DNA from: Chloroherpeton thalassium ATCC 35110
GTDB lineage: Bacteria > Bacteroidota > Chlorobiia > Chlorobiales > Chloroherpetonaceae
Assembly: GCF_000020525.1 (NCBI RefSeq)
Contig: NC_011026.1
Coordinates: forward strand, 2,152,001-2,216,000
Length of the DNA: 64,000 nt
Direction of reading: 5' to 3'
The notes below the pieces were generated by a model. That model saw only the letters and a program-made list of their open reading frames with translations, was not told the DNA's origin and ran no database searches. A program made the position numbers and the translations under genes. Positions 1 through 64,000 of this stretch are shown piece after piece (the first letter of the stretch is position 1; each line of letters begins with the position of its first letter).

Positions 1-265
1 CATCCAAAGCGTTTCTCACGTCGCCTTTGAATGTCTTTAAGCTGTATTTGCGAAGTGAGGAAAGAAGCAAAAGTGAAGAAGAAATAAAAAGAATAACTTG
101 CGCCGTAAGACCGATGTCGAGTAACAAAACCAGCAGACTAACAATCCATGCGCCCGCTCCAAAAAAGAGCAGGATAAATGCCGGAACGCCAAATTCTGCG
201 GCAAGAAATCCAACGCCAACAAGAAACCAAATGAAAGCAGGAGAAATGCTAAGAACGCTTTCCAT
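1..265 (-). CDS. NfeD-like membrane protein, partial (C-terminus beyond left edge)
   Basis: An ATG at 265-263 opens a frame that stays open to the window edge (88 codons). It begins MESVLSISPAFIWFLVGVGF and continues with two or three hydrophobic stretches, including a GVPAFILLFFGAGAWIV segment. This is the pattern of NfeD-like/YbbK membrane proteins: a Glu followed by P/A-F-I-L-L-F-F-G-x-G-A. The family usually partners stomatin/QmcA-type proteins, which might lie just outside the window. The C-terminal OB domain is expected beyond base 1. Family call from residue pattern only; function is inferred. Confidence 0.72.
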   Translation of the reverse strand, partial: MESVLSISPAFIWFLVGVGFLAAEFGVPAFILLFFGAGAWIVSLLVLLLDIGLTAQVILFISSSLLLLSSLRKYSLKTFKGDVRNALD

Positions 266-474
266 GTCGATAAAATTAAAGTTGAGCGATATTCCCTTTT
301 AGCAAGTGCACTTAATCGCCGCCGTCGCCACTGCCATCCCCTCCGTCGAAAACGACGCGCTTATTTTTATCATTTCTTGAAAATCACGCAACGCTGATCA
401 ACGCCTTTGTTATACGGCATTCTCGTAACAGGCTCAGAATTTTCTTCAGAAAATGGCCAAGCCGCGTGCTAAGT

Positions 475-3294
475 TTAACTAATATCAGCATTTAGATTTT
501 GCGCCGATCGCATATCATGGGCTTCCATTTTCAGCGGCGGGCATAAAAAAACATGCGCGTCTTCTTCAAAAGCCACAGCCGCATTTTTTAGAATGGAAAT
601 AGGCCGAATTTCTTGAACTTGAACGCCGTTTTCTTGAAGCGCCGCTTTTCCTGAGAGCAGCACCACTGTGTCTTTCACCTGCTGCAGCCGGCCTGTTGGC
701 GGAGCTGTGACTTTTCCGCCCAGCAGCCAACGCTTCAGGCGAACTTGTCCCCAAAAGCGATACGGCTCTTGCGGACGCAAAATGCTCTCGGCGGCGTGCA
801 TTCCTGCCAAATGCCAAAGTTTTTCGCCAATAACCGGAATTTCGTGGATGAGCTTCCGCAAATCCTGTGCAGCAATTTTCAGAATTTGAACCGTGGTTTC
901 GGCTTGCGCAGTGGCGACATGTGTGCCGGCGGTCAAAAATGCCAGCTCGCCGAGCGTGCTGCCGGGACCGAGAATGTCCGACAAGTCTTTTCCGTAAATC
1001 ACGCGCACCGTTCCGCGAACAACGATAATTAGATGATCGCCGGTCTCGCCTTTTGCAATCAGCTGCGTTCCTTGCGTAATCATTTCTTCTTTGGCGGCTT
1101 CCCAAATTTTCTTGAAAGCGCTTTCGTCAATTCCATTCAGCCATGAAATTTGTTTTAAAACCTCGCGCGAATCGGGCAGTTCGATCGATGGCGGGGTGTT
1201 GAAAATGCGTTTCATCCGGCGCTCGACCGCCGCAACCAGCCGCTCTTTTTCAATTTCATTCAACATGCCGCCTTCATACATTTTCTTGATCGAATTTCGC
1301 TCATGATTCAAAATAAGCCGCGCGGCAGTTTTGGTCTCAATGGCCATGGTGATTTCAGGGAAAGTTTCCCGCAATTTTTTAATCGCGCCGAGCGCAATGC
1401 CGCGATTGTAATTCATCTCGACTTGCAAGTTCATCGCGACGGCGTCGTCATGAATGATGCTTTCAAGCGTTTCGCTGATCTCCTCGTGCGCGACCACATA
1501 GCCGCGAGCAATGTCGTAACCGAAGGCCAGCCGGTCGTAGAGTGTGCGGCGAACCATTTTTCCAATGACGGGAAATGATTGAAGTTTGGTTAAAATTGCT
1601 GGAAATTGCCATAAATGCTCAAGTTCTTTCCAGTCGTCCAAGCTGCCTTCGTCGTCGCGATCGAGCGCAATATTAACAGCTTCAGTGAGCCGGCGCACCG
1701 CGCCTTGCCCCAAAACGCCTTCTTCAAATTGCCGCCAATAGCTGCGTTTTTGTGCCTCCAAAATCCGACGCCGCGATTCGGTCAAAATATCCATTTCCTT
1801 CACTTCGCTGACTTCGCCTTTTTCTTTGGGTGTTTTGCGACGCGGCATGTACTCGCGCACGCGCTCCCAATCCGCGCCGGAAAGGAACTTGTTATCTTTG
1901 AGCAGCAAAAAAGTTTGCTCGGTGTCTTCGCGCAACACCTTGATGGCATTATCGAGCAGCAAGGCTTTGGCTGCGGTCACTTTTTGCATCCCAAGCATTT
2001 TAATTAAAGTGCCGGTGGTTGTGCCGTTGATGAGCAAGGTTAAAACCACGATGCCCGCCGTGTGAAACAAAATCTGCCCGCGAATTTCTTCAGGAATCAA
2101 AGCGTTTTGCGAAACCAACAGTCCAAGCGCCAGTCCAACCGCGCCGCGCAACCCGCCCCACCAAAGCACGATGGCTTCATTTTTCGGCAAACCGTAGCCC
2201 GAATGACGCATCATCGGATAAAGTGCGCCGATAACAATCGCGCGCGCCACATGAATGCCGAGGTAAAGCACGCCGAGCAAAAGCCAGTCATGGACTGAAC
2301 CGGCTTGGGCTTGCTCAGCAATCACGACGCCGACAAGAATAAAAATCAGCGTGTTGGCAAAGTAGGCCGTCATTTCCCAAAAATTGTGCAAAAATGCTTC
2401 AACTTCCGGGCTGATGCGCGTCCGACCGATGCCGGCGAGCAAGAGTCCGAGCGCCACAAGTGCCAGCACACCGGAAACATGCAAAAATGATTCGGACACG
2501 TAGAAGGTCAGGTAGGCCGCTGCAACTGTCAGCGTAATTTCCACAAGCGCATCGTTAAAAACGTGGCGGAGCCACCAAATGGTTAGGCCTGCAATAATCA
2601 GTCCTAAAATTGTGCCGCCAAACGCCACCCAAGAGAAGTTTGCCAGCACGCTCATAAAGCCGCTATCGCCACCAACAGCCGTCACTGCGGACAAAAAGAC
2701 CATGAAAACCACAATCGCCGTGCCGTCGTTCAACAGCGATTCGCCTTCAATCAGCGTGGCGAGTTTTTTGCTTGCGCCCAGTTCTTTTAGCAAGGCGACG
2801 ACGGCGACAGGATCGGTGGCGCTCAAAAGTGCGCCGAACATCAAGGCCACACTCCAATTCCAGTTGTAAGGGAAAAGCATCGAAATGCCGCCAAGAATGG
2901 CAGTGCTAAGCAAAAGTCCAGGAACGGCAAGCAAAATTACATTGGTAATCGATCGCTTAAAAACATGCACGTCCATTCCAAAAGCCGCTTCGAAAATGAG
3001 GGTAGGTAGAAAAACGAAAAGAATGAAATGTGGGTCAATCGTTGAGGCCATATTAATGGCTGTGCCAAACTGGCCAAGCACGCCTTCGCCAACAAGCAAG
3101 TGATTGCGCTCAGCTACGCCAAGCCCTAAACCGATGAGTAGCAGTGCAACCGTGTACGGCAGTTTGGTTTTTCTTAAAAAATATCGCGTTGCAGCGCCAA
3201 TCACCAACGAAACAATGAGAAATAGCAGCCCCAGTTGGCCGCTGCTTACGGCATGTTCTGCCGCCTGATGTGCAACTTCTGCGCCATGCTCCAT
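475..3294 (-). CDS. CPA1-family Na+/H+ antiporter with C-terminal cyclic-nucleotide-binding domain
   Basis: 939 residues. The first ~430 residues are a multi-spanning NhaP/SOS1-type exchanger with the CPA1 signatures ATDPVAVVALL and EGESLLNDGTA, whose Asp residues are expected in cation transport. A long cytoplasmic helical region follows. A cyclic-nucleotide-binding domain then spans about residues 725-830 (GDHLIIVVRGTVRVIYG, then GPGSTLGELAFL, the phosphate-binding-cassette region). About 110 more residues follow without recognised domain. The architecture resembles plant SOS1 and long bacterial NhaP proteins. The product should sit in the inner membrane and exchange Na+ (or K+) for H+. Gating by a cyclic nucleotide is inferred: the cassette has GELAFL but no obvious RxA(S/T) Arg-Ala pair (it reads AGTHVATAQ), so cNMP binding may be weak or lost. 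Confidence 0.9.
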   Translation of the reverse strand: MEHGAEVAHQAAEHAVSSGQLGLLFLIVSLVIGAATRYFLRKTKLPYTVALLLIGLGLGVAERNHLLVGEGVLGQFGTAINMASTIDPHFILFVFLPTLIFEAAFGMDVHVFKRSITNVILLAVPGLLLSTAILGGISMLFPYNWNWSVALMFGALLSATDPVAVVALLKELGASKKLATLIEGESLLNDGTAIVVFMVFLSAVTAVGGDSGFMSVLANFSWVAFGGTILGLIIAGLTIWWLRHVFNDALVEITLTVAAAYLTFYVSESFLHVSGVLALVALGLLLAGIGRTRISPEVEAFLHNFWEMTAYFANTLIFILVGVVIAEQAQAGSVHDWLLLGVLYLGIHVARAIVIGALYPMMRHSGYGLPKNEAIVLWWGGLRGAVGLALGLLVSQNALIPEEIRGQILFHTAGIVVLTLLINGTTTGTLIKMLGMQKVTAAKALLLDNAIKVLREDTEQTFLLLKDNKFLSGADWERVREYMPRRKTPKEKGEVSEVKEMDILTESRRRILEAQKRSYWRQFEEGVLGQGAVRRLTEAVNIALDRDDEGSLDDWKELEHLWQFPAILTKLQSFPVIGKMVRRTLYDRLAFGYDIARGYVVAHEEISETLESIIHDDAVAMNLQVEMNYNRGIALGAIKKLRETFPEITMAIETKTAARLILNHERNSIKKMYEGGMLNEIEKERLVAAVERRMKRIFNTPPSIELPDSREVLKQISWLNGIDESAFKKIWEAAKEEMITQGTQLIAKGETGDHLIIVVRGTVRVIYGKDLSDILGPGSTLGELAFLTAGTHVATAQAETTVQILKIAAQDLRKLIHEIPVIGEKLWHLAGMHAAESILRPQEPYRFWGQVRLKRWLLGGKVTAPPTGRLQQVKDTVVLLSGKAALQENGVQVQEIRPISILKNAAVAFEEDAHVFLCPPLKMEAHDMRSAQNLNADIS

Positions 3295-3512
3295 ATTTCC
3301 CCCTTTTGGAAGTTAGTTGGTAAGAACATGATGGGGTGACGAGAGCCTTCCTTTTTTTCGCCAAATCCGTTGCGCTATTTCAATCAATCAACGTGTCTCG
3401 TTACCGATAATGTCTATTGACAATACTCAAAGCCGTCGTGCAATTCCTGAAAAAACATGGTCTGCCACAAACAAATTGACGGCTCTTTTGCTTGAATTTT
3501 ATGTCTTTAGAA

Positions 3513-3559
3513 AAATCATCCTTACATTGTTCTTGTTAAACAATTTGTAAGGATGATTT
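3513..3559. repeat. Long perfect hairpin upstream of the SDR gene
   Basis: Arms AAATCATCCTTACA (3513-3526) and TGTAAGGATGATTT (3546-3559) are perfectly complementary over 14 bp. Inside them TTGTT (3527-3531) pairs with AACAA (3539-3543) around a 7-nt loop, with only a TT bulge. No T-tract follows, so it is not an obvious terminator. It ends 48 nt before the SDR start and lies between two divergent genes, so an operator or leader structure is possible. Confidence 0.75.
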
Positions 3560-3607
3560 CAATATACATTGACTTTTTGAGCTTTAAAACGGGTTATCAT
3601 TTCTTTT

Positions 3608-4348
3608 ATGAAGCGAGACGCCACCCAAAAAGTATGTTTTATTACCGGCGCGTCCGGTCGGCTTGGCCGTGAAATCGCCATTTCTTTAGCCGGCAGAGGC
3701 TACGCGATTTGCTTTACGTATTTCTCCTCCGAAGAACGCGCCCAAGATACTCTCGACGAACTTCAGCGAATTTCTCCATCTTCTACCATGATTTACTGCG
3801 ATGTGGCAAAGGTAGAGTCGATTCAGAAGGCGTTCGAGTTTTTTCGCACGCAATACAGCCGATTAGATCTGGCCATCACCAACGCATCGAATTTTTTTCC
3901 GACGCTGCTTCCCAATATTGCCGAAAAAGATTGGGACAACTTGGTCAACACCAATTTGAAAGGAACTTTTTTTACGATGCAAGAAGCCGTGAAAATCATG
4001 CAGGCGCAGGATTTTACATCGCGCATCATTACCATTACGGATATTTCGGCGGAGCTTGTTTGGCGGCGGTTTGCGCCATACACGGTTTCAAAAAGCGGCA
4101 TTCAGCACCTAACAAAGATTTTTGCAAAGGAATTTGCGCCAAAGATTTTGGTCAATTCGATTGCGCCCGGCACGTTGCTGTTAAATCCCGATCGCGATAC
4201 GGCCTACGAGGCTGAGATTTTAAAGAAAATCCCACTTCAAAAATTTGGCTCACCGAACGACATTGTCCAAGCGGTTATGTTTCTCGTTGATTCGGAATAC
4301 ATCACGGGCGAAATTCTGAGGATCGATGGAGGCAGACGGCTATACTAA
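3608..4348 (+). CDS. Short-chain dehydrogenase/reductase (SDR family)
   Basis: 246 residues, a classical SDR length. The N-terminal Rossmann motif is TGASGRLG (TGxxxGxG). The NNAG-type position reads TNAS. The active site is Ser in ITDIS followed by YTVSK (YxxxK). The C-terminus ITGEILRIDGGRRLY matches the usual TGxxxxVDGG ending. TNAS in place of NNAG and overall similarity in style to FolM/pteridine reductases suggest an NADPH-dependent reductase, possibly of dihydromonapterin or another pterin, but the substrate cannot be read from sequence. It stands alone and is divergent from the antiporter gene. Confidence 0.88.
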   Translation: MKRDATQKVCFITGASGRLGREIAISLAGRGYAICFTYFSSEERAQDTLDELQRISPSSTMIYCDVAKVESIQKAFEFFRTQYSRLDLAITNASNFFPTLLPNIAEKDWDNLVNTNLKGTFFTMQEAVKIMQAQDFTSRIITITDISAELVWRRFAPYTVSKSGIQHLTKIFAKEFAPKILVNSIAPGTLLLNPDRDTAYEAEILKKIPLQKFGSPNDIVQAVMFLVDSEYITGEILRIDGGRRLY

Positions 4349-4450
4349 GCGCTTTCTATCAAAATTGAGGAAAAGCATGAGCGATACGAAGATGAAGCAC
4401 CGAGCTTCATCCTCGCGCTGATAAAAAGCAATACCTGCATCGGCGCAGGG

Positions 4451-5344
4451 TTAAAATGTCTTGGTTAAAATGTCTCGCTCGCTGGAGAGGTGTCGATAGC
4501 GAATTTTATTTTTTGAAACAGATGCATAAGCAATTTTCGGTGCACCTAACGCTTCATTTTCGATGACTTTCTTGATAAATTCCTCGACGCCATCTTGATA
4601 CTGGCCAGTGGGTCTTGAAAAATGAATCAGGTAGCAATTTTTAATCCCGCTATGTTTTAGCTTCTCGTAGTTGTCTTGCAAGCGATCAATGCCATAGTCC
4701 AGGCCAGCTTCAATTGCAACGGTTGGCGTAAGCTGTCCCTCACGAAATTGGCGTAAGCTAATAGGCTGTTCTGCTTTTTTTGGCGGACGAAGAATCGCCA
4801 CATCAAAATATCCTTTCACGCTTTTGCCTGGGCGCATGGTGAGTTCTGGCCAGTTTTGATGGACCACGCCTGTGGTGCAGCAGCCCAAGTCGATAAATTG
4901 ATGAAGCAACTGGCAGTCCATCAAGTAATCGTACAGTTCGCCATGCAAAGAATGCTCCACGCGATGCAAATACGGCAGTTCCAAAAACGTATAAAGCACT
5001 TTATTAATGGCTTTTTCCACATCAGGAATAATATTCTGTGTCCAAAGCGGGTCGTGAGGAATAATGCTACGAAAAACATTGGGCTTCACCATCGAGATAT
5101 CGTTTTGCAACTCAAACTCAGCTTTATGTTTTTCTTTAAGCAAAATAACCATATCATCAAGTGACGATAATATTTCATTATCAAAAAAAGATTCATTGAT
5201 GAAAAGTGCGGGGTTGGTAACCCGGAGCTTCGGGTCAAAATTCCCTTCATCTCCGTTTTCTACATAAACGTTGATGGTTTGCGTTTTTTCCCCGGTCACA
5301 ACCTTAATTTTGTGCCCTTCAATAACGCCAAAAAACCTTTTCAT
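4451..5344 (-). CDS. Hypothetical protein, possible restriction-fold (PD-(D/E)XK-like) domain
   Basis: 297 residues, no signal peptide or membrane segment. I do not recognise the family. The second half has a spacing reminiscent of restriction-endonuclease-like folds: Glu136 (HGELYDYLMD), Asp181 at a strand (GYFDVAIL) and Glu212 at a hydrophobic strand (TVAIEAGLDYG). The expected Lys two residues after Glu212 is a Gly, with Lys228/Lys230 further on. A strand-like NCYLIHFSRP follows. The nuclease idea is weak. It is convergent with the SDR gene and divergent from the hydrolase gene downstream. Confidence 0.6.
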   Translation of the reverse strand: MKRFFGVIEGHKIKVVTGEKTQTINVYVENGDEGNFDPKLRVTNPALFINESFFDNEILSSLDDMVILLKEKHKAEFELQNDISMVKPNVFRSIIPHDPLWTQNIIPDVEKAINKVLYTFLELPYLHRVEHSLHGELYDYLMDCQLLHQFIDLGCCTTGVVHQNWPELTMRPGKSVKGYFDVAILRPPKKAEQPISLRQFREGQLTPTVAIEAGLDYGIDRLQDNYEKLKHSGIKNCYLIHFSRPTGQYQDGVEEFIKKVIENEALGAPKIAYASVSKNKIRYRHLSSERDILTKTF

Positions 5345-5568
5345 AGCACCCTGTTTTACTGTTTAGCGGCAACTCGCCAATATCTAATTTAAAACCTCTC
5401 AAAGGTAAATATTTTTTTGATGAAGAAAGTGCTCATATCAAAAATGAGGATAAAAAAGCTGTTGGCTTTTAGATCGCCAGATCAAAGCCGTTCTATTTGC
5501 TTGGAAATAAAGCTTACATTGTTATAAATTTTCTTGAAAAAACAACGCCGCCTGTGAGAACGCTTACG

Positions 5569-6378
5569 ATGATTTTGTTCATACCTGGATTGCTATATGT
5601 GATGGTTCTGATTTACATGTATGCCTTTCAACGCCGATTGGTTTATTTGCCGGAAAAACGGCTCAACGCATTTCCCGACAAGCTTGGGCTTCCGTATGAA
5701 TCTCTGTGTTTAACAACAGCCGATAAATTAAAAATACACGGCTGGTTTATTCCGGCTGAGCGCGAACGCGCGGTAGTGCTATTTTTTCATGGCAATGCGG
5801 GCAACATGTCGGATCGGCTTGAGTCCATTGCCCTGTTTCATCAGTTGGCGCTCAGTGTTCTCATCATCGATTATCGTGGTTTTGGTGAAAGCCAAGGTCG
5901 CCCATCTGAAGCTGGCACATATCTTGATGCAGATGCGGCTTGGCGATTTCTTACCGAAACGAAAAAGTATTCCCCGAATCAAATCATCGTGCTTGGACGC
6001 TCGCTTGGCGGTGGCATTGCATCGTGGCTGGCAACAACCTACAAGCCGCGGGCTTTAATTTTAGAAGCAACTTTTACTTCAATTCCTGATGTTGGGAAAG
6101 CTGTTTATCCGTTTCTTCCTATTCAGATGTTAGCTCGCATTCATTATAATAGCCTTCAGAGAATGAAATCGCTCAGCATTCCTCTTTTGGTTGTTCATAG
6201 TCGAGAAGATGAGGTGATTCCATTTGAGCATGGGCAGCAACTCTTCGCTGCTGCGAATGGACCAAAAACTTTTTTGGAAATTTGTTGCAGCCATAGTGGG
6301 GGATTTTTGCGTTCCGAAAATTACAAGCCGAACTTAGATGCGTTTATCACAAAAGTTTTGTCGGAAAAAACAGATTAG
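5569..6378 (+). CDS. Membrane-anchored alpha/beta hydrolase (ABHD/BEM46-like)
   Basis: 269 residues from the ATG at 5569; a TTG at 5497 would add 24 residues without a hydrophobic start, so the ATG is preferred. A single N-terminal hydrophobic helix (ILFIPGLLYVMVLIYMYAF) precedes the motif QRRLVYLPEKR typical of BEM46/ABHD13-like hydrolases. The oxyanion-hole motif is FFHGNAGN, the nucleophile elbow is GRSLGGG (GxSxGG), the acid is Asp in HSREDEVIP and the His is in CSHSGG. The active domain should be a serine hydrolase; the substrate is unknown. Convergent with the next gene, 15 bp apart. Confidence 0.88.
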   Translation: MILFIPGLLYVMVLIYMYAFQRRLVYLPEKRLNAFPDKLGLPYESLCLTTADKLKIHGWFIPAERERAVVLFFHGNAGNMSDRLESIALFHQLALSVLIIDYRGFGESQGRPSEAGTYLDADAAWRFLTETKKYSPNQIIVLGRSLGGGIASWLATTYKPRALILEATFTSIPDVGKAVYPFLPIQMLARIHYNSLQRMKSLSIPLLVVHSREDEVIPFEHGQQLFAAANGPKTFLEICCSHSGGFLRSENYKPNLDAFITKVLSEKTD

Positions 6379-6393
6379 GTAATTGCGGGTTGC

Positions 6394-6906
6394 TTAGTGA
6401 ACCTTTTTATCGTTGTGATGGTTGCTTTCGCAAAATCCTTGTTCTGAGTCTTGCGTTAGGCCTTTTTCCTGTTTAGATAAAAGTTCTTTGTCGTAGGCCA
6501 GCATTTTATTGACGGCGTCATATTCAAGAATGTAGGCCATAATGGTGTTTTTCACCGATTCAAAATCCGGTTCAACTTCTTTGTAATTTTTGCAACTAAA
6601 CTGAGAATTTGGACAGAAGGTCTCAAGGAAGTAGCCAATATAAGGTTCGTCGTCGTCGTTTTCATTCACACGATATGCTTCGCGAATTTCAAGTCCATAA
6701 CTTAAGACATAGTGATTTTCCCGGTCAAACACGGCGAAAGCATAAAGAATTGGCTTTTCATCAAGATGATTTTCTTTGAGCTCAGCAGAAGAAATAGGAC
6801 TGCAGTAGGCATCAATAAAGTAGGTTTCTGTCTCGATTTCCTCAACCTTGACCAAGCGTTCCCAGCGCGGGCTATTTTGTTGTGTAGCACTCATACTATG
6901 TAACAA
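6394..6906 (-). CDS. Hypothetical acidic protein
   Basis: 170 residues, or 166 from the Met at 6894 (MSATQQNSPRWERLV). No signal peptide, membrane helix or motif I recognise. It is strongly acidic in the middle (VNENDDDEPYIGYF) and ends with a His/Lys-rich tail (SNHHNDKKVH). The body alternates short beta-like strands (ILYAFAVFDRENHYVLSYGLEI) with a helical C-terminal third. Coding is supported by a long frame with normal amino-acid composition and its convergent placement against the hydrolase gene. Function unknown. Confidence 0.65.
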   Translation of the reverse strand: MLHSMSATQQNSPRWERLVKVEEIETETYFIDAYCSPISSAELKENHLDEKPILYAFAVFDRENHYVLSYGLEIREAYRVNENDDDEPYIGYFLETFCPNSQFSCKNYKEVEPDFESVKNTIMAYILEYDAVNKMLAYDKELLSKQEKGLTQDSEQGFCESNHHNDKKVH

Positions 6907-7141
6907 GTTTCTCTCTAAGAAGCCGTAGGATTTGACTATCTACAAACCAGCGACTCAATAAATTCGTTTTTTCTCATGAAAAACCAAGCGAAAAGGATTT
7001 TTCGCCATTGAATATACGTTTCAAATATAATGTCGCAACTTTTTGGCATTAAGTTTTTTCTAATTTTAAAAGAAAAAATCCGCGAAATTCTATTGGTAGT
7101 TAGGCAAAGAAATACTAAATTACAAATCTCCTTGAAATGAG

Positions 7142-7227
7142 GCCGAAGTGGCGGAATTGGTAGACGCACAGGACTTAAAATCCTGTGTCCAGAATTGGAC
7201 GTGCGGGTTCGAGTCCCGCCTTCGGTA
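7142..7227 (+). tRNA. tRNA-Leu (anticodon TAA)
   Basis: 86 nt. Acceptor arm GCCGAAG (7142-7148) pairs with CTTCGGT, with a G-T pair at 1-72. The D-arm is GCGGAATTGGTAGACGC. The anticodon stem-loop is CAGGA-CTTAAAA-TCCTG with anticodon TAA. A class-II long variable arm (TCC..GGA) follows, then the T-arm GGGTTCGAGTCCC. The CCA end is not fully encoded (ACCC follows). Class-II structure and anticodon agree on leucine. Confidence 0.96.
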
Positions 7228-7405
7228 CCCTTTCTTTATCTAAAAAATACACTTTCCCGATATAAAAAATTAAACAGAATTTAATCAAGACTGGCTTTAT
7301 TGTTCGTTGCTGAGTGGGTTATTTTCTGGTATAAGTTTTGATAGGATTTTCTCGGAATAGGGCGATTTTATGCCGAACGCCAGGAAAAGACAGAACAGCA
7401 GCATT

Positions 7406-7422
7406 TCTGACAATGTGTCAGA
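7406..7422. promoter_or_regulatory. Inverted repeat, candidate enhancer site for the hrcA promoter
   Basis: Perfect 7-bp arms TCTGACA / TGTCAGA separated by ATG. It lies about 85-100 bp upstream of the -24 element at 7507, where activators of sigma-54 polymerase usually bind. A partial copy (CTGTCAG) overlaps the promoter at 7500-7506. Role is inferred. The rest of the 318-bp spacer 7228-7545 holds no convincing gene. Confidence 0.5.
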
Positions 7423-7506
7423 CAAGCGCCGAATAGGCAATGCGAACAGGGTGGTTTTATTTTTTAATTTCAGACAAAATTTCGCTATTCTAAGAAATTC
7501 TGTCAG

Positions 7507-7522
7507 TGGCACACTCTTTGCA
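7507..7522 (+). promoter_or_regulatory. Sigma-54 (-24/-12) promoter upstream of hrcA
   Basis: TGGCACACTCTTTGCA matches the sigma-54 consensus TGGCAcR-N4-TTGCA at every conserved position, with GG and GC separated by exactly 10 bp. The predicted start of transcription is about 12 nt after the GC (near 7533), only 13 nt before the hrcA start codon. No CIRCE inverted repeat (TTAGCACTC-N9-GAGTGCTAA) is visible here. Confidence 0.75.
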
Positions 7523-7545
7523 ATGAACTATGTGATTGTAAGTTA

Positions 7546-8619
7546 ATGATGTCATCTCGTGAGTTAACCGAGCGTGAAAAAGAGATTCTGGGGCTCATCA
7601 TCCAAAATTTCATTCTAACGGCCAGTCCTGTTGGATCTCGTTATTTGGCAAAGCATTCCGATTTGGGGCTCTCCGATGCGACCATCAGGAATGTAATGGC
7701 GGATTTGGAGGAAAGAGGCTTTATTGCACAGCCTCATACCTCAGCTGGAAGACTGCCAACCGATAAAGGCTATCGGTTCTATGTAGATACAATTATGATG
7801 GTTAGGTCGCTCTCGCAGCCAGAACGGCGTAAAATAGATCGGGATATTGAAAATATCGTTAAAACGGCAAAAGGTGAATCCAGCGAATTGCTAAGGGAAA
7901 CTTCCAGAATTTTGGGAAAGCTTTCTCAGCAGCTGGGTTTTGTTCTATCGCCAAAACTGAGCGCCGGCGTTTTTGAAAAGTTGGACATTGTTTCGCTTTC
8001 GTCCAACAAAATCATGGTGGTTCTGTCCATTCGCTCGGGTTTTGTCAAAACCATTATGCTTGAAGTCAAAAGCCTGGTGATGCAAGAGAAGATCGATGAG
8101 TTGGTCTCGAATCTCAATGAGCGGCTTTCCGGCTTAACATTGGAGCAAATCAAATATACGTTCAAAGAACGCGTAGCGGGTTTTGATGATGAAACCGGCT
8201 TGCTTCGCGTGTTCATTGATTCCGCTGAGCGCATGTTTACGGATGTGCCTGATATGGATCGGTTGCATATTTCGGGAACGGAAAACATTATCGGGCAGCC
8301 GGAGTTTGGGCAGCCGGAAAAAATTCGTGGCATCGTGGAAATGACGCAAAATGAAAACGTGATTGTGCATTTGGTTGAAGATGCGCATCAGGAAAATTAC
8401 TTAGCTTCGATCAAAGACGGCGTCAAAATTATCATCGGAAAGGAAAATCGCGATAGCAAGATAAACGATTGTAGCATTGTGACCGCGCAATACGAAGTTG
8501 GTGATGTGCTGGGTACAATCGGGGTGATAGGGCCAACACGAATGGATTATGCAAAAGTGATTCGCGTGATTGACTACATCGCCAAACGGCTTTCAGATAA
8601 ATTAACCACGCTTCATTAA
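7546..8619 (+). CDS. hrcA: Heat-inducible transcription repressor HrcA
   Basis: 357 residues, the usual HrcA length; tandem ATGs at 7546 and 7549 make the exact start ambiguous by one residue. The N-terminal winged helix (ELTEREKEILGLIIQNF, then GSRYLAKHSDLGLSDATIRNVMADLEERGFI) and the adjoining HTSAGRLPTDKGYRFYVD are family signatures. A GAF-like domain follows, and the C-terminal PTRMDYAKVIRVIDYIAKRLS closes the protein. HrcA represses chaperone operons by binding CIRCE and needs GroEL for activity. It is first in an hrcA-grpE-dnaJ operon. CIRCE is not seen upstream, so autoregulation is not evident and its targets may lie elsewhere (e.g. groESL). Confidence 0.97.
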   Translation: MMSSRELTEREKEILGLIIQNFILTASPVGSRYLAKHSDLGLSDATIRNVMADLEERGFIAQPHTSAGRLPTDKGYRFYVDTIMMVRSLSQPERRKIDRDIENIVKTAKGESSELLRETSRILGKLSQQLGFVLSPKLSAGVFEKLDIVSLSSNKIMVVLSIRSGFVKTIMLEVKSLVMQEKIDELVSNLNERLSGLTLEQIKYTFKERVAGFDDETGLLRVFIDSAERMFTDVPDMDRLHISGTENIIGQPEFGQPEKIRGIVEMTQNENVIVHLVEDAHQENYLASIKDGVKIIIGKENRDSKINDCSIVTAQYEVGDVLGTIGVIGPTRMDYAKVIRVIDYIAKRLSDKLTTLH

Positions 8620-8657
8620 TTTTTTGATTAACAAGAAAACATCTGAAAAAGGAAACT

Positions 8658-9275
8658 ATGTCGGAAGAAGTTAAAAACAGCGTAGAAACAGAAGAGAATA
8701 AAGCATCTAAAGACAACGCAACGCAAGCTCCCAATCCAACAGAAAATCATAATACGGCACAGGAAACGGAAAAAGCTGAAAATTCCGAAAAAACTGAATC
8801 GGCCACGCAAGAGAATGAAAGTCTCGACAAGTTGAAAAAAGACGTGACAAATTACAGAGAGCAGCTGCTTCGCACGGTTGCTGATTTTGAAAATCTCAAG
8901 AAACAAAAAGAACGCGAAGTCGCCTCCGTACGCAAATTTGCGGACGAATCCTTAATTAAAGAATTGCTGCCAGTTTTGGATGATATTGAACGGGTTCTTG
9001 TTAATGCGAGTAAATTTTTGCAAGCGTCTCCAGAAGCGCAATCCTATGTGGATGGCGTGAAGCTGATTCAACAAAATATGATGAAAGTCTTTGAAGCTCG
9101 CGGTTTGAAACGCATTGAAGCTGTTGGAACACCTTTTGATGTTCATTTGCATGAGGCCTTATCGCAAATGGAAAAAGAAGGCGCTGAGCCGGATACGGTG
9201 ATTCAGGAATTTGCACCAGGCTACACACTGAACGATAAAGTCGTTAGGCATTCGAAAGTTATTGTTTCCAAGTAA
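8658..9275 (+). CDS. grpE: Nucleotide exchange factor GrpE
   Basis: 205 residues. A charged, low-complexity N-terminal ~50 residues (many Glu, Asn, Lys, Thr) leads into the long coiled coil (LRTVADFENLKKQKEREV) and the C-terminal beta domain ending ALSQMEKEGAEPDTVIQEFAPGYTLNDKVVRHSKVIVSK, the GrpE signature. It exchanges ADP for ATP on DnaK as a homodimer. It lies 38 bp after hrcA in the same operon; dnaK is not in the window. Confidence 0.97.
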   Translation: MSEEVKNSVETEENKASKDNATQAPNPTENHNTAQETEKAENSEKTESATQENESLDKLKKDVTNYREQLLRTVADFENLKKQKEREVASVRKFADESLIKELLPVLDDIERVLVNASKFLQASPEAQSYVDGVKLIQQNMMKVFEARGLKRIEAVGTPFDVHLHEALSQMEKEGAEPDTVIQEFAPGYTLNDKVVRHSKVIVSK

Positions 9276-9329
9276 ACAGCATCTTAATAACCGGTTCGTC
9301 CAAAAGGAATAACCTATTCAAAGAAGACT

Positions 9330-10529
9330 ATGTCGACAAAAAGGGACTTTTATGAAGTGTTAGGCGTGAGCCGAAGTGCAAGTGCCGATGAATTGAAAAA
9401 AGCATATAGAAAACTCGCAATCAAATATCATCCCGACAAAAATCCGAACGACAAGGAAGCTGAAAATAAATTCAAAGAAATTAACGAGGCGTATGAAGTT
9501 TTAAGCAATGAAGAAAAACGCGCTCGTTACGACCGGTTTGGCCATGCGGGTGTGGGAACTTCTGCCGCCTCAGATGGCAGCAATCCGTATGCAGGTCGCG
9601 GTGACTTCAACGATATTTTTAGCGCGTTTAGCGACATGTTTGGTGGCTCTGCCGGATTTAGCGCGGGTGCGGATTCTCCATTTGGCGAGGCTTTTGGTGG
9701 AAGCAGACGCCGCCGTTCTCCTGGTATTCCTGGCTCAGATTTGAAGATTAAGTTGAAATTGACACTGGAGGAAATTGCCAATGGTGTTGAGAAAACCTTA
9801 AAGATCAAAAAACTGAAAACTTGCCAAACCTGTAACGGAACGGGTTCAAAAAATGGCAAGATGGAGCCTTGTACGCATTGCAATGGAACAGGGGAAGTTC
9901 GTCAAGTTTCAAGAACCATGTTTGGGCAGTTTGTCAATATCACAACATGCCCGCACTGCAATGGCGAAGGACAAGTGGTGAAAGATAAATGCCCGGATTG
10001 CCATGGCGAAGGCCGTGTGCAAGGAGACGCGACTGTTAAAGTCACGATTCCTGCGGGTGTGTCTGAAGGAAATTACATTCCGCTTCGTGGTCAAGGAAAC
10101 GCGGGGATCCGTGGTGGCGATGCGGGCGACTTGCTCGTCATTATCGAGGAAGCGCCGCATAAATATTTCGAGCGCCATGAGGATGATGTGCTCTATAAAC
10201 TAAAAGTCAGTTATCCTGACATGGTGTTAGGAACACGCGTTAGAATCCCAACGCTGGATGGCGAGGACGAGTTGGAGATTCCTGCAGGCACGCCAAGTGG
10301 CGAAATTATGAAGCTCTACGGAAAAGGCATTGGGCATTTGAACGGATACGGGCGAGGTGATTTGCTCGTTAAGGTGGATGTTTTTGTGCCAACGCATGTT
10401 TCGGCCAAAGAAAAAGAGCTTTTGCACGAACTTCATAAGCATGAAAATGTTTCTCCGAAAAACCTTCAGCACTCGGATGAAAAAGAAGAAAAAAGCTTCT
10501 TTGAACGGGCAAAAGAAATCTTCGGATAG
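9330..10529 (+). CDS. dnaJ: Chaperone protein DnaJ
   Basis: 399 residues. The N-terminal J domain carries YHPDKNPND with the HPD motif that stimulates DnaK ATPase. A Gly/Phe-rich linker ([22 protein letters not shown]) follows. The zinc domain has all four CxxCxGxG repeats: [24 protein letters not shown] and CPDCHGEG. The substrate-binding C-terminal domains end with a charged tail. A type I DnaJ, third gene of the hrcA operon, with a strong terminator after it. Confidence 0.98.
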
Positions 10530-10550
10530 CTTTCGCAACCAACCTTTTTT

Positions 10551-10598
10551 CATCTCTCTTTGTGGCGCCGGTTTTGTTGCAAAGAGAGATGCCTTTTT
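10551..10598 (+). terminator. Rho-independent terminator after dnaJ
   Basis: A perfect 12-bp stem, CATCTCTCTTTG (10551-10562) with CAAAGAGAGATG (10580-10591), has a 17-nt GC-rich loop and is followed by CCTTTTTATTT. It closes the hrcA-grpE-dnaJ operon. Confidence 0.88.
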
Positions 10599-10881
10599 AT
10601 TTCCACGACGTGAATTTTATTAAATGAACTGCCCCACCCTTTCGTGGCATTGAAATTTTTTCCAGACTGAGACTGCGGTGTTTTCGAAAATTTGAATAAC
10701 AATAGAGGTTTTGCAATTGTGTTTCCATTCGCAGTGCTATAAAGTCGTTCGATGCCTAAATTGAATTTATATCCGGCGTTAGGGGAAATAATGCAAGCCG
10801 GCTCGGGGTTTTTTGCAAAAACGCACTGAATCGCTATTATCTTTTCAAGCAAAATTTTTGATCAATCAAAGCCGATAAAAA

Positions 10882-11166
10882 ATGTGTTTAGCCATACCGG
10901 GAAAGGTGACGAAAGTCTTTGAGGAAAACGGCCTGAAAATGGGCAATGTGGACTTTAGCGGCACGCTCACGAAAGTGTGCCTTGAATATGTGCCGGAAAT
11001 CAGGGTCGGCGACTACACGGTCGTTCACGCCGGCTTTGCCATTTCCATCATCGATGAAGAGGAGGCAATGAAAAGCTTTGAAGCGTGGCAGCAAGTCATC
11101 GAGGCCAGCGAGCGCGAAGGATTGGACATTTACGGCAATCCGCTCCCGAAAAAAGAGGCCGAATGA
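10882..11166 (+). CDS. hypC: Hydrogenase maturation chaperone HypC
   Basis: 94 residues beginning MCLAIPGKV, the HypC/HupF signature with the essential Cys2. The OB-fold body ([31 protein letters not shown]) is typical. HypC carries the Fe(CN)2CO precursor with HypD and delivers it to the large subunit of [NiFe]-hydrogenase. The TGA stop overlaps the hypD ATG (ATGA at 11163-11166), implying translational coupling. No hydrogenase structural genes, hypA, hypB or hypF are in the window. Confidence 0.96.
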
Positions 11167-12260
11167 AATATTTGGATGAATTTCGCGATCCGAAAGTCGC
11201 GCGGCGCATTTTGTCCGAAATCCGCTCGCTCGTGACGCGCCCTTGGGTGATTATGGAAATTTGCGGCGGACAAACGCATTCCATCATCAAAAACGGCATC
11301 GACCAGCTTTTGCCCAAAGAGGTGGAACTGGTGCACGGGCCGGGCTGTCCGGTTTGCGTCACGCCGCTGGAGCTTATCGATCGGGCGCTTGCCATCGCCG
11401 CCCGCCCAAATGTAATTTTCACAAGCTTCGGCGACATGCTTCGCGTGCCCGGCAGCCACAAGGATTTGTTCATGGCGCGAAGCGAAGGCGCAGACGTGCG
11501 AACCGTCTATTCGCCGCTCGAAGCCCTGAAGCTCGCCCGCGAACATCCCGAAAAGGAAGTCGTCTTTTTCGCCGTCGGCTTCGAGACCACTGCGCCGGGC
11601 AATGCGATGGCGGTTTTTCAAGCCAAAAAAGAAGGGCTGAAAAATTTCAGCCTGCTTGTGAGCCATGTGCTTGTGCCGCCCGCGATGGAGGCGCTGCTTG
11701 GCTCGCCGCAAAATCGGGTGCAGGCCTATTTGGCCGCCGGCCATGTGTGCACCGTGATGGGCTGGGAGGAATACGAGCCGATAGCCGAAAAATTTCATGT
11801 CCCGATTGTCCCGACCGGATTCGAGCCGGTGGATATTTTGGAAGGCATTTTGCAAGTGCTCAAACAGCTTGAATCGGGCGAGGCAAAAGTAGAAAATCAA
11901 TATTTGCGAGCCGTGAAGCGCGAAGGCAATCCAACCGCCCGAAAGATTCTCAGCGAAGTTTTTGAAATCACGGATAGAAAATGGCGCGGCATCGGCGAAA
12001 TTCCGAAAAGTGGCTATCGCCTGCGCGAAGCTTACGCCGCACACGACGCCGAGAAAAAATTCGCGGTCGGCGATTTAGAGACGGAAGAATCCGAACTTTG
12101 CAAAAGCGGCATCATTTTGCAAGGCTTATTGAAGCCGAACCAATGTCCCGCTTTCGGCGCAGAATGCACGCCCCAAACGCCGCTCGGCGCCACAATGGTT
12201 TCCAGCGAAGGTGCGTGCGCGGCGTATTATAAATATCAACGCCTAACGGAAAAAGATTAA
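11163..12260 (+). CDS. hypD: Hydrogenase maturation protein HypD
   Basis: 365 residues from the ATG at 11163, which overlaps the hypC stop; an upstream in-frame start would run through hypC and is rejected. Signatures are [19 protein letters not shown], a central [10 protein letters not shown] and the C-terminal [4Fe-4S] region [16 protein letters not shown] followed by SEGACAAYY. HypD is the iron-sulfur scaffold on which the Fe(CN)2CO group is built with HypC and HypE. Its usual partner hypE lies 12 kb downstream on the same strand, beyond the anf island. Confidence 0.97.
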
Positions 12261-12271
12261 AATTGGGGAAG

Positions 12272-12346
12272 GGCAAACCGAAGTGTTTGCCTCTAAGGCA
12301 GTGATGATAACAGTTGATTTTGTAGGGGCGAACCTGTATGTTCGCC
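12272..12346. repeat. Tandem pair of REP-like hairpins
   Basis: Two related stem-loops lie between the convergent hypD and yeiH genes. The first pairs GGCAAAC (12272-12278) with GTTTGCC (12285-12291); the second pairs GGCGAAC (12327-12333) with GTTCGCC (12340-12346). Both follow the pattern GGCRAACC-N4-TGTTYGCC. The second is preceded by TGTAGGG, a context I recall from dispersed extragenic palindromes in many bacteria. They may also act as terminators or mRNA 3' ends for both genes. Confidence 0.7.
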
Positions 12347-12406
12347 ATGTTTCATTTGCGATGGTGCAAATCATGCCATTTTGGTTTAGAAATTAACCCG
12401 CCTGTT

Positions 12407-13405
12407 TCAAGTTGTTCCCAAAATCATGAACAGCGTGCCGATTGAAATAACCAACCAAACAATCACGCCTTGCAACAAGGGTTTCCAACCGACTTGCTGA
12501 ACAACTTCCTTCGATAATCCAGCGCCAATTAAAAATAACGTTACCGTTAGGCAAGATTTGGCTGTATGAACAATGTACGGTGTCACTGGCTGGATAATCG
12601 GGAAGTAGCTGTAAAGCAACATGGCCACAACAAACAACCCGATAAACCATGGAAACTGGACGCGATTTTGCTTGTGCTGCTTGAAAATAAAAGACATGAT
12701 AGCCGCAACTGGAATAATCCATAAACTGCGCGCAAGCTTCACGGTGGTTGCGATTTGCAAGGCTTCCGCGCCATATTTGCTCGCTGCGCCGACAACTGAA
12801 CTGGTGTCGTGTATCGCAATTGCAGCCCATAAGCCAAACTGATTTTGTGTCATGTGAAGCCACGCGCCAATTTCAGGAAACACAAATAGCGCAACGGCAT
12901 TTAGGATAAACACCGTGCCAAGCGCCACAGACGTTTGGCGCTCTTCTGCCCCGATGGCTGGTGCAACCGCCGCAATGGCGCTGCCGCCACAAATGGCCGT
13001 GCCCGAAGAAATCAGTGCAGATGTTTTTTTCTCAATTCCAAGCAGCTTGCCGACCAGTGCGCCAAATAATAGCGTTCCGGCAATTGTGATAACCGTGAAA
13101 AGAAATCCCTCGCTTCCTGCTTTAAGCGCGCTTTGAAAATTAATACCAAAACCCAATCCAACGACAGCGACTTTTAGAAGAAAGGACGTCAATTTATGAT
13201 TGATTCTTTGAAATGGATGTCCAATAAGCTGTGCCATAACCAATCCTAATAGCAAAGCCAATGGGGGCGAAACCCAAGGCGTAAGGCATAAAAAGACCAT
13301 CCCTACAAAAACGATTTCGCGAATCGTGACGCTTCTTTCCAGAACTTCTGTTTTAAAGCCGTGAAATCTGGCGATTTTCTGATCTCTGCTTGCTGTATTT
13401 TCCAT
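12407..13405 (-). CDS. YeiH/UPF0324-family membrane protein (putative sulfate exporter family)
   Basis: 332 residues with about ten hydrophobic segments, no signal peptide. The stretch SSGTAICGGSAIAAVAPAIGA is the conserved family block, and IAAIAIHDTSSVVGAAS-type sequence (AIAIHDTSSVVGAA) is the second. The family is annotated as putative sulfate/anion exporters but experimental support is thin. In enterobacteria yeiH is divergent from yeiE, a LysR gene; here the nearest LysR gene (23555) is about 10 kb away with the anf island between them. Confidence 0.9.
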   Translation of the reverse strand: MENTASRDQKIARFHGFKTEVLERSVTIREIVFVGMVFLCLTPWVSPPLALLLGLVMAQLIGHPFQRINHKLTSFLLKVAVVGLGFGINFQSALKAGSEGFLFTVITIAGTLLFGALVGKLLGIEKKTSALISSGTAICGGSAIAAVAPAIGAEERQTSVALGTVFILNAVALFVFPEIGAWLHMTQNQFGLWAAIAIHDTSSVVGAASKYGAEALQIATTVKLARSLWIIPVAAIMSFIFKQHKQNRVQFPWFIGLFVVAMLLYSYFPIIQPVTPYIVHTAKSCLTVTLFLIGAGLSKEVVQQVGWKPLLQGVIVWLVISIGTLFMILGTT

Positions 13406-13736
13406 ATGTATAACTTCATAGTTTTATTTGAACTGTAATGTACAGCAGCAAAAATCGTCAAAATCCAAGAGACTTGCCAATCGTAAAAAGTCATTTCAAA
13501 TAACTAAAAGTTATTGATTTGAGTGAATGGATCGTTTGTTATCTATTTCAAATAAACCGTAATGATGTATTCAAGATAATTATATGAATGGAAATTTGAA
13601 CGAAAATGAACAAAATGAGATAAAATATGTGCGAAACGGTTCGATTGCTTGGTGGGCATTTTCAATATTATCCATTTCTAAAAACGGATAAAAATTCATG
13701 ATAAGTCTTACATAAATGGATGAATTTATAAGATTA

Positions 13737-13750
13737 GTACGAAAATGTAT
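13737..13750. promoter_or_regulatory. GTAC-N6-GTAT dyad upstream of anfH
   Basis: GTAC (13737-13740), six bases, then GTAT (13747-13750) gives a TAC-N6-GTA dyad. It resembles the GTAC-N6-GTAC sites reported for VnfA of Azotobacter. It is about 300 bp upstream of the -24 element, further than typical, so this is a weak candidate enhancer. Confidence 0.35.
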
Positions 13751-13858
13751 CGTAATTCATCGATGATGATTCATCTTGTTTTTGAAATAAGAATCGCTAT
13801 TATTTTAAAAAGAAAATGTTTTTTGCGTATCAATTTTTAAAAAGTTATATCATAAGTG

Positions 13859-13880
13859 TTTTGTTCTTAAATGAACAAAA
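13859..13880. promoter_or_regulatory. NifA-type upstream activator sequence (TGT-N10-ACA)
   Basis: A perfect TGT-N10-ACA (13862-13877) is embedded in a perfect inverted repeat of TTTTGTTC and GAACAAAA arms with a 6-bp spacer. It lies about 165 bp upstream of the -24 element, a workable enhancer distance for a NifA-family activator. The likely protein is the GAF/AAA+/HTH regulator encoded at 21842-23431. Confidence 0.6.
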
Positions 13881-14041
13881 TAATAATCTTCTTTAATGTT
13901 ATATAAGCATTCCCCTTTTGGTTAAATCCCTTCTCGATACTTCCTGCCAAGGAAAATTAAATTTTTACTTTCTTGTAAGTCTTTGTTTTTAAATAAATTA
14001 ATGTCTTTTCTGTGTCTATCAAGCTTGCGGATTTTTTAGTG

Positions 14042-14057
14042 TGGCACGGCTTTTGAA
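14042..14057 (+). promoter_or_regulatory. Sigma-54 promoter of the anf operon
   Basis: TGGCACGGCTTTTGAA matches TGGCACG-N4-TTGC except that the -12 dinucleotide is GA instead of GC. GG-N10-G spacing is exact. The expected transcript start is near 14068, giving a leader of about 78 nt before anfH. Activation by the downstream NifA/AnfA-like protein is inferred. Confidence 0.7.
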
Positions 14058-14109
14058 ATAACATAAACATCATGAATTGAATCATGTGTGTTTATGTAAA
14101 AATTCATGA

Positions 14110-14970
<861 letters not shown>

Positions 14971-14994
14971 CGCAAAAACAAAGGGAAAAAACTT

Positions 14995-15312
14995 ATGAAA
15001 ATGATCAGAGCAATGGTACGCCCTGAAGCTACCGACAAAATAACAGAGGCTCTTGCCGAAGCCGGATATTTCTCACTAACAAAAATGCCGATTTTTGGTC
15101 GAGGCAAACAGGTTGGAATTAAAGTTGGCGACATCCACTACGACGAACTGCCGAAAGTTATGATGATGCTGGTTGTGGATTCAGACTCTGTGGATCAAGC
15201 GGTGCAAGCGATCAAAGCGGGGGCTTATACTGGCAATTTTGGCGACGGTAAAATTTTTGTAACGCCTGTTGATGCCGCCTACACGGTGCGTACCGGCGAA
15301 ACGGGCATTTAA
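14995..15312 (+). CDS. nifI1: Nitrogenase-linked PII protein NifI1
   Basis: 105 residues of the PII fold, beginning MKMIRAMVRPEATDKITEAL. The T-loop region is short and differs from GlnB (GRGKQVGIKVGDIHYDELPK), with no uridylylated Tyr context. The C-terminal DGKIFVTPVDAAYTVRTGE is the B/C-loop signature. In methanogens NifI1 and NifI2 form a complex that binds and inhibits dinitrogenase when ammonium is present, relieved by 2-oxoglutarate. Position between anfH and anfD matches that system. It lies 24 bp after anfH and 12 bp before nifI2. Confidence 0.94.
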   Translation: MKMIRAMVRPEATDKITEALAEAGYFSLTKMPIFGRGKQVGIKVGDIHYDELPKVMMMLVVDSDSVDQAVQAIKAGAYTGNFGDGKIFVTPVDAAYTVRTGETGI

Positions 15313-15324
15313 GGAGGCGCAGCG

Positions 15325-15690
15325 ATGAAGGAAATAATGGCCATTATCCGTCCGAAACAAGTTGGAAAAACGAAAGATGTGCTCGAAAAACTCGGATTTC
15401 CTGGTATTTCCGCCGTGTCGGTATTGGGACGAGGCAAACAGAAAGGCATCGCTTCCGAGATCAGTTGCGAGTTGCCAGCGGAACTGACGCATAAATCAGG
15501 CGGGATGAAATATGTTCCCAAGCGTTTGGTCTCGCTTGTTGTGCCAGATGCCGATGTGGATCTGGTTGTGAAATCCATCATCAAAGTGAACTGTACGGGT
15601 CAGGTTGGTGATGGGAGAGTTTTTGTCTGTCCGGTGGACAATGCCATAAGGGTAAGGACAAACGAAGAAGGCGATAGCGCCATCAAGTGA
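15325..15690 (+). CDS. nifI2: Nitrogenase-linked PII protein NifI2
   Basis: 121 residues, PII fold, starting MKEIMAIIRPKQVGKTKDVL. The T-loop is longer than in NifI1 (RGKQKGIASEISCELPAELTHKSGGMKYVPKR), as is usual for NifI2. The C-terminal DGRVFVCPVDNAIRVRTNEEG is the PII signature. It partners NifI1 in ammonium-triggered switch-off of dinitrogenase. A good ribosome site (AAGGAGG) precedes the ATG, overlapping the nifI1 stop region. Confidence 0.94.
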   Translation: MKEIMAIIRPKQVGKTKDVLEKLGFPGISAVSVLGRGKQKGIASEISCELPAELTHKSGGMKYVPKRLVSLVVPDADVDLVVKSIIKVNCTGQVGDGRVFVCPVDNAIRVRTNEEGDSAIK

Positions 15691-15709
15691 GGAAACTAAC
15701 AACCCATAA

Positions 15710-17269
<1,560 letters not shown>

Positions 17270-17286
17270 AGGAGGACAGCAGTTTG

Positions 17287-17643
17287 ATGGAAAAAACGGA
17301 AGACATGAAAGCGCAAATTGCCCAGCTTGAGGAATTCATCATGAAAAAATGCCTTTGGCAGTTTCATTCCCGCGCGTGGGATAGGAAGCGGCAGAATGAA
17401 CGCATTCTAAACATGACCACTCAGTTGCTTTGCGATGAACCGGTTGCGATCGAAACGCCGAACGATCGTTGCTATTGGGTGGATGCGATGTATATGGTGG
17501 AAGCATTCAAAAGTCGCTATCCATGGATAAATGCGATGAGCAACGATGACCGCAAGCGCCTCATCGACGGTCTGAAAGAGAGAATCGATTATCTGACAAT
17601 TACAGGTTCTCTCAACAAAGAACTCAACGACGCGCTCTATTAA
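17287..17643 (+). CDS. anfG: Fe-only dinitrogenase delta chain AnfG
   Basis: 118 residues from the ATG at 17287; an adjacent TTG at 17284 would add one residue. A strong GGAGG lies about 12 nt upstream. The segment IMKKCLWQFHSRAWDRKRQNERI and the later YWVDAMYMVEAFKSRYPWI are typical of the V/Fe nitrogenase delta subunit, absent from Mo nitrogenase. The subunit is small, helical and needed for the complete alternative enzyme. Its presence is decisive evidence for an alternative rather than a Mo nitrogenase. Confidence 0.96.
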   Translation: MEKTEDMKAQIAQLEEFIMKKCLWQFHSRAWDRKRQNERILNMTTQLLCDEPVAIETPNDRCYWVDAMYMVEAFKSRYPWINAMSNDDRKRLIDGLKERIDYLTITGSLNKELNDALY

Positions 17644-17690
17644 TAACAAAGTCGTTATGGACATAACCAAACAACAAGAAGGAGTGATTT

Positions 17691-19079
17691 ATGTATTGTG
17701 AAGTAAAGCCGAAAGCGCGTGCCGGTGTGATTAACCCGATATTCACTTGTCAGCCAGCAGGTGCGCAGTACGCCAGCATTGGAATAAAGGATTGTATCGG
17801 GATTGTTCATGGTGGGCAAGGCTGTGTCATGTTCGTTCGCTTGCTCATCTCGCAGCATCTTAAGGAAAGTTTTGAAATCGCCTCTTCATCGTTGCATGAA
17901 GACGGTGCGGTGTTCGGTGCGCTGAATCGTGTGGAAGAAGCGGTCGATGTGCTCTTGATGCGTTATCCTGAGGTGAAGGTTGTGCCGATTATCAGCACCT
18001 GTTCAACGGAAGTCATCGGCGACGATATTGATGGGGTTGTCATTAAGCTCAACGACGGTCTGTTAAAAGAAAAATATCCCGATCGGGAAGTTCATCTGAT
18101 TCCGATTCATACGCCAAGTTTTATTGGGAGCATGGTAAGCGGATACGATGTGGCTGTTCGGGATTTTGTCAAATACTTCGCTGAAAAAGGTGAGCCTAAC
18201 GGAAAAATTAACCTGATTACGGGATGGGTCAATCCTGGCGATGTGGTGGCACTCAAACATCTTCTTTCGCAAATGCAGATCGACGCTACGGTTCTTTTCG
18301 AAATAGAAAGTTTTGACTCGCCACTGATGCCCGATAAAAGCGCCGTTTCTCATGGCAGCACAACGATCGAAGATCTTAAAAGCACCGCCAATGCCATCGG
18401 CACAATTGCGCTCAATCGCTATGAGGGCGCCAAAGCTGCGCAATACCTGGAAAATGAATTTGGTGTTCCTGCTATCATTGGCCCAACGCCGATCGGCATT
18501 CGCAACACCGACGCCTTTTTGCAGAACCTAAAAAAGATGACCGGAAAGCCAATTCCTCAGTCGCTGGTTCGTGAGCGCGGAATTGCAATTGATGCGTTGG
18601 CTGATTTGACCCACATGTTTCTCGCCGATAAAAAAGTGGCCATTTACGGCAACCCCGATCTGGTGCTTGGACTGGCAGCGTTCTGTCTCGATTTGGAAAT
18701 GAAGCCGGTGCTGTTGTTGCTGGGCGACGATAATTTGACCTACGCAGATGATCCTCGCGTAAAGGCGCTTCAGGAACATGTCGACTACAAGATGGAGATT
18801 GTTACAAATGCCGATTTTTGGGAACTCGAGAATCGAATCAAAAATGAAGGGCTCGAACTGGATTTGATTCTGGGGCACTCCAAAGGCCGCTACGTCGCAA
18901 TTGATAACAAAATTCCCATGCTGCGTGTCGGGTTTCCAACATACGATCGTGCCGGCATGTATCGACATCCGGTGGTTGGATATGCGGGCGCAACCTGGCT
19001 GGCCGAGCAAATGGCAAACACGCTTTTTGCCGATATGGAATACAAACATCATAAAGAGTGGATTCTCAATGTTTGGTAA
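17691..19079 (+). CDS. anfK: Fe-only dinitrogenase beta chain AnfK
   Basis: 462 residues, shorter than NifK because the N-terminal extension is missing, as in AnfK/VnfK. P-cluster ligands are Cys20 (FTCQPAGAQ), Cys45 ([10 protein letters not shown]) and Cys104 ([12 protein letters not shown]). The region [14 protein letters not shown] and the late [29 protein letters not shown] are family blocks, here cited in parts. It pairs with AnfD to hold the P-cluster. A GGAG ribosome site precedes the ATG. A stem-loop follows the stop, so this may be the end of the main transcript. Confidence 0.96.
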
Positions 19080-19136
19080 ATCCTCTCTGGCGATGAATGA
19101 GTCTGCAGGCTGATTTTAACGGTAGCCAAAAAATCC

Positions 19137-19170
19137 ACTGCCGGATTGCAGCACTTCAGCGTCCGGCAGT
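19137..19170 (+). terminator. Stem-loop after anfK
   Basis: ACTGCCGGA (19137-19145) pairs perfectly with TCCGGCAGT (19162-19170) over 9 bp around a 16-nt loop, followed by TTGTTCGTTT. It looks like an attenuator, weak terminator or mRNA-stabilising end that could lower expression of the accessory genes relative to the structural genes. Confidence 0.6.
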
Positions 19171-19243
19171 TTGTTCGTTTGCCATGATGAACGCGTGCGC
19201 TGTTTGTCAGGCTGCGCAAATCTAATCATCAACTAACAAAAAT

Positions 19244-19738
19244 ATGAATACCGCATTAGAAGGATTTCCTCATGCTGCAATGAGACGAAAAGACAGGGAA
19301 ATTGTAGACCGTTTAGAAATTGACGCCATTATTCATTCTGCAACCGTCATGCACCTGGCTATGTCCGATAACGACGTTCCGTTTCTCGTGCCGCTGTTTT
19401 ATGCCTATGACGGCCAGGCGATTTTCTTTCATTCGGCGCATGCTGGAACAAAAATGGAAATCTTGAAGCGCAACAATAAGGTCTGTTTTGAAATTTCAGT
19501 GGATCACGGCGTGATCGAAAGTGAGCAAGCCTGCGACTTTGAAGCAAGGCATCGCACGGTGATCGGTTTCGGCAGCGCTTCATTTATTGAGGATGAGGCA
19601 GAAAAAACAAGCGCGCTCGATTTGATTGTGGCGCGGTTTTCAGACAAAAAATTTGACTATCCGAAAGCGGCTGTAAATCGCACAGCGGTTATCAAGATCG
19701 AGATCGAATCGATCAAAGGGAAGCGTCATGGATTTTAG
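19244..19738 (+). CDS. PPOX-fold flavin-binding protein (NimA/Anf3-like) in the anf cluster
   Basis: 164 residues. The start MRRKDREIVDRLEIDAIIHSATVMHLAM (cited here in order, not as a motif) is the pattern of the pyridoxamine-phosphate-oxidase-like FMN-binding split barrel, followed by VPFLVPLFYAYDGQAIFFHSAHAGTK and a VCFEISVD strand. Such proteins bind FMN, FAD or heme. The anf-linked flavocytochrome Anf3 of Rhodobacter/Azotobacter, proposed to protect Fe-nitrogenase from O2, is a relevant comparison, but I cannot confirm orthology; NimA-like is the alternative. Position between anfK and anfO supports a nitrogenase-associated role. The second possible start is the ATG at 19280. Confidence 0.8.
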   Translation: MNTALEGFPHAAMRRKDREIVDRLEIDAIIHSATVMHLAMSDNDVPFLVPLFYAYDGQAIFFHSAHAGTKMEILKRNNKVCFEISVDHGVIESEQACDFEARHRTVIGFGSASFIEDEAEKTSALDLIVARFSDKKFDYPKAAVNRTAVIKIEIESIKGKRHGF

Positions 19739-19785
19739 CGGATACGGAAACAATCGATCATTATTCATTTGAACTATATCAGAGT

Positions 19786-20421
19786 ATGAAAATTGCTGCA
19801 TTTGTGGATAAGGCGGGGAATGCGCTTCCTTTTTATGAATCAGGAATTGTGAAGCTTTTTGCATACGAGGGTTGCGCGTGGCGGCTTGTCAAAGAATTCG
19901 AGTTTGAAACCAACGAGAAAATGGGACTTTCGGAAATACGGAGTCGAGTTTATACAATGGCCGGCTTGCTGGATGACTGCCGGGTGTTTGTCACCAAGTT
20001 CATAAAGGGATTTCCATACGCGTTGCTCGATGGTATGGGATTTTCCGTTTGGAAAGTGAGCGAAACGCCGGAGCTTTACCTCGATTCGATCAGGGAAGAA
20101 GAGGAAAAAAATAGAGCAGATCGGGAAAAAATCATCAATCTCAGTGTTGCTCCGCTGCCTATTGGCGATGCGCATGAGGGCACATACAGGATTGATCTTG
20201 TTAAAGTGCAGGCGCATCATGATCGGCTCAATTCCAAACAGGTGTTGCTTCCTTTTTTGCAACTGACTTCATTTCAAAAGTTAGAGGTGATTTGCAGACA
20301 TGTTCCCAAATGGTTCGAAAGAGAACTTCCTGGACTGAACCTTCAACTTCAGATCAGCGCTTCCGACGACGGGCTATGCCACGTGATCTTATCTCCGGTG
20401 AAAACTTGCGGCGGTGATTAA
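19786..20421 (+). CDS. anfO: Fe-only nitrogenase accessory protein AnfO
   Basis: 211 residues beginning MKIAAFVDKAGNALPFYESG, close to the start of the AnfO family. The middle (DDCRVFVTKFIKGFPYALLDGMGFSVWKV) resembles a NifX/NafY-like fold in which a regulator of cofactor handling might be built. AnfO is required for Fe-nitrogenase-dependent growth in Rhodobacter capsulatus by published genetics; the biochemical role is unclear. No membrane segment. It lies 47 bp after the PPOX gene, likely cotranscribed. Confidence 0.88.
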   Translation: MKIAAFVDKAGNALPFYESGIVKLFAYEGCAWRLVKEFEFETNEKMGLSEIRSRVYTMAGLLDDCRVFVTKFIKGFPYALLDGMGFSVWKVSETPELYLDSIREEEEKNRADREKIINLSVAPLPIGDAHEGTYRIDLVKVQAHHDRLNSKQVLLPFLQLTSFQKLEVICRHVPKWFERELPGLNLQLQISASDDGLCHVILSPVKTCGGD

Positions 20422-20583
20422 AACGCCATCTCAAAGCTGCAGCATGTTTGTGCGATGCCCAAAAAGAACCCATTTTCAAAAAGCATTGGCGGCAAAAAGC
20501 AGGCATTTCTGACGAATTTTTCTAAGGCAGTTGTTTTTTTAACGCTTTTTTGTAAATCGTTATATACTTAATTATATACCGTT

Positions 20584-20601
20584 CATATTTTCGAAAATAT
20601 G
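20584..20601. promoter_or_regulatory. 18-bp perfect palindrome, candidate operator
   Basis: CATATTTTCGAAAATATG is self-complementary along its whole length. It sits about 85 bp before the likely start of the next gene. Just upstream (20561-20578) is a second A/T-rich dyad built from TATATA and its complement. A dimeric repressor or activator is a plausible ligand. Confidence 0.6.
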
Positions 20602-20684
20602 CAAAATTGAAAAGAGCATTGATAGGCAGTCCAAAGGTTTTGGGTTGCCTAACGCAAGTAAAGTGTTTAAAGGAATACGTTGCC

Positions 20685-21749
20685 ATGATGAAGTCATTAT
20701 ACGAAACGCAATATCATCGCAATGGTCAAGTCACCTGCGAAATTGAAAAATCAAATGGAAACACGAAAAGCAATTCCTTGCTGAAGGAAGGTTCAATAAA
20801 CCTTTATATAAAAATGTCATGTCCGCTGAAAGGGATTGTGGAAAGAGCCATTCGTGAATTTGTAGCTTTGTATAATGCGTCGCACAGCGTGCCCATTTAT
20901 TCCCCGATGTTTCGACAGGTCAATATTTCCGCCATCGATGCCGAGCTGAAATCGGCACATCTGGAAGCTCAGCTTCCAGATGTGCTCATTGCTTCTGAAT
21001 TGGACACCCTATTTTCTGGCAAGCTCAGGGAAAAGTTTATTGATACGGGAATTTATACCGGCATTACTTCTAAAGCGGCGTTAACTGCAATGCCGGAAAC
21101 ATTCCGAAAACTCGCAACGCAGCACAATATTGGCATTCTTGCCGCCGGCTACTGGCGTGCTTTATACGATTTAACCATAGCTGTGTGCACACCTCCGCCT
21201 CGTCGCTGGACGGATTTGATAGACCCGCTCTACAAAGATCTGATCACCGTTCATGACTGCCGAGGTAAAACAAGCATCACAACGCTATTAATTCTCTTGA
21301 AAGAACAATTCGGTAGCAACGCCGTGACCGATTTTGCGCGGAACATTCGGAGCATTCGACATTTTTCCGAAATTCTTAGGCGCATCGATTCCAATGAAAT
21401 TTATCGCACGCCATATAATATCCTGCCGAATGCGTCAATTGTGCAGATGCAATCTCAAAAACGCGCGATCGTTCTCGAATTTGAAGATGGGCCGGTACTC
21501 TCGCCCATGTTTATGTTTGTAAAAACTTCAAAACTCGAAGACTGCAAGCCGCTTGTCGATTTTTTTCACAGCAATATCATGCGCGATGCGCTGGTCCGTA
21601 GCGGATTCTCTTTTGCTGAAGATATCCATTGGCAAAAGCCGTTTCTTTTTCCGTCCTGGGACTATTTGCTCAGCAAGGATTATGAAACTTGCACCGCAGC
21701 GCTCGATGACGAACTAAAAAGCAGTTTGCGTCACGATGTGTTTCACTAA
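20685..21749 (+). CDS. Substrate-binding-protein-like protein without signal peptide (cytoplasmic type II SBP fold)
   Basis: 354 residues from the ATG at 20685, chosen because AAGGAA lies ~10 nt upstream; a TTG at 20607 would add 26 residues but still no signal peptide. The layout resembles iron/anion ABC binding proteins: an early IREFVALYN helix, LPDVLIASELDTLFSG, a hinge with WRALYDLTIAVCTPPPRRWTDLIDPLYKDLI and a helical C-terminus. No transport permease or ATPase genes are nearby, and the N-terminus is hydrophilic, so it is probably cytosolic and a ligand sensor rather than a transporter part. It lies immediately before the anf activator gene, suggesting it supplies a metal or nutrient signal. 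Function is inferred. Confidence 0.75.
   Translation: MMKSLYETQYHRNGQVTCEIEKSNGNTKSNSLLKEGSINLYIKMSCPLKGIVERAIREFVALYNASHSVPIYSPMFRQVNISAIDAELKSAHLEAQLPDVLIASELDTLFSGKLREKFIDTGIYTGITSKAALTAMPETFRKLATQHNIGILAAGYWRALYDLTIAVCTPPPRRWTDLIDPLYKDLITVHDCRGKTSITTLLILLKEQFGSNAVTDFARNIRSIRHFSEILRRIDSNEIYRTPYNILPNASIVQMQSQKRAIVLEFEDGPVLSPMFMFVKTSKLEDCKPLVDFFHSNIMRDALVRSGFSFAEDIHWQKPFLFPSWDYLLSKDYETCTAALDDELKSSLRHDVFH
20955..20985. repeat. 31-nt perfect palindrome inside the SBP-like gene
   Basis: Arms GCACATCTGGAAGCT (20955-20969) and AGCTTCCAGATGTGC (20971-20985) are perfect reverse complements over 15 bp with a single C between them. It encodes part of SAHLEAQLPDVL. A match of this length is not expected by chance in 64 kb. 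Confidence 0.9.
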
Positions 21750-21841
21750 TGGATCGAGCAGTTTTCGATTGTTCGAAAAGCTTGATTGAACGGCCAGTTT
21801 TGGGCAAACATAGATTTGTAAGTTAAAATTGGAGAGCGCAC

Positions 21842-23431
21842 ATGCAAACACGTTTTTGTATCGGCCAAAGTTGTCACCACACTTACGTGCAAATGGATAC
21901 CATCTGTCGGGCGGAGATGATCGCCTCGCTATTTCGGATTAGCAAAGTGGTGATTGAAACGGAGAGTTTACCCGAAACGCTTTCGATCCTATTGAAAATA
22001 ATGAAAGAGGATATGGGCGTGGTGAAAGGAATTGTCTGTCTGTTCAATAGCAGAACGGGAAAAATATTTATTCACGACAGCATTGGACTCACAAAAGAGG
22101 AAGAAACACGAGGCGTTTATTCGATTGGAGAAGGCATTATCGGAAAAGTTGTGGAGACCGGACAAAAAATTGTGGTTCCGCGCATCAGTCAAGAGCCTAA
22201 TTTTTTGAATAGAACGAAAAGTTTATCGAATCAAAAAGATGCTGAGTTGTCCTTTGTCTGCATTCCGATTTTGCACGGGAAAAAAGTGCTGGGCGCAATC
22301 AGCGTGGTGCGTGTGTGCGGCACGCCAGACGCGCTCAACTACGACGTAGAATTGCTTGGCATTATTGCAGCGATGATCGCCCAAGCCGTTGAACTTTATT
22401 TGCTTGAAAATGAAGACAAAGGGTTGCTGCGTATAGAGAACGAGCGCCTTCGCGACGCACTCAAAGAGCGCTTTCATCCGTCGAACATCATCGGAAATTC
22501 AAAGCCGATGCTGGAAGTGTATGCGCTGATTAATAAAATCGCCAAAACCAAATCGACCGTGCTCATTTTGGGTGAAAGCGGCGTGGGGAAAGAACGCGTC
22601 GCCAGCGCAATTCATTACAACAGCCCCGATGCAAATAAGCCTTTTATCAAGTTTAACTGTGCGGCTTTGCCTGAAAGTGTTATAGAAAGCGAACTGTTTG
22701 GCCACGAAAAAGGCGCTTACACAGGCGCAGACAAGATCAGAAAAGGTCGGTTCGAAGAGGCCGACGGCGGCACGATTTTTTTGGATGAAGTCGGAGAATT
22801 GTCTTTGCCGATGCAAGCCAAGCTGCTGCGTGTTTTGCAAGAAAGAATTTTTGAACGCGTTGGCGGAAACAAGCCCATTAAGGTCAATATTCGAATAATT
22901 GCCGCCACAAATCGCGATTTGGCCAAAATGGCAAAGGATGGTCAATTTAGGCAAGACCTCTATTATCGGCTGAATGTGTTTCCGATTGTGATTCCGCCCT
23001 TGCGCGAAAGAAGCAGTGATATTCTTACGCTGGCCGAATATTTTGTCTCTCATTTTGTGAAGAAATTCAACAAAGAAATTAAGAGTATTTCTGTTCCGGT
23101 TCAGGAAATGCTGCTGGCGTACTCATGGCCGGGAAATGTGCGCGAACTTGAAAACGTGATTGAGCGAGCCGTGATTCTTACTGAAGATAATATTATACAT
23201 AGTTGTAATTTGCCGTTGTCGCTTCAAGCGCCCGTTTTGGCAACCGCTTCTTTCAAGAAAGGGCTGTTGGCCAAGTTGGATTCAATCGAATACGACATGA
23301 TTGTGGAAGCGCTGCTAAGTTGCAAAGGGAATATTTCGAAAGCCGCGCAAAAATTAGGCATGACACGAAGGGCGCTAAGCTTGAGAATGCAAAAATTTGG
23401 CATCAACTATAAAAAGTATCGGTTGAAGTAA
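21842..23431 (+). CDS. NifA/AnfA-type sigma-54-dependent activator
   Basis: 529 residues. The N-terminal GAF domain covers about residues 28-190. The AAA+ core has Walker A GESGVGKE (244-251), the sigma-54 contact loop GAYTGA (291-296, Tyr in place of the usual Phe) and Walker B IFLDEVGEL. A Fis-type helix-turn-helix (GNISKAAQKLGMTRRALSLRMQKFG) ends the protein. Three cysteines precede the GAF domain (Cys6, Cys11, Cys22), reminiscent of the Cys-rich N-termini of AnfA/VnfA, in which an Fe-S cluster has been reported for VnfA. The rhizobial Cys interdomain linker is absent. A GGAGAG ribosome site precedes the ATG. Probable activator of the anfH promoter; nifA versus anfA cannot be settled. Confidence 0.9.
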   Translation: MQTRFCIGQSCHHTYVQMDTICRAEMIASLFRISKVVIETESLPETLSILLKIMKEDMGVVKGIVCLFNSRTGKIFIHDSIGLTKEEETRGVYSIGEGIIGKVVETGQKIVVPRISQEPNFLNRTKSLSNQKDAELSFVCIPILHGKKVLGAISVVRVCGTPDALNYDVELLGIIAAMIAQAVELYLLENEDKGLLRIENERLRDALKERFHPSNIIGNSKPMLEVYALINKIAKTKSTVLILGESGVGKERVASAIHYNSPDANKPFIKFNCAALPESVIESELFGHEKGAYTGADKIRKGRFEEADGGTIFLDEVGELSLPMQAKLLRVLQERIFERVGGNKPIKVNIRIIAATNRDLAKMAKDGQFRQDLYYRLNVFPIVIPPLRERSSDILTLAEYFVSHFVKKFNKEIKSISVPVQEMLLAYSWPGNVRELENVIERAVILTEDNIIHSCNLPLSLQAPVLATASFKKGLLAKLDSIEYDMIVEALLSCKGNISKAAQKLGMTRRALSLRMQKFGINYKKYRLK

Positions 23432-23554
23432 AAACGCGGATCTGTTTATCTTGAAAATGTCATGGCAAATTAAAAAGAGGAATGTTAAACGCGTTGGCGT
23501 GATCATTCAGCTCATTTTGATTTGATGAGGTTCATATAATCAATTCGCCAAGTC

Positions 23555-24448
23555 ATGTTCGATTTTCGCCTGAAAGTTTTCGATACGGTTGCCCGCCGCC
23601 TTAATTTTACCAAAGCCGCCGAAGAGCTCTACATCAGTCAGCCTGCGGTGACCAAACACATCAAGGAACTCGAAAAGCATTTTAAACAGCCGCTTTTTGA
23701 ACGAAACGGAAACAAAGTTGCCTTGACGCTCGCAGGCCAAATGCTGCTTAAGCACACCGATGCGATGCTGGAAATTTCCAAGCAATTGGAGTATGAACTG
23801 AACTTGCTGAACGAGTCGCACAAAGGCCGTTTGAAATTGGGCGCCAGCACCACCCTTGCGCAATATGTGCTTCCGCCGATTCTTGCCAAGTTTCATGGTG
23901 TTTATAAAGAAGTTCAGTTGCGAATGATTACGGCAAATACCGAGCACATTGAGCAAGCGCTGCTCAAAAAAGAAATTGAATTGGGCGTGATTGAAGGCGA
24001 AAGCAAACGACGAGAAATTCACTACACGCCGTTTGCAAGGGACGAAATTGTGTTGGTAAGCAGCGCAAAAAATCCGTTGGCGAAAAAAGATGAACTCAAA
24101 CCCGACGACCTTGAGAAAATTCCACTTTTGCTGCGAGAGCCGGGTTCGGGAACGCTTGAAGTGGTGATTCATGCGCTAAAAAAATCAGGGATTAATATCT
24201 CAAAGCTGAATGTAGAAATGTATTTGGGCAGTACAGAATCCATCAAGTCTTATTTGATGCACTCAAATTGCCTGTCGTTCATTTCGAAACACGCCGTTCT
24301 TAAAGAGCTTGAAGCCGGTTCGCTGAAACAGATGGCCATCAAAAAACTTCAGATACCCCGCCAGTTTTTCTTTATTTCCCGTCAAGGCGCAGACGGTGGC
24401 TTGCCCAGCGCATTTATGCGATTTGCTCTCCAAAATTATCAAGGATAG
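23555..24448 (+). CDS. LysR-family transcriptional regulator (YeiE/CysB-like)
   Basis: 297 residues. The winged helix (FTKAAEELYISQPAVTKHIKELE) is classical LysR, and the C-terminal ligand domain (KLGASTTLAQYVLPPILAKF, then LREPGSGT) resembles the CysB/CbbR/YeiE branch. It starts 123 bp after the anf activator. The YeiE-type regulator normally sits divergently next to yeiH; here yeiH is 10 kb upstream on the opposite strand, so the anf island appears to separate them. It could regulate yeiH, or it may have been recruited to the anf genes. Confidence 0.9.
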   Translation: MFDFRLKVFDTVARRLNFTKAAEELYISQPAVTKHIKELEKHFKQPLFERNGNKVALTLAGQMLLKHTDAMLEISKQLEYELNLLNESHKGRLKLGASTTLAQYVLPPILAKFHGVYKEVQLRMITANTEHIEQALLKKEIELGVIEGESKRREIHYTPFARDEIVLVSSAKNPLAKKDELKPDDLEKIPLLLREPGSGTLEVVIHALKKSGINISKLNVEMYLGSTESIKSYLMHSNCLSFISKHAVLKELEAGSLKQMAIKKLQIPRQFFFISRQGADGGLPSAFMRFALQNYQG

Positions 24449-24704
24449 AAAGTTGTTTTTTGAGGAAGCGCCGAGAAATCGCCAGAGCGTGCAAAAAATG
24501 ACAGGCCGTGTGATTGGCGCACACACTCTCTCTGGGCATCTTGCTTGAATGGCGCTCAGAATATCGCTAACTTTCGCTTTTTTAGCGCGGTCAGCTTGGA
24601 AAAAGCGCAGGTTCAGCCAGGCGAATTTTTTCCATTAGAGCGCGGATCGTATGCTTTTTCCAAGGATTGCAATTTTAATTTGATTACAAAACAAATTGGG
24701 CTTC

Positions 24705-25760
24705 ATGACTACAAACATCCCGGAATCATTTTCCTGTCCCATGCCGATTATCAATCACCAAACCGTTCAGATGGCGCATGGCGCAGGCGGAAAGCTTTCG
24801 GCTGAATTGATAGAAAAATTCATTTTGCCGCGCTTTGCTAATGAGGCGCTAAACCGCTTAGAAGATCAGGCAACGCTGGCTTTGCCCGCCGGCAAAGTGG
24901 CTTTTTCAACCGACACGTTTGTGGTGTCGCCGATTTTTTTTCCAGGTGGCGACATTGGCGATTTGGCTATTAATGGCACCGTCAATGATCTGGCCATGTC
25001 GGGCGCAACGCCGCTTTATCTGAGTGTCGGATTTGTTTTGGAAGAAGGCTTTTCGTTGGAAGCGTTTCATCGTGTGCTGATTTCAATGGAAAATGCGGCA
25101 AAAAATGCAGGCGTGCGCGTGGTCACTGGCGATACAAAAGTGGTTGGAAAAAATAGTTGTGATAAAATTTTTATCAACACTTCCGGCATCGGCGTGATTG
25201 CCGCCGGCGTTTCGATTTCGTGCAAAAATTTAGTTCCGGGTGATAAAATTCTGATTTCGGGCTCGCTTGCCGAACATGGCATGGCAGTGATGACAAAACG
25301 CGAAGGCCTTTCGTTTCAATCCGAAATTTTAAGCGACACAGCGCCGCTTTGCAAAATGGTGGAAAAAATGCTGGCCGCTACGCCCGAGATTCATGCCATG
25401 CGCGATCCAACTCGTGGCGGTTTGGCAACCACGCTCAATGAATTTGCAAAATCTTCCCAAGTTGGCATTAAAATTTACGAGGAGAAAGTGCCCGTTCGAG
25501 ACGATGTGCGCGGCGCGTGCGAAATGCTCGGTATCGATCCGCTTTATGTGGCAAACGAGGGAAAGTTGGTTGCTGCCGTTCCCGCCGAAAAAGCGGATGC
25601 GGTTTTGGCGGCTATGCGTGCGGACAAATTTGGGGAAGCTGCTTGCATTGTTGGCGAAGTGACAAGCTCGCATACTGGCATGGTGGTTATGCAAACAAGG
25701 CTTGGTGCAAACCGGATTGTGGATATGCCGTTAGGCGAGCAGCTTCCGAGAATTTGTTGA
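24705..25760 (+). CDS. hypE: Hydrogenase maturation protein HypE
   Basis: 351 residues from the ATG at 24705; the ATG at 24741 (MPIINHQTVQMAHGAGGKLS) gives a 339-residue protein of more usual HypE length and may be the true start. The AIR-synthase-like body has AHGAGGK, VGDIGDLAINGTVNDLAMSGA-type blocks (GDIGDLAINGTVNDLAM) and DPTRGGLATTLNE. The protein ends PRIC, the family's C-terminal cysteine that is carbamoylated and dehydrated to a thiocyanate before cyanide transfer to iron. hypC and hypD are 12 kb upstream. The 256-bp spacer before it holds nothing clear. Confidence 0.95.
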   Translation: MTTNIPESFSCPMPIINHQTVQMAHGAGGKLSAELIEKFILPRFANEALNRLEDQATLALPAGKVAFSTDTFVVSPIFFPGGDIGDLAINGTVNDLAMSGATPLYLSVGFVLEEGFSLEAFHRVLISMENAAKNAGVRVVTGDTKVVGKNSCDKIFINTSGIGVIAAGVSISCKNLVPGDKILISGSLAEHGMAVMTKREGLSFQSEILSDTAPLCKMVEKMLAATPEIHAMRDPTRGGLATTLNEFAKSSQVGIKIYEEKVPVRDDVRGACEMLGIDPLYVANEGKLVAAVPAEKADAVLAAMRADKFGEAACIVGEVTSSHTGMVVMQTRLGANRIVDMPLGEQLPRIC

Positions 25761-25762
25761 GT

Positions 25763-26764
25763 TTAGGCTTGTGGTTTCGCCTGTGTTTTTTCGGCAATGC
25801 TCATTTCAATTTTCAGCAGTTCGCCAAGTCGCACGATGAGCGAATGAATTTTTCCTGGCAAAACAGTTTCTGACGTGCCAACCAGGTAGATGTCGTTGCC
25901 TAACGAGCGAATGGCTAAAACGCCTTTTTTGAATTCTTTTGTAACGGTGAGAAGCGGGTGAAACGATGCCGCATCGCCTTGCTCGATAACGGAGGCAATT
26001 TCTTCGGAAAGAATTTTCGCCATTTTCTCAAACTCGCTGCGCGAAGAGGACGCTGTTTGGACAACATGGCCGGCTTTCGTCATAATGAAGGCATGATCCA
26101 GGCCGTCAAATTCGACCATTTCCCAAAGTTTCGGGCGATATTTTTCAAATTTTTCTTTGATTTGAGCGGCTGCGGTTTGTCCATGCGGATCTTCTTTTGC
26201 ATCGGAAGCCGAAGACTCTGGTAGCGCAGCCGGCGCCGAAGCGGCAGGCGCTGTGGAAGCGGCATTATTTCCCGCTTCTTTGATAATGCGTGCGGATGAC
26301 GGCAGCGGTTCTTCTTTAACTGCAGGCGTGGATTTTGGTGGCAAAAGAGCGGGCAGCGACGCTTGCTCTTGAAGGTAATTTCCTGATAGGATTTCCGGTC
26401 GCGCCGTGACGATGGTTTCGATAAATGGTCTGAGCGCCAGCATAATTCCCGTAATTCGTTTGACTGCGCATTCTGGATTAATCCTAACACACATGGAAAT
26501 TGTGCAATAACCTAACGGCTCGCGGCAACGCGCACGTTGTTGATATTTCGAAGTCGGTTCAAGCGCTTCTATAATGTGTTTCGGCGTAAATTTGGTTGGC
26601 GTCGTTTTTGATTCCTTAATGATGAAATCCCAGAAAAATTCCTGTATCGCCTTGAGTTGTTTGGCATCAAATTCTCCAAGAATATCTTTAAACTTTTTCG
26701 CATCGGCATTGGCGGCGAGCAAATCTAATTTTGCTTTTTCAATCGGTTGGGCTGTTGTGTTCAT
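25763..26764 (-). CDS. Hypothetical protein with Roadblock/LC7-like C-terminus and four-Cys segment
   Basis: 333 residues, no signal peptide. Residues 1-70 are helical. Four cysteines follow in a tight group (Cys80, Cys87, Cys92, Cys99 in ARCREPLGYCTISMCVRINPEC, cited in part), suggesting a metal or Fe-S site. Residues 130-200 are Ala/Pro/Ser-rich linker. The last ~120 residues (FDGLDHAFIMTKAGHVVQTASS, then SFHPLLTVTKEFKKGVLAIRSLGNDIYLVGTS) look like a Roadblock/LC7 domain, a dimeric fold that often regulates small GTPases. No GTPase gene is adjacent. The stop is 2 bp from the convergent hypE stop. Confidence 0.7.
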   Translation of the reverse strand: MNTTAQPIEKAKLDLLAANADAKKFKDILGEFDAKQLKAIQEFFWDFIIKESKTTPTKFTPKHIIEALEPTSKYQQRARCREPLGYCTISMCVRINPECAVKRITGIMLALRPFIETIVTARPEILSGNYLQEQASLPALLPPKSTPAVKEEPLPSSARIIKEAGNNAASTAPAASAPAALPESSASDAKEDPHGQTAAAQIKEKFEKYRPKLWEMVEFDGLDHAFIMTKAGHVVQTASSSRSEFEKMAKILSEEIASVIEQGDAASFHPLLTVTKEFKKGVLAIRSLGNDIYLVGTSETVLPGKIHSLIVRLGELLKIEMSIAEKTQAKPQA

Positions 26765-26862
26765 AATCTGGATAAAATCTCTTTCCGTAACAGAAGGAAT
26801 AAAATTGACTTAACGCATGACCTAACCTAAAAACAGGGGATGAATAAAAGCAACCACTGATT

Positions 26863-27546
26863 TTAGCCTAAAAAACATTTTGTAAGAAATTTAACAGCGG
26901 TTTGAACCGCTTTTCCTCGATGACTAATCTGATTCTTTTCAGATACTGAAAGTTCAGCAAAAGTCTTGCCAACTTCGCTAACCCTAAAAATTGGGTCGTA
27001 TCCGAATCCGCTGCTGCCATGTTTTTCATAAGTGATTTCCCCTTGCACGGTTGCTTCAAGCACTTCTTCAAAATAGATAGGCGAGCTCTCTTTTCCAAAG
27101 TTTGTTCGGCTAACAAGTGCAATAACTGTTCTAAACCTTGCCGTGCGATTTGTGAGGTTTTGCATATCACTGAGCAGCTTATCTACATTGTCGGCGTAGC
27201 TGGGTTTTTCTTTTTGCGGGGTAGCGGCGTAGCGTGCGGAATAAACGCCAGGTGCCCCGTTTAGCGCGGCGACTTCCAATCCAGTATCGTCGGCCAGGGT
27301 AATGAGGTTTGCAAAGTGCGATTGGGTGTGTTCGAAAATCTCTTTGGCTTTTTTCTTTGCATTCCCCTCGAGTGTCGGCGCATTTTCTTCAACCTCAGGC
27401 AATTTCGGCAAATCGGCTAAGGAAAAAATGACCAGGTGTTCCGCAATTGGCATGAGAAGCGGCTTGATTTCAGCGACTTTATCGCGATTGCCAGTTGCTA
27501 AAATTAAGGCGGTTTTTCCTGCTGGAATTTCTGGATAATCGATCAT
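26863..27546 (-). CDS. rdgB: XTP/dITP pyrophosphatase (HAM1/RdgB family)
   Basis: 227 residues. The N-terminal ILATGNRDKVAEIKPLL is the HAM1 signature (ATxNxxKxxE), with catalytic-site TLEGNAKKKAKE, LADDTGLEVAALNGAPGVYSARYA, and the C-terminal SSGFGYDPIF plus ISHRGKA. It hydrolyses non-canonical purine triphosphates (XTP, ITP, dITP) to monophosphates and pyrophosphate, keeping them out of nucleic acids. Upstream pdxJ is on the same strand 91 bp away. Confidence 0.96.
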   Translation of the reverse strand: MIDYPEIPAGKTALILATGNRDKVAEIKPLLMPIAEHLVIFSLADLPKLPEVEENAPTLEGNAKKKAKEIFEHTQSHFANLITLADDTGLEVAALNGAPGVYSARYAATPQKEKPSYADNVDKLLSDMQNLTNRTARFRTVIALVSRTNFGKESSPIYFEEVLEATVQGEITYEKHGSSGFGYDPIFRVSEVGKTFAELSVSEKNQISHRGKAVQTAVKFLTKCFLG

Positions 27547-27637
27547 GATACATTTGAATTTCTTGAGCGACCTTACTTTTTGAGGCAGCCATGGGGTTTT
27601 CTGGCTGCTTGATCAAAAAGTAAGTCATCTCAGCGAA

Positions 27638-28348
27638 TTATTGCAATAGCCGAATCATTTCCTTAACGGCTTCGCTCATGCCCATCAAAGTCGCGCGGGC
27701 AATGAGTGCATGGCCAATGCTCACCTCTTCAATTTCTTTGATGCGTTTGATTTCAGCGGTATTTTCATAATTTAGGCCGTGCCCGGCAACCACACGCAAC
27801 CCGAATTTTTTTGCAAGCGACGCCGCATCTTGCAAGCGGAGAAGTTCCGCTTCAATTTCTTTCGGCGATTTTAGCAGTGAGTATTTTCCGGTGTGAAGTT
27901 CTACAAACGCAGCGCCTACTTCTGTCGCCACAGTAATGGCTTCCGGGGTCGGTTCGATGAAAAGGCTTGTCGGAATGCCATGCTGCTGAAGTTCATCGAT
28001 ATAAGGAATTAAGTCATCTTTTCGTGTGATCACGTCCAGCCCGCCTTCAGTAGTGAGCTCTTGGCGCTTTTCAGGGACAAGCGTCACCAAGTCGGGTTTC
28101 GTTTTAATGGCGATGGCCTTCATTTCTTTGGTCATTGCCATTTCAAGGTCGAGCTTTGTTTGAACGGTTGCCCGCAGCAGCTCCAAATCGCGATCTTTAA
28201 TGTGGCGGCGATCTTCACGCAGGTGGCAAACAATGCCAGATGCGCCTGAAAGTTCTGCTAACCGCGCAGCGGTAACGGGGTCTGGTTGGGTTTCTTGTCG
28301 GGCATTGCGCAAAGTCGCAATGTGATCGATATTTACTGCAAGTCTCAT
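27638..28348 (-). CDS. pdxJ: Pyridoxine 5'-phosphate synthase PdxJ
   Basis: 236 residues from the ATG at 28348; the frame is open further upstream (to 28426), but the family begins [17 protein letters not shown] as seen here. ESNIDH-type opening, [14 protein letters not shown] and the [12 protein letters not shown] block are conserved. PdxJ condenses 1-deoxy-xylulose-5-phosphate with 3-amino-2-oxopropyl phosphate to pyridoxine 5'-phosphate in the DXP-dependent vitamin B6 pathway. PdxA is not in the window. Confidence 0.96.
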
Positions 28349-28704
28349 TTTTGTGATTGCTTGAAAAAAGTTTAACGATCGTGAAGCCTGAAAAGCCAAT
28401 GTCGCAAAAGCCGAAGCCTGTTGCAAAATTGCGTTGTCAATTCCTGACAGCGTCTATTTTAAGTTGCGGCAAACAGCCACGCTTCCAATCGTTATAAGCC
28501 AAGAAACTATAAAATTACGATAAAAATCAGTTTCGTATGCAAATTTCTTGCATCAAATCCACTCGATGCGAAGGATTCTTTTCTGAGCGCGTAGAAATCG
28601 GTTCATGGAATTGAGACCGATTCTTTTTAAAGCAGTCGCTTTCGATTTTTGTTTTTTGTTTTCGAGATAACTATATTTAAGGCTTTATTAAAAAGAAGGT
28701 CACC
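28349..28704. other. 356-bp divergent promoter spacer
   Basis: No supportable gene. It must hold the promoters of pdxJ (minus) and of yceD-rpmF-plsX (plus). A short stem, AATCGGT (28596-28602) with ACCGATT (28616-28622), followed by CTTTTTA, might be a weak terminator or attenuator on the plus strand. A good ribosome site (AAGAAGG) precedes the plus-strand gene. Confidence 0.5.
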
Positions 28705-29286
28705 ATGTTAGAGGAAAAGCCTCGGGACTTTACGGCGTTAATAAAGGTGAAAATCTCAAATCTTTCCCTTGGTGAGCATCATTTTGAATTTAGATGCAAA
28801 GCTGGAGAATTTGCAGATGCCTTGTTAACTGAAGAAATTTTTCCAGGTTTCATTCACGTTTTTTTGCGTCTTGAAAAAAATGCCTCTGAGATTTTGGCAG
28901 AACTAAAAGTTCAAGCAGTGGCATATTTCGAATGTGATCGCTGTCTTGCGCCGATAGAAAAAAATCTTGAAGGGTCGTATTCGCTTTGCTTTTTGGTGGG
29001 TGAACCCAGAGAAAACGGTGTGGCGGAAGATGATGGGATTGCCATGATCGACAAAAACACGATTGAAATTGATTTTACTGAAGACGTCAGAGAAACCTTG
29101 CTTCTTGCGATTCCAATGAAAAACATCTGCGAAGATGAAGCGGCCTGCGAACAACGCATGATGCAAAATAACAGTGTTGCTGCAGCGGCACCTGATGCTT
29201 CACAGGAAAACGCATCGCAAGAAGATTCAGATTGGAAAAAAGCGCTAAAACAATTAGAAAAGAAAATAAACTCAAATCATAATTAA
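28705..29286 (+). CDS. YceD/DUF177-family protein
   Basis: 193 residues. The core YFECDRCLAPIEKNLEGSYSLCFL carries the family CxRCL motif (cited in part), followed by an acidic C-terminal third (EDEAACEQRM, SQEDSDWKK). The family is almost always encoded next to rpmF and is linked to 23S rRNA maturation and accumulation. Here rpmF starts 2 bp after its stop. The 2-Cys motif is intact. Confidence 0.93.
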   Translation: MLEEKPRDFTALIKVKISNLSLGEHHFEFRCKAGEFADALLTEEIFPGFIHVFLRLEKNASEILAELKVQAVAYFECDRCLAPIEKNLEGSYSLCFLVGEPRENGVAEDDGIAMIDKNTIEIDFTEDVRETLLLAIPMKNICEDEAACEQRMMQNNSVAAAAPDASQENASQEDSDWKKALKQLEKKINSNHN

Positions 29287-29288
29287 AG

Positions 29289-29480
29289 ATGGCACATCCA
29301 AAAAGAAGAATATCCCGTTCTCGTAGAGATAAGCGCCGCGCACAATACAATGCTAAAACAAAAGCGCCAGCCGTTGCTACATGCCCTGTAACAGGACAAT
29401 CACACCATTCACATCGCGCCTATTGGTTTGAAGGTAGCTTGTACTTCAAAGGCAGAGTAGTGATGACAAAGGAAAAGTAA
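29289..29480 (+). CDS. rpmF: 50S ribosomal protein L32
   Basis: 63 residues beginning MAHPKRRISRSRRDKRRAQ. It is the zinc-free form: the usual two CxxC pairs are reduced to one Cys (VATCPVTGQSHHSHRAY). The body and length otherwise fit L32. Translationally coupled to the YceD gene just upstream. Confidence 0.97.
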   Translation: MAHPKRRISRSRRDKRRAQYNAKTKAPAVATCPVTGQSHHSHRAYWFEGSLYFKGRVVMTKEK

Positions 29481-29607
29481 GCTATCCGAACGCTGATTGG
29501 CGGTGAATATTCGGGTTGTTAGTTGGCATAGTTTTTACCATATTTAGCGGACTTGCGGGCGCCATTTCGTAAAGCAAATCCTTTAAAACACTTTAACTTG
29601 CATATTC

Positions 29608-30630
29608 ATGGTCACAATTGCCGTTGATGCAATGGGCGGTGACTATGCCCCGAAGAATGAGGTTGAGGGGGCGGTCATGGCATTGAAAGAGTCTGGCAAT
29701 CGCTTCAAAATCGTGCTTGTTGGGCAGTCTGAAAAGGTTCAGCCGCTTTTAGACGAACAAGATACAACCGGACTTTCACTTGAATTTTTTCATGCGCCTG
29801 AAGTAATTGGTATGCATGAGTCGGCAGCCACTGCCGTTAAAACCAAGCAAAACTCTTCGATGGTGCAAGGGCTTGCTTTGTGCAAAAAAGGCAGTGCAAA
29901 CGCTTTTGTCAGTGCAGGCAATACGGGCGCACAAATGGCCGCATCGTTGCTTGTACTTGGTCGGCTGGAAAAGGTGATGCGCCCAACCATTGGGGCGTAT
30001 TTTCCAAATCCAAGCGGCGTGACAATGGTTTTTGACATCGGCGCAAATGTGGATTGCAAGCCGGAACATTTGGTTCAGTTTGCAGAAATGGCGAGCATTT
30101 ATTTGAAATATGCTCAAAAAGAAGCAAACCCAAGTGTGGGGCTTTTAAACATTGGCGCTGAAGAATCCAAAGGCACGGACGCATTGAAGCAAACGCATAA
30201 GCTTTTGCGAGGTGCTCACGAAAAAGGAAAAGTCAATTTCGCCGGTAATATTGAAGGCGGTGATGTTCTGGCCGGAAAAACGAACATTGTCCTTTGCGAC
30301 GGTGTGGTCGGCAATCCGCTTTTGAAATTTGGCGAAAGCATTCCTCATTTTCTGAGCGGCCTATTCAAGCAGGAAATTGGAAAGTTGGTCAAAACCGGCA
30401 AGCTTCCAATGGAATCGGCTGAGGTGATTGGTAAAGCGTTCAAAGGCATGTTTGCCAGTTTTGACGATGAACAATTTGGCGGCGTACCGCTTTTGGGTGT
30501 CAATGGCGTTTCCATCATCGGTCATGGTCGTTCTTCGGCTCTTGCGATTAAAAACATGATTTATCGCGCTGAAGAAATGATTGAAAAACGCGTCAACGAA
30601 CACATTGCCGAAGTGCTTGCCGACGCCTAA
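29608..30630 (+). CDS. plsX: Phosphate acyltransferase PlsX
   Basis: 340 residues beginning [19 protein letters not shown], the PlsX signature. Conserved blocks include [42 protein letters not shown] and the C-terminal [13 protein letters not shown]. It makes acyl-phosphate from acyl-ACP for PlsY in phospholipid synthesis. Third gene of the yceD-rpmF-plsX operon; fabH, which follows in many genomes, is absent and a terminator comes next. Confidence 0.97.
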
Positions 30631-30656
30631 GCATCTTGTTTTTCAAAGATTTAGCT

Positions 30657-30686
30657 AAAAAGTCTCTGCTTAGTCAGAGACTTTTT
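30657..30686 (+). terminator. Terminator after plsX
   Basis: AGTCTCTG (30661-30668) pairs with CAGAGACT (30675-30682) around CTTAGT, flanked by A4 upstream and TTTTT downstream. A typical bidirectional-looking Rho-independent terminator. Confidence 0.9.
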
Positions 30687-30744
30687 GCGTTTACTGAAAC
30701 GATCTTTTTCATCCGAATTTTCCGAAAACACGCGGGTTTAACAC

Positions 30745-30784
30745 AAAAAAGCCTGATAACTGGCTGAGGCTATCAGGCTTTTTT
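30745..30784 (-). terminator. Terminator for the psr operon
   Basis: GCCTGATA (30751-30758) pairs with TATCAGGC (30771-30778), flanked by A6 and T6, 34 bp past the psrC stop on the minus strand. It could act in both directions. Confidence 0.88.
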
Positions 30785-30817
30785 CATTGTCAAATGTTTT
30801 ACAGTGCTGATGCTTGT

Positions 30818-31732
30818 CTACCAAGGATATTGATACAATCCGGCATGAAGCACATAGTAACGAAGCAAAAACCCGCCCAAAAGAACGAGCAAACTGGCGG
30901 TTATCACGACGCCGGCAGATTGTTTGGAATGCTTGCTAAAGAAGATGCTGTAAGTTTCAATGGCAAGCGGCAAAAGCAAACCTGCGCCCATAAAGCCGAA
31001 GACGAAAAACGGCGTTTCAAACAACTCCGCCGCCGAAGCTCTTGCGCCTGTCGGCAAGAAAAAGGCAAAGTTGAAATACGCGCCGAGAATAATCAATTCA
31101 GTTACAATCAACCCGGCATCAAGCTGCTCTAATTTTTCCGAAATCTTATGTGCATAGTCGTTTTTGGAAAAAGTTGAGAGCAATAAAAGATACGCAGCAC
31201 CGGTAGAAAATGCGGAAATCACGAACAAAAGCGGCAACGCCGGTGTGTTCCAAAAAGAGATGGCCGGAGCGGCGGAAATCAAAAGGCCGGTGTAGATGGC
31301 AACCAAGAAGCCAGCGGCTGAACCGCCAAGCGCAGCCAAACGATTGAATCGCTCCATGAGGTCTAAAATTGGATCTGGAATGATTTCTACAATCAAGACC
31401 AATTTTGGCCAACTGCGCAGCAGCGGAATGACATAGACCGTCGCCATTAAAAAGTAAAAGTTAATAAAAATCACGCCCCAGAAAATCCACGAGCTGGGAT
31501 TGGTTAAGGCGTAAAGCGCTTTCATCGGCTGAAGCATATCAGCCAAAAGGAAAATCGTACCGATTCCCATAAAACCCATGCCGGAAAGCACCGCAATGGA
31601 CAGCATTTTTCTGTCGCATCCTTCAAATAGATGCAGAATGGCGCCGATGGCAAAGGTCGCGCCGCCAAGCCCACCTAAGAAAAGGTAAGTTGCGATTTGC
31701 CAGTGCCATACTTCTTGATGAACAAAAGACAT
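30818..31732 (-). CDS. psrC: NrfD/PsrC-type membrane subunit of a polysulfide-reductase-like complex
   Basis: 304 residues with about eight hydrophobic helices, starting MSFVHQEVWHWQIATYLFLGG, typical of NrfD/PsrC. The first helix carries LFLGGLGGATFAIGA and a second block reads SWIFWGVIFINFYFLMATV (in part). It anchors the complex and exchanges electrons with the quinone pool. It lies 15 bp after the iron-sulfur subunit gene. Gene name by position in a psrABC operon, not by proven substrate. Confidence 0.88.
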   Translation of the reverse strand: MSFVHQEVWHWQIATYLFLGGLGGATFAIGAILHLFEGCDRKMLSIAVLSGMGFMGIGTIFLLADMLQPMKALYALTNPSSWIFWGVIFINFYFLMATVYVIPLLRSWPKLVLIVEIIPDPILDLMERFNRLAALGGSAAGFLVAIYTGLLISAAPAISFWNTPALPLLFVISAFSTGAAYLLLLSTFSKNDYAHKISEKLEQLDAGLIVTELIILGAYFNFAFFLPTGARASAAELFETPFFVFGFMGAGLLLPLAIETYSIFFSKHSKQSAGVVITASLLVLLGGFLLRYYVLHAGLYQYPW

Positions 31733-31747
31733 TTACAAGACTCCTTT

Positions 31748-32347
31748 CTAAGCTGGGATGTAAAATACTTTCGGTGACGTGCCGAGTTCCGCGCGAAGCG
31801 GCCTGGCTATGCCCGAAACAGATAACTTATGAACCTCGCTATTTGGGTCGTCCAAATCGCCGAAAATACGTGCGCCGGTTGGGCAAGTTGCTGCGCAGGC
31901 AGGCTCCAAGCCAGATTTAACGCGGTGCTCGCAGAAGCTGCATTTGTCGACATGCGGCATTGTGTGTGAGCAATCGCTGCCATAAAGCGCTTCCGCTTTT
32001 TCCACATCATCGCCGTCATACGGATAACGCGCGTCGTAAGGGCAAGCGATCATGCAGGCGTAGCAGCCGATGCAGCGATCGTAATTAATGCGAACGATGC
32101 CATCTTCGGTTTTGTATGTTGCGCCGGTTGGGCAAGCCGAAAGGCACGGGGTATTTTCGCAGTGCATACAAAGACGGGGCAAAAGCTCGCGGCGAACATT
32201 CGGATATTCACCGTGTGCGCTGTCTTCGACATGCGTGCGGAATTTTTCGCTCCAATACGGCGTCTGATTTTCCATTGAACAAGCAGCCATGCAAGCCTGA
32301 CAACCTACACAAGCGCGCATATCCATTACCATTCCATAACGTGCCAT
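31748..32347 (-). CDS. psrB: Four-cluster ferredoxin-type subunit (PsrB-like)
   Basis: 199 residues with 16 cysteines in four [4Fe-4S] sites: CVGCQACMAACSMEN, CMHCENTPCLSACPTGA, CIGCYACMIACPYDAR and CSFCEHRVKSGLEPACAATCPTGA (cited in part). This is the standard electron-transfer subunit of DMSO/polysulfide reductase-type enzymes and passes electrons between the membrane anchor and the Mo subunit. No signal peptide: it is probably exported with the Tat-signal-bearing PsrA. It is only 3 bp from the catalytic subunit gene. Confidence 0.95.
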   Translation of the reverse strand: MARYGMVMDMRACVGCQACMAACSMENQTPYWSEKFRTHVEDSAHGEYPNVRRELLPRLCMHCENTPCLSACPTGATYKTEDGIVRINYDRCIGCYACMIACPYDARYPYDGDDVEKAEALYGSDCSHTMPHVDKCSFCEHRVKSGLEPACAATCPTGARIFGDLDDPNSEVHKLSVSGIARPLRAELGTSPKVFYIPA

Positions 32348-32350
32348 TGA

Positions 32351-35176
32351 TTACGAAACCTCCTTTTCGCTCTGTGCCGAACGGATGCGCACGGTAAATT
32401 CCTGCGACATAAACGATGCGGCAATTGGTTCAATGCTGTAAGGCATCAATTCATTTAAAGCTGTTCCTTTTCCGCCCGCAATGCTGAGTTTCTTATTGCG
32501 GCTGCCGTAAGCGGACGGCAAGAAAACCGTGTCTGGGCGAATCATTTCGGTCGCAAAAAGTGTGGCTGTGACCTTTTGGCCGTAGCGCAAGTTTTCAATC
32601 TCAACCCGCTCGCCATTTTTCAGGCCAAGTTCAGCGGCTTTTCTTGCATTCATCCAAAGTCCGATAAATGCGCCTTCTTTCGGTTTGGTGACCGCAGAAA
32701 GAAGCGCATTGTTGTTGTTGGTTGATGCGTGCGAGACAACCGGCACTTTTCCGTAGGTGAAATAAAATTCGTCTTTTTCGAGCGACTCTTTTTCCTTATC
32801 GCTCACCACACGCGGCACATAGCCCAAAATCGGATTAAAGATCGGCTCTACCTTTTTGGATTGTTTCAAGGTTGCTTGCGCGAAGCTCGCCAAAATCGGG
32901 CTATAAAGTTCAAGGCGGCCAGATGCGGTCGGTACAGGAATTTTGCGCGGCATACTGGCCTCTTCAAGCAATTCATCAGCGGACTTCAGAACCAAAACGC
33001 CGTCTTTGTGGATTTTTTTCTCAACCTCTTCTGCGGTCATTTTTTTGCCAGTGACATGCTCAACCAAATGTCCCATTGTTTCATAGGAAGTTCTGAGAAA
33101 CGCCTCGTTGAGCGGTTGGCCTTTTGCCTTCGCATTCACGATTTCTTTTTTAAGCACTTCCATGTCAAGGCCGGAAAAACTGGCGACGCCTTCTATGTAA
33201 GGGCCAAGTTTGCCCATGCGCTCAGCAATTTCGCAGAAAATATCCGCCGCGTCGCGCGTTTCATAAAGCGGGTCAATGGCGCGAATGCGCGTGGTGAAGC
33301 CGAGATTCGTATCTGGGCCAAGCGGATAAAGCAGCGGTTCGTTGCGCTCCAGATAGGTGTGGTTCGGTAAAATCACGTCGGCGTAAAGCGTCGTGTCGGA
33401 CGGAAGCACATCCACTGCCACAACGAGCTCTACATTTTCATGCGAGAGCATTTCCTCCCAACGCTTGGCTGGGAAATAGTGGCGAATCGGATTGGCCGCG
33501 TTCATGAAGAACACCTTCATGTTGTACGGTTCGCCGTTGTAAGTAAACTCGCCTCTAACGGCTTCGGGCAATCCAACATCTGCCATGGCGGGCAAGAACG
33601 CGGAAGGCTTGCCTTGCTTGTGCATTTCTTCAGCCCATGCGAAACCAAGTCCAGGCTTGCCGTGTGGCCAGGCTTTCGGATTGCCAAACAAATCCAAAAG
33701 GGCGTTGGCAAAACCCATTCCTGGTGCACCAACAGGAGAGCCTTCTTTTCCTTGATGCCCGTGTTGCACCATTTCCCAAGCAGCTTCGGCTTTGTGGCGA
33801 TATTCGCCGTTCATCAGCCAGCCGCCTTTTCTATCCACGCCGCCAACAAGCGTTTGAATGATGGCTTGCAACCGGCGCTGCCCGATGACATGATGATAGC
33901 GAGAGCCCATCCAACCCGGATCGACCATCGCCGGGCGCGCTTGTCCAAATTCGACAGCAATGCGCTCGATGGTTTCGGCTGGAATCTCCGTGATTTCCGC
34001 CGCCCATTCGGCTGTGTATGGCTCGGATTCTTCAACGAAGAAATCAAAAACGGTTTGAACTTTTTGCCCTTTCCAGCTAAGCTTTTTCGGCGCTTCAATG
34101 GCTGGAAGCACGCGCTGCTTTTGGCGAGAGTTGGCAAATTCGTTCGTATTGGTGTAAGCCGGCACAGCGGTAATTTTGCCGGTTACTTCATCATAAACAT
34201 AGTACGCGGAAGGTTTGCCATCGCGTCCCATGTCGGCAGCGAGTTGAACCAATCCGTTTTTATCCTTGAAGGCAAGGAACGGCGCGTTGGTATGTTTTTG
34301 GATAAAGCTTTTGTCGTAAAGCTGTTCGCGCAGCAAGATGTGGAGCATGGCGAGGAAAAACGCATGGTCGGTGCCGGGTTTAATCGGAAGCCATTCATCG
34401 GCTTTGGACGCCAGCTCACTTTGGCGCGGGTCGAGGCAAACGACCTTGGCGCCATTTTTTTTCGCCTGACCAAATCGAACGGCGCGCGCCGTTGAAATCG
34501 CTGCCACTGAAGCATTGTTCATGCTAAAGAGAATGTAGCGGGCATTTTCAAAATCGGCTAAAATTTCATCGTGGACATTGAAATTGCCTGTTACAAGGTC
34601 TGTTCCTAAATGCCCAGCGGTTACGCAATGCTGAAGCGGCGACGCAATAATGTTGGGGATTTCAAGCGTTTTTACAAACGGTAAGCTAAAGTGCATGTAG
34701 GACACGCAAGCTGTCCAGCCGCCCACCAAACTAATTTCCCACGGGTTGACTTTTTTGAGCTTTTTGACAACATAGTCGTAAGCTTCATCCCAAGTCACCG
34801 CACGGAAATCCCATTCGCCGCGTTTGCTGCCTTCAACGCGAATCATGGGTTGTTTCAAGCGGTCGGGGTCGTAGGTTTGGCGCAAGCCGGCTTGGCCGCG
34901 TGCGCAAATTTTGCCACGATTGAGCGGGCTATTCTTGTTCCCTTCAATTTTGACAACTCGTTTAACGCCATCAACTTTTTTTACGGCCACATTGATGTCG
35001 CAAAAAGAAGAGCAGAAATTACAGATGCTTGGCACCCAAGTTGTCTCGCTGCTGATGGACTGAGCTTGCACGGCTGCGGTTTCGCTTCCCAAATCCCAAA
35101 TGGGGCGCAACAGAGCCATGCCACCCAGCACTCCAGCCGCTTTGAGAAACTGGCGCCGTGTGATCTTTTTGTTCAT
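32351..35176 (-). CDS. psrA: Molybdopterin oxidoreductase, PsrA-like catalytic subunit with Tat signal
   Basis: 941 residues. The N-terminus has a twin-arginine motif (ITRRQFLKAAGVLGG), so it is exported folded. One [4Fe-4S] cluster is bound by Cys52, Cys55, Cys59 and Cys91 (CNFCSSFC, then GKICARGQAG). The probable Mo ligand is Cys184 (SPLQHCVTAGHLG). Bis-MGD binding blocks follow through the C-terminal domain. Polysulfide or sulfur chemistry is inferred from the PsrABC order and the suspected green sulfur lifestyle; tetrathionate, thiosulfate or other oxyanions are alternatives. Operon psrABC on the minus strand. Confidence 0.93.
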   Translation of the reverse strand: MNKKITRRQFLKAAGVLGGMALLRPIWDLGSETAAVQAQSISSETTWVPSICNFCSSFCDINVAVKKVDGVKRVVKIEGNKNSPLNRGKICARGQAGLRQTYDPDRLKQPMIRVEGSKRGEWDFRAVTWDEAYDYVVKKLKKVNPWEISLVGGWTACVSYMHFSLPFVKTLEIPNIIASPLQHCVTAGHLGTDLVTGNFNVHDEILADFENARYILFSMNNASVAAISTARAVRFGQAKKNGAKVVCLDPRQSELASKADEWLPIKPGTDHAFFLAMLHILLREQLYDKSFIQKHTNAPFLAFKDKNGLVQLAADMGRDGKPSAYYVYDEVTGKITAVPAYTNTNEFANSRQKQRVLPAIEAPKKLSWKGQKVQTVFDFFVEESEPYTAEWAAEITEIPAETIERIAVEFGQARPAMVDPGWMGSRYHHVIGQRRLQAIIQTLVGGVDRKGGWLMNGEYRHKAEAAWEMVQHGHQGKEGSPVGAPGMGFANALLDLFGNPKAWPHGKPGLGFAWAEEMHKQGKPSAFLPAMADVGLPEAVRGEFTYNGEPYNMKVFFMNAANPIRHYFPAKRWEEMLSHENVELVVAVDVLPSDTTLYADVILPNHTYLERNEPLLYPLGPDTNLGFTTRIRAIDPLYETRDAADIFCEIAERMGKLGPYIEGVASFSGLDMEVLKKEIVNAKAKGQPLNEAFLRTSYETMGHLVEHVTGKKMTAEEVEKKIHKDGVLVLKSADELLEEASMPRKIPVPTASGRLELYSPILASFAQATLKQSKKVEPIFNPILGYVPRVVSDKEKESLEKDEFYFTYGKVPVVSHASTNNNNALLSAVTKPKEGAFIGLWMNARKAAELGLKNGERVEIENLRYGQKVTATLFATEMIRPDTVFLPSAYGSRNKKLSIAGGKGTALNELMPYSIEPIAASFMSQEFTVRIRSAQSEKEVS

Positions 35177-35611
35177 AAAAGGTCTCCTTCTGTCAAATTC
35201 AAAATATCAAAAGAAGCAAATATCATCGCAGAAATGCGAAAAACGAAGCCAATAATTGGCAGCCAAAATAAGATGCTTTATTGATAAATGCAGCATCTTT
35301 TTTTGGAAAACATAAAATTTGTGAAACTTTCGTGAATCGTTTTTCGTTAGGCGCGCGCCGCAAAAAGTTCGGCTCATCGGCTTTTTATAGACTTATTTTT
35401 CCTGACTAAGTATATCTATAAAAATGACTTGCGGTGTTTGGCCAAAATCAGGTCAATGAAAAATTAGAATTTATCGCTAAAACTGAGTTTCCTTGAGGCT
35501 CAGGATTTGATCATGTGCGAAAGGGGCGAAAACCGCTTTTTTTTCAAATGTCATAGCGCTTAATTGTAGCAAACGTCGAATTTCGGTTTCAACCTTAAAA
35601 ATCAGTGTCGG
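35177..35611. other. 435-bp divergent spacer between psrA and dtd
   Basis: No supportable gene. It must contain the psr promoter (minus) and the dtd-kdsB promoter (plus). I see a GC-rich patch GGCGCGCGCCGC near 35351 and otherwise A/T-rich DNA, but no match to sigma-54 or other strong motifs. Confidence 0.5.
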
Positions 35612-36070
35612 ATGAGAGTTTTGGTTCAGCGCGTTGCGCATGCGTCGGTTGTCGTTGCTGGCGAAACAATTGGCAAGATTTCGCGTGGTTTGTTGCTGCT
35701 TGTTGGGGTGACGCATACGGATTCGCAAAACGATCTTGAATGGATGGCGAAAAAAATTTTAAAGCTACGCATTTTTGAAGATGATGAGGGAAAAATGAAC
35801 CGTTCGGTAGAAGACGTTGGCGGTGCGATTTTGGCCGTTTCGCAATTCACGCTTTATGGCGACGCCCGTAAAGGCAATCGCCCGAGTTTTCTGGAGGCGG
35901 CGCGTCCCGAACAAGCTCAGGCGAGCTATCAGGATTTTGTGAAAATGTTGAAATTGCTGGGTTCTGTTCCAGTAGAAACCGGACAATTTGCAGCGCATAT
36001 GGAAGTATCGCTTTTGAACGACGGTCCGGTTACGCTAATGCTCGAGTCGCCAACCAAGGAGGAAAAATGA
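35612..36070 (+). CDS. dtd: D-aminoacyl-tRNA deacylase
   Basis: 152 residues beginning MRVLVQRVAHASVVV, with the DTD motif ISRGLLLLVGVTHTD, the SQFTLYGD block and the C-terminal GPVTLMLES (NxGP-type motif reads NDGPVT). It hydrolyses D-Tyr and other D-amino acids (and Gly) from tRNA. Its TGA overlaps the kdsB ATG (36067-36070). Confidence 0.97.
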   Translation: MRVLVQRVAHASVVVAGETIGKISRGLLLLVGVTHTDSQNDLEWMAKKILKLRIFEDDEGKMNRSVEDVGGAILAVSQFTLYGDARKGNRPSFLEAARPEQAQASYQDFVKMLKLLGSVPVETGQFAAHMEVSLLNDGPVTLMLESPTKEEK

Positions 36071-36807
36071 AAGCTGTTATTGTGATTCCGGCCAGATTAA
36101 AATCAACCAGATTGCCGGAAAAAATGCTCGTTGATTTAGATGGAAAACCGCTGGTGGTGCGCACCTACGAGCAGGCCAAAAAATCGCGTTTGGCGAGCGA
36201 CGTGCTGCTGGCTGTCGACAGCAAAAGACTTTTAGACATCGCAGAATCGTTTGGTTGCAAAGCCGTTTTAACGCCGGAAAATCTTCAATCGGGCACAGAT
36301 AGAATTGCTTTTGCCGCCAAATCGATCGACGCCGATGTGGTGATCAATGTGCAAGGTGACGAACCGCTAATTCCGCCCGAAATGATCGATAGCGCAATTT
36401 TGCCATTTATAGAAAATGCGGCGTTGCCGTGCGCCACATTGATTCAGCCGATCGTGTCGGATGTGCCGGAAATTTTGCAAAATCCAAATGTGGTGAAAGT
36501 CGTCACAGATAAAAACGGCTATGCGCTTTATTTTTCGCGTAGTCCTATTCCGTATCAGCGCAATTCGGACGCCCAGCCAAAAATTTTTCGGCACATTGGC
36601 CTCTATGCGTTTAGAAAACCCGCGCTCGAAACTTTCACAACATTGCCGCCTTCAATGCTTGAGGAAACAGAGCGTTTGGAGCAGCTTCGTTTGCTGGAAA
36701 ACGGCATTAGGATCAAATGTGTGATAACAAACTTAGACTCTCAGGCGGTTGATACTGCCGACGATCTGGCAAAAGTAAAAGCCATTTTGGCGAAAAAACT
36801 AAAGTAG
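36067..36807 (+). CDS. kdsB: 3-deoxy-manno-octulosonate cytidylyltransferase (CMP-KDO synthetase)
   Basis: 246 residues. The nucleotide-binding start is VIVIPARLKSTRLPEKMLVD, followed by VVINVQGDEPLIPPEMID and YFSRSPIPYQR, all KdsB signatures. It activates KDO for lipid A inner-core synthesis, implying a Gram-negative envelope. It overlaps dtd by 4 bp and is probably cotranslated. Confidence 0.97.
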   Translation: MKAVIVIPARLKSTRLPEKMLVDLDGKPLVVRTYEQAKKSRLASDVLLAVDSKRLLDIAESFGCKAVLTPENLQSGTDRIAFAAKSIDADVVINVQGDEPLIPPEMIDSAILPFIENAALPCATLIQPIVSDVPEILQNPNVVKVVTDKNGYALYFSRSPIPYQRNSDAQPKIFRHIGLYAFRKPALETFTTLPPSMLEETERLEQLRLLENGIRIKCVITNLDSQAVDTADDLAKVKAILAKKLK

Positions 36808-36921
36808 CTTTCTCATGAGCCGTTCAAAAAAACAAGCAAACAAATTTGTAAGGCTTTCAGGAGAAGTTTAAATTTTGCTCAGTTGAAAGAGCACATTGAT
36901 AACGCAAGAACATCTTTTTCT

Positions 36922-37401
36922 ATGTCAATTATTGAAGAAAAAATCGAGGCGTTGGGACTTAGCTTGCCAAAAGCAGCCAAACCCGTTGCCGTTTATGTTC
37001 CCGCAGTCAAAAGCAACGATTTGATTTTTACGGCAGGTCAGTTGCCAAGCATCGATGGAAAATTAATAACGCCAGGCGGTGTGGGAAAAGTAAATGAACA
37101 GAATAAAGAAGCGGCTAAAAAAGCAGCCGAAGTGGCAACGCTAAATGCGTTGGCTGCAATTAAGTTGGTGGCTGAAAGCTTAGATCATGTAAAGCAAATT
37201 TTGAAGGTCACGGTGTTTGTGGCAAGTGAAAGCGGCTTTAGCGGCCAGCCTTTTGTTGCCAACGGTGCATCGGAGTTGCTCGAAAAGGTTTTTGAAAAAT
37301 CCGGCATTCACGCGCGAAGTGCGGTGGGTGTATCGGAATTGCCATTAAACGCGAGCGTCGAAGTCGAATTAATTGCGTCGCTCAATAGCAATCTTATATA
37401 A
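36922..37401 (+). CDS. RidA-family protein (YjgF/YER057c/UK114)
   Basis: 159 residues from the ATG at 36922; a TTG at 36883 could add 13 residues but is poorly placed. The domain has LIFTAGQLPSIDGKL, HVKQILKVTVFV and a C-terminal RSAVGVSELPLNASVEVE; the Arg expected to bind substrate carboxylate is in HARSAVGV. RidA proteins deaminate reactive enamines or imines. It is convergent with the next gene, 4 bp apart. Confidence 0.93.
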   Translation: MSIIEEKIEALGLSLPKAAKPVAVYVPAVKSNDLIFTAGQLPSIDGKLITPGGVGKVNEQNKEAAKKAAEVATLNALAAIKLVAESLDHVKQILKVTVFVASESGFSGQPFVANGASELLEKVFEKSGIHARSAVGVSELPLNASVEVELIASLNSNLI

Positions 37402-37405
37402 AGTT

Positions 37406-37909
37406 TTAGTGCAGCACAACCGTATCGCCCACCTTAACGCCATGCGTTTCGCACCAGCCTTGATTTAATTCCACTGCATAAGGAACGGGTTTGGACGATT
37501 TGAAAAAAATTGTATCCACAATCGGTTCCATGTGGTGAATGTCTGTAATCATCCAATTGTCGTCGACATAAACCAAATCAAGCGGAATGTAGGTGTTTCT
37601 CATCCAAAAAGATTGCATTTCCGCGTAAGGAAAAACAAACAACATCCCTTGATTTGTCGGTAAAGAATCGCGCCACATGAGGCCTTCGCGGCGTTTGCTG
37701 TCGCTATCGGCAATTTCCACCCACACGGTGTTTGTATCGATGCGCAGTTTCCGCAAATTGCCGTGCTTCGTTGTTGGCTGCGCTTTTTTGGGCGGGGCAA
37801 GCTGCGAGCTTCTCGTTTCCTGATTGCAGCCGGTGCTAAAAAACGCTAAAATGCCTAAAAGAACGAGTGCAAAAGGCGTTTTTGAGAAAAATTTTCTGAC
37901 CATGTTCAT
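37406..37909 (-). CDS. DUF192-family lipoprotein
   Basis: 167 residues with a lipoprotein signal (FALVLLGILAFFSTGC, Cys28 as the likely lipidated residue). The mature part contains the DUF192 core VEIADSDSKRREGLMWRDSLP and GMLFVFPYAEMQSFWMRN (cited in parts). The family is a small beta barrel of unknown function, often outer-membrane lipoprotein. Confidence 0.88.
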   Translation of the reverse strand: MNMVRKFFSKTPFALVLLGILAFFSTGCNQETRSSQLAPPKKAQPTTKHGNLRKLRIDTNTVWVEIADSDSKRREGLMWRDSLPTNQGMLFVFPYAEMQSFWMRNTYIPLDLVYVDDNWMITDIHHMEPIVDTIFFKSSKPVPYAVELNQGWCETHGVKVGDTVVLH

Positions 37910-37963
37910 AATGGGTAAAACGGCGATGAATTGCTAAAAATACCCGCATTTGACAACGGCGCG

Positions 37964-38740
37964 CTAAAACGACGATTCGTCGGTGCTATCAAACGCGTTG
38001 ATAAAGTTAGCTAAATCGGAGATGTTATCAAGGTCTTCTTTTTCCCTCAAAAGCATCACGTCAAAGTCCTGGGTGGTAAAGCAGGAAATCAAATCGGTTA
38101 GGATGCAGTGTGTTTTCCAAGGCAGCTTTTCGATGGCAATGCCTGAAGTTAAAATGGCTCGTGGAAATCCGGCCAAGTAGATGCCGCCGTCTTTTGCGGG
38201 TCCAAACACAACCGCCGACTCGCTAATGTAGTGAAACGATTTTTGAAAATCACGTTGGGAAAGCATGGGGCAGTCGTTGCCCACAAGCGCAGCTTTTTCA
38301 TAGCCGAGCGCTAGCGTGTCTTTAATTGCATTGGTAATGCGCTGAGCAAAATTTTTGCCGCGATGCAATAAAAATTGCCCGTGATATTTCACGGCTAAAT
38401 TTTCATTAAAGGCTTCGTCGCTGACGATAATCAAATCGAAATCTTCTTGGATGGAAAAATCGCGAAGTTTGCCGAGCGTTTGCAATAGCAAATTCGCAGC
38501 GATTTCCTGATTGCCTTCTTTGGGAAGCAGCGGCGAAAAACGCTTGCGTTCTTTAGCTGGAGAAGAAGTGAAAAGAATGGCAGCGTTTCGTCCATTTGGC
38601 GGCTGAATTTTTGGTCGGCTTCTTCTGGCGCGCGCTGGCTTTTTGGGCGCGCTGTCCGTGTCTGACTTAGCGGGAATTTGCTGGGATTCAGAAGTCACAT
38701 GTGTCGTTTTATGTTCTGTTTCAGGTGGTAATCTTCTCAT
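37964..38740 (-). CDS. DUF2064 / TIGR04282-type glycosyltransferase-like protein
   Basis: 258 residues. A Lys/Arg/Ser/Thr-rich extension of ~50 residues precedes the domain, which begins NAAILFTSSPAKERKRF and has LVGNDCPMLSQRDFQKSF and VFGPAKDGGIYLAGF, typical of DUF2064 (a GT-A-like nucleotidyl/glycosyltransferase fold). In many genomes it is linked to SAM/selenium-associated genes; here there is no such neighbour. Confidence 0.85.
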   Translation of the reverse strand: MRRLPPETEHKTTHVTSESQQIPAKSDTDSAPKKPARARRSRPKIQPPNGRNAAILFTSSPAKERKRFSPLLPKEGNQEIAANLLLQTLGKLRDFSIQEDFDLIIVSDEAFNENLAVKYHGQFLLHRGKNFAQRITNAIKDTLALGYEKAALVGNDCPMLSQRDFQKSFHYISESAVVFGPAKDGGIYLAGFPRAILTSGIAIEKLPWKTHCILTDLISCFTTQDFDVMLLREKEDLDNISDLANFINAFDSTDESSF

Positions 38741-39010
38741 CTATTCTCCTAACAAGTGCTGCTCATTGTCGAATTAAAAAAACATCGTCATGTTAAGCAA
38801 TTTCTCCTTACAAATGATTTTCCTTTTGCAGGATTTTTCTCCCTTCATTTTTTTGTGAAGGTAATCAGATGAAAGGTTTTTTCTATATGAAGCGTTCACT
38901 TTTTTTAAACGATATAACTTGTTTCGATAGGTTTAGAAAACCAAAAAATTACGAATTTTCGGTTTATGAAAAAGCCGGTTATATGTTTCAAAAAACAGCG
39001 AGTTTATCCG

Positions 39011-39649
39011 CTATTTTTGGCCAGGTTCAATTTTTGCAAATACACGAACCGAAAATGGCCGAAACCAATTCCGCTCTTCCGATTTCTTAACTAAATGGAA
39101 ATATTGGCTGAGTTTACTTTGGGTGTAGCCGTCGTCAGCAGCATCGACCACAATGAGCCGACCGTTTTCTGAAAGCGCCACATGAAGCAGGCCGAGAAAT
39201 TTTTCCAAATCAGGTTCCCCAACGTAATAAAGCACTTCGGAGCAAAGCACCAGGTCATAAGTTTCTGGCGGTTGAAAAGCGCGAATATCGGCAGCTAAAA
39301 AACGAATATTTGACTGGCCAGCGCAACGATTTTTTGCAGTTTCAATGGCTTCGGTAGAAAAATCAATTCCCAGAATATGCGTGCAAAAATGGCTGATTTT
39401 TTCGGTTAAAACGCCCGTTCCGCAACCAATATCGAGTGCATTTTTTACATGAATTTCCTGAACACACTTGGCAACTAAAGCGAATTTATGCGCCTCGTAA
39501 TCGGATTTTTCCAAATCGAATGGGTCGGACGAAAATTTGTAGAACCAATTGAAAACAGCGGGAAGAAAAAAATCGGGAAGTTTTGAATCCAAAAAACGGT
39601 AAGCGGCGCGCAGATCAATGAGTTTATAAAGCGGCGTTAGAATTTTCAT
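39011..39649 (-). CDS. SAM-dependent methyltransferase (class I, NodS-like)
   Basis: 212 residues from the ATG at 39649; the frame is open further upstream into fumC, but that part encodes no domain. The SAM motif is NALDIGCGTGVLTEKIS, with ILGIDFSTEAIETAK as motif II, DLVLCSEVLYYVG as motif IV and GRLIVVDAAD later. The order matches small-molecule methyltransferases of the NodS/UbiE style; the substrate is unknown. Divergent from fumC. Confidence 0.88.
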   Translation of the reverse strand: MKILTPLYKLIDLRAAYRFLDSKLPDFFLPAVFNWFYKFSSDPFDLEKSDYEAHKFALVAKCVQEIHVKNALDIGCGTGVLTEKISHFCTHILGIDFSTEAIETAKNRCAGQSNIRFLAADIRAFQPPETYDLVLCSEVLYYVGEPDLEKFLGLLHVALSENGRLIVVDAADDGYTQSKLSQYFHLVKKSEERNWFRPFSVRVFAKIEPGQK

Positions 39650-39784
39650 GTTGAAGAAAAGTGTTGTTTGGCGTTGCGTCAGGAAACTCGGTTTTCGCGA
39701 ATTTCTCACGGCAAGGTACAAAATATATGAGGCGGATTTCTTAGATTCAGGCGTTCTGATTAACCAAAAAACATGGAGGATAAA

Positions 39785-41173
39785 ATGTCTGAAACAGCGT
39801 TTCGCATAGAAAAAGATAGCATGGGCGAACTGCAAGTGCCTGCAACCGCACTTTATGCAGCACAAACCCAACGCGCCGTACAAAATTTTCCAATTAGCGG
39901 CTTGACCATGCCACCGGCATTTATCAAGGCGGTTGGAATGGTGAAAAAAGCGGCAGCGCTTGTCAATATGCAACTTGGGACGCTCGATAAAGAAATGGGT
40001 GAGGCGATCATTAAAGCCGCCGATGAAGTGATTTCTGGAAAACACAATGCACATTTTCCGATTGATGTGTTTCAGACCGGTTCAGGCACCAGCACGAATA
40101 TGAATACCAATGAGGTCATTGCAACTCTCGCTTCACAGTTTTGTGGGAAAAAGGTCAGCCCAAACGACCATGTCAACATGGGGCAGAGCAGCAACGACGT
40201 CATTCCAACTGCCATTCATGTTAGTGCTGCGGTTCAAGTTCAGGAGCACTTGCTGCCATCGCTTCAGCATCTTGTTTCCGTTATGGAAAAGAAAGCGGAA
40301 GAAGTAGATGGTTTCACCAAAACAGGCCGCACGCATCTTATGGACGCGATGCCGGTTCGCATGAGCCAAGAACTTGCCGGATGGGCGGCGCAAATCAAAA
40401 ACGGCATCGAGCGCGTGAAATCTACGCAGGCGCGATTGCACAAACTTGCGCAAGGTGGCACGGCGGTTGGTACAGGCATCAACGCACATCCAGAATTTGC
40501 TGCAAAATTTGCGGCTCAGCTTGGCGAAGTGACAGGCCTTACTTTTGCACCGAACGATTGCTTTTTTGAAAGTCTCAGCACGCAAGACACAGCAGTTGAG
40601 CTTTCCGGTCAATTGAAAGTCATTGCGGTCAGCATGATGAAAATTGCCAACGATCTTCGCTGGATGAACAGCGGCCCGCTCGCCGGCTTGGGCGAAATCG
40701 AGCTACCAGCGCTTCAACCGGGCAGCAGCATCATGCCGGGCAAAGTCAATCCGGTGATTCCCGAAGCTGCAACGATGGTCAGCGCTCAGGTTATTGGCAA
40801 CGACGCGACGATTACCGTTGCCGGTCAGGCCGGAAACTTCCAGCTTAATGTCATGCTGCCGGTGATTGCTTACAACTTGCTTCAAAGCATTGAACTGCTT
40901 GCTAATATGGCTGTTGTGTTGGCCGATAAAGCCATCGCTGGCTTTACAGTTCGCGAGGATAATATCAAAGAACCGCTCGCCAAAAACCCGATTTTGGTAA
41001 CGGCGCTGAATCCGATTATCGGCTACTTGAAAGCGGCTGAGATTGCGAAAAAATCCTACAAGGAGCAGCGTCCGGTGTTGGATGTGGCCGAAGAGGAAAC
41101 CGAGCTTTCGCGTGAGGAATTGGAAAAACTGCTTGATCCGAGAAAGCTCACAGAAGGTGGCATTCAAGGTTAA
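39785..41173 (+). CDS. fumC: Fumarate hydratase class II
   Basis: 462 residues from the ATG at 39785, preceded by GGAGG at a 5-nt spacing; an ATG at 39773 lies within the ribosome site. Signatures include TGSGTSTNMNTNEV, the family block GSSIMPGKVNPVIPEA, and HVNMGQSSNDVIPTA. The enzyme is an iron-free homotetramer that interconverts fumarate and malate, usable in both oxidative and reverse TCA cycles. A terminator follows. Confidence 0.97.
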   Translation: MSETAFRIEKDSMGELQVPATALYAAQTQRAVQNFPISGLTMPPAFIKAVGMVKKAAALVNMQLGTLDKEMGEAIIKAADEVISGKHNAHFPIDVFQTGSGTSTNMNTNEVIATLASQFCGKKVSPNDHVNMGQSSNDVIPTAIHVSAAVQVQEHLLPSLQHLVSVMEKKAEEVDGFTKTGRTHLMDAMPVRMSQELAGWAAQIKNGIERVKSTQARLHKLAQGGTAVGTGINAHPEFAAKFAAQLGEVTGLTFAPNDCFFESLSTQDTAVELSGQLKVIAVSMMKIANDLRWMNSGPLAGLGEIELPALQPGSSIMPGKVNPVIPEAATMVSAQVIGNDATITVAGQAGNFQLNVMLPVIAYNLLQSIELLANMAVVLADKAIAGFTVREDNIKEPLAKNPILVTALNPIIGYLKAAEIAKKSYKEQRPVLDVAEEETELSREELEKLLDPRKLTEGGIQG

Positions 41174-41195
41174 GCACGAAAATGAAAATAAGCTA

Positions 41196-41232
41196 AAAAA
41201 AAAGGTTGTCCTGGAAGGGCAACCTTTTTTTG
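41196..41232. terminator. Bidirectional terminator between fumC and the ABC-F gene
   Basis: AAAAAGGTTG pairs with CAACCTTTTT through a CC/GG inner stem around TGGAA (with one mismatch), flanked by long A and T runs. It serves both fumC (plus) and the convergent ABC-F gene (minus). Confidence 0.85.
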
Positions 41233-41262
41233 TTGTGAGTTATTTGTAGCTTCTCAAAATTT

Positions 41263-43149
41263 CTAAGCCAGTTCCGCAAGTTCCGCCCAGCGTTCCATTT
41301 TTTGTTCTAAGGTTTCGGTTAGTTGATGGAGTTCTTCCGTGAGCGCTTGCATTTTTTCAAAATCGCTACCGACTTCGCCAAGCGCGGTTTCGATTTCCGA
41401 TTGTCTCTCTTCGGCGGCGGCGATGTCTTTTTCCAATTGCTCAAGCTCGCGTTTTTCTTTATAGGAAAGTTTTCTTGGGTTGTTGTTTGGCTTCGGCGCG
41501 GTTTTGGGCTTTTCTTTTTTCTCCGATTTTGCGTTCTCCTCGCTCGTTTGGCGCGCTTTGAGTTCAAGGTAAAGGCTATAATTGCCCGGATATTCTTTGA
41601 TTTTTCCCTCGCCCTCAAATGCGAAAATATGCTCGACGGTTCTATCCAGAAAATAGCGGTCGTGGCTGACGATAATCAGACAGCCCGAAAAACTGTCCAA
41701 ATAATCCTCCAGCGCGATGAGCGTCGGAATGTCCAAATCGTTCGTCGGCTCGTCCAAGATGAGGACATTCGGCGATTTCATCAATTGGCGAAGCAGGTAA
41801 AGCCGCCGGCGCTCGCCGCCCGAGAGCGTGCCGATGTAGCTATATTGCGCGTTCGGTGTGAAAAGAAATCGCTCGAGCATTTTTCCGGCAGAAATGAGCG
41901 TGCCGTCGCCGGCTTTGATGTGTTCAGCTTCCTCGCGGATGTATTCAATCACGCGCTTCGACTCGTCAAGGTCGCGGCTTTCTTGGTCGTAATAGCCGAT
42001 GCAAACCGTCTCGCCGGTGTCGATGTGGCCGCTATCGGGCGCGATTTTTCCCATCACCATTTCGAGCAGCGTGGTTTTGCCCGAGCCGTTCGCGCCGATG
42101 ATGCCGAGTTTATCGCCTTTTTGCAGCAAATATTCAAAATCCTTGACGAGCGTTTTTTCGCCGTAGGATTTCGAGACTTTGTGAAATTCAATGATTTTTT
42201 TGCCCAAGCGTCCCGCCTTAAAATCGATATCCAATTCCTTTTGCGATTGTTTTTTCGGCGCGGCCATCATTTCTTCGGCGCGTTCTATGCGGGCTTTTTG
42301 CTTGGTGGTGCGAGCTTTGCAGCCGGTGCGCAGCCATTCAATTTCGTTTTTGATTAAAGCGTTGCGCTTTTTTTCCATCACGGCTTCGCGTTCTTCAAGC
42401 TCCTGTTTTTGAAGCAGATAGCTGCTATAACCGCCGGTAAAAGTTTTTGAAGAAATCCCGTCCAGCTCGATCATGCGGTTGGTGACGCGGTCAAGAAAAT
42501 AGCGGTCGTGCGTGACGAGCAAAACCGCGCCGGTGAAACGCTGAAGATAATTTTCCAGCCAAGTGACGGTGTCGGCGTCCAAGTGGTTTGTCGGTTCGTC
42601 CAAGATGAGCAGGTCGGCGGGGGCGAGCAGAGCGTGCGCGAGCGCCACGCGTTTGCGCTGTCCGCCGGAAAGCAATCCCATTTTGCGGTCGGTGTCGTGA
42701 ATCCCCAATTTGGAAAGCACCGTGCGGGCGTTGGCCTCGATTTCCCACGCGCCGGCAATTTCAATGTCGTTTGAAAGCTCGCTCATTTTATGAACCAACC
42801 CCTCGTCCGTGCCGCCGGATTTTTCAAGTTCCGAACACACCAATTCGTATTCGTAAATGAGGTTCATCACCTTGTTGCTCGAGCGCAAAATGGCTTCCAG
42901 CACGGTGTCGTCTGGATTGAACGGCGCGTCTTGCGGGAGAAAGGAAATGACTTTTTGATTGGAAATCATCACCTTGCCGGTGTCGGGCGGCTCAAGGCCG
43001 GCGATGATTCTAAGCAGGGTGGTTTTTCCCGAACCGTTCACGCCAATTAGCCCGACTTTATCCTTTTCATCAATGCCAAAAGAGACATTTTCAAACAGGC
43101 GCTTCACGCCGAAATGCTTGCCAATATTTTCAACAGTGAATACAGTCAT
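41263..43149 (-). CDS. ABC-F family ATPase (Uup-like)
   Basis: 628 residues with two ABC modules and no membrane helices. Walker A motifs are GVNGSGKTTLLR and GANGSGKTTLLE. Both signature and Walker B regions are present: LSGGQRKRVALAHALL with LLILDEPTNHLD, and LSGGERRRLYLLRQ with VLILDEPTNDLD. A linker of about 80 residues (AAPKKQSQKELD and basic context) separates them. The last ~110 residues are a coiled-coil domain with alternating Lys/Glu, as in Uup. These ATPases act on the ribosome or DNA rather than as transporters. No antibiotic-resistance context is seen. Confidence 0.95.
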   Translation of the reverse strand: MTVFTVENIGKHFGVKRLFENVSFGIDEKDKVGLIGVNGSGKTTLLRIIAGLEPPDTGKVMISNQKVISFLPQDAPFNPDDTVLEAILRSSNKVMNLIYEYELVCSELEKSGGTDEGLVHKMSELSNDIEIAGAWEIEANARTVLSKLGIHDTDRKMGLLSGGQRKRVALAHALLAPADLLILDEPTNHLDADTVTWLENYLQRFTGAVLLVTHDRYFLDRVTNRMIELDGISSKTFTGGYSSYLLQKQELEEREAVMEKKRNALIKNEIEWLRTGCKARTTKQKARIERAEEMMAAPKKQSQKELDIDFKAGRLGKKIIEFHKVSKSYGEKTLVKDFEYLLQKGDKLGIIGANGSGKTTLLEMVMGKIAPDSGHIDTGETVCIGYYDQESRDLDESKRVIEYIREEAEHIKAGDGTLISAGKMLERFLFTPNAQYSYIGTLSGGERRRLYLLRQLMKSPNVLILDEPTNDLDIPTLIALEDYLDSFSGCLIIVSHDRYFLDRTVEHIFAFEGEGKIKEYPGNYSLYLELKARQTSEENAKSEKKEKPKTAPKPNNNPRKLSYKEKRELEQLEKDIAAAEERQSEIETALGEVGSDFEKMQALTEELHQLTETLEQKMERWAELAELA

Positions 43150-43278
43150 AACTAAAAAGTGAAAACGGTTAAGAATGAGAAAGCATTGAATATAGCCTTT
43201 GCAAAGAGAACCTTTGCCTCTCTCAGGGAAAAATCTCGGGAAATAAATTCTAAAACGACTTACGTATATTAATCACGG

Positions 43279-43292
43279 TGGCTGATCAGCCA
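43279..43292. promoter_or_regulatory. 14-bp perfect palindrome upstream of the HD-PycTM gene
   Basis: TGGCTGATCAGCCA is perfectly self-complementary and ends 33 bp before the ATG at 43326, where a repressor could occlude the promoter or ribosome site. Role inferred. Confidence 0.5.
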
Positions 43293-43325
43293 TGCAAACA
43301 TCTGATTCATCAAATTATATAATCA

Positions 43326-44567
43326 ATGAGCGAGTCGAATCTGCTATTAAAAAAAGCTTCCGATTCTGTGTATGACCTCTTCAAAAAGAAGCTTTCACCC
43401 GATCATGTTTTTCATAATTTTAGTCACACTTATGAAACCGTAGAAGCCGCAAAAGAAATCGGCTCGGGAATGGCGCTCTCGGAAAATGAGCTCCAAATTC
43501 TAACGTTGGCGGCATGGTTTCACGATAGCGGTTTTGTGGAAACTTGTCAGGGGCACGAGCAGAAAAGTGCTGAATTTGCCGGCGCATTTTTAGCGGAAAA
43601 CGGCTTTGCTCAGGAGAAAATCGATCAGGTGAAAAGCTGCATTTTGGCGACCCAATTGCCGCAATCGCCAAAAAATTTGCTGGAGGAAGTGCTTTGCGAT
43701 GCCGACATGGTGCACCTTGGCCGAAAGGATTATTTCGAAAAATGTGGCGTGCTGCGAATTGAGTGGGAGCGCGTTCACGGGAAAGTGTTTTCAGAGCAAG
43801 AATGGCTGAAACTCAATATCGAATTTTTGACAAAGCAGCCGTATTTCACGCGTTATGCGCAACTGGCTTACAATACGCGGCGCTCGGAAAATCTGCTTCG
43901 GTTGTATGAACGCCTGAAAGAATTAGAGCTTGAGCTTGAAGAAAAAGCCAAAAAGCAAACGAAGAAAAACGATAAGAAAGCTGAAAAAAAAGCTGAAAAA
44001 AAGGAAAAAAAAACGATCAAAAAAGCCAAAGAAAAAGATCGTGGTGTTGAGCGTTACATGGAAGTTTATTATCGAACTTCATCGCGAAATCATGTCGATT
44101 TTAGCGCGATTGTCGATCATAAAGCCAATATTTTAATTCAAACCAACGCGCTGATTATTTCTATTATTATTTCGCTTGTGGTTCGGAAAATGGAAGGTTT
44201 CCCACAGCTCATTGCGCCAACATTCATGTTGCTTTTAACCTGTGTGGTGACCATTGTTTTTGCCATTCTTGCATCGCGACCAAAGATTACCACACACAAC
44301 ACCACTCGCGACGACATCACCAATAAAAAGGCAAACTTGCTCTTTTTTGGCTCATTTATAAATCTCAAATTAGATGAATTCGAATGGGGCATGAAAGAAA
44401 TGCTGAATGATAAAGCTTACTACACGGAAAGCATGATTCGCGACACGTATTTTCTTGGGAAAGTGCTTGGGAAAAAATATAAATTCCTAAGTTTATCATA
44501 CGATACATTTATGGTGGGACTGTTGCTTTCGGTCATCGTATATATTTGGGCTTTCACACAGTATTGA
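43326..44567 (+). CDS. HD-domain phosphohydrolase fused to a Pycsar-effector-like (PycTM/DUF5706) membrane domain
   Basis: 413 residues. The N-terminal HD domain has His34 (NFSHTYETVE), His66-Asp67 (WFHDSG) and Asp125 (CDADM), the metal and catalytic residues of HD nucleotide phosphohydrolases. A Lys/Glu-rich linker occupies about 200-240. The C-terminus has DFSAIVDHKANILIQTNALIIS and three hydrophobic segments (about 268-286, 296-316, 393-410), the pattern of the Pycsar TM effector domain. The combination suggests a membrane protein that may hydrolyse a nucleotide signal and disrupt the membrane or respond to the signal. No pyrimidine cyclase is adjacent, so the defence assignment is unproven. 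Confidence 0.8.
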   Translation: MSESNLLLKKASDSVYDLFKKKLSPDHVFHNFSHTYETVEAAKEIGSGMALSENELQILTLAAWFHDSGFVETCQGHEQKSAEFAGAFLAENGFAQEKIDQVKSCILATQLPQSPKNLLEEVLCDADMVHLGRKDYFEKCGVLRIEWERVHGKVFSEQEWLKLNIEFLTKQPYFTRYAQLAYNTRRSENLLRLYERLKELELELEEKAKKQTKKNDKKAEKKAEKKEKKTIKKAKEKDRGVERYMEVYYRTSSRNHVDFSAIVDHKANILIQTNALIISIIISLVVRKMEGFPQLIAPTFMLLLTCVVTIVFAILASRPKITTHNTTRDDITNKKANLLFFGSFINLKLDEFEWGMKEMLNDKAYYTESMIRDTYFLGKVLGKKYKFLSLSYDTFMVGLLLSVIVYIWAFTQY

Positions 44568-44643
44568 GTTTAAATAAAACCAGAAGTTTCTCAATCCATT
44601 CTCGCGTTTCAGCGTGAAAAAACCCTTATCGGAGAAAAAAATA

Positions 44644-45144
44644 ATGAAAACGGTATTGCTCGTTCGTCATGCAAAATCAAGCTGGGACGATCCAGACATG
44701 AAAGATTTTGACAGGCCGTTGAACAAAAGAGGCAAACGCGATGCGCCATTTATGGGAAGTTTGCTTGCGCAGAAGAATTTTCAGCCGGAGTTAATTGTGG
44801 CAAGCCCGGCCAAAAGAACCTTGATCACCGCTCAGCTCATCGCAGCGGAGATCGAGTATGAGCAAGAGAAGATTTTAACCGACCCGCGACTCTATGAAGA
44901 AAGCTTCAATTTTTACCTCGACGTAATCAAAAGCTGGGGCGATCAGTTGAGCAAAATAATGCTTGTGGGGCACAACCCGATTATGACGTCTATGATCAAT
45001 TATCTGGCCAATTATGGCTTGGAAAATCTTCCTACTGGCGCAATGTTTTGTGCTGAAATGAATATCGACTCGTGGTCAAACGTTTCGTCAGGTTTGGCGA
45101 AATGCTACTTTTATGAATATCCCAAAAAATACCTTAGCAAATAA
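44644..45144 (+). CDS. Phosphohistidine phosphatase SixA-like
   Basis: 166 residues from the ATG at 44644, which has GGAG about 8 nt upstream; an earlier GTG at 44614 is disfavoured. The histidine-phosphatase RHG motif is LLVRHAKSSWDD, with phosphate-pocket Arg in PAKRTLITA and the second His in VGHNPIMT. SixA-like enzymes are small members of the phosphoglycerate-mutase superfamily and dephosphorylate protein histidines. Probably cotranscribed with ppk1 (36 bp apart). Confidence 0.92.
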   Translation: MKTVLLVRHAKSSWDDPDMKDFDRPLNKRGKRDAPFMGSLLAQKNFQPELIVASPAKRTLITAQLIAAEIEYEQEKILTDPRLYEESFNFYLDVIKSWGDQLSKIMLVGHNPIMTSMINYLANYGLENLPTGAMFCAEMNIDSWSNVSSGLAKCYFYEYPKKYLSK

Positions 45145-45180
45145 TTAACCGCCCTTTTTTGGGACAAGCCCAGAATTTTT

Positions 45181-47250
45181 ATGCAAGAGGAAGAACGCTT
45201 TTTTGATCGAGAGCTGAGTTGGCTTTCGTTTAATGGTCGTGTTTTGCAAGAAGCCAAAGATCCTTCCGTGCCGCTTTATGAGCGCATCAAATTTTTAGCC
45301 ATTTATTCTTCAAATCTTGACGAATTTTTCCGCGTTCGTGTGGCCTCGCTGCGAGGATTAAAAGCGCTTAAGAAGAAAAAACAAAAGAAGTTAGGCATCG
45401 ATGCCAAAGAAGTTCTGAGCGAAATTCACGCGATGGTTGAAGAGCAGCAAAATGCGTTCGGGAAAATTTACCGGCGCGAAATTTTGCCATTGCTCGGTGC
45501 TTGTGGCATTCATCTGATTGAAAAACCGATCAGCAGCGAGCAAGAAAAGTTTGTGGCCACTTATTTTCAAGAAAATGTGCGTCCGCTGTTAGCGCCGGTT
45601 TTTCTTCATCGCCACGAGCCAGCGCCGTTTTTGCAAAACAAAGCGCTTTATTTTGCGATTGCATTGCTCACGCGCGAAAAGCAGCCGCTCGAGCATCACG
45701 CGCTCGTTGAAATTCCGAGCGGCGAACTGCCACGATTTGTGATGTTGCCAAGCGAAGGCCGTGAAGTTGCTATCATGTTTCTCGATGATATCATCCGCGA
45801 AAGCTTGCCCGAGCTTTTTCCTGAATATGAAGTGGCCTACGCGCACTCGATTAAGCTCACGCGCGACGCCGAGCTTTACATCGACGATGAATTTTCCGGC
45901 GACTTGATTGAGAAAATCAAAAAAGGGTTAGGCAAACGAAAAACCGGTGCGCCTTGCCGTTTTTTGTTCGATTCCGACATGCCGCGCAACATGCTGCACC
46001 TGCTCATGGAAATTTTGCTTTTGGACGAGGAAGATATTGTTCCGGGCGGACGCTATCACAATTATAACGACTTTTTCAGCTTTCCAAATCCGGGTTATGA
46101 AACGTTGGCGTATCTCCCGCAACCGCCGTTGGCGCATCCCGAACTCAATTTGGCGCGCTCGTTTTTTGAGCAAATTTCTGAGAAAGATGTGCTGCTGCAT
46201 TTTCCCTATCAAACCTATGACATTGTGCTGAAGCTGTTAGCTGAAGCAACGCTGGACCAAAACGTGGAAGAAATTTTCATCACGCTTTATCGTGTAAATT
46301 CAACTTCTGAAGTGGTGGCTGAGCTATTGCGTGCGCTTGAGAATGGCAAAAAAGTCACTGTGTTTGTGGAAGTAAAAGCGCGCTTCGATGAAGAAACGAA
46401 TTTTTATTGGGCCGACGCATTGAAGTGTGCCGGCGCTCGTGTGCTGTTTAGCATGCCCGGCTGGAAAGTTCATGCGAAAGTATGCTTGATCACGCGCCGT
46501 GAGGAGGGCAACGTTCAGCGCTATGCGTACCTCGCAACCGGAAATTTTAATGAGAAAACCGCCCGCATCTACACAGACCACGCCCTGCTAACCAAGCACG
46601 ACGGCATCACGGCTGATGCGGCAAAAACCTTCGATGCGCTGCTGAAAGGTGAACTTTACCCTGACAAAGATGATTTTCATTTTGAGCATTTGCTCGTTGC
46701 ACCTTACAATTTGCGAAGCCGTTTTCTCTCGCTCATTCAAAATGAAATTGAAAATGCGAAGTTGGGAAAACCGGCTTACATGATTTTGAAAATGAATAGC
46801 CTGGAAGATTCTGAAATGATTGAGGCGCTTTACGCAGCAAGCCAAGCAGGCGTGAAAATTCGGCTGATTGTGAGGGGGATTTTTCGCTTGATCCCAGGCA
46901 TCGAAGGGTTCAGCGATAATATCGAAGCGCAGAGCATTATCGATCGTTTTTTGGAACATGGGCGGATTTACATTTTTGCAAACGGTGGCGACGAGAAAAT
47001 TTTTGCAGCCTCCGCCGATTGGATGACGCGCAACCTGAGTCGCCGTGTGGAAGTTGCTTTTCCAATTTACGACGAGCGGTTGAAAATGGAAATCCGCGAC
47101 ATTGTCAATTTGCAACTGGCCGATAACCAAAAAACGCGCATTTTGGATGCCGAGCAACAAAATAAATATCGCAAACCAAAAGGCGATGAACCCAAAGTGC
47201 GTGCGCAAACGGACATTTACCGATATTTAAAGGAAAAGTTAGAGGATTGA
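45181..47250 (+). CDS. ppk1: Polyphosphate kinase 1
   Basis: 689 residues. The N-terminal helices open with FDRELSWLSFNGRVLQEAKD, the PPK1 signature, followed by FLAIYSSNLDEFFRVRVASL. The C-terminal phospholipase-D-like domains hold the catalytic His in HAKVCLI and TGNFNEKTARIYTDHALLT. It polymerises ATP gamma-phosphate into polyphosphate and can run in reverse. sixA precedes it. A strong terminator separates it from ferritin. Confidence 0.96.
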   Translation: MQEEERFFDRELSWLSFNGRVLQEAKDPSVPLYERIKFLAIYSSNLDEFFRVRVASLRGLKALKKKKQKKLGIDAKEVLSEIHAMVEEQQNAFGKIYRREILPLLGACGIHLIEKPISSEQEKFVATYFQENVRPLLAPVFLHRHEPAPFLQNKALYFAIALLTREKQPLEHHALVEIPSGELPRFVMLPSEGREVAIMFLDDIIRESLPELFPEYEVAYAHSIKLTRDAELYIDDEFSGDLIEKIKKGLGKRKTGAPCRFLFDSDMPRNMLHLLMEILLLDEEDIVPGGRYHNYNDFFSFPNPGYETLAYLPQPPLAHPELNLARSFFEQISEKDVLLHFPYQTYDIVLKLLAEATLDQNVEEIFITLYRVNSTSEVVAELLRALENGKKVTVFVEVKARFDEETNFYWADALKCAGARVLFSMPGWKVHAKVCLITRREEGNVQRYAYLATGNFNEKTARIYTDHALLTKHDGITADAAKTFDALLKGELYPDKDDFHFEHLLVAPYNLRSRFLSLIQNEIENAKLGKPAYMILKMNSLEDSEMIEALYAASQAGVKIRLIVRGIFRLIPGIEGFSDNIEAQSIIDRFLEHGRIYIFANGGDEKIFAASADWMTRNLSRRVEVAFPIYDERLKMEIRDIVNLQLADNQKTRILDAEQQNKYRKPKGDEPKVRAQTDIYRYLKEKLED

Positions 47251-47280
47251 AGTAGTAGGATTTTTCTGAGATGGAAACGA

Positions 47281-47317
47281 AAAAAGGGAAACTGATAATT
47301 TTTCAGTTTCCCTTTTT
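47281..47317. terminator. Bidirectional terminator between ppk1 and ferritin
   Basis: A perfect 15-bp stem: AAAAAGGGAAACTGA (47281-47295) with TCAGTTTCCCTTTTT (47303-47317), 7-nt loop. It acts on both convergent genes. Confidence 0.9.
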
Positions 47318-47339
47318 ATTTGAATGAAAAAGGATGCTT

Positions 47340-47855
47340 TTAGCCTTGCGGTTGAGCTGCTCTTGCCGCTGCCATTTTTTGAATTTCCCTATCGAGCATA
47401 AATAAGCCACGTCCTTCTGTTCCAATCATATTTGCTTTTTCAAGGATCGAATGGAAAAGATGTTCTTCTTCGTGCTGCTCGCTGACATACCACTGGAGAA
47501 AATTCGCAGTGGAATAGTCGTTTTCCGCAAGAGCCGCGCCCATTAGGCCATTAATTGCTTTGGTGATCGCGCATTCATGGTCGTAAATCGCTTGGAAAAG
47601 GTCAATGACGGAGGCCCATTCCGTTTTTGGCGCTGTAATTGCGCCAAGAACGGCCATAGAGCCGGTTTCATTCACATAATCAAACAAGCGATACATGTGT
47701 GTTTTTTCTTCTTCGGCGTGTTGGCGCAAAAATTCTCCGCAACCATCCAAGCCTTTTGAAAGGCACCACGCGCTCATTTGAAGATAGAGGTTAGATGAGT
47801 AAAACTCCAGATTGATTTGCTTGTTTAATTTCTCAAGAATCGTCTGATTTAGCAT
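47340..47855 (-). CDS. ftn: Non-heme ferritin
   Basis: 171 residues of four-helix ferritin. Ferroxidase-centre residues are seen in INLEFYSSNLYLQMS, HAEEEKTHMYRL and a later SEQHEEEHLFHSI. The protein forms a 24-mer that stores Fe3+. Divergently placed from nothing close; it shares a terminator with ppk1 and lies near the tRNA-Lys gene. Confidence 0.94.
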   Translation of the reverse strand: MLNQTILEKLNKQINLEFYSSNLYLQMSAWCLSKGLDGCGEFLRQHAEEEKTHMYRLFDYVNETGSMAVLGAITAPKTEWASVIDLFQAIYDHECAITKAINGLMGAALAENDYSTANFLQWYVSEQHEEEHLFHSILEKANMIGTEGRGLFMLDREIQKMAAARAAQPQG

Positions 47856-48041
47856 GATTTTTTAACGTTTTAAAGGTGGTTCGGTTTACTTTAAAAGTGA
47901 TTTTACAAGTGACCGTGAAAAATTAATTCAATCATCAAGAATTTAAAACCCAGTAACGGCCAAAAAAATTGCAAGGGTGGTCTTTTTTCTTGAGTTCGTT
48001 CGAGAATTTTGGCGTGAGGCTGGAAATTTTTACTCGAATAA

Positions 48042-48075
48042 AAAAAGCAATCTACATGAAAGTAGATTGCTTTTT
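48042..48075 (-). terminator. Terminator after tRNA-Lys
   Basis: A perfect 14-bp stem, AAAAAGCAATCTAC (48042-48055) with GTAGATTGCTTTTT (48062-48075), 6-nt loop. It directly follows the tRNA 3' CCA on the minus strand and ends its transcript. Confidence 0.9.
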
Positions 48076-48150
48076 GGTGCATCCGGGAGGACTCGAACCT
48101 CCAACCCACTGATTAAGAGTCAGTTGCTCTACCAATTGAGCCACGGATGC
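48075..48150 (-). tRNA. tRNA-Lys (anticodon CTT)
   Basis: 76 nt including the encoded CCA. The acceptor stem is GCATCCG with CGGATGC. The anticodon stem-loop is ACTGA-CTCTTAA-TCAGT, anticodon CTT. The T-arm is GGAGGTTCGAGTCCTCC-type. It lies on the minus strand just after secG, possibly cotranscribed with it. Confidence 0.97.
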
Positions 48151-48157
48151 AAAAAAC

Positions 48158-48520
48158 TTACTCTGCTGGGGTGCCTGTTTCTGATGGTGTGTTTACTTCT
48201 CCACTCGCATCTCCTGGTAACGGAATGGATGATGATGGAACACCTGGCACATTCTTTTGAATAACGCTTTCCTTTTGAACTGTATCTGAGCTTGATGGCA
48301 TCGTGAGCTCAGCGATGATACATAAAACCATAAATGCTGTTGCAAGAACACTTGTAGCTTTGCTCAAGAAATCTGCGGTTTGTCGAACGCCGAGCGTTTG
48401 AACAGAACCAGCAGCGCTAAGTCCGCTGGCAAGGCCTGCTCCTTTGCTATTTTGGAGCAAAATGACAATAACCAAAAGAATTGCAACAATGATTGCCAAG
48501 ACGACAATAAATGTGTGCAT
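48158..48520 (-). CDS. secG: Preprotein translocase subunit SecG
   Basis: 120 residues. Two hydrophobic helices (FIVVLAIIVAILLVIVILLQN and VLATAFMVLCIIAEL) flank the conserved LLQNSKGAGLASGLSAAG segment, the SecG signature. A Pro/Ser/Thr-rich tail follows. SecG assists SecYE in protein export. The gene is immediately upstream of tRNA-Lys on the minus strand. Confidence 0.94.
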   Translation of the reverse strand: MHTFIVVLAIIVAILLVIVILLQNSKGAGLASGLSAAGSVQTLGVRQTADFLSKATSVLATAFMVLCIIAELTMPSSSDTVQKESVIQKNVPGVPSSSIPLPGDASGEVNTPSETGTPAE

Positions 48521-48617
48521 GTAATTAAGTAATTTTTATAAAAAACTTACATTCATTTAAGGAAGGCTGAAGATACAGAGATTCTTCCGAAGAATCAAAC
48601 TCATTTTTGAAAAATTT

Positions 48618-48863
48618 ATGATAGACTTTTCAAAAACGCTCATTTTAGTTGGATTGGCAATCGCTGCGGTTGGCATGGTTCTTTATTTGGCGCAACGCGT
48701 TGACAGCAGCGGGCTGGGTTTTTTTAGTTGGTTTGGCCATTTGCCACTGGATTTCAAAATTGAAAAGGAAAATTTCCGATTTTATTTTCCACTTGGCTCG
48801 TCAATTTTGTTATCATTAGCTGTTAGTTTTGTGTTGTACATTTTAAGAAAAATATCGGAGTAA
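48618..48863 (+). CDS. DUF2905-family small membrane protein
   Basis: 81 residues with two hydrophobic helices, [26 protein letters not shown] and a second starting [20 protein letters not shown] (cited in parts), joined by a short [21 protein letters not shown] segment that is typical of DUF2905. Function unknown. Starts 97 bp from secG, divergent. Confidence 0.85.
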
Positions 48864-48901
48864 AAAGCGTGGCTTCAGAGTTTTTGAAACAAGAGGAACA
48901 A

Positions 48902-49486
48902 ATGCCGAAGCGTCGGGCGCGTGTAACGCGAAAAACGAAGGAAACGGACATTGCCATCGAGCTGGTGCTTGACGGCAATGGAAAATATGAGATTCAAAGC
49001 GGCATTCGCTTTTTGGATCACATGCTCGAAAGCTTTAGCAAACATTCACGTATTGATATTGCGCTGACCTGCACCGGCGATGTGGATGTGGATGATCACC
49101 ACTCGATAGAAGATATTGCCATTGTGTTAGGATCGGCCATTAGTCAAGCGTTAGGTGATAAGCGAGGCATTCAGCGCTATGGTTGGGCAATTATTCCAAT
49201 GGACGAGTCTTTGGCTCGTGCGGCCATTGATCTCAGTGGCCGAAGCTATTTATTTTTTGACGCGGTCTTTGATCGGCCAACCGTCAGCGATTTGTCGACG
49301 GAAATGGTTGAGCATTTTTTCTTTTCCTTAGCCGAGCATTTGAAAGCCAACATCCACTTAGAGATTTTGCATGGAAAAAACACCCACCACAAAGTGGAAG
49401 CTTTGTTTAAATCGCTTGCGGTTGCGATGCGCGAAGCTGTGAAAATCACCTCGAATGAAGTGCTCTCCACCAAAGGGGTGATATAA
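48902..49486 (+). CDS. hisB: Imidazoleglycerol-phosphate dehydratase
   Basis: 194 residues from the ATG at 48902, matching the 195-200-residue monofunctional family; a GTG at 48869 with a GGAG 8 nt upstream would add 11 residues and cannot be excluded. Signatures are [34 protein letters not shown] and [16 protein letters not shown] with [10 protein letters not shown], which bind two Mn ions. It dehydrates IGP in histidine synthesis. No other his gene is nearby. Confidence 0.96.
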
Positions 49487-49915
49487 ATTTTTGGCGTGAC
49501 TTTTTCAGAAAGGCAACGGGATTTTCAGCGAAACGAGAAGCTCGTTGCCTTCTCCTCTTCCAAATACCCAAAAATTGAGAAAGGCGCGCAACAGCGGCAG
49601 CATCTTTTCGGCCTTTCTTGCAGCCACGCCTTGCGGTAAAAGTTTTTTTTATTTAATTTCGTGCAACATTTAGCAATTAACTATAAGACAAAGATGGTTG
49701 GGTAGAGTAGGTTATGCTACCGCCAGATGAGAAGCGACGTTTCTGCAAATGAAATCATTCGGCTCAGAAACGGTAGAAATTCTTTTCGCTCGTCACCTCA
49801 TCGTTAAAAAACCTCTTCCGAACAACGGTTATTTCCGTTAAACTTCGATTTAACTGTTCCTTTAAATCAAATCCAAAAAGAGTATAATTTATCAGTAAGT
49901 TGTAACTGTAAAACT
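49487..49915. other. 429-bp spacer with three dyads upstream of gltA
   Basis: No supportable gene. Three inverted repeats occur: AAGGCAACG (49510-49518)/CGTTGCCTT (49543-49551), AGAAAGGC (49578-49585)/GCCTTTCT (49611-49618) and CGTTTCTG (49738-49745)/CAGAAACG (49765-49772). The first may end hisB transcription. The others lie upstream of the GltD-type gene and could be a leader structure or operators. Confidence 0.5.
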
Positions 49916-51364
49916 ATGAGTGAAGGAAAAATGGGAAAACTTTCCGCGAAAGAACGCATGAAAATTCATCGGCATGAAATGCCAGAACAAGAAGCGAAAG
50001 CGCGCTGCGGCAATTTTGATGAGGTGAATTTCGGATACACCCCAGAGCTTGCCATGGAAGAGGCGCTTCGTTGTATTCAATGTAAAGACCCGGTTTGTAT
50101 AGAAGCATGCCCTGTAAATGTCAAAATTGATGAGTTTATTGGGCTGGTTGCCGAAGGAAAGTTTTTAGACGCCGCGCAGAAAATTAAAGAAGATAATGCG
50201 CTTCCGGCGATTTGCGGCAGAGTTTGCCCGCAGGAAGATCAATGTGAGCAAGTTTGTGTGATCGGTAAAAAATCGGAGCCGGTGGCCATCGGCAATTTAG
50301 AGCGTTTTGTGGCGGACTACGAGCGCAACAGCGGCAACATGAAACTTCCTGAAGTGAAACCTGCAACTGGAAAAAAAGTGGCGGTTGTGGGAAGCGGTCC
50401 TGCTGGCCTAACTTGCGCGAACGATTTGGCACAATGGGGACATGAGGTGACCGTATTTGAAGCGCTGCATGAATTGGGCGGCGTGCTCATGTATGGCATT
50501 CCTGAGTTCCGTTTGCCAAAGCAAATTGTTCGCGAGGAAATAGATAATTTGAAAAAATTGGGCGTGAAGTTCCAAACCAATGTGGTGGTTGGCCGCTCGG
50601 TCACGATTGATGAATTGATGGAAGAAGACGGCTTTGATGCCGTGTTTATCGGTGTCGGCGCAGGTTTGCCGTGGTTCATGGGAATTCCTGGAGAAAATCT
50701 CAATGGCGTTTATTCCGCAAACGAATTTTTGACCCGAGTCAATTTGATGAAAGCGTATGACTCAAATTATGACTCGCCAGTTTTTGATTGCAAAGGAAAA
50801 AATGTTGCGGTAATTGGTGGTGGCAACACGGCAATGGATGCTGTTCGCACCGCGCGCCGTTTGGGCGCTGAGAAGGTGTATATCATTTATCGCCGTTCTG
50901 AGAAGGAAATGCCAGCCAGAATAGAGGAAATCAAGCATGCCAAAGAGGAAGGCGTTGAGTTTATCATGCTGAACAGTCCGGTTGAATTTGTGGGTGATGA
51001 AAATGGCTGGCTCAAGGGCGTGAAGTGCTTGAAGATGGAACTTGGCGAACCGGATGAATCCGGGCGACGCCGTCCAGTTCCAGTGAAGGATTCGGAATAT
51101 GTGATCGATATCGATATGGTGGTGATTTCAATTGGCAACGGTTCCAACCCGTTGATCAAACAAACCACACCGGAAATTGGCACCAGCAAAAAAGGCACGA
51201 TTGTGGTAAATCAGGAAACCATGCAAACTTCGAAAAAAGGTGTTTATGCTGGTGGCGACATTGTGACTGGTGGCGCAACCGTCATTTTGGCGATGGGTGC
51301 AGGTCGAACGGCGGCAAAGGCCATCCACGAAGAATTGATGAACGTCACGGTAAATGCAGAATAA
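49916..51364 (+). CDS. gltA: GltD/GltA-type NADPH-dependent flavoprotein (glutamate synthase small-subunit family)
   Basis: 482 residues. An N-terminal pair of [4Fe-4S] sites is seen in CIQCKDPVCIEACPVN and ICGRVCPQEDQCEQVCVIG. The FAD site is VAVVGSGPAGLTCAND and the NADPH site is VAVIGGGNTAMDAVRTA. This is the homotetrameric-GltA/NfnL-like protein, which feeds NADPH electrons to a partner. No glutamate synthase large subunit or NfnS gene is adjacent, so glutamate synthase, NfnAB or another role remains open. Confidence 0.9.
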   Translation: MSEGKMGKLSAKERMKIHRHEMPEQEAKARCGNFDEVNFGYTPELAMEEALRCIQCKDPVCIEACPVNVKIDEFIGLVAEGKFLDAAQKIKEDNALPAICGRVCPQEDQCEQVCVIGKKSEPVAIGNLERFVADYERNSGNMKLPEVKPATGKKVAVVGSGPAGLTCANDLAQWGHEVTVFEALHELGGVLMYGIPEFRLPKQIVREEIDNLKKLGVKFQTNVVVGRSVTIDELMEEDGFDAVFIGVGAGLPWFMGIPGENLNGVYSANEFLTRVNLMKAYDSNYDSPVFDCKGKNVAVIGGGNTAMDAVRTARRLGAEKVYIIYRRSEKEMPARIEEIKHAKEEGVEFIMLNSPVEFVGDENGWLKGVKCLKMELGEPDESGRRRPVPVKDSEYVIDIDMVVISIGNGSNPLIKQTTPEIGTSKKGTIVVNQETMQTSKKGVYAGGDIVTGGATVILAMGAGRTAAKAIHEELMNVTVNAE

Positions 51365-51393
51365 ACTATTTTTAGCAGAAATGTATTGAGATA

Positions 51394-51424
51394 AAAAAAG
51401 GGGCTTTCAAAAGCCCCTTTTTTC
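51394..51424. terminator. Bidirectional terminator between gltA and the GLUG gene
   Basis: GGGGCTTT pairs with AAGCCCC across a short loop, flanked by A7 and T6. It can end both convergent transcripts. Confidence 0.9.
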
Positions 51425-51444
51425 GTTTGTTGAAGTGCAAAAAT

Positions 51445-54400
51445 TTATTTCAAAAGCATCATTTTCTTGGTTTCCACAAATGAGCCGGATGATATTTGGT
51501 AATAATACATGCCGCTTGATAAACCGCTTGCGTTGAACTGATACGCGTTCCAACCGGCGTTGCCCGTAAATTGTTTGCTCAGAATTTCGCGACCCAGCAT
51601 GTCAAAAACCCGTAGTGTTGTGTTTCCAGCTTGCTTCAGGCTAAAGCGAATGATCGTACTCGGGTTGAACGGATTCGGGTAATTTTGCTCGAGCGCGTAC
51701 TCGTAAGCCTTCGTTTCCGACTCGCTCGTGACCGCTTCGGTGATTTCCACGCTTACCGTCGTTTCGTATTCATAGGCAGTTCCCGAAATATCAACACTGA
51801 CAATTTTGTACGTGTAGCTTTCGCCAAGATACACGTCCGAATCTGTGTAGTTATAGCTCGTGGTGTTGCTCGTTGTCCCTTGGCCTTCTAAAGCTGAAGT
51901 GTTGGTATAAGACGCAATTGCCACGCCATCGCGATAGATGACAAAGCCGGCGTTATCTATCTCTGAAGCGGTTTTCCAGTTTAAAACGGCGCCTGCGTTT
52001 GTGGACGCGCCGCTGAAGCTTGTGAGTTCAACCGGAAGCGGATTGTCCTCTTCGCCGCCGAGAACGAATTCGGAGAACGCGGTGAGGCCATTTACCGTGA
52101 TGGAATCCGGGCATTTACTCCGGTCAATTGTAGCGCCGAGGTCTGCCACAACATCTTCCCATGGCGAGCTACTATCAGGACGTTTAAGGACATAAATCGT
52201 GTTGCAATCGTAGATGCCCGGCACGCCGGTTAAATCAAACGTGATGCTGTAAGTCCCGTCAACCGAGCCGGAGACGACCTCAACCGACCAGTAGCGCGGA
52301 GAAATGTTTTGCACCGAGCCCGGAAGTGTGCCTTGAATGTTCGGACGCGATTCAGTTTTCACGACCTTTAAAACAAGGTCGACGGAGTTTGCGCCGGTAA
52401 ATTGAATCGTAACGCCCGTACCGGCAATGTCTTTCGGGTCGGTGTTGCCGGCAGGAATGGTAACTTCCTCGCCGCTCTCGCCGCCGCTGGTATCCGCACT
52501 TTGGGTTTGCCAGCTTAGGAAGGGATAACCGTCGTTTTTGCCGGATTCAATTTTCCAGATAGGTGTGGAAAAATCCCAACCGGCACCGGTGAAAGTGGCT
52601 TCGGATTGAAGTTCGGCGGTGGTTTTGCCGGTTGCGCCGTCGTTTGAAGCCGGCGAGCCAATGCCATAGGAGGCATTGTCGATGTTGTCGCTGTTCCAGA
52701 ACGAGTTCGTTACTGTGGCACCTGTGCCACCGAAATAACTCGTCCCGACAATCCCACCGACACTCGATGGACCTGAGACTGTATTCGTAGCATAACATTT
52801 GCTTATTGACCCACCTAAGTTATAGGCGGCTACTCCTCCGTAGTTTGCGCCGGAAGCGGCGGAAACGCTACCCATCGCATAACAGTTGCTGACCGTTGAG
52901 GTGTCGTTTATGCCGATGAGTCCGCCGACACTGTAAGAACCAGAAATGCTACCCGCTACATAGCATTCGCTGATGCTCGCGCTGTTGTCATGGTATCCCA
53001 CGAAAGCGCCGACACATTGATTTCCCGTAATATCGGCATTGGTCAGGCCGAGATTTTTAATGGTTGCGCCATCGGTATATCCGAACAACCCAATATTGTT
53101 GATTGAACGATTGATATAAAGCCCGTCAATCGTGTGGCCGTCGCCGTCATAACTTCCAGTAAATTTGGTAGCGTCGTTGCCGATTGGCGTAAAGCCCGCG
53201 CCGTCGTCTAAACCGTTCGTTGCGCTTGCGTCAATGTCGGCGGTTTGTTTGTAGACTTTATCCCAGCGAGCAGCGTCTTCGGAAATCCATAGCAAATTGC
53301 CTGCGGTGGCAATCAAATATGGGTCGCCCACCGTGCCGCTGCCCGAAGGCGCACTTGAGCATATCGGCGGCGTGTTGGTATAGCCCTGAAAGCTCAGCGC
53401 GGGATAGCCGCCGTTGTCCGTGTCGTTGATGGTCCAATCATCATCCGAACCGTTGGCGGTTTCGTCTTGAAAATCCCAGCCTGCCGAAAGGTATGTGCAA
53501 GCGGTTTGAAGTTCGGCGGTGGTTTTGCCCGTTCCCTCCGCGCTGTTCGCTTGGCCGGAAGTTTCCGTATCCCAGAAGGAATTGGAAACAACGCCGCCAT
53601 CATTATGGCCTATAAAGCCGCCAATATCGCTCGAGCCAGTAATTGCGCCAATGGAATAGCTGTCGGAAACATCGCCGGAATTATAGCCGACGAAACCACC
53701 GACATACTGTGACCCCGTGACTGAGCCAGTTGCATAACAGTTTGAAATAGTTGATGATTCATTCCAACCAACAAAACCTGCGGAGCAGAGCGCGGGGGCG
53801 GTAATCGTAACATTGACTTCGGAATAACTATTTGAAACGGAGCTATTAACGGAGCTATTTCCTAGTAGACCAATAAGTCCGCCTGTATTGGTTAACCCTG
53901 AAATGTCTCCGGTTGTGTAGCTGTTTAATATGCTTGAACCATTGGCTTGGCCGATAAGCCCCCCTGTTTGGGTTCTGCCTGTAATTTCTACATTCGTTAC
54001 GCCAAGGTTTTTAATTGTTGCTCCATTGGTATAGCCAAATAAACCGAAGCCAGATACACCGAAATCAGTATCGCGTTTGATAAACAGATTGTCAATCGTG
54101 TGGCCTTGCCCGTCGTAGCTGCCGGAAAATGTGGTCGTGTTTTTCCCGATGGGCGTAAATCCTTTGCCGCCGTCTAAGCCGGAAGTTGCGGAGGCGTCAA
54201 TATCGGCAGTTTGAATGTAATGTTTATCCCACTTATCGGAATTTTGTGAAAGCCAATAGAGATTGGCGAACGTCTCAATTTCGTAAGGCGAACCTTGCGA
54301 GCCGTCGCCGACGGTCGGGGCGGTTGCGCAAATTGCAGGAATCGAGTTTGAATAGCCTTGAAAACTGAGCGCGGGATAGCCGCTGTTGTCCGTGCCGTTG

Positions 54401-56523
54401 ATGGTCCAATTGTCGTCCGAACCGTTGGCGGTTTCGTCTTTAAAATCCCAACCGGCGGCAAGGAATGTGCATCCGATTTTCAAGTCTTCGGTGCTTTTCC
54501 CGCTTGTGTTGGTGGTTGTCCCTGCATCGTCGCCTATCCCGCTCAACCCGTCAACGGAAGCGGTATCGCTGTTCCAAAACGCATTGGAGATAGAAGAGCT
54601 TCTGTAGTTATAGCCCACAAGCGAGCCGACGCGGGTTGTCCCGGAAACCCGACCGAGGCAATATGAATATGATACCTCGCCGTTACAGTAACCGACAAGG
54701 CCACCGGTATATTGCGCCGTGTTTGTAACGCTGCCGGCGCTGTAACTGTTCGATATGGTAGAAGTATTGTTGTTGCCGACAAATCCGCCCACTCTCTCGC
54801 CGGTTGCGGAAACATTGCCCGTGCTATAACAATTGGAAATGTGTGAAGAACTATTGTTATGCCCGACGAATCCGCCCGTATAGCTTTTGCCGGTAACCTC
54901 ACCTGTTGCATAGCAGCTCGATATAGAGCAATTGTCTATCACAAAACCGGCCAAGCCGCCGACATAAGCCGATGAGCCGGTTACGTTGCCGGTTGCGTAA
55001 CAGTCGGTCATCGTAGAAGAATAACCGAACGAACCGATCAAACCGCCGATGCTGCTCGTGCCGGTCACGCTGCCTGTGCTGTAACAACCCGATATCTCGG
55101 AAGCGCCATTCACGTAGCCGCTCAAGCCGCCGACAACATCGCCCGTACCATTCACGCTGCATGTTACGTAGCAATCGGATAGGATGCAATTATCGCATTC
55201 CCCAAGCAAGCCGCCGAAAATTCTTCTACCTGCCACACTGCCCGTAACGTAGTCGTTCGTTAAAGATGAAGACTCCGCGCTGGCAATTAAGCCGCCGACA
55301 TAATCGTATCCCGTAATATCGACATTTGTTAAGCCGAGATTTTCAACGGTTGCGCCGTCTATATAGCCGAACAACCCCATGTATTTGTCCGAGTACGACA
55401 CGCGATTGATATAAACGCCGTCAATCGTGTGATTGTCGCCGTCGTAGCTGCCGGTAAATTTTGTGGTGCTATTGCCAATCGGCACCCAACCTGCACCGCT
55501 GTTCCAACCGCTGGTAAGGCTCGCGTCGATATTGGCGGTTTGTTGGTAATGCTTGCTCCAACGGCTGTTGTCCGCAGCAATCCAGCAAAGATTCGTGAAC
55601 GAGGCAATGAGGTACGGATTTGAATCCGAATCGCCGGCGCCGGACTTGCCGTAGTTGGTCGGCTCGCCCGTGTATTGCAAGGCAGAAACCGGATAACCGT
55701 CGTTGACCGAACCGCCAACATCAAGGCACCAGTCGCCGGTTAAGCTTCCTTCGGCATATAAAACGCTCCACCCCGCTGCGGTAAAGGTCGCAATCGTTTT
55801 CATTTGCGTGGTGGTTTTGCCCGTGCCGCCTGCGCTTGTGGTTTTGCCAGAAGTATTTTTATCCCAAAATGATTTTGTAACCGTGCCGCTTGAATTTTTA
55901 CCAATCAACCCCCCGACGTCGGAAGCGCCGCTCACGCTGCACGTGCTGTAACACTCGGTAACGCTTGAGCTGTTAATGATGCCGACAAGTCCCCCGACTT
56001 CATCATTCCCGCTTGAAACGCTGCCCGTTACGTAGCAATTTGAAACGGTGGTGCTGTTGGTTAGCGAACCGACCAATCCGCCCGTAGAATTTTTACCGGA
56101 AACCGTCACGTTGGTAAGGGCAATGTTTTTAATCTCCGCACCCTTCGCTTCGCCGAAAAGACCGGTAGTGTTCTCGGTGGGACGGTTAATCGTTAGGCCG
56201 TCAATCGTGTAGCCTTGTCCGTCGTAGTGGCCAGTAAATTTTTTGGCAAATACGCCGTCCTCGCCAATTGGTGTCCAGCCTTTGCCGCCGTCCAAGCTGC
56301 TCGTGCCGGAAGCGTCAATGTCGGCGGTTTGTTTGTAGTAATGCTCTGAGTTCCACTCGGTTTTGGTTTGCGAAAGCCAATACAAGTTGTTGATGTTGGC
56401 AATCAGATACGGATCGCCCGAAGTGCCGCTGCCCGAAGGCGCTTTCGACGTAATTGCTGCGTAGGCGCTTTGCCAACCGAAAAGCAAAAGCCCAAGCAAA
56501 ATTGTTTGAAAAAGTCGCTTCAT
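51445..56523 (-). CDS. Large secreted GLUG-repeat protein with type IX secretion C-terminal domain
   Basis: 1692 residues. It has a signal peptide (TILLGLLLFGWQSAYA). Four similar modules start at about residues 30, 294, 735 and 1053, each opening with a PYLIAxxxNLYWLSQ-type block and a TADIDAS...GWTPIG stretch, followed by many GLUG repeats (VGGLVG, ISNCYSTG). Each module ends with a GYPALSFQ-type segment. A fibronectin-like region follows (FVIYRDGVAIASYT), and the last ~85 residues carry the type IX sorting domain (LEQNYPNPFNPSTIIRFSL, then MYYYQISSG). Export across the outer membrane and surface attachment are expected; gliding or adhesion is a guess. Confidence 0.9.
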   Translation of the reverse strand: MKRLFQTILLGLLLFGWQSAYAAITSKAPSGSGTSGDPYLIANINNLYWLSQTKTEWNSEHYYKQTADIDASGTSSLDGGKGWTPIGEDGVFAKKFTGHYDGQGYTIDGLTINRPTENTTGLFGEAKGAEIKNIALTNVTVSGKNSTGGLVGSLTNSTTVSNCYVTGSVSSGNDEVGGLVGIINSSSVTECYSTCSVSGASDVGGLIGKNSSGTVTKSFWDKNTSGKTTSAGGTGKTTTQMKTIATFTAAGWSVLYAEGSLTGDWCLDVGGSVNDGYPVSALQYTGEPTNYGKSGAGDSDSNPYLIASFTNLCWIAADNSRWSKHYQQTANIDASLTSGWNSGAGWVPIGNSTTKFTGSYDGDNHTIDGVYINRVSYSDKYMGLFGYIDGATVENLGLTNVDITGYDYVGGLIASAESSSLTNDYVTGSVAGRRIFGGLLGECDNCILSDCYVTCSVNGTGDVVGGLSGYVNGASEISGCYSTGSVTGTSSIGGLIGSFGYSSTMTDCYATGNVTGSSAYVGGLAGFVIDNCSISSCYATGEVTGKSYTGGFVGHNNSSSHISNCYSTGNVSATGERVGGFVGNNNTSTISNSYSAGSVTNTAQYTGGLVGYCNGEVSYSYCLGRVSGTTRVGSLVGYNYRSSSISNAFWNSDTASVDGLSGIGDDAGTTTNTSGKSTEDLKIGCTFLAAGWDFKDETANGSDDNWTINGTDNSGYPALSFQGYSNSIPAICATAPTVGDGSQGSPYEIETFANLYWLSQNSDKWDKHYIQTADIDASATSGLDGGKGFTPIGKNTTTFSGSYDGQGHTIDNLFIKRDTDFGVSGFGLFGYTNGATIKNLGVTNVEITGRTQTGGLIGQANGSSILNSYTTGDISGLTNTGGLIGLLGNSSVNSSVSNSYSEVNVTITAPALCSAGFVGWNESSTISNCYATGSVTGSQYVGGFVGYNSGDVSDSYSIGAITGSSDIGGFIGHNDGGVVSNSFWDTETSGQANSAEGTGKTTAELQTACTYLSAGWDFQDETANGSDDDWTINDTDNGGYPALSFQGYTNTPPICSSAPSGSGTVGDPYLIATAGNLLWISEDAARWDKVYKQTADIDASATNGLDDGAGFTPIGNDATKFTGSYDGDGHTIDGLYINRSINNIGLFGYTDGATIKNLGLTNADITGNQCVGAFVGYHDNSASISECYVAGSISGSYSVGGLIGINDTSTVSNCYAMGSVSAASGANYGGVAAYNLGGSISKCYATNTVSGPSSVGGIVGTSYFGGTGATVTNSFWNSDNIDNASYGIGSPASNDGATGKTTAELQSEATFTGAGWDFSTPIWKIESGKNDGYPFLSWQTQSADTSGGESGEEVTIPAGNTDPKDIAGTGVTIQFTGANSVDLVLKVVKTESRPNIQGTLPGSVQNISPRYWSVEVVSGSVDGTYSITFDLTGVPGIYDCNTIYVLKRPDSSSPWEDVVADLGATIDRSKCPDSITVNGLTAFSEFVLGGEEDNPLPVELTSFSGASTNAGAVLNWKTASEIDNAGFVIYRDGVAIASYTNTSALEGQGTTSNTTSYNYTDSDVYLGESYTYKIVSVDISGTAYEYETTVSVEITEAVTSESETKAYEYALEQNYPNPFNPSTIIRFSLKQAGNTTLRVFDMLGREILSKQFTGNAGWNAYQFNASGLSSGMYYYQISSGSFVETKKMMLLK

Positions 56524-56941
56524 GATTATTTGCGTTTGATTATAATTAAAAAGAGTTGTGATTTTATAATGTGAAAATACATTCCTGCTTAAAACTTGGG
56601 TTATTGCAGTCTTAAGTCAATCAAATCGGTGATGTTGTTCGGGTAAGTGAAAAGAGCGTTGAGCGCGCCTTAGGTGATTTCGTGTGGTTGGAATGAAATG
56701 GCTATGCCATTTTTTCTAAGCATTCCAGTTCAAAAAAGGGCGCGGCAAAACACGCTCTTTCGGCAAATGGCGAGATCTGCATTTGCCGCTAAAACAAAGC
56801 TGATAAGATATTAAGCGATTTTTCGCTTCTATGCCTTGACTTGGGTTAAGTGAGAGATGAAATGTGAAGATTTTTTTGCTTTAAAAAGGAATGAATTTAA
56901 AAAAATCGACTTAGCGAACGAAAACAACTTTTTTACAGAAT
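56524..56941. other. 418-bp divergent spacer
   Basis: No supportable gene. It holds the promoters of the GLUG gene (minus) and the Crp/Fnr gene (plus). A perfect 9-bp stem CGGCAAATG (56761-56769)/CATTTGCCG (56780-56788) is not followed by a T-tract. An AAAGAGCGT/ACGCTCTTT pair about 100 bp apart also exists near 56650-56760. Confidence 0.5.
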
Positions 56942-57532
56942 ATGAACGATTTATTAGCCAAAGCGATCCTCCGCTTGAAAGAATTTAATGACGATGAATT
57001 AGCCCTTTTTCTGTCTTGCTTTAAAACACGACGCCTTGAAAAAGGCGATTTTTTCATCAATGAAGGCTGTTTATGCGAATTTCTCGGCTTTGTAAATTCA
57101 GGGATGCTACGCGCTTATTTTTTGAAAGACGGAGATGAACGCATTCTGCAGTTTTATTTTCCGGATTATTGGGTGGCGGAGTTCCTCAATATCGAAAGCA
57201 AAGAGCCGGCGGAAATTAGCATCCAAGCCCTCGAACCGTGTGAAATTCAAACGATTACCTGCGAAAAAATGTGGGAAATGAACGAAGTGATCCCGAATTT
57301 TAAACTTTTCGGGCAGATGCTTATTAACCAAAGGTTTGTGTTTTTCAGAAAACGGACGATGTCGTTTCTGAGAGATTCGCCGGAACTGCGCTACAAAAAA
57401 TTGCTTCAAGAGCAAGCGGAAGAGATAGAAAAAATTCCGCTGCAATACATCGCATCGTATTTGGGCATTCGCCCGGAAAGCCTGAGCCGCATTCGTAAGC
57501 GCTTGTCTGAAGACTCGTTATCGTTTCTCTAA
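56942..57532 (+). CDS. Crp/Fnr-family transcriptional regulator
   Basis: 196 residues. The cyclic-nucleotide-binding beta-roll (GDFFINEGCLCEFLGFVNSGMLR, in part, then FPDYWVAEFLNIESKEPAE) precedes the dimerisation helix and a C-terminal winged helix (IASYLGIRPESLSRIRKRL). It lacks the four-Cys Fe-S signature of FNR, and the cassette Arg is not obvious, so the ligand is unknown. This branch is common in Bacteroidota. Confidence 0.9.
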   Translation: MNDLLAKAILRLKEFNDDELALFLSCFKTRRLEKGDFFINEGCLCEFLGFVNSGMLRAYFLKDGDERILQFYFPDYWVAEFLNIESKEPAEISIQALEPCEIQTITCEKMWEMNEVIPNFKLFGQMLINQRFVFFRKRTMSFLRDSPELRYKKLLQEQAEEIEKIPLQYIASYLGIRPESLSRIRKRLSEDSLSFL

Positions 57533-57752
57533 TGCTTCTGAACAAAGCAAATCCTGCGTGTTCAGGTGGCTTCATAAGCCAAAAATCGCTTTCATGTTTT
57601 TCAGTCAGGATTTCCAAACTTGGAAGAAAAAGCGCATGTGCTGAAGAGCGGCAACCAGTCTCTTTTGAAACCATGTTTTTTGTTCTGCGAACGTTTCTTC
57701 ATAGCTTCCATTTCCGAAAAATCATCAGAACCGGCTTGGTAAAGGAGCGTGC

Positions 57753-59075
57753 ATGAAAAATTCGCTAACTCAATTTGCCTTATCACATTTCCTGCTCGGC
57801 TTGCTATGGCTTTTTTCCGCAAATTCACTTTTTGCTCAAACAGACCTGAACGGTCGCCCAATCTATCAAGCGCCGCCACCGTTTGATTTGAAGATTTACA
57901 GCTTCCGTGCAACGGAAAGGCATAACCGTGTGGATGTTTATTTAAAGTTCAATCATGATATGCTGAGCTTCATTAAGCAAGCCGAGCATTTTTCGGCGCG
58001 CTATCTCATTGTGGCGGATTTTTTTGATGCTGAAACGGAAAAAATGCTTGTCGAAAAAACATGGGCGGAAAAAATTGTGGTCGAGACTTACGAAGAAACC
58101 ATTTCCAAAAAAGCCGTTCAGGCAAAAACTTACACGCTTGAACTGCCTTTGGGAAATTACACGGCGATGTTGCGCATCATCGATCAGCAGTCTAACCAAA
58201 CTTTTGCAGTACAAAAAAATATTGAAAATGCGATCGACGGTTCAGCAAAATTTTCCATTTCCTCGCTGATGCTAATTGCCGAAACGCCGCGCCGCATCGA
58301 AGAACGAAAGGTGTTTTCTCCAAATTTTTCCGGGATGCTTTTTGAGAAAAACGAAACGCCGCGCATTTACTACGAAATTTATAATAGCAATCGCGCGCGC
58401 CGGCGAGTTTTAGCCGAATACACGATTTTGGCCGTTGGTCAAGAAACCGAACAGAAAGATCGCTATACAAAAATACTCAAGTTGGATAGTTTGAAAACGG
58501 AGATTTTAGACGACATTCCAACTCAGCAGCTAACGGGCGGTGATTATCGTTTGGAGCTTGCATTATTCGATTCTTCGCAGGCGCAACCAGCGCTTGTTAA
58601 AGCAAGCTGTGCATTTAGAATTCGCATAACGGGACTGGCCATATACGTGCCAAATTTAAATGAAGCCATTTCGCAGCTTCAATACATTGCCGACTCCGAT
58701 CAGATCGAATACATTTTGGCGGCCAAAAGCGACTCTGCAAAAATTCAGCGATTTAATGAGTTTTGGAAAAAACGAGATCCTTCGCCTGGAACGGAAATCA
58801 ATGAGCTCATGGCGGAATATTACAACCGCGTCAATTACGCCGACCAGCATTTTTCGAGCTATATGAAAGGTTGGCGAACCGATATGGGAATGATTTATAT
58901 CAAATATGGCGCGCCGGATTTTGTTGAGCGCCATCCGTTCAGCACGAGTACGCGCCCTTATGAAGTTTGGGAATTTCATCAACATCGCCGGCGATTTATC
59001 TTTGTGGATATGAATGGCTTTGGGGATTATCGACTCACGGTGCCTGAGTGGGACCCGGCAAATCAAATGCGATAA
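57753..59075 (+). CDS. GWxTD-domain exported protein
   Basis: 440 residues with a signal peptide (FLLGLLWLFSANSLFAQ). Beta-rich middle domain. The C-terminal GWxTD signature is GWRTDMGMIYIKYGAPD, followed by YEVWEFHQHRRRFIFVD. The domain is found in Bacteroidota and relatives and is of unknown function, probably in the periplasm. It precedes, convergently, the NHL protein gene. Confidence 0.88.
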   Translation: MKNSLTQFALSHFLLGLLWLFSANSLFAQTDLNGRPIYQAPPPFDLKIYSFRATERHNRVDVYLKFNHDMLSFIKQAEHFSARYLIVADFFDAETEKMLVEKTWAEKIVVETYEETISKKAVQAKTYTLELPLGNYTAMLRIIDQQSNQTFAVQKNIENAIDGSAKFSISSLMLIAETPRRIEERKVFSPNFSGMLFEKNETPRIYYEIYNSNRARRRVLAEYTILAVGQETEQKDRYTKILKLDSLKTEILDDIPTQQLTGGDYRLELALFDSSQAQPALVKASCAFRIRITGLAIYVPNLNEAISQLQYIADSDQIEYILAAKSDSAKIQRFNEFWKKRDPSPGTEINELMAEYYNRVNYADQHFSSYMKGWRTDMGMIYIKYGAPDFVERHPFSTSTRPYEVWEFHQHRRRFIFVDMNGFGDYRLTVPEWDPANQMR

Positions 59076-59103
59076 GGCGTTCTGTGTGAGCTTTCTGTGT
59101 GAA

Positions 59104-60084
59104 TCAATGGCGGATCGCGGATTCATATTTTACGACAAACAGCGCTTTTGGCGTAAGTACAAAAAGATTGCCTTGAACCACCGCTACATCAGTCACAACC
59201 GGAATGGGTTCGTTCAGTAACGGTTCCGTTTCAATCTCCGTTTCCAGTTGAAAATTGCTTTTTGGACCAGCTTCAAAAACGCTAACTTTTTTCCCGTTTG
59301 CGACCAAAAGAATGTCTTTTCGTTGATTTTGACTCAAAACTTCGGTTGTGCCAATTCCGTGAAGCGCTTCGAGCTCATCGCCACCGATTCTGTTGATAAA
59401 ATTTCCGAATTGATCATAGATCATCACGCATTTGCGCCCTCGATCAGCCACGAACACCATGCCAGAGCGGCTGACTTCAACTTGGTAAGGGTCGATTAAA
59501 TTGCCACGACCGGAATTAAATCCGCCGAATCGAAGCAATGAATTTCTTTCGAAAGCGGTTTTCGGAAAATTATAAGGATTGATTTTGATGACTTGGCGTG
59601 AGGTTTCCTCTAAAATGAAAAGCTCGCCTTGTGCAGAAACGCTGAGGCTGATAGGTCGCCAAATATCGCTGCTAATTTTGAACGATGAGCTTTCGCTGCT
59701 GCTCGATGTGGTGGAAAGTGGTAATTCAGGCAAGGCGGAAATAAAGTTAAGCCAGCGGTCGTATTGCACCACGCGCTGATTGCCGCGGTCGGTCACATAA
59801 ATATTGACGCCATCGCTGGCCGATAAGTCCGTTGGCGTATCAAACGCTTCTTTGTCGATGCCATAGCCGCCGGCAAATCCAGCCGGCTTGAGCGACTTGT
59901 CGTACTTGAAGATTTTGGCTTGTTCGGCGTCCAGCACAAAAATTTCGCCCAGTGCCGTGCTCGCAGAAATCGCAACGGCGTTTTCAAATCCTGAAAGTTT
60001 CTGCACGGGCATTTGTCCAGCAGCATTTCCCGCTGGACAAATAAGCCATAAAATCAACGCGAAAAAGTATGGAAAAACTTGCAT
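59104..60084 (-). CDS. NHL/beta-propeller repeat protein (secreted)
   Basis: 326 residues. The signal peptide is FPYFFALILWLICPAGNAAG. The mature part holds several NHL-like beta-propeller blades (AVAISASTALGEIFVLDAEQAKIFKYD, in part, then NIYVTDRGNQRVVQYDRW and GMVFVADRGRKCVMIYDQF). Function unknown. The gene sits directly downstream of the lytic transglycosylase gene, same strand. Confidence 0.85.
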   Translation of the reverse strand: MQVFPYFFALILWLICPAGNAAGQMPVQKLSGFENAVAISASTALGEIFVLDAEQAKIFKYDKSLKPAGFAGGYGIDKEAFDTPTDLSASDGVNIYVTDRGNQRVVQYDRWLNFISALPELPLSTTSSSSESSSFKISSDIWRPISLSVSAQGELFILEETSRQVIKINPYNFPKTAFERNSLLRFGGFNSGRGNLIDPYQVEVSRSGMVFVADRGRKCVMIYDQFGNFINRIGGDELEALHGIGTTEVLSQNQRKDILLVANGKKVSVFEAGPKSNFQLETEIETEPLLNEPIPVVTDVAVVQGNLFVLTPKALFVVKYESAIRH

Positions 60085-60102
60085 AAGAACAGAATCGTTT
60101 GG

Positions 60103-61248
60103 CTAAGGCATGATTTTTAATTTCATCCCCGGTTTAATTTCATCATCTTCCTTAATGCGATTTTGCTGGCGCAATTCTTCAACGGTAAGCCCGCATTTGT
60201 TTGCAATGCTCAAAAGTGTTTCGCCTGTTTGCACCTCGTAAAATCCATGTTGCATCGCGTTGTCTTCTTCTTTATTGTCCATATAGGCGTAAGCACTTGG
60301 TTTCTTGAAGCTGTTTTTGCTGGCCGGCAAAGTAATCTCGTAAGTGCCACCACGATATGGATGCGGAGGAATTTTTCTGCTGCGAATCCAAGGATTTAGA
60401 TATTTCATTTCTTTATAAGTCGTTCCTTGCGAGGCAGCCCATTCTGCAAGGTTGGTGATGCCATCGGTAATCGTTACGGTGCGAGTGTCGAGCGGCGCAT
60501 ACGGCCTGACTTCAGAATAGCCGTATTTGTCAGCATTTTCCATCACTTCTTTGATGGCTAAGATTCTGAACAAATAGCGCGATGTTTCCCGATTAAGCCA
60601 CAAATCATAATAATTATCTTGAGCTTGAAACGAAAGTTCGTCGTCCGTGCCATGCACGCCCATGTTGTAAGAAGCCGCCGAAAGTGCCCAGTTTCCAAAT
60701 CGGGCATAGGAGTTTTTCAGATATTTAATCGCAACGGTTGTGGATTTTTCAAGATTGTAGCGTTCATCGATAACGCCATCCACCACAAGCCCATATTGCC
60801 GAGCGATCGACGGCATAATTTGCCAAAAGCCAGCCGCGCCAGCCGGCGAGCGAACATTCAGCAAGGCGCTTTCTGCAACCGCTAAATATTTGAGGTCGTC
60901 GGGCAAGCCTTCCTCGCGGAGGCGTTTTTCAATGTAGGGAAAAAAACGACCGGCGCGTTTCAGATACATGGCGATTTGTGTGCGGTCGTTAACGTTGATC
61001 AAAAAGTCACGCTCAAAGCGTTCAAACACGTCGATGTCGTTCATCGGAACAGATTCTCCGCAAAAATAAAGCGTGTCGACGGGTTCGTGGTTATAATAAA
61101 ATCTTGTGGTGTTTTCTGGTTGGTGGGTGTTGTTGGGTTTGGGTGTGCTGTCGCCGTTGGTTTGTCCGTGGACGATAAAAACAGCGGCGAGAATAATGAC
61201 CACCGAGCTGATTATAACGATTGATTTTGCCATCTTCCGCAGAGCCAA
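60103..61248 (-). CDS. MltD-like lytic transglycosylase with LysM domain
   Basis: 381 residues with one N-terminal hydrophobic signal anchor. The SLT domain has ESALLNVRSPAGAAGFWQIMP, the catalytic Glu being in AVAESALLN, and TVAIKYLKNSYARFGNWALSAASYN later. A C-terminal LysM reads GETLLSIANKCGLTVEELRQQN. It cleaves peptidoglycan to 1,6-anhydro products during wall turnover. Upstream of the NHL gene, likely one operon. Confidence 0.93.
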   Translation of the reverse strand: MALRKMAKSIVIISSVVIILAAVFIVHGQTNGDSTPKPNNTHQPENTTRFYYNHEPVDTLYFCGESVPMNDIDVFERFERDFLINVNDRTQIAMYLKRAGRFFPYIEKRLREEGLPDDLKYLAVAESALLNVRSPAGAAGFWQIMPSIARQYGLVVDGVIDERYNLEKSTTVAIKYLKNSYARFGNWALSAASYNMGVHGTDDELSFQAQDNYYDLWLNRETSRYLFRILAIKEVMENADKYGYSEVRPYAPLDTRTVTITDGITNLAEWAASQGTTYKEMKYLNPWIRSRKIPPHPYRGGTYEITLPASKNSFKKPSAYAYMDNKEEDNAMQHGFYEVQTGETLLSIANKCGLTVEELRQQNRIKEDDEIKPGMKLKIMP

Positions 61249-61289
61249 TTTGAGTTGTTAAATATGAAGCCAAGACCTTTCTTTATACG

Positions 61290-61327
61290 ATAAAAGCAAA
61301 CGCCTTTCATCAGGGCGCTTTTTATTT
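61290..61327 (-). terminator. Possible terminator after the LOG gene
   Basis: Read on the minus strand, AAAAGC/GCTTTT flank a GCC/GGC inner stem with a small asymmetric loop. The match is imperfect and the T-tract is short, so this is a weak candidate. Confidence 0.4.
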
Positions 61328-61404
61328 AAGCCAACTGACTTCAGCGATCAAATAAGTGAAAGCCAACAAAATCAATATGAAAATTTCCTATTTGCGGTCA
61401 AAAT

Positions 61405-62133
61405 CTAAAAATTTGGAGAGTAGTTTTGCTCGGCGTAAAACCGTTTGATGATTTCCATCGCTTCGGAAGGCGTGTCAACCAGAAACACATAATCCAAATC
61501 ACTGGATTTAATGTAATGGTGTTCCTCAAGCATTGTTTCGCGAATCCATTTCAAAAAGCCATCCCAGTACGATTTGCCAATTAAAATTACCGGAAATTCG
61601 GCGATTTTCTTGGTTTGAATCAGCGTAACGGCTTCGCCGAGTTCGTCCAGCGTGCCGTAGCCGCCCGGCAATACGATAAATGCCTGCGAATATTTTACGA
61701 ACATGACCTTTCGCACAAAAAAGTAATTGAACGTAATGAGCTTATCGCGATCGATATATTTGTTCGAGTCTTGCTCGTGAGGCAAGAAAATATTGAAGCC
61801 GATGGAAGCGCCGCCGGCTTTTTTTGCGCCTTTGTTGGCTGCTTGCATAATGCCCGGGCCGCCACCCGTAATCACGCCAAGCCCTTGCGCCACCAGCAGT
61901 TGCGCCATTTCCTCAGCCATTTTGTAATACTTGTCGGATGGCTTGACTCGCGCTGAACCAAAAATGCTGACTGCCGGACCGATTTCCGCCATTTTTTCAA
62001 AGCCGGAAACGAACTCCGCCATGATTTTGAAAACCCGCCAACCATCGTGCATGAAATCTGCCCAATCGCGACCGTTTTCATTTTTGGGTGAATTTTGCGC
62101 GTCATCTTCTGGCTGCTTTTTGGAATGTCCCAT
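61405..62133 (-). CDS. LOG-family protein (TIGR00730)
   Basis: 242 residues. Motif PGGYGTLDELGEAVTL (PGGxGTxxE) with GGGPGIMQAANKGAKKAGG earlier. The family hydrolyses nucleotide 5'-monophosphates to base plus phosphoribose in plants and Mycobacterium; the bacterial in vivo role is often unknown. The N-terminus is hydrophilic and extended by ~40 residues. Confidence 0.9.
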   Translation of the reverse strand: MGHSKKQPEDDAQNSPKNENGRDWADFMHDGWRVFKIMAEFVSGFEKMAEIGPAVSIFGSARVKPSDKYYKMAEEMAQLLVAQGLGVITGGGPGIMQAANKGAKKAGGASIGFNIFLPHEQDSNKYIDRDKLITFNYFFVRKVMFVKYSQAFIVLPGGYGTLDELGEAVTLIQTKKIAEFPVILIGKSYWDGFLKWIRETMLEEHHYIKSSDLDYVFLVDTPSEAMEIIKRFYAEQNYSPNF

Positions 62134-62180
62134 AACTCTTTGGCGTGAAACCGATTGTAAAAATTAATGTCGTGAAAAAC

Positions 62181-62744
62181 TTAAAGCTTCAGGAAATTCA
62201 TCAGAATTTTCTTGCCTTCTTTAGTCATAATCGACTCGGGGTGAAATTGAACGCCGTAAAGCATGAGCGATTCGCAGTCCATGCCCATGATGACGTCGTC
62301 GTCCGTCCAAGCGGTGATTTGCAAATTTTGCGGCAAAGATTCGCGCTCGACGACAAGCGAGTGATAACGCGTGGCTTCAAACGGTTGCTCAACGCCTTTG
62401 AAAACGCCTTTTTGGTCGTGAAAAATCATCGATGTTTTTCCGTGCATCAATTCTTTGGCGCGAACGACTTTTCCGCCGAGCGCTTCACCGATAGCTTGAT
62501 GACCGAGGCAAACGCCGAAAATCGGGATTTTTCCTTTCAGTTCCTGGATAAGTGGAATGGAAACGCCGGCGTCTTGCGGTGTGCCGGGCCCGGGCGAGAT
62601 GACGATTTTCTCGGGGTTCATGGCAGCGATTTCTTCCACAGTGATTTTGTCGTTGCGATGCACCGCGACATCCGCGCCGAGCTCGCCGATATATTGAACC
62701 AAGTTGTATGTAAAAGAATCGTAATTATCGATAACGAGAATCAT
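62181..62744 (-). CDS. trpG: Glutamine amidotransferase, TrpG/PabA type
   Basis: 187 residues. Class I amidotransferase: MILVIDNYDSFTYNLVQY, PGPGTPQDAG, the nucleophile Cys in GVCLGHQAIG and the His-Glu pair in GVQFHPESI. It supplies ammonia to anthranilate synthase (TrpE) or aminodeoxychorismate synthase (PabB). No partner gene is adjacent, so trpG versus pabA is undecided. Confidence 0.95.
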   Translation of the reverse strand: MILVIDNYDSFTYNLVQYIGELGADVAVHRNDKITVEEIAAMNPEKIVISPGPGTPQDAGVSIPLIQELKGKIPIFGVCLGHQAIGEALGGKVVRAKELMHGKTSMIFHDQKGVFKGVEQPFEATRYHSLVVERESLPQNLQITAWTDDDVIMGMDCESLMLYGVQFHPESIMTKEGKKILMNFLKL

Positions 62745-63230
62745 GTTGATGCGTCCTTAATTTCGGAAATCAGAAAAGCAATGCGTTAAACTGAAAAGAT
62801 AAGCAAGCGCAAGAAGAAATAAGTATCGAGACTAAATTAAAGCAAACAATAGAAAGACAGTAGAAGCATAAATCCGTGTCGGGCTGAGCCGGTATTTTTT
62901 TCGAAGCGAAAAAAAATAAACGGTTGAGTGACAAATTAACCCGACCGTTGAGCGTAGCCGAAACGCTCGGCACCTGTGGCCTTCGGCTCCGCTCAGGCCA
63001 CAAGTAAAAAGTTGTCATGCTGAGCCGGCTTCGGCGAAGCATCCATGTGTCCGGTAACGTTGGATTCTTCGGATAAGAATCCTCAGAATGGCACGATGCT
63101 TTTTTTTTGTCATTGGTAGCGGAGAAGAAGACCGCTTGCCTTTCAAGAAGCCGCACTTCGTCTCCGCTCAGTGCGACGCGGGTTATATTTCAAAAATCGG
63201 ATATAATTTAGTCAGGGTACTTAAATATGT
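62745..63230. repeat. 486-bp spacer with dispersed-repeat-like sequences
   Basis: No supportable gene; an open frame on the minus strand is judged spurious. Segments TGTCATGCTGAGCCGG...GAAGCATC (63015-63043) and GGATTCTTCGGATAAGAATCC (63061-63081) resemble repetitive extragenic elements common in many bacteria, including the pattern of GTCATGCTGAG followed by an incomplete dyad. A GTGGCCT...AGGCCAC pair at 62977-63002 is a near dyad and TTGAGCGTAGCCGAAACGC near 62948 is another repeat-like string. Confidence 0.6.
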
Positions 63231-64000
63231 TCATTTGCGGCTTTTTTCAAGCGCGTAGGCGGCGCGAAAAGCAGTTTCGTAGGCAGGCGTTAGGTCTATT
63301 TTGCGGCGTTTCATCATGGCGCGGGCGACTTCCAACGCTTTCACGAGCCGATATTCGGTAAGGCCGTCTTCTTTGCCGCCCCACTGAAACGAACCGACAT
63401 ATTTCGGCGGAAAGCCTGCGCCGAAAATATTTGAGCTTAGACCGACAACCGTTCCCGTGTTGAACATCGTATTGATGCCCGATTTGGAATGTTCGCCCAT
63501 GAACAGCCCCAAAAATTGCATCTTTGTGTCGAAGGATTTTCCGGCGAGCGTCATGCGCACCGAGCTATAATTATTTTTCAAATCCGAATTGTTCGTGTCC
63601 GCGCCCAAGTTGCACCAGCTTGAAATGTAGGAATGGCCGATAAAGCCTTCGTGTTGCTTGTTGGCAAATGGCTCGATGATGCTGTCTTCCACCTCGCCGC
63701 CGACTTTGGATTGCTCGCCGATAAATACGTTGCTGTAAATTTTCGCCCCGATTTTTATAGTACTTTTTTGCCCCAAAAACACGTTTTCCATCAACACCGC
63801 GTTCGGCAAAATCTTGGCGCCGGGCGAGACGTAAATATATCCGTCTTCGGCGTCCAGCACCGCACCGGCTTTGACTTCCGCGCCTTCGCCGATGAAAATA
63901 TTTTTTTCATTAACCAAAAAAGCGTGCGGACTCACCTTGCCCTTAATTTGGCCAAAATCCGAACATGATTTTGCTTCGCGCAAAAATTCCTGTGGATGCA
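63231..64000 (-). CDS. GlmU-like sugar nucleotidyltransferase/acetyltransferase, N-terminus beyond right edge
   Basis: The frame is open to the right edge; a TTG at 63983 is only an internal codon. At least 256 residues are visible. It is a left-handed parallel beta-helix with hexapeptide repeats (IFIGEGAEVKAGAVLDAE, VFLGQKSTIKIGAKI, VFIGEQSKVGG), followed by GHSYISSWCNLGADTNNSDLKNNY, as in the alternative bacterial GlmU (NTP-transferase_4 type). It should make UDP-GlcNAc or a related sugar nucleotide. The N-terminal nucleotidyltransferase domain is missing only because the window ends. Confidence 0.85.
   Translation of the reverse strand, partial: HPQEFLREAKSCSDFGQIKGKVSPHAFLVNEKNIFIGEGAEVKAGAVLDAEDGYIYVSPGAKILPNAVLMENVFLGQKSTIKIGAKIYSNVFIGEQSKVGGEVEDSIIEPFANKQHEGFIGHSYISSWCNLGADTNNSDLKNNYSSVRMTLAGKSFDTKMQFLGLFMGEHSKSGINTMFNTGTVVGLSSNIFGAGFPPKYVGSFQWGGKEDGLTEYRLVKALEVARAMMKRRKIDLTPAYETAFRAAYALEKSRK

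Follow-up and report, generated by a model that had tools for sequence, protein, structure and literature searches.

A conserved sigma-54-type promoter and an enhancer-like half-site array upstream of hrcA-grpE-dnaJ in Chloroherpeton thalassium

Sigma-54 is best known in connection with nitrogen, flagella and envelope stress. The initial annotation of the locus studied here called chaperone control by this factor unusual, which is only partly right, since a sigma-54 promoter has been described upstream of hrcA-grpE in Chlamydia trachomatis (PMC7482065, PMC8762339) and further chaperone targets have been predicted in Bacteroidota and Planctomycetota (PMC12316311). In C. trachomatis, hrcA-grpE is preceded by tandem sigma-66 and sigma-54 promoters, together with a CIRCE (PMC7482065, PMC8762339). 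In its chaperone passage, the comparative study behind these predictions lists a GroEL/GroES/GrpE/DnaJ/DnaK/IbpA cluster as a predicted sigma-54 target, and its passage on Chlorobiia deals with nitrogen fixation genes and not with chaperones (PMC12316311). The reference cited there as experimental proof (its ref. 80) carries the title of a Blattabacterium genome paper, and we have not relied on it.

The locus described here, in Chloroherpeton thalassium, resembles each of these systems in part. As in Chlamydia hrcA-grpE(-dnaK), an operon led by hrcA and containing grpE has a sigma-54-type promoter just upstream and a candidate activator of the AtoC/NtrC kind. Unlike in Chlamydia, neither a CIRCE nor a housekeeping promoter is recognized at hrcA, and the operon ends with dnaJ, dnaK being located elsewhere (genome 1480291). 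The predictions in PMC12316311 are parallel in that they place sigma-54-type promoters before chaperone genes of a sister phylum, grpE and dnaJ among them. Like heat-shock operons controlled by HrcA and CIRCE, the organism encodes HrcA and has two perfect CIRCEs before groES; unlike them, its hrcA itself has none. Finally, as in enhancer-dependent sigma-54 systems of the NtrC type (nif, glnA, phage-shock), a -24/-12 element is accompanied by repeated half-sites about 30–110 bp upstream, but we could not assign the half-site, TTTTGTCRG, to a known activator and the target is a co-chaperone operon. Our literature search found no paper on a sigma-54 promoter of hrcA in Chloroherpeton, nor any on hrcA control in green sulfur bacteria. 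As far as we found, this promoter, although of a kind known from Chlamydia, is new for the phylum.

We analyzed a 64-kb stretch of the C. thalassium ATCC 35110 genome (2152001–2216000 of its single contig of 3,293,456 bases; hereafter the window), in which hrcA, encoding the heat-inducible transcriptional repressor (7546–8619, plus strand; PF01628; TIGR00331, 330.9 bits against a cut-off of 197.2), is followed on the same strand by grpE (8658–9275; PF01025) and dnaJ (9330–10529; TIGR02349, 422 bits against a cut-off of 377; PRK14281, 726 against 619). A tRNA gene (Rfam RF00005) is found at 7142–7227, just upstream of the hrcA regulatory region and on the same strand. A near-perfect -24/-12 element had been claimed before hrcA, and it is indeed there: TGGCACACTCTTTGCA (7507–7522, plus strand), which reads TGGCAC-ACTCT-TTGCA, is an exact match to the consensus and is separated by 23 nt from the hrcA ATG at 7546. 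The hallmark of sigma-54 promoters is the presence, within TGGCACN5TTGCW, of GG and GC dinucleotides 10 bp apart, and the element in the window has exactly this GG-N10-GC spacing. An extra half-site, TGTCAG, adjoins the -24 element (7501–7506, plus strand), and it is not conserved. The genome contains one rpoN gene, with an intact RpoN box (ARRTVAKYRE), and rpoN is likewise single in each of the 41 genomes that we compared, those being C. thalassium and 40 relatives.

How much weight can be placed on the match itself? TGGCACACTCTTTGCA is the sole exact match to TGGCACN5TTGCW in the window, where about 0.06 would be expected by chance, and the sole match to TGGCACN4TTTGCW in the whole 3.29-Mb genome, where chance alone would supply about 0.8; moreover, matches to a relaxed sigma-54 consensus are common (42 found, 45 expected). 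The match taken alone is thus weak evidence, and it is the position and the conservation of the element that carry weight. We collected hrcA and its upstream DNA from the same 41 genomes and read 30 upstream regions. This order-level sample falls into four families, f1 (that of C. thalassium), f2, f3 and f4, of which f4 presumably corresponds to the classical green sulfur bacteria (Chlorobiaceae), given that named Chlorobiaceae contigs carry f4-like HrcA starts. Every one of the 11 f1–f3 genomes has the pattern GGCAYN4TTTG upstream of hrcA, and none of the 19 f4 genomes does; dinucleotide shuffles put its chance rate at about 0.001 per 90 bp. It is situated within 70 bp of hrcA in 10 of the 11 f1–f3 genomes, and in the remaining one, G009, only at -249. 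That the same gene keeps the promoter in every f1–f3 genome, despite divergence of the surrounding DNA, refutes in practice the idea that we are looking at chance matches to consensus sequences, for all that the expected numbers given above might lend it; we regard this explanation as scarcely credible. An accidental negative control came from the pattern longer by one base, GGCAYN5TTTG, which matched no hrcA promoter and produced background matches only. Among hrcA relatives in 80 named contigs, no comparable promoter was found, the best matches being weak, with at least two mismatches and at unlinked positions.

When nine of these promoters are aligned, GG, CA and TTTG are invariant and the flanks vary; the aligned sites were picked by the GGCAYN4TTTG pattern, so that the genome count, and not the alignment, is the real test. 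The invariant positions are spaced GG-N10-G, as in sigma-54 promoters. The C of the -12 GC is kept only in C. thalassium and G003, the others displaying TTTGA or TTTGT. Most relatives have TTTGA, TTTGT or TTTGCC instead of TTTGCW, and C instead of T before the GG, departures that speak against the sigma-54 reading. An internal comparison is offered by an expected sigma-54 target within the window, nifH (14146), whose presumed promoter, TGGCACGGCTTTTGAA (14042–14057, plus strand), likewise has the TTTGA form of the -12 element, and the lineage therefore seems tolerant of this variant. The nif cluster, of which nifH is the first gene, is flanked by hypC, hypD-like and hypE-like hydrogenase maturation genes (10882–12260 and 24696–25760). 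In three genomes in which we looked at other GGCAYN4TTTGMW sites, few precede genes, and a half-site array accompanies the one at hrcA only.

Setting the start site 24 nt after the second G places the predicted +1 near 7533, which would leave a leader of 13 nt in C. thalassium and of 8–40 nt in seven relatives. The start codon lies downstream of the predicted +1 in C. thalassium and in seven of nine other genomes. In G015, it coincides with the predicted +1 and the leader would be of about zero length. For G001, a single start codon is plausible, 13 nt after the GG; the sole in-frame ATG/TTG precedes the predicted +1, which would make the leader negative. The G001 promoter could drive grpE-dnaJ and not full-length hrcA; else the assembly or the start could be wrong, or another promoter could serve hrcA.

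These two start codons, which are too near for a sigma-54 start, fit an explanation in which GGCAYANNNTTTG, the conserved block, acts as an operator or other non-promoter element and hrcA is transcribed by a housekeeping sigma factor from elsewhere, for example with the proximal CTGACA, which resembles TTGACA, as its -35. Several observations make us think this quite unlikely. A scan of the plus strand between 7100 and 7700 gave no sigma-70-type site, and by inspection no -10 is found 16–18 bp after CTGACA in the relatives. In Bacteroidota, the housekeeping promoter consensus is TTTG at -33 and TAnnTTTG at -7; the latter is absent from the block, and inspection shows that the required T is missing in all nine aligned promoters. 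Besides, what is invariant in the block coincides exactly with the GG-N10-G of sigma-54. A related arrangement, compatible with the reading that we prefer, is transcription of the operon from two promoters, a basal housekeeping one and the sigma-54 one. It has the tandem sigma-66/sigma-54 promoters before C. trachomatis hrcA as a precedent (PMC7482065, PMC8762339) and would account for the start codon position in G001, but no second promoter was recognized in the region, by a consensus scan that is a weak test in this phylum. We view such dual control as possible, if rather doubtful.

Upstream of the promoter, we found the perfect TCTGACA-ATG-TGTCAGA dyad that the initial annotation had reported, with no mismatch (TCTGACAATGTGTCAGA, 7406–7422). 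It is part of a distal element, TCTGACAATGTGTCAGACAAG (7406–7426), located 80–100 bp before the GG, in which two minus-strand half-sites (TTGTCTG and TTGTCAG), 12 bp apart, are centered at -97 and -85 from the GG with a plus-strand TGTCAGA between them. A proximal half-site, TTTTGTCTG (7471–7479, minus strand; CAGACAAAA on the plus strand), is centered 33 bp before the GG. The relatives lack the exact dyad but conserve the half-site array, in the form of tandem TTTTGTCRN sites and one inverted site. The minus-strand proximal site is centered at exactly -33 in four genomes from three genera (loci L009, which is that of the window, L011, L012 and L014), at -36 in L015 and at -23 in L016. The array has one inverted site about 33 bp before the GG, to which several genomes add a distal tandem pair 11–12 bp apart; pairs of the TTTTGTC type, 11 bp apart, are at -93/-82 in L012, -92/-81 in L015 and -70/-59 in L016. 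A clear array is absent from G003 (f3). In the 115 bp before the GG, the f1–f3 genomes contain 28 TTGTC/GACAA/TGTCAG/CTGACA words against 3.6 expected, a number reached by none of 2,000 shuffled sets, and over 220 bp TGTCA/TGACA occurs 22 times in f1–f3 (about 5.5 expected) and eight times in f4 (about 6.3 expected). It therefore seems that the perfect palindrome is a local variant of a half-site array, TTTTGTC(A/G/T)G. Of the proposal that the dyad is an enhancer, it is the cluster of TGTCA-type half-sites 30–110 bp upstream that holds across relatives, not the dyad as such.

A wider set of targets was not apparent. Searching the genome for the dyad at other -24/-12 sites, as had been suggested, returned no second copy, all other matches in the 3.29 Mb having two mismatches. 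One such relative, TCTGAGATTTTGGCAGA, is inside an ORF of the window (28885–28901; L005) and is probably there by chance. When 11 genomes were searched for GACA-N17-40-GGCAYN4TTTG, hrcA was the only recurrent upstream target seen (six genomes), the other repeated matches resembling conserved coding sequence. With no second dyad and no other gene recurrently preceded by promoter plus half-site, the arrangement looks specific to the hrcA operon.

As for CIRCE, the claim that none is present at hrcA was borne out. The best match to TTAGCACTC-N9-GAGTGCTAA near hrcA in the window has nine mismatches out of 18, and across the 30 genomes the best matches at hrcA have seven to nine, on which grounds we rejected a degenerate CIRCE. 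The only two CIRCEs of the genome, identical and perfect, are 75 bp apart before groES, at about 2848 and 2923 of locus L121 (genome 1909500–1917500), with groES at 3024. Autoregulation of the hrcA operon through CIRCE thus appears not to occur, and control by HrcA looks confined to groESL. Most of the dnaK upstream regions display no sigma-54 site. Weak GGAAC...TTGCT forms are seen in G005 and G013, and in G009, the one relative without a proximal hrcA promoter, TGGCACGACATTTGAA lies 163 bp before dnaK (L143) with three TGTCA/TGACA sites upstream, and is a possible sigma-54 promoter of that gene. The sigma-54-like strings of G009, at -249 of hrcA and -163 of dnaK, hint at a possible shift of the target within the chaperone system.

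If the half-sites bind an activator, which one might it be? The genome encodes five full-length sigma-54 activators: two that are NifA-like, one of them in the window, and three that we refer to as groups A, B and D. The NifA-type protein of the window (21842–23431, plus strand; GAF, AAA+ and HTH_8) probably serves nif rather than hrcA. Group A is a 406-residue protein with no receiver, and group D is a response regulator. Group B, an NtrC-type response regulator encoded outside the window (genome 859421–860911) between mutL and an alkyltransferase-like gene, is present in every f1–f3 genome with a proximal hrcA promoter, missing from G009, which lacks one, and missing from f4 except for a 46% paralogue in G039. 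Since only the presence of group B follows the promoter among the activators examined, it is the best candidate, although this co-occurrence is a correlation, supported in the main by a single clade split and a single loss. A possible autoregulation of group D, itself a sigma-54 activator, is suggested by TGGCATTTGTTTTGAT, which is found 14 bp before its gene (L227, genome about 2318543–2318557, minus strand).

That the promoter depends on sigma-54 while TTTTGTCRG is bound by some other protein, be it group A, group D or a non-AAA+ repressor or co-regulator, is an alternative that we consider plausible, though it is not the one we would expect. The f1 and f2 genomes encode groups A and D as well, and in the loci examined neither the surroundings of the group B gene nor those of groES and rpoN showed a tandem TTGTC site. 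Furthermore, the sigma-54 contact loop of group B reads GAFTDA in place of GAFTGA. A Desulfovibrio vulgaris study lists GAFTDA among the variants expected to stay active, with DVU2106 and its target operons as an example (PMC4641369); VfmH, which also has GAFTDA, was not detected together with sigma-54 in a pull-down experiment (PMC10714721). On the other side, group A is also found in an f4 genome (G022), which does not have the promoter, and G009, without a proximal promoter, retains groups A, D and E, so that neither A nor D follows the promoter as group B does.

Judged by its sequence, then, the sigma-54-type promoter before hrcA-grpE-dnaJ is real and conserved, and the half-site array that accompanies it is enhancer-like. 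The earlier interpretation, taken as a whole, is partly supported; its sigma-54 promoter reading has strong support from conservation across three families, and further support from a single intact rpoN and the absence of CIRCE. We think it probable that the 120 bp upstream of hrcA form a sigma-54 promoter region with an activator at the half-sites, group B being the best candidate, and with HrcA limited to groESL. RNA polymerase carrying RpoN would bind TGGCAC-N5-TTGCA and start near 7533, so that the hrcA-grpE-dnaJ message would carry a leader of about 13 nt. An activator, for which the response regulator at genome 859421–860911 is the candidate, would occupy the TTTTGTC(A/G/T)G half-sites (proximal at -33, distal at -80 to -100 from the GG), loop to the closed complex and open it. 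The HrcA made from the operon would repress groESL via the two CIRCEs, not its own operon. The signal, like any heat-shock role of the promoter, is putative.

If this is true, a core protein-folding operon of Chlorobi would be transcribed with sigma-54, as is the case in Chlamydia, and the level of HrcA would depend on an activator that uses ATP rather than on HrcA's own CIRCE loop. More tentatively, and with more doubt than expectation, one may picture a Chloroherpeton-type clade of Chlorobi in which GrpE, DnaJ and HrcA came under a two-component/sigma-54 switch dedicated to them, with TTTTGTCRG as a private enhancer code, and were uncoupled from HrcA feedback; with groESL still repressed by HrcA, the strength of the chaperonin response would be tuned by a non-heat phosphorelay signal. 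As a pair, the half-site code and the response regulator that co-occurs with the promoter can be tested directly, and the promoter, present in three families and absent from classical green sulfur bacteria, could help to date when a regulatory circuit was gained or lost.
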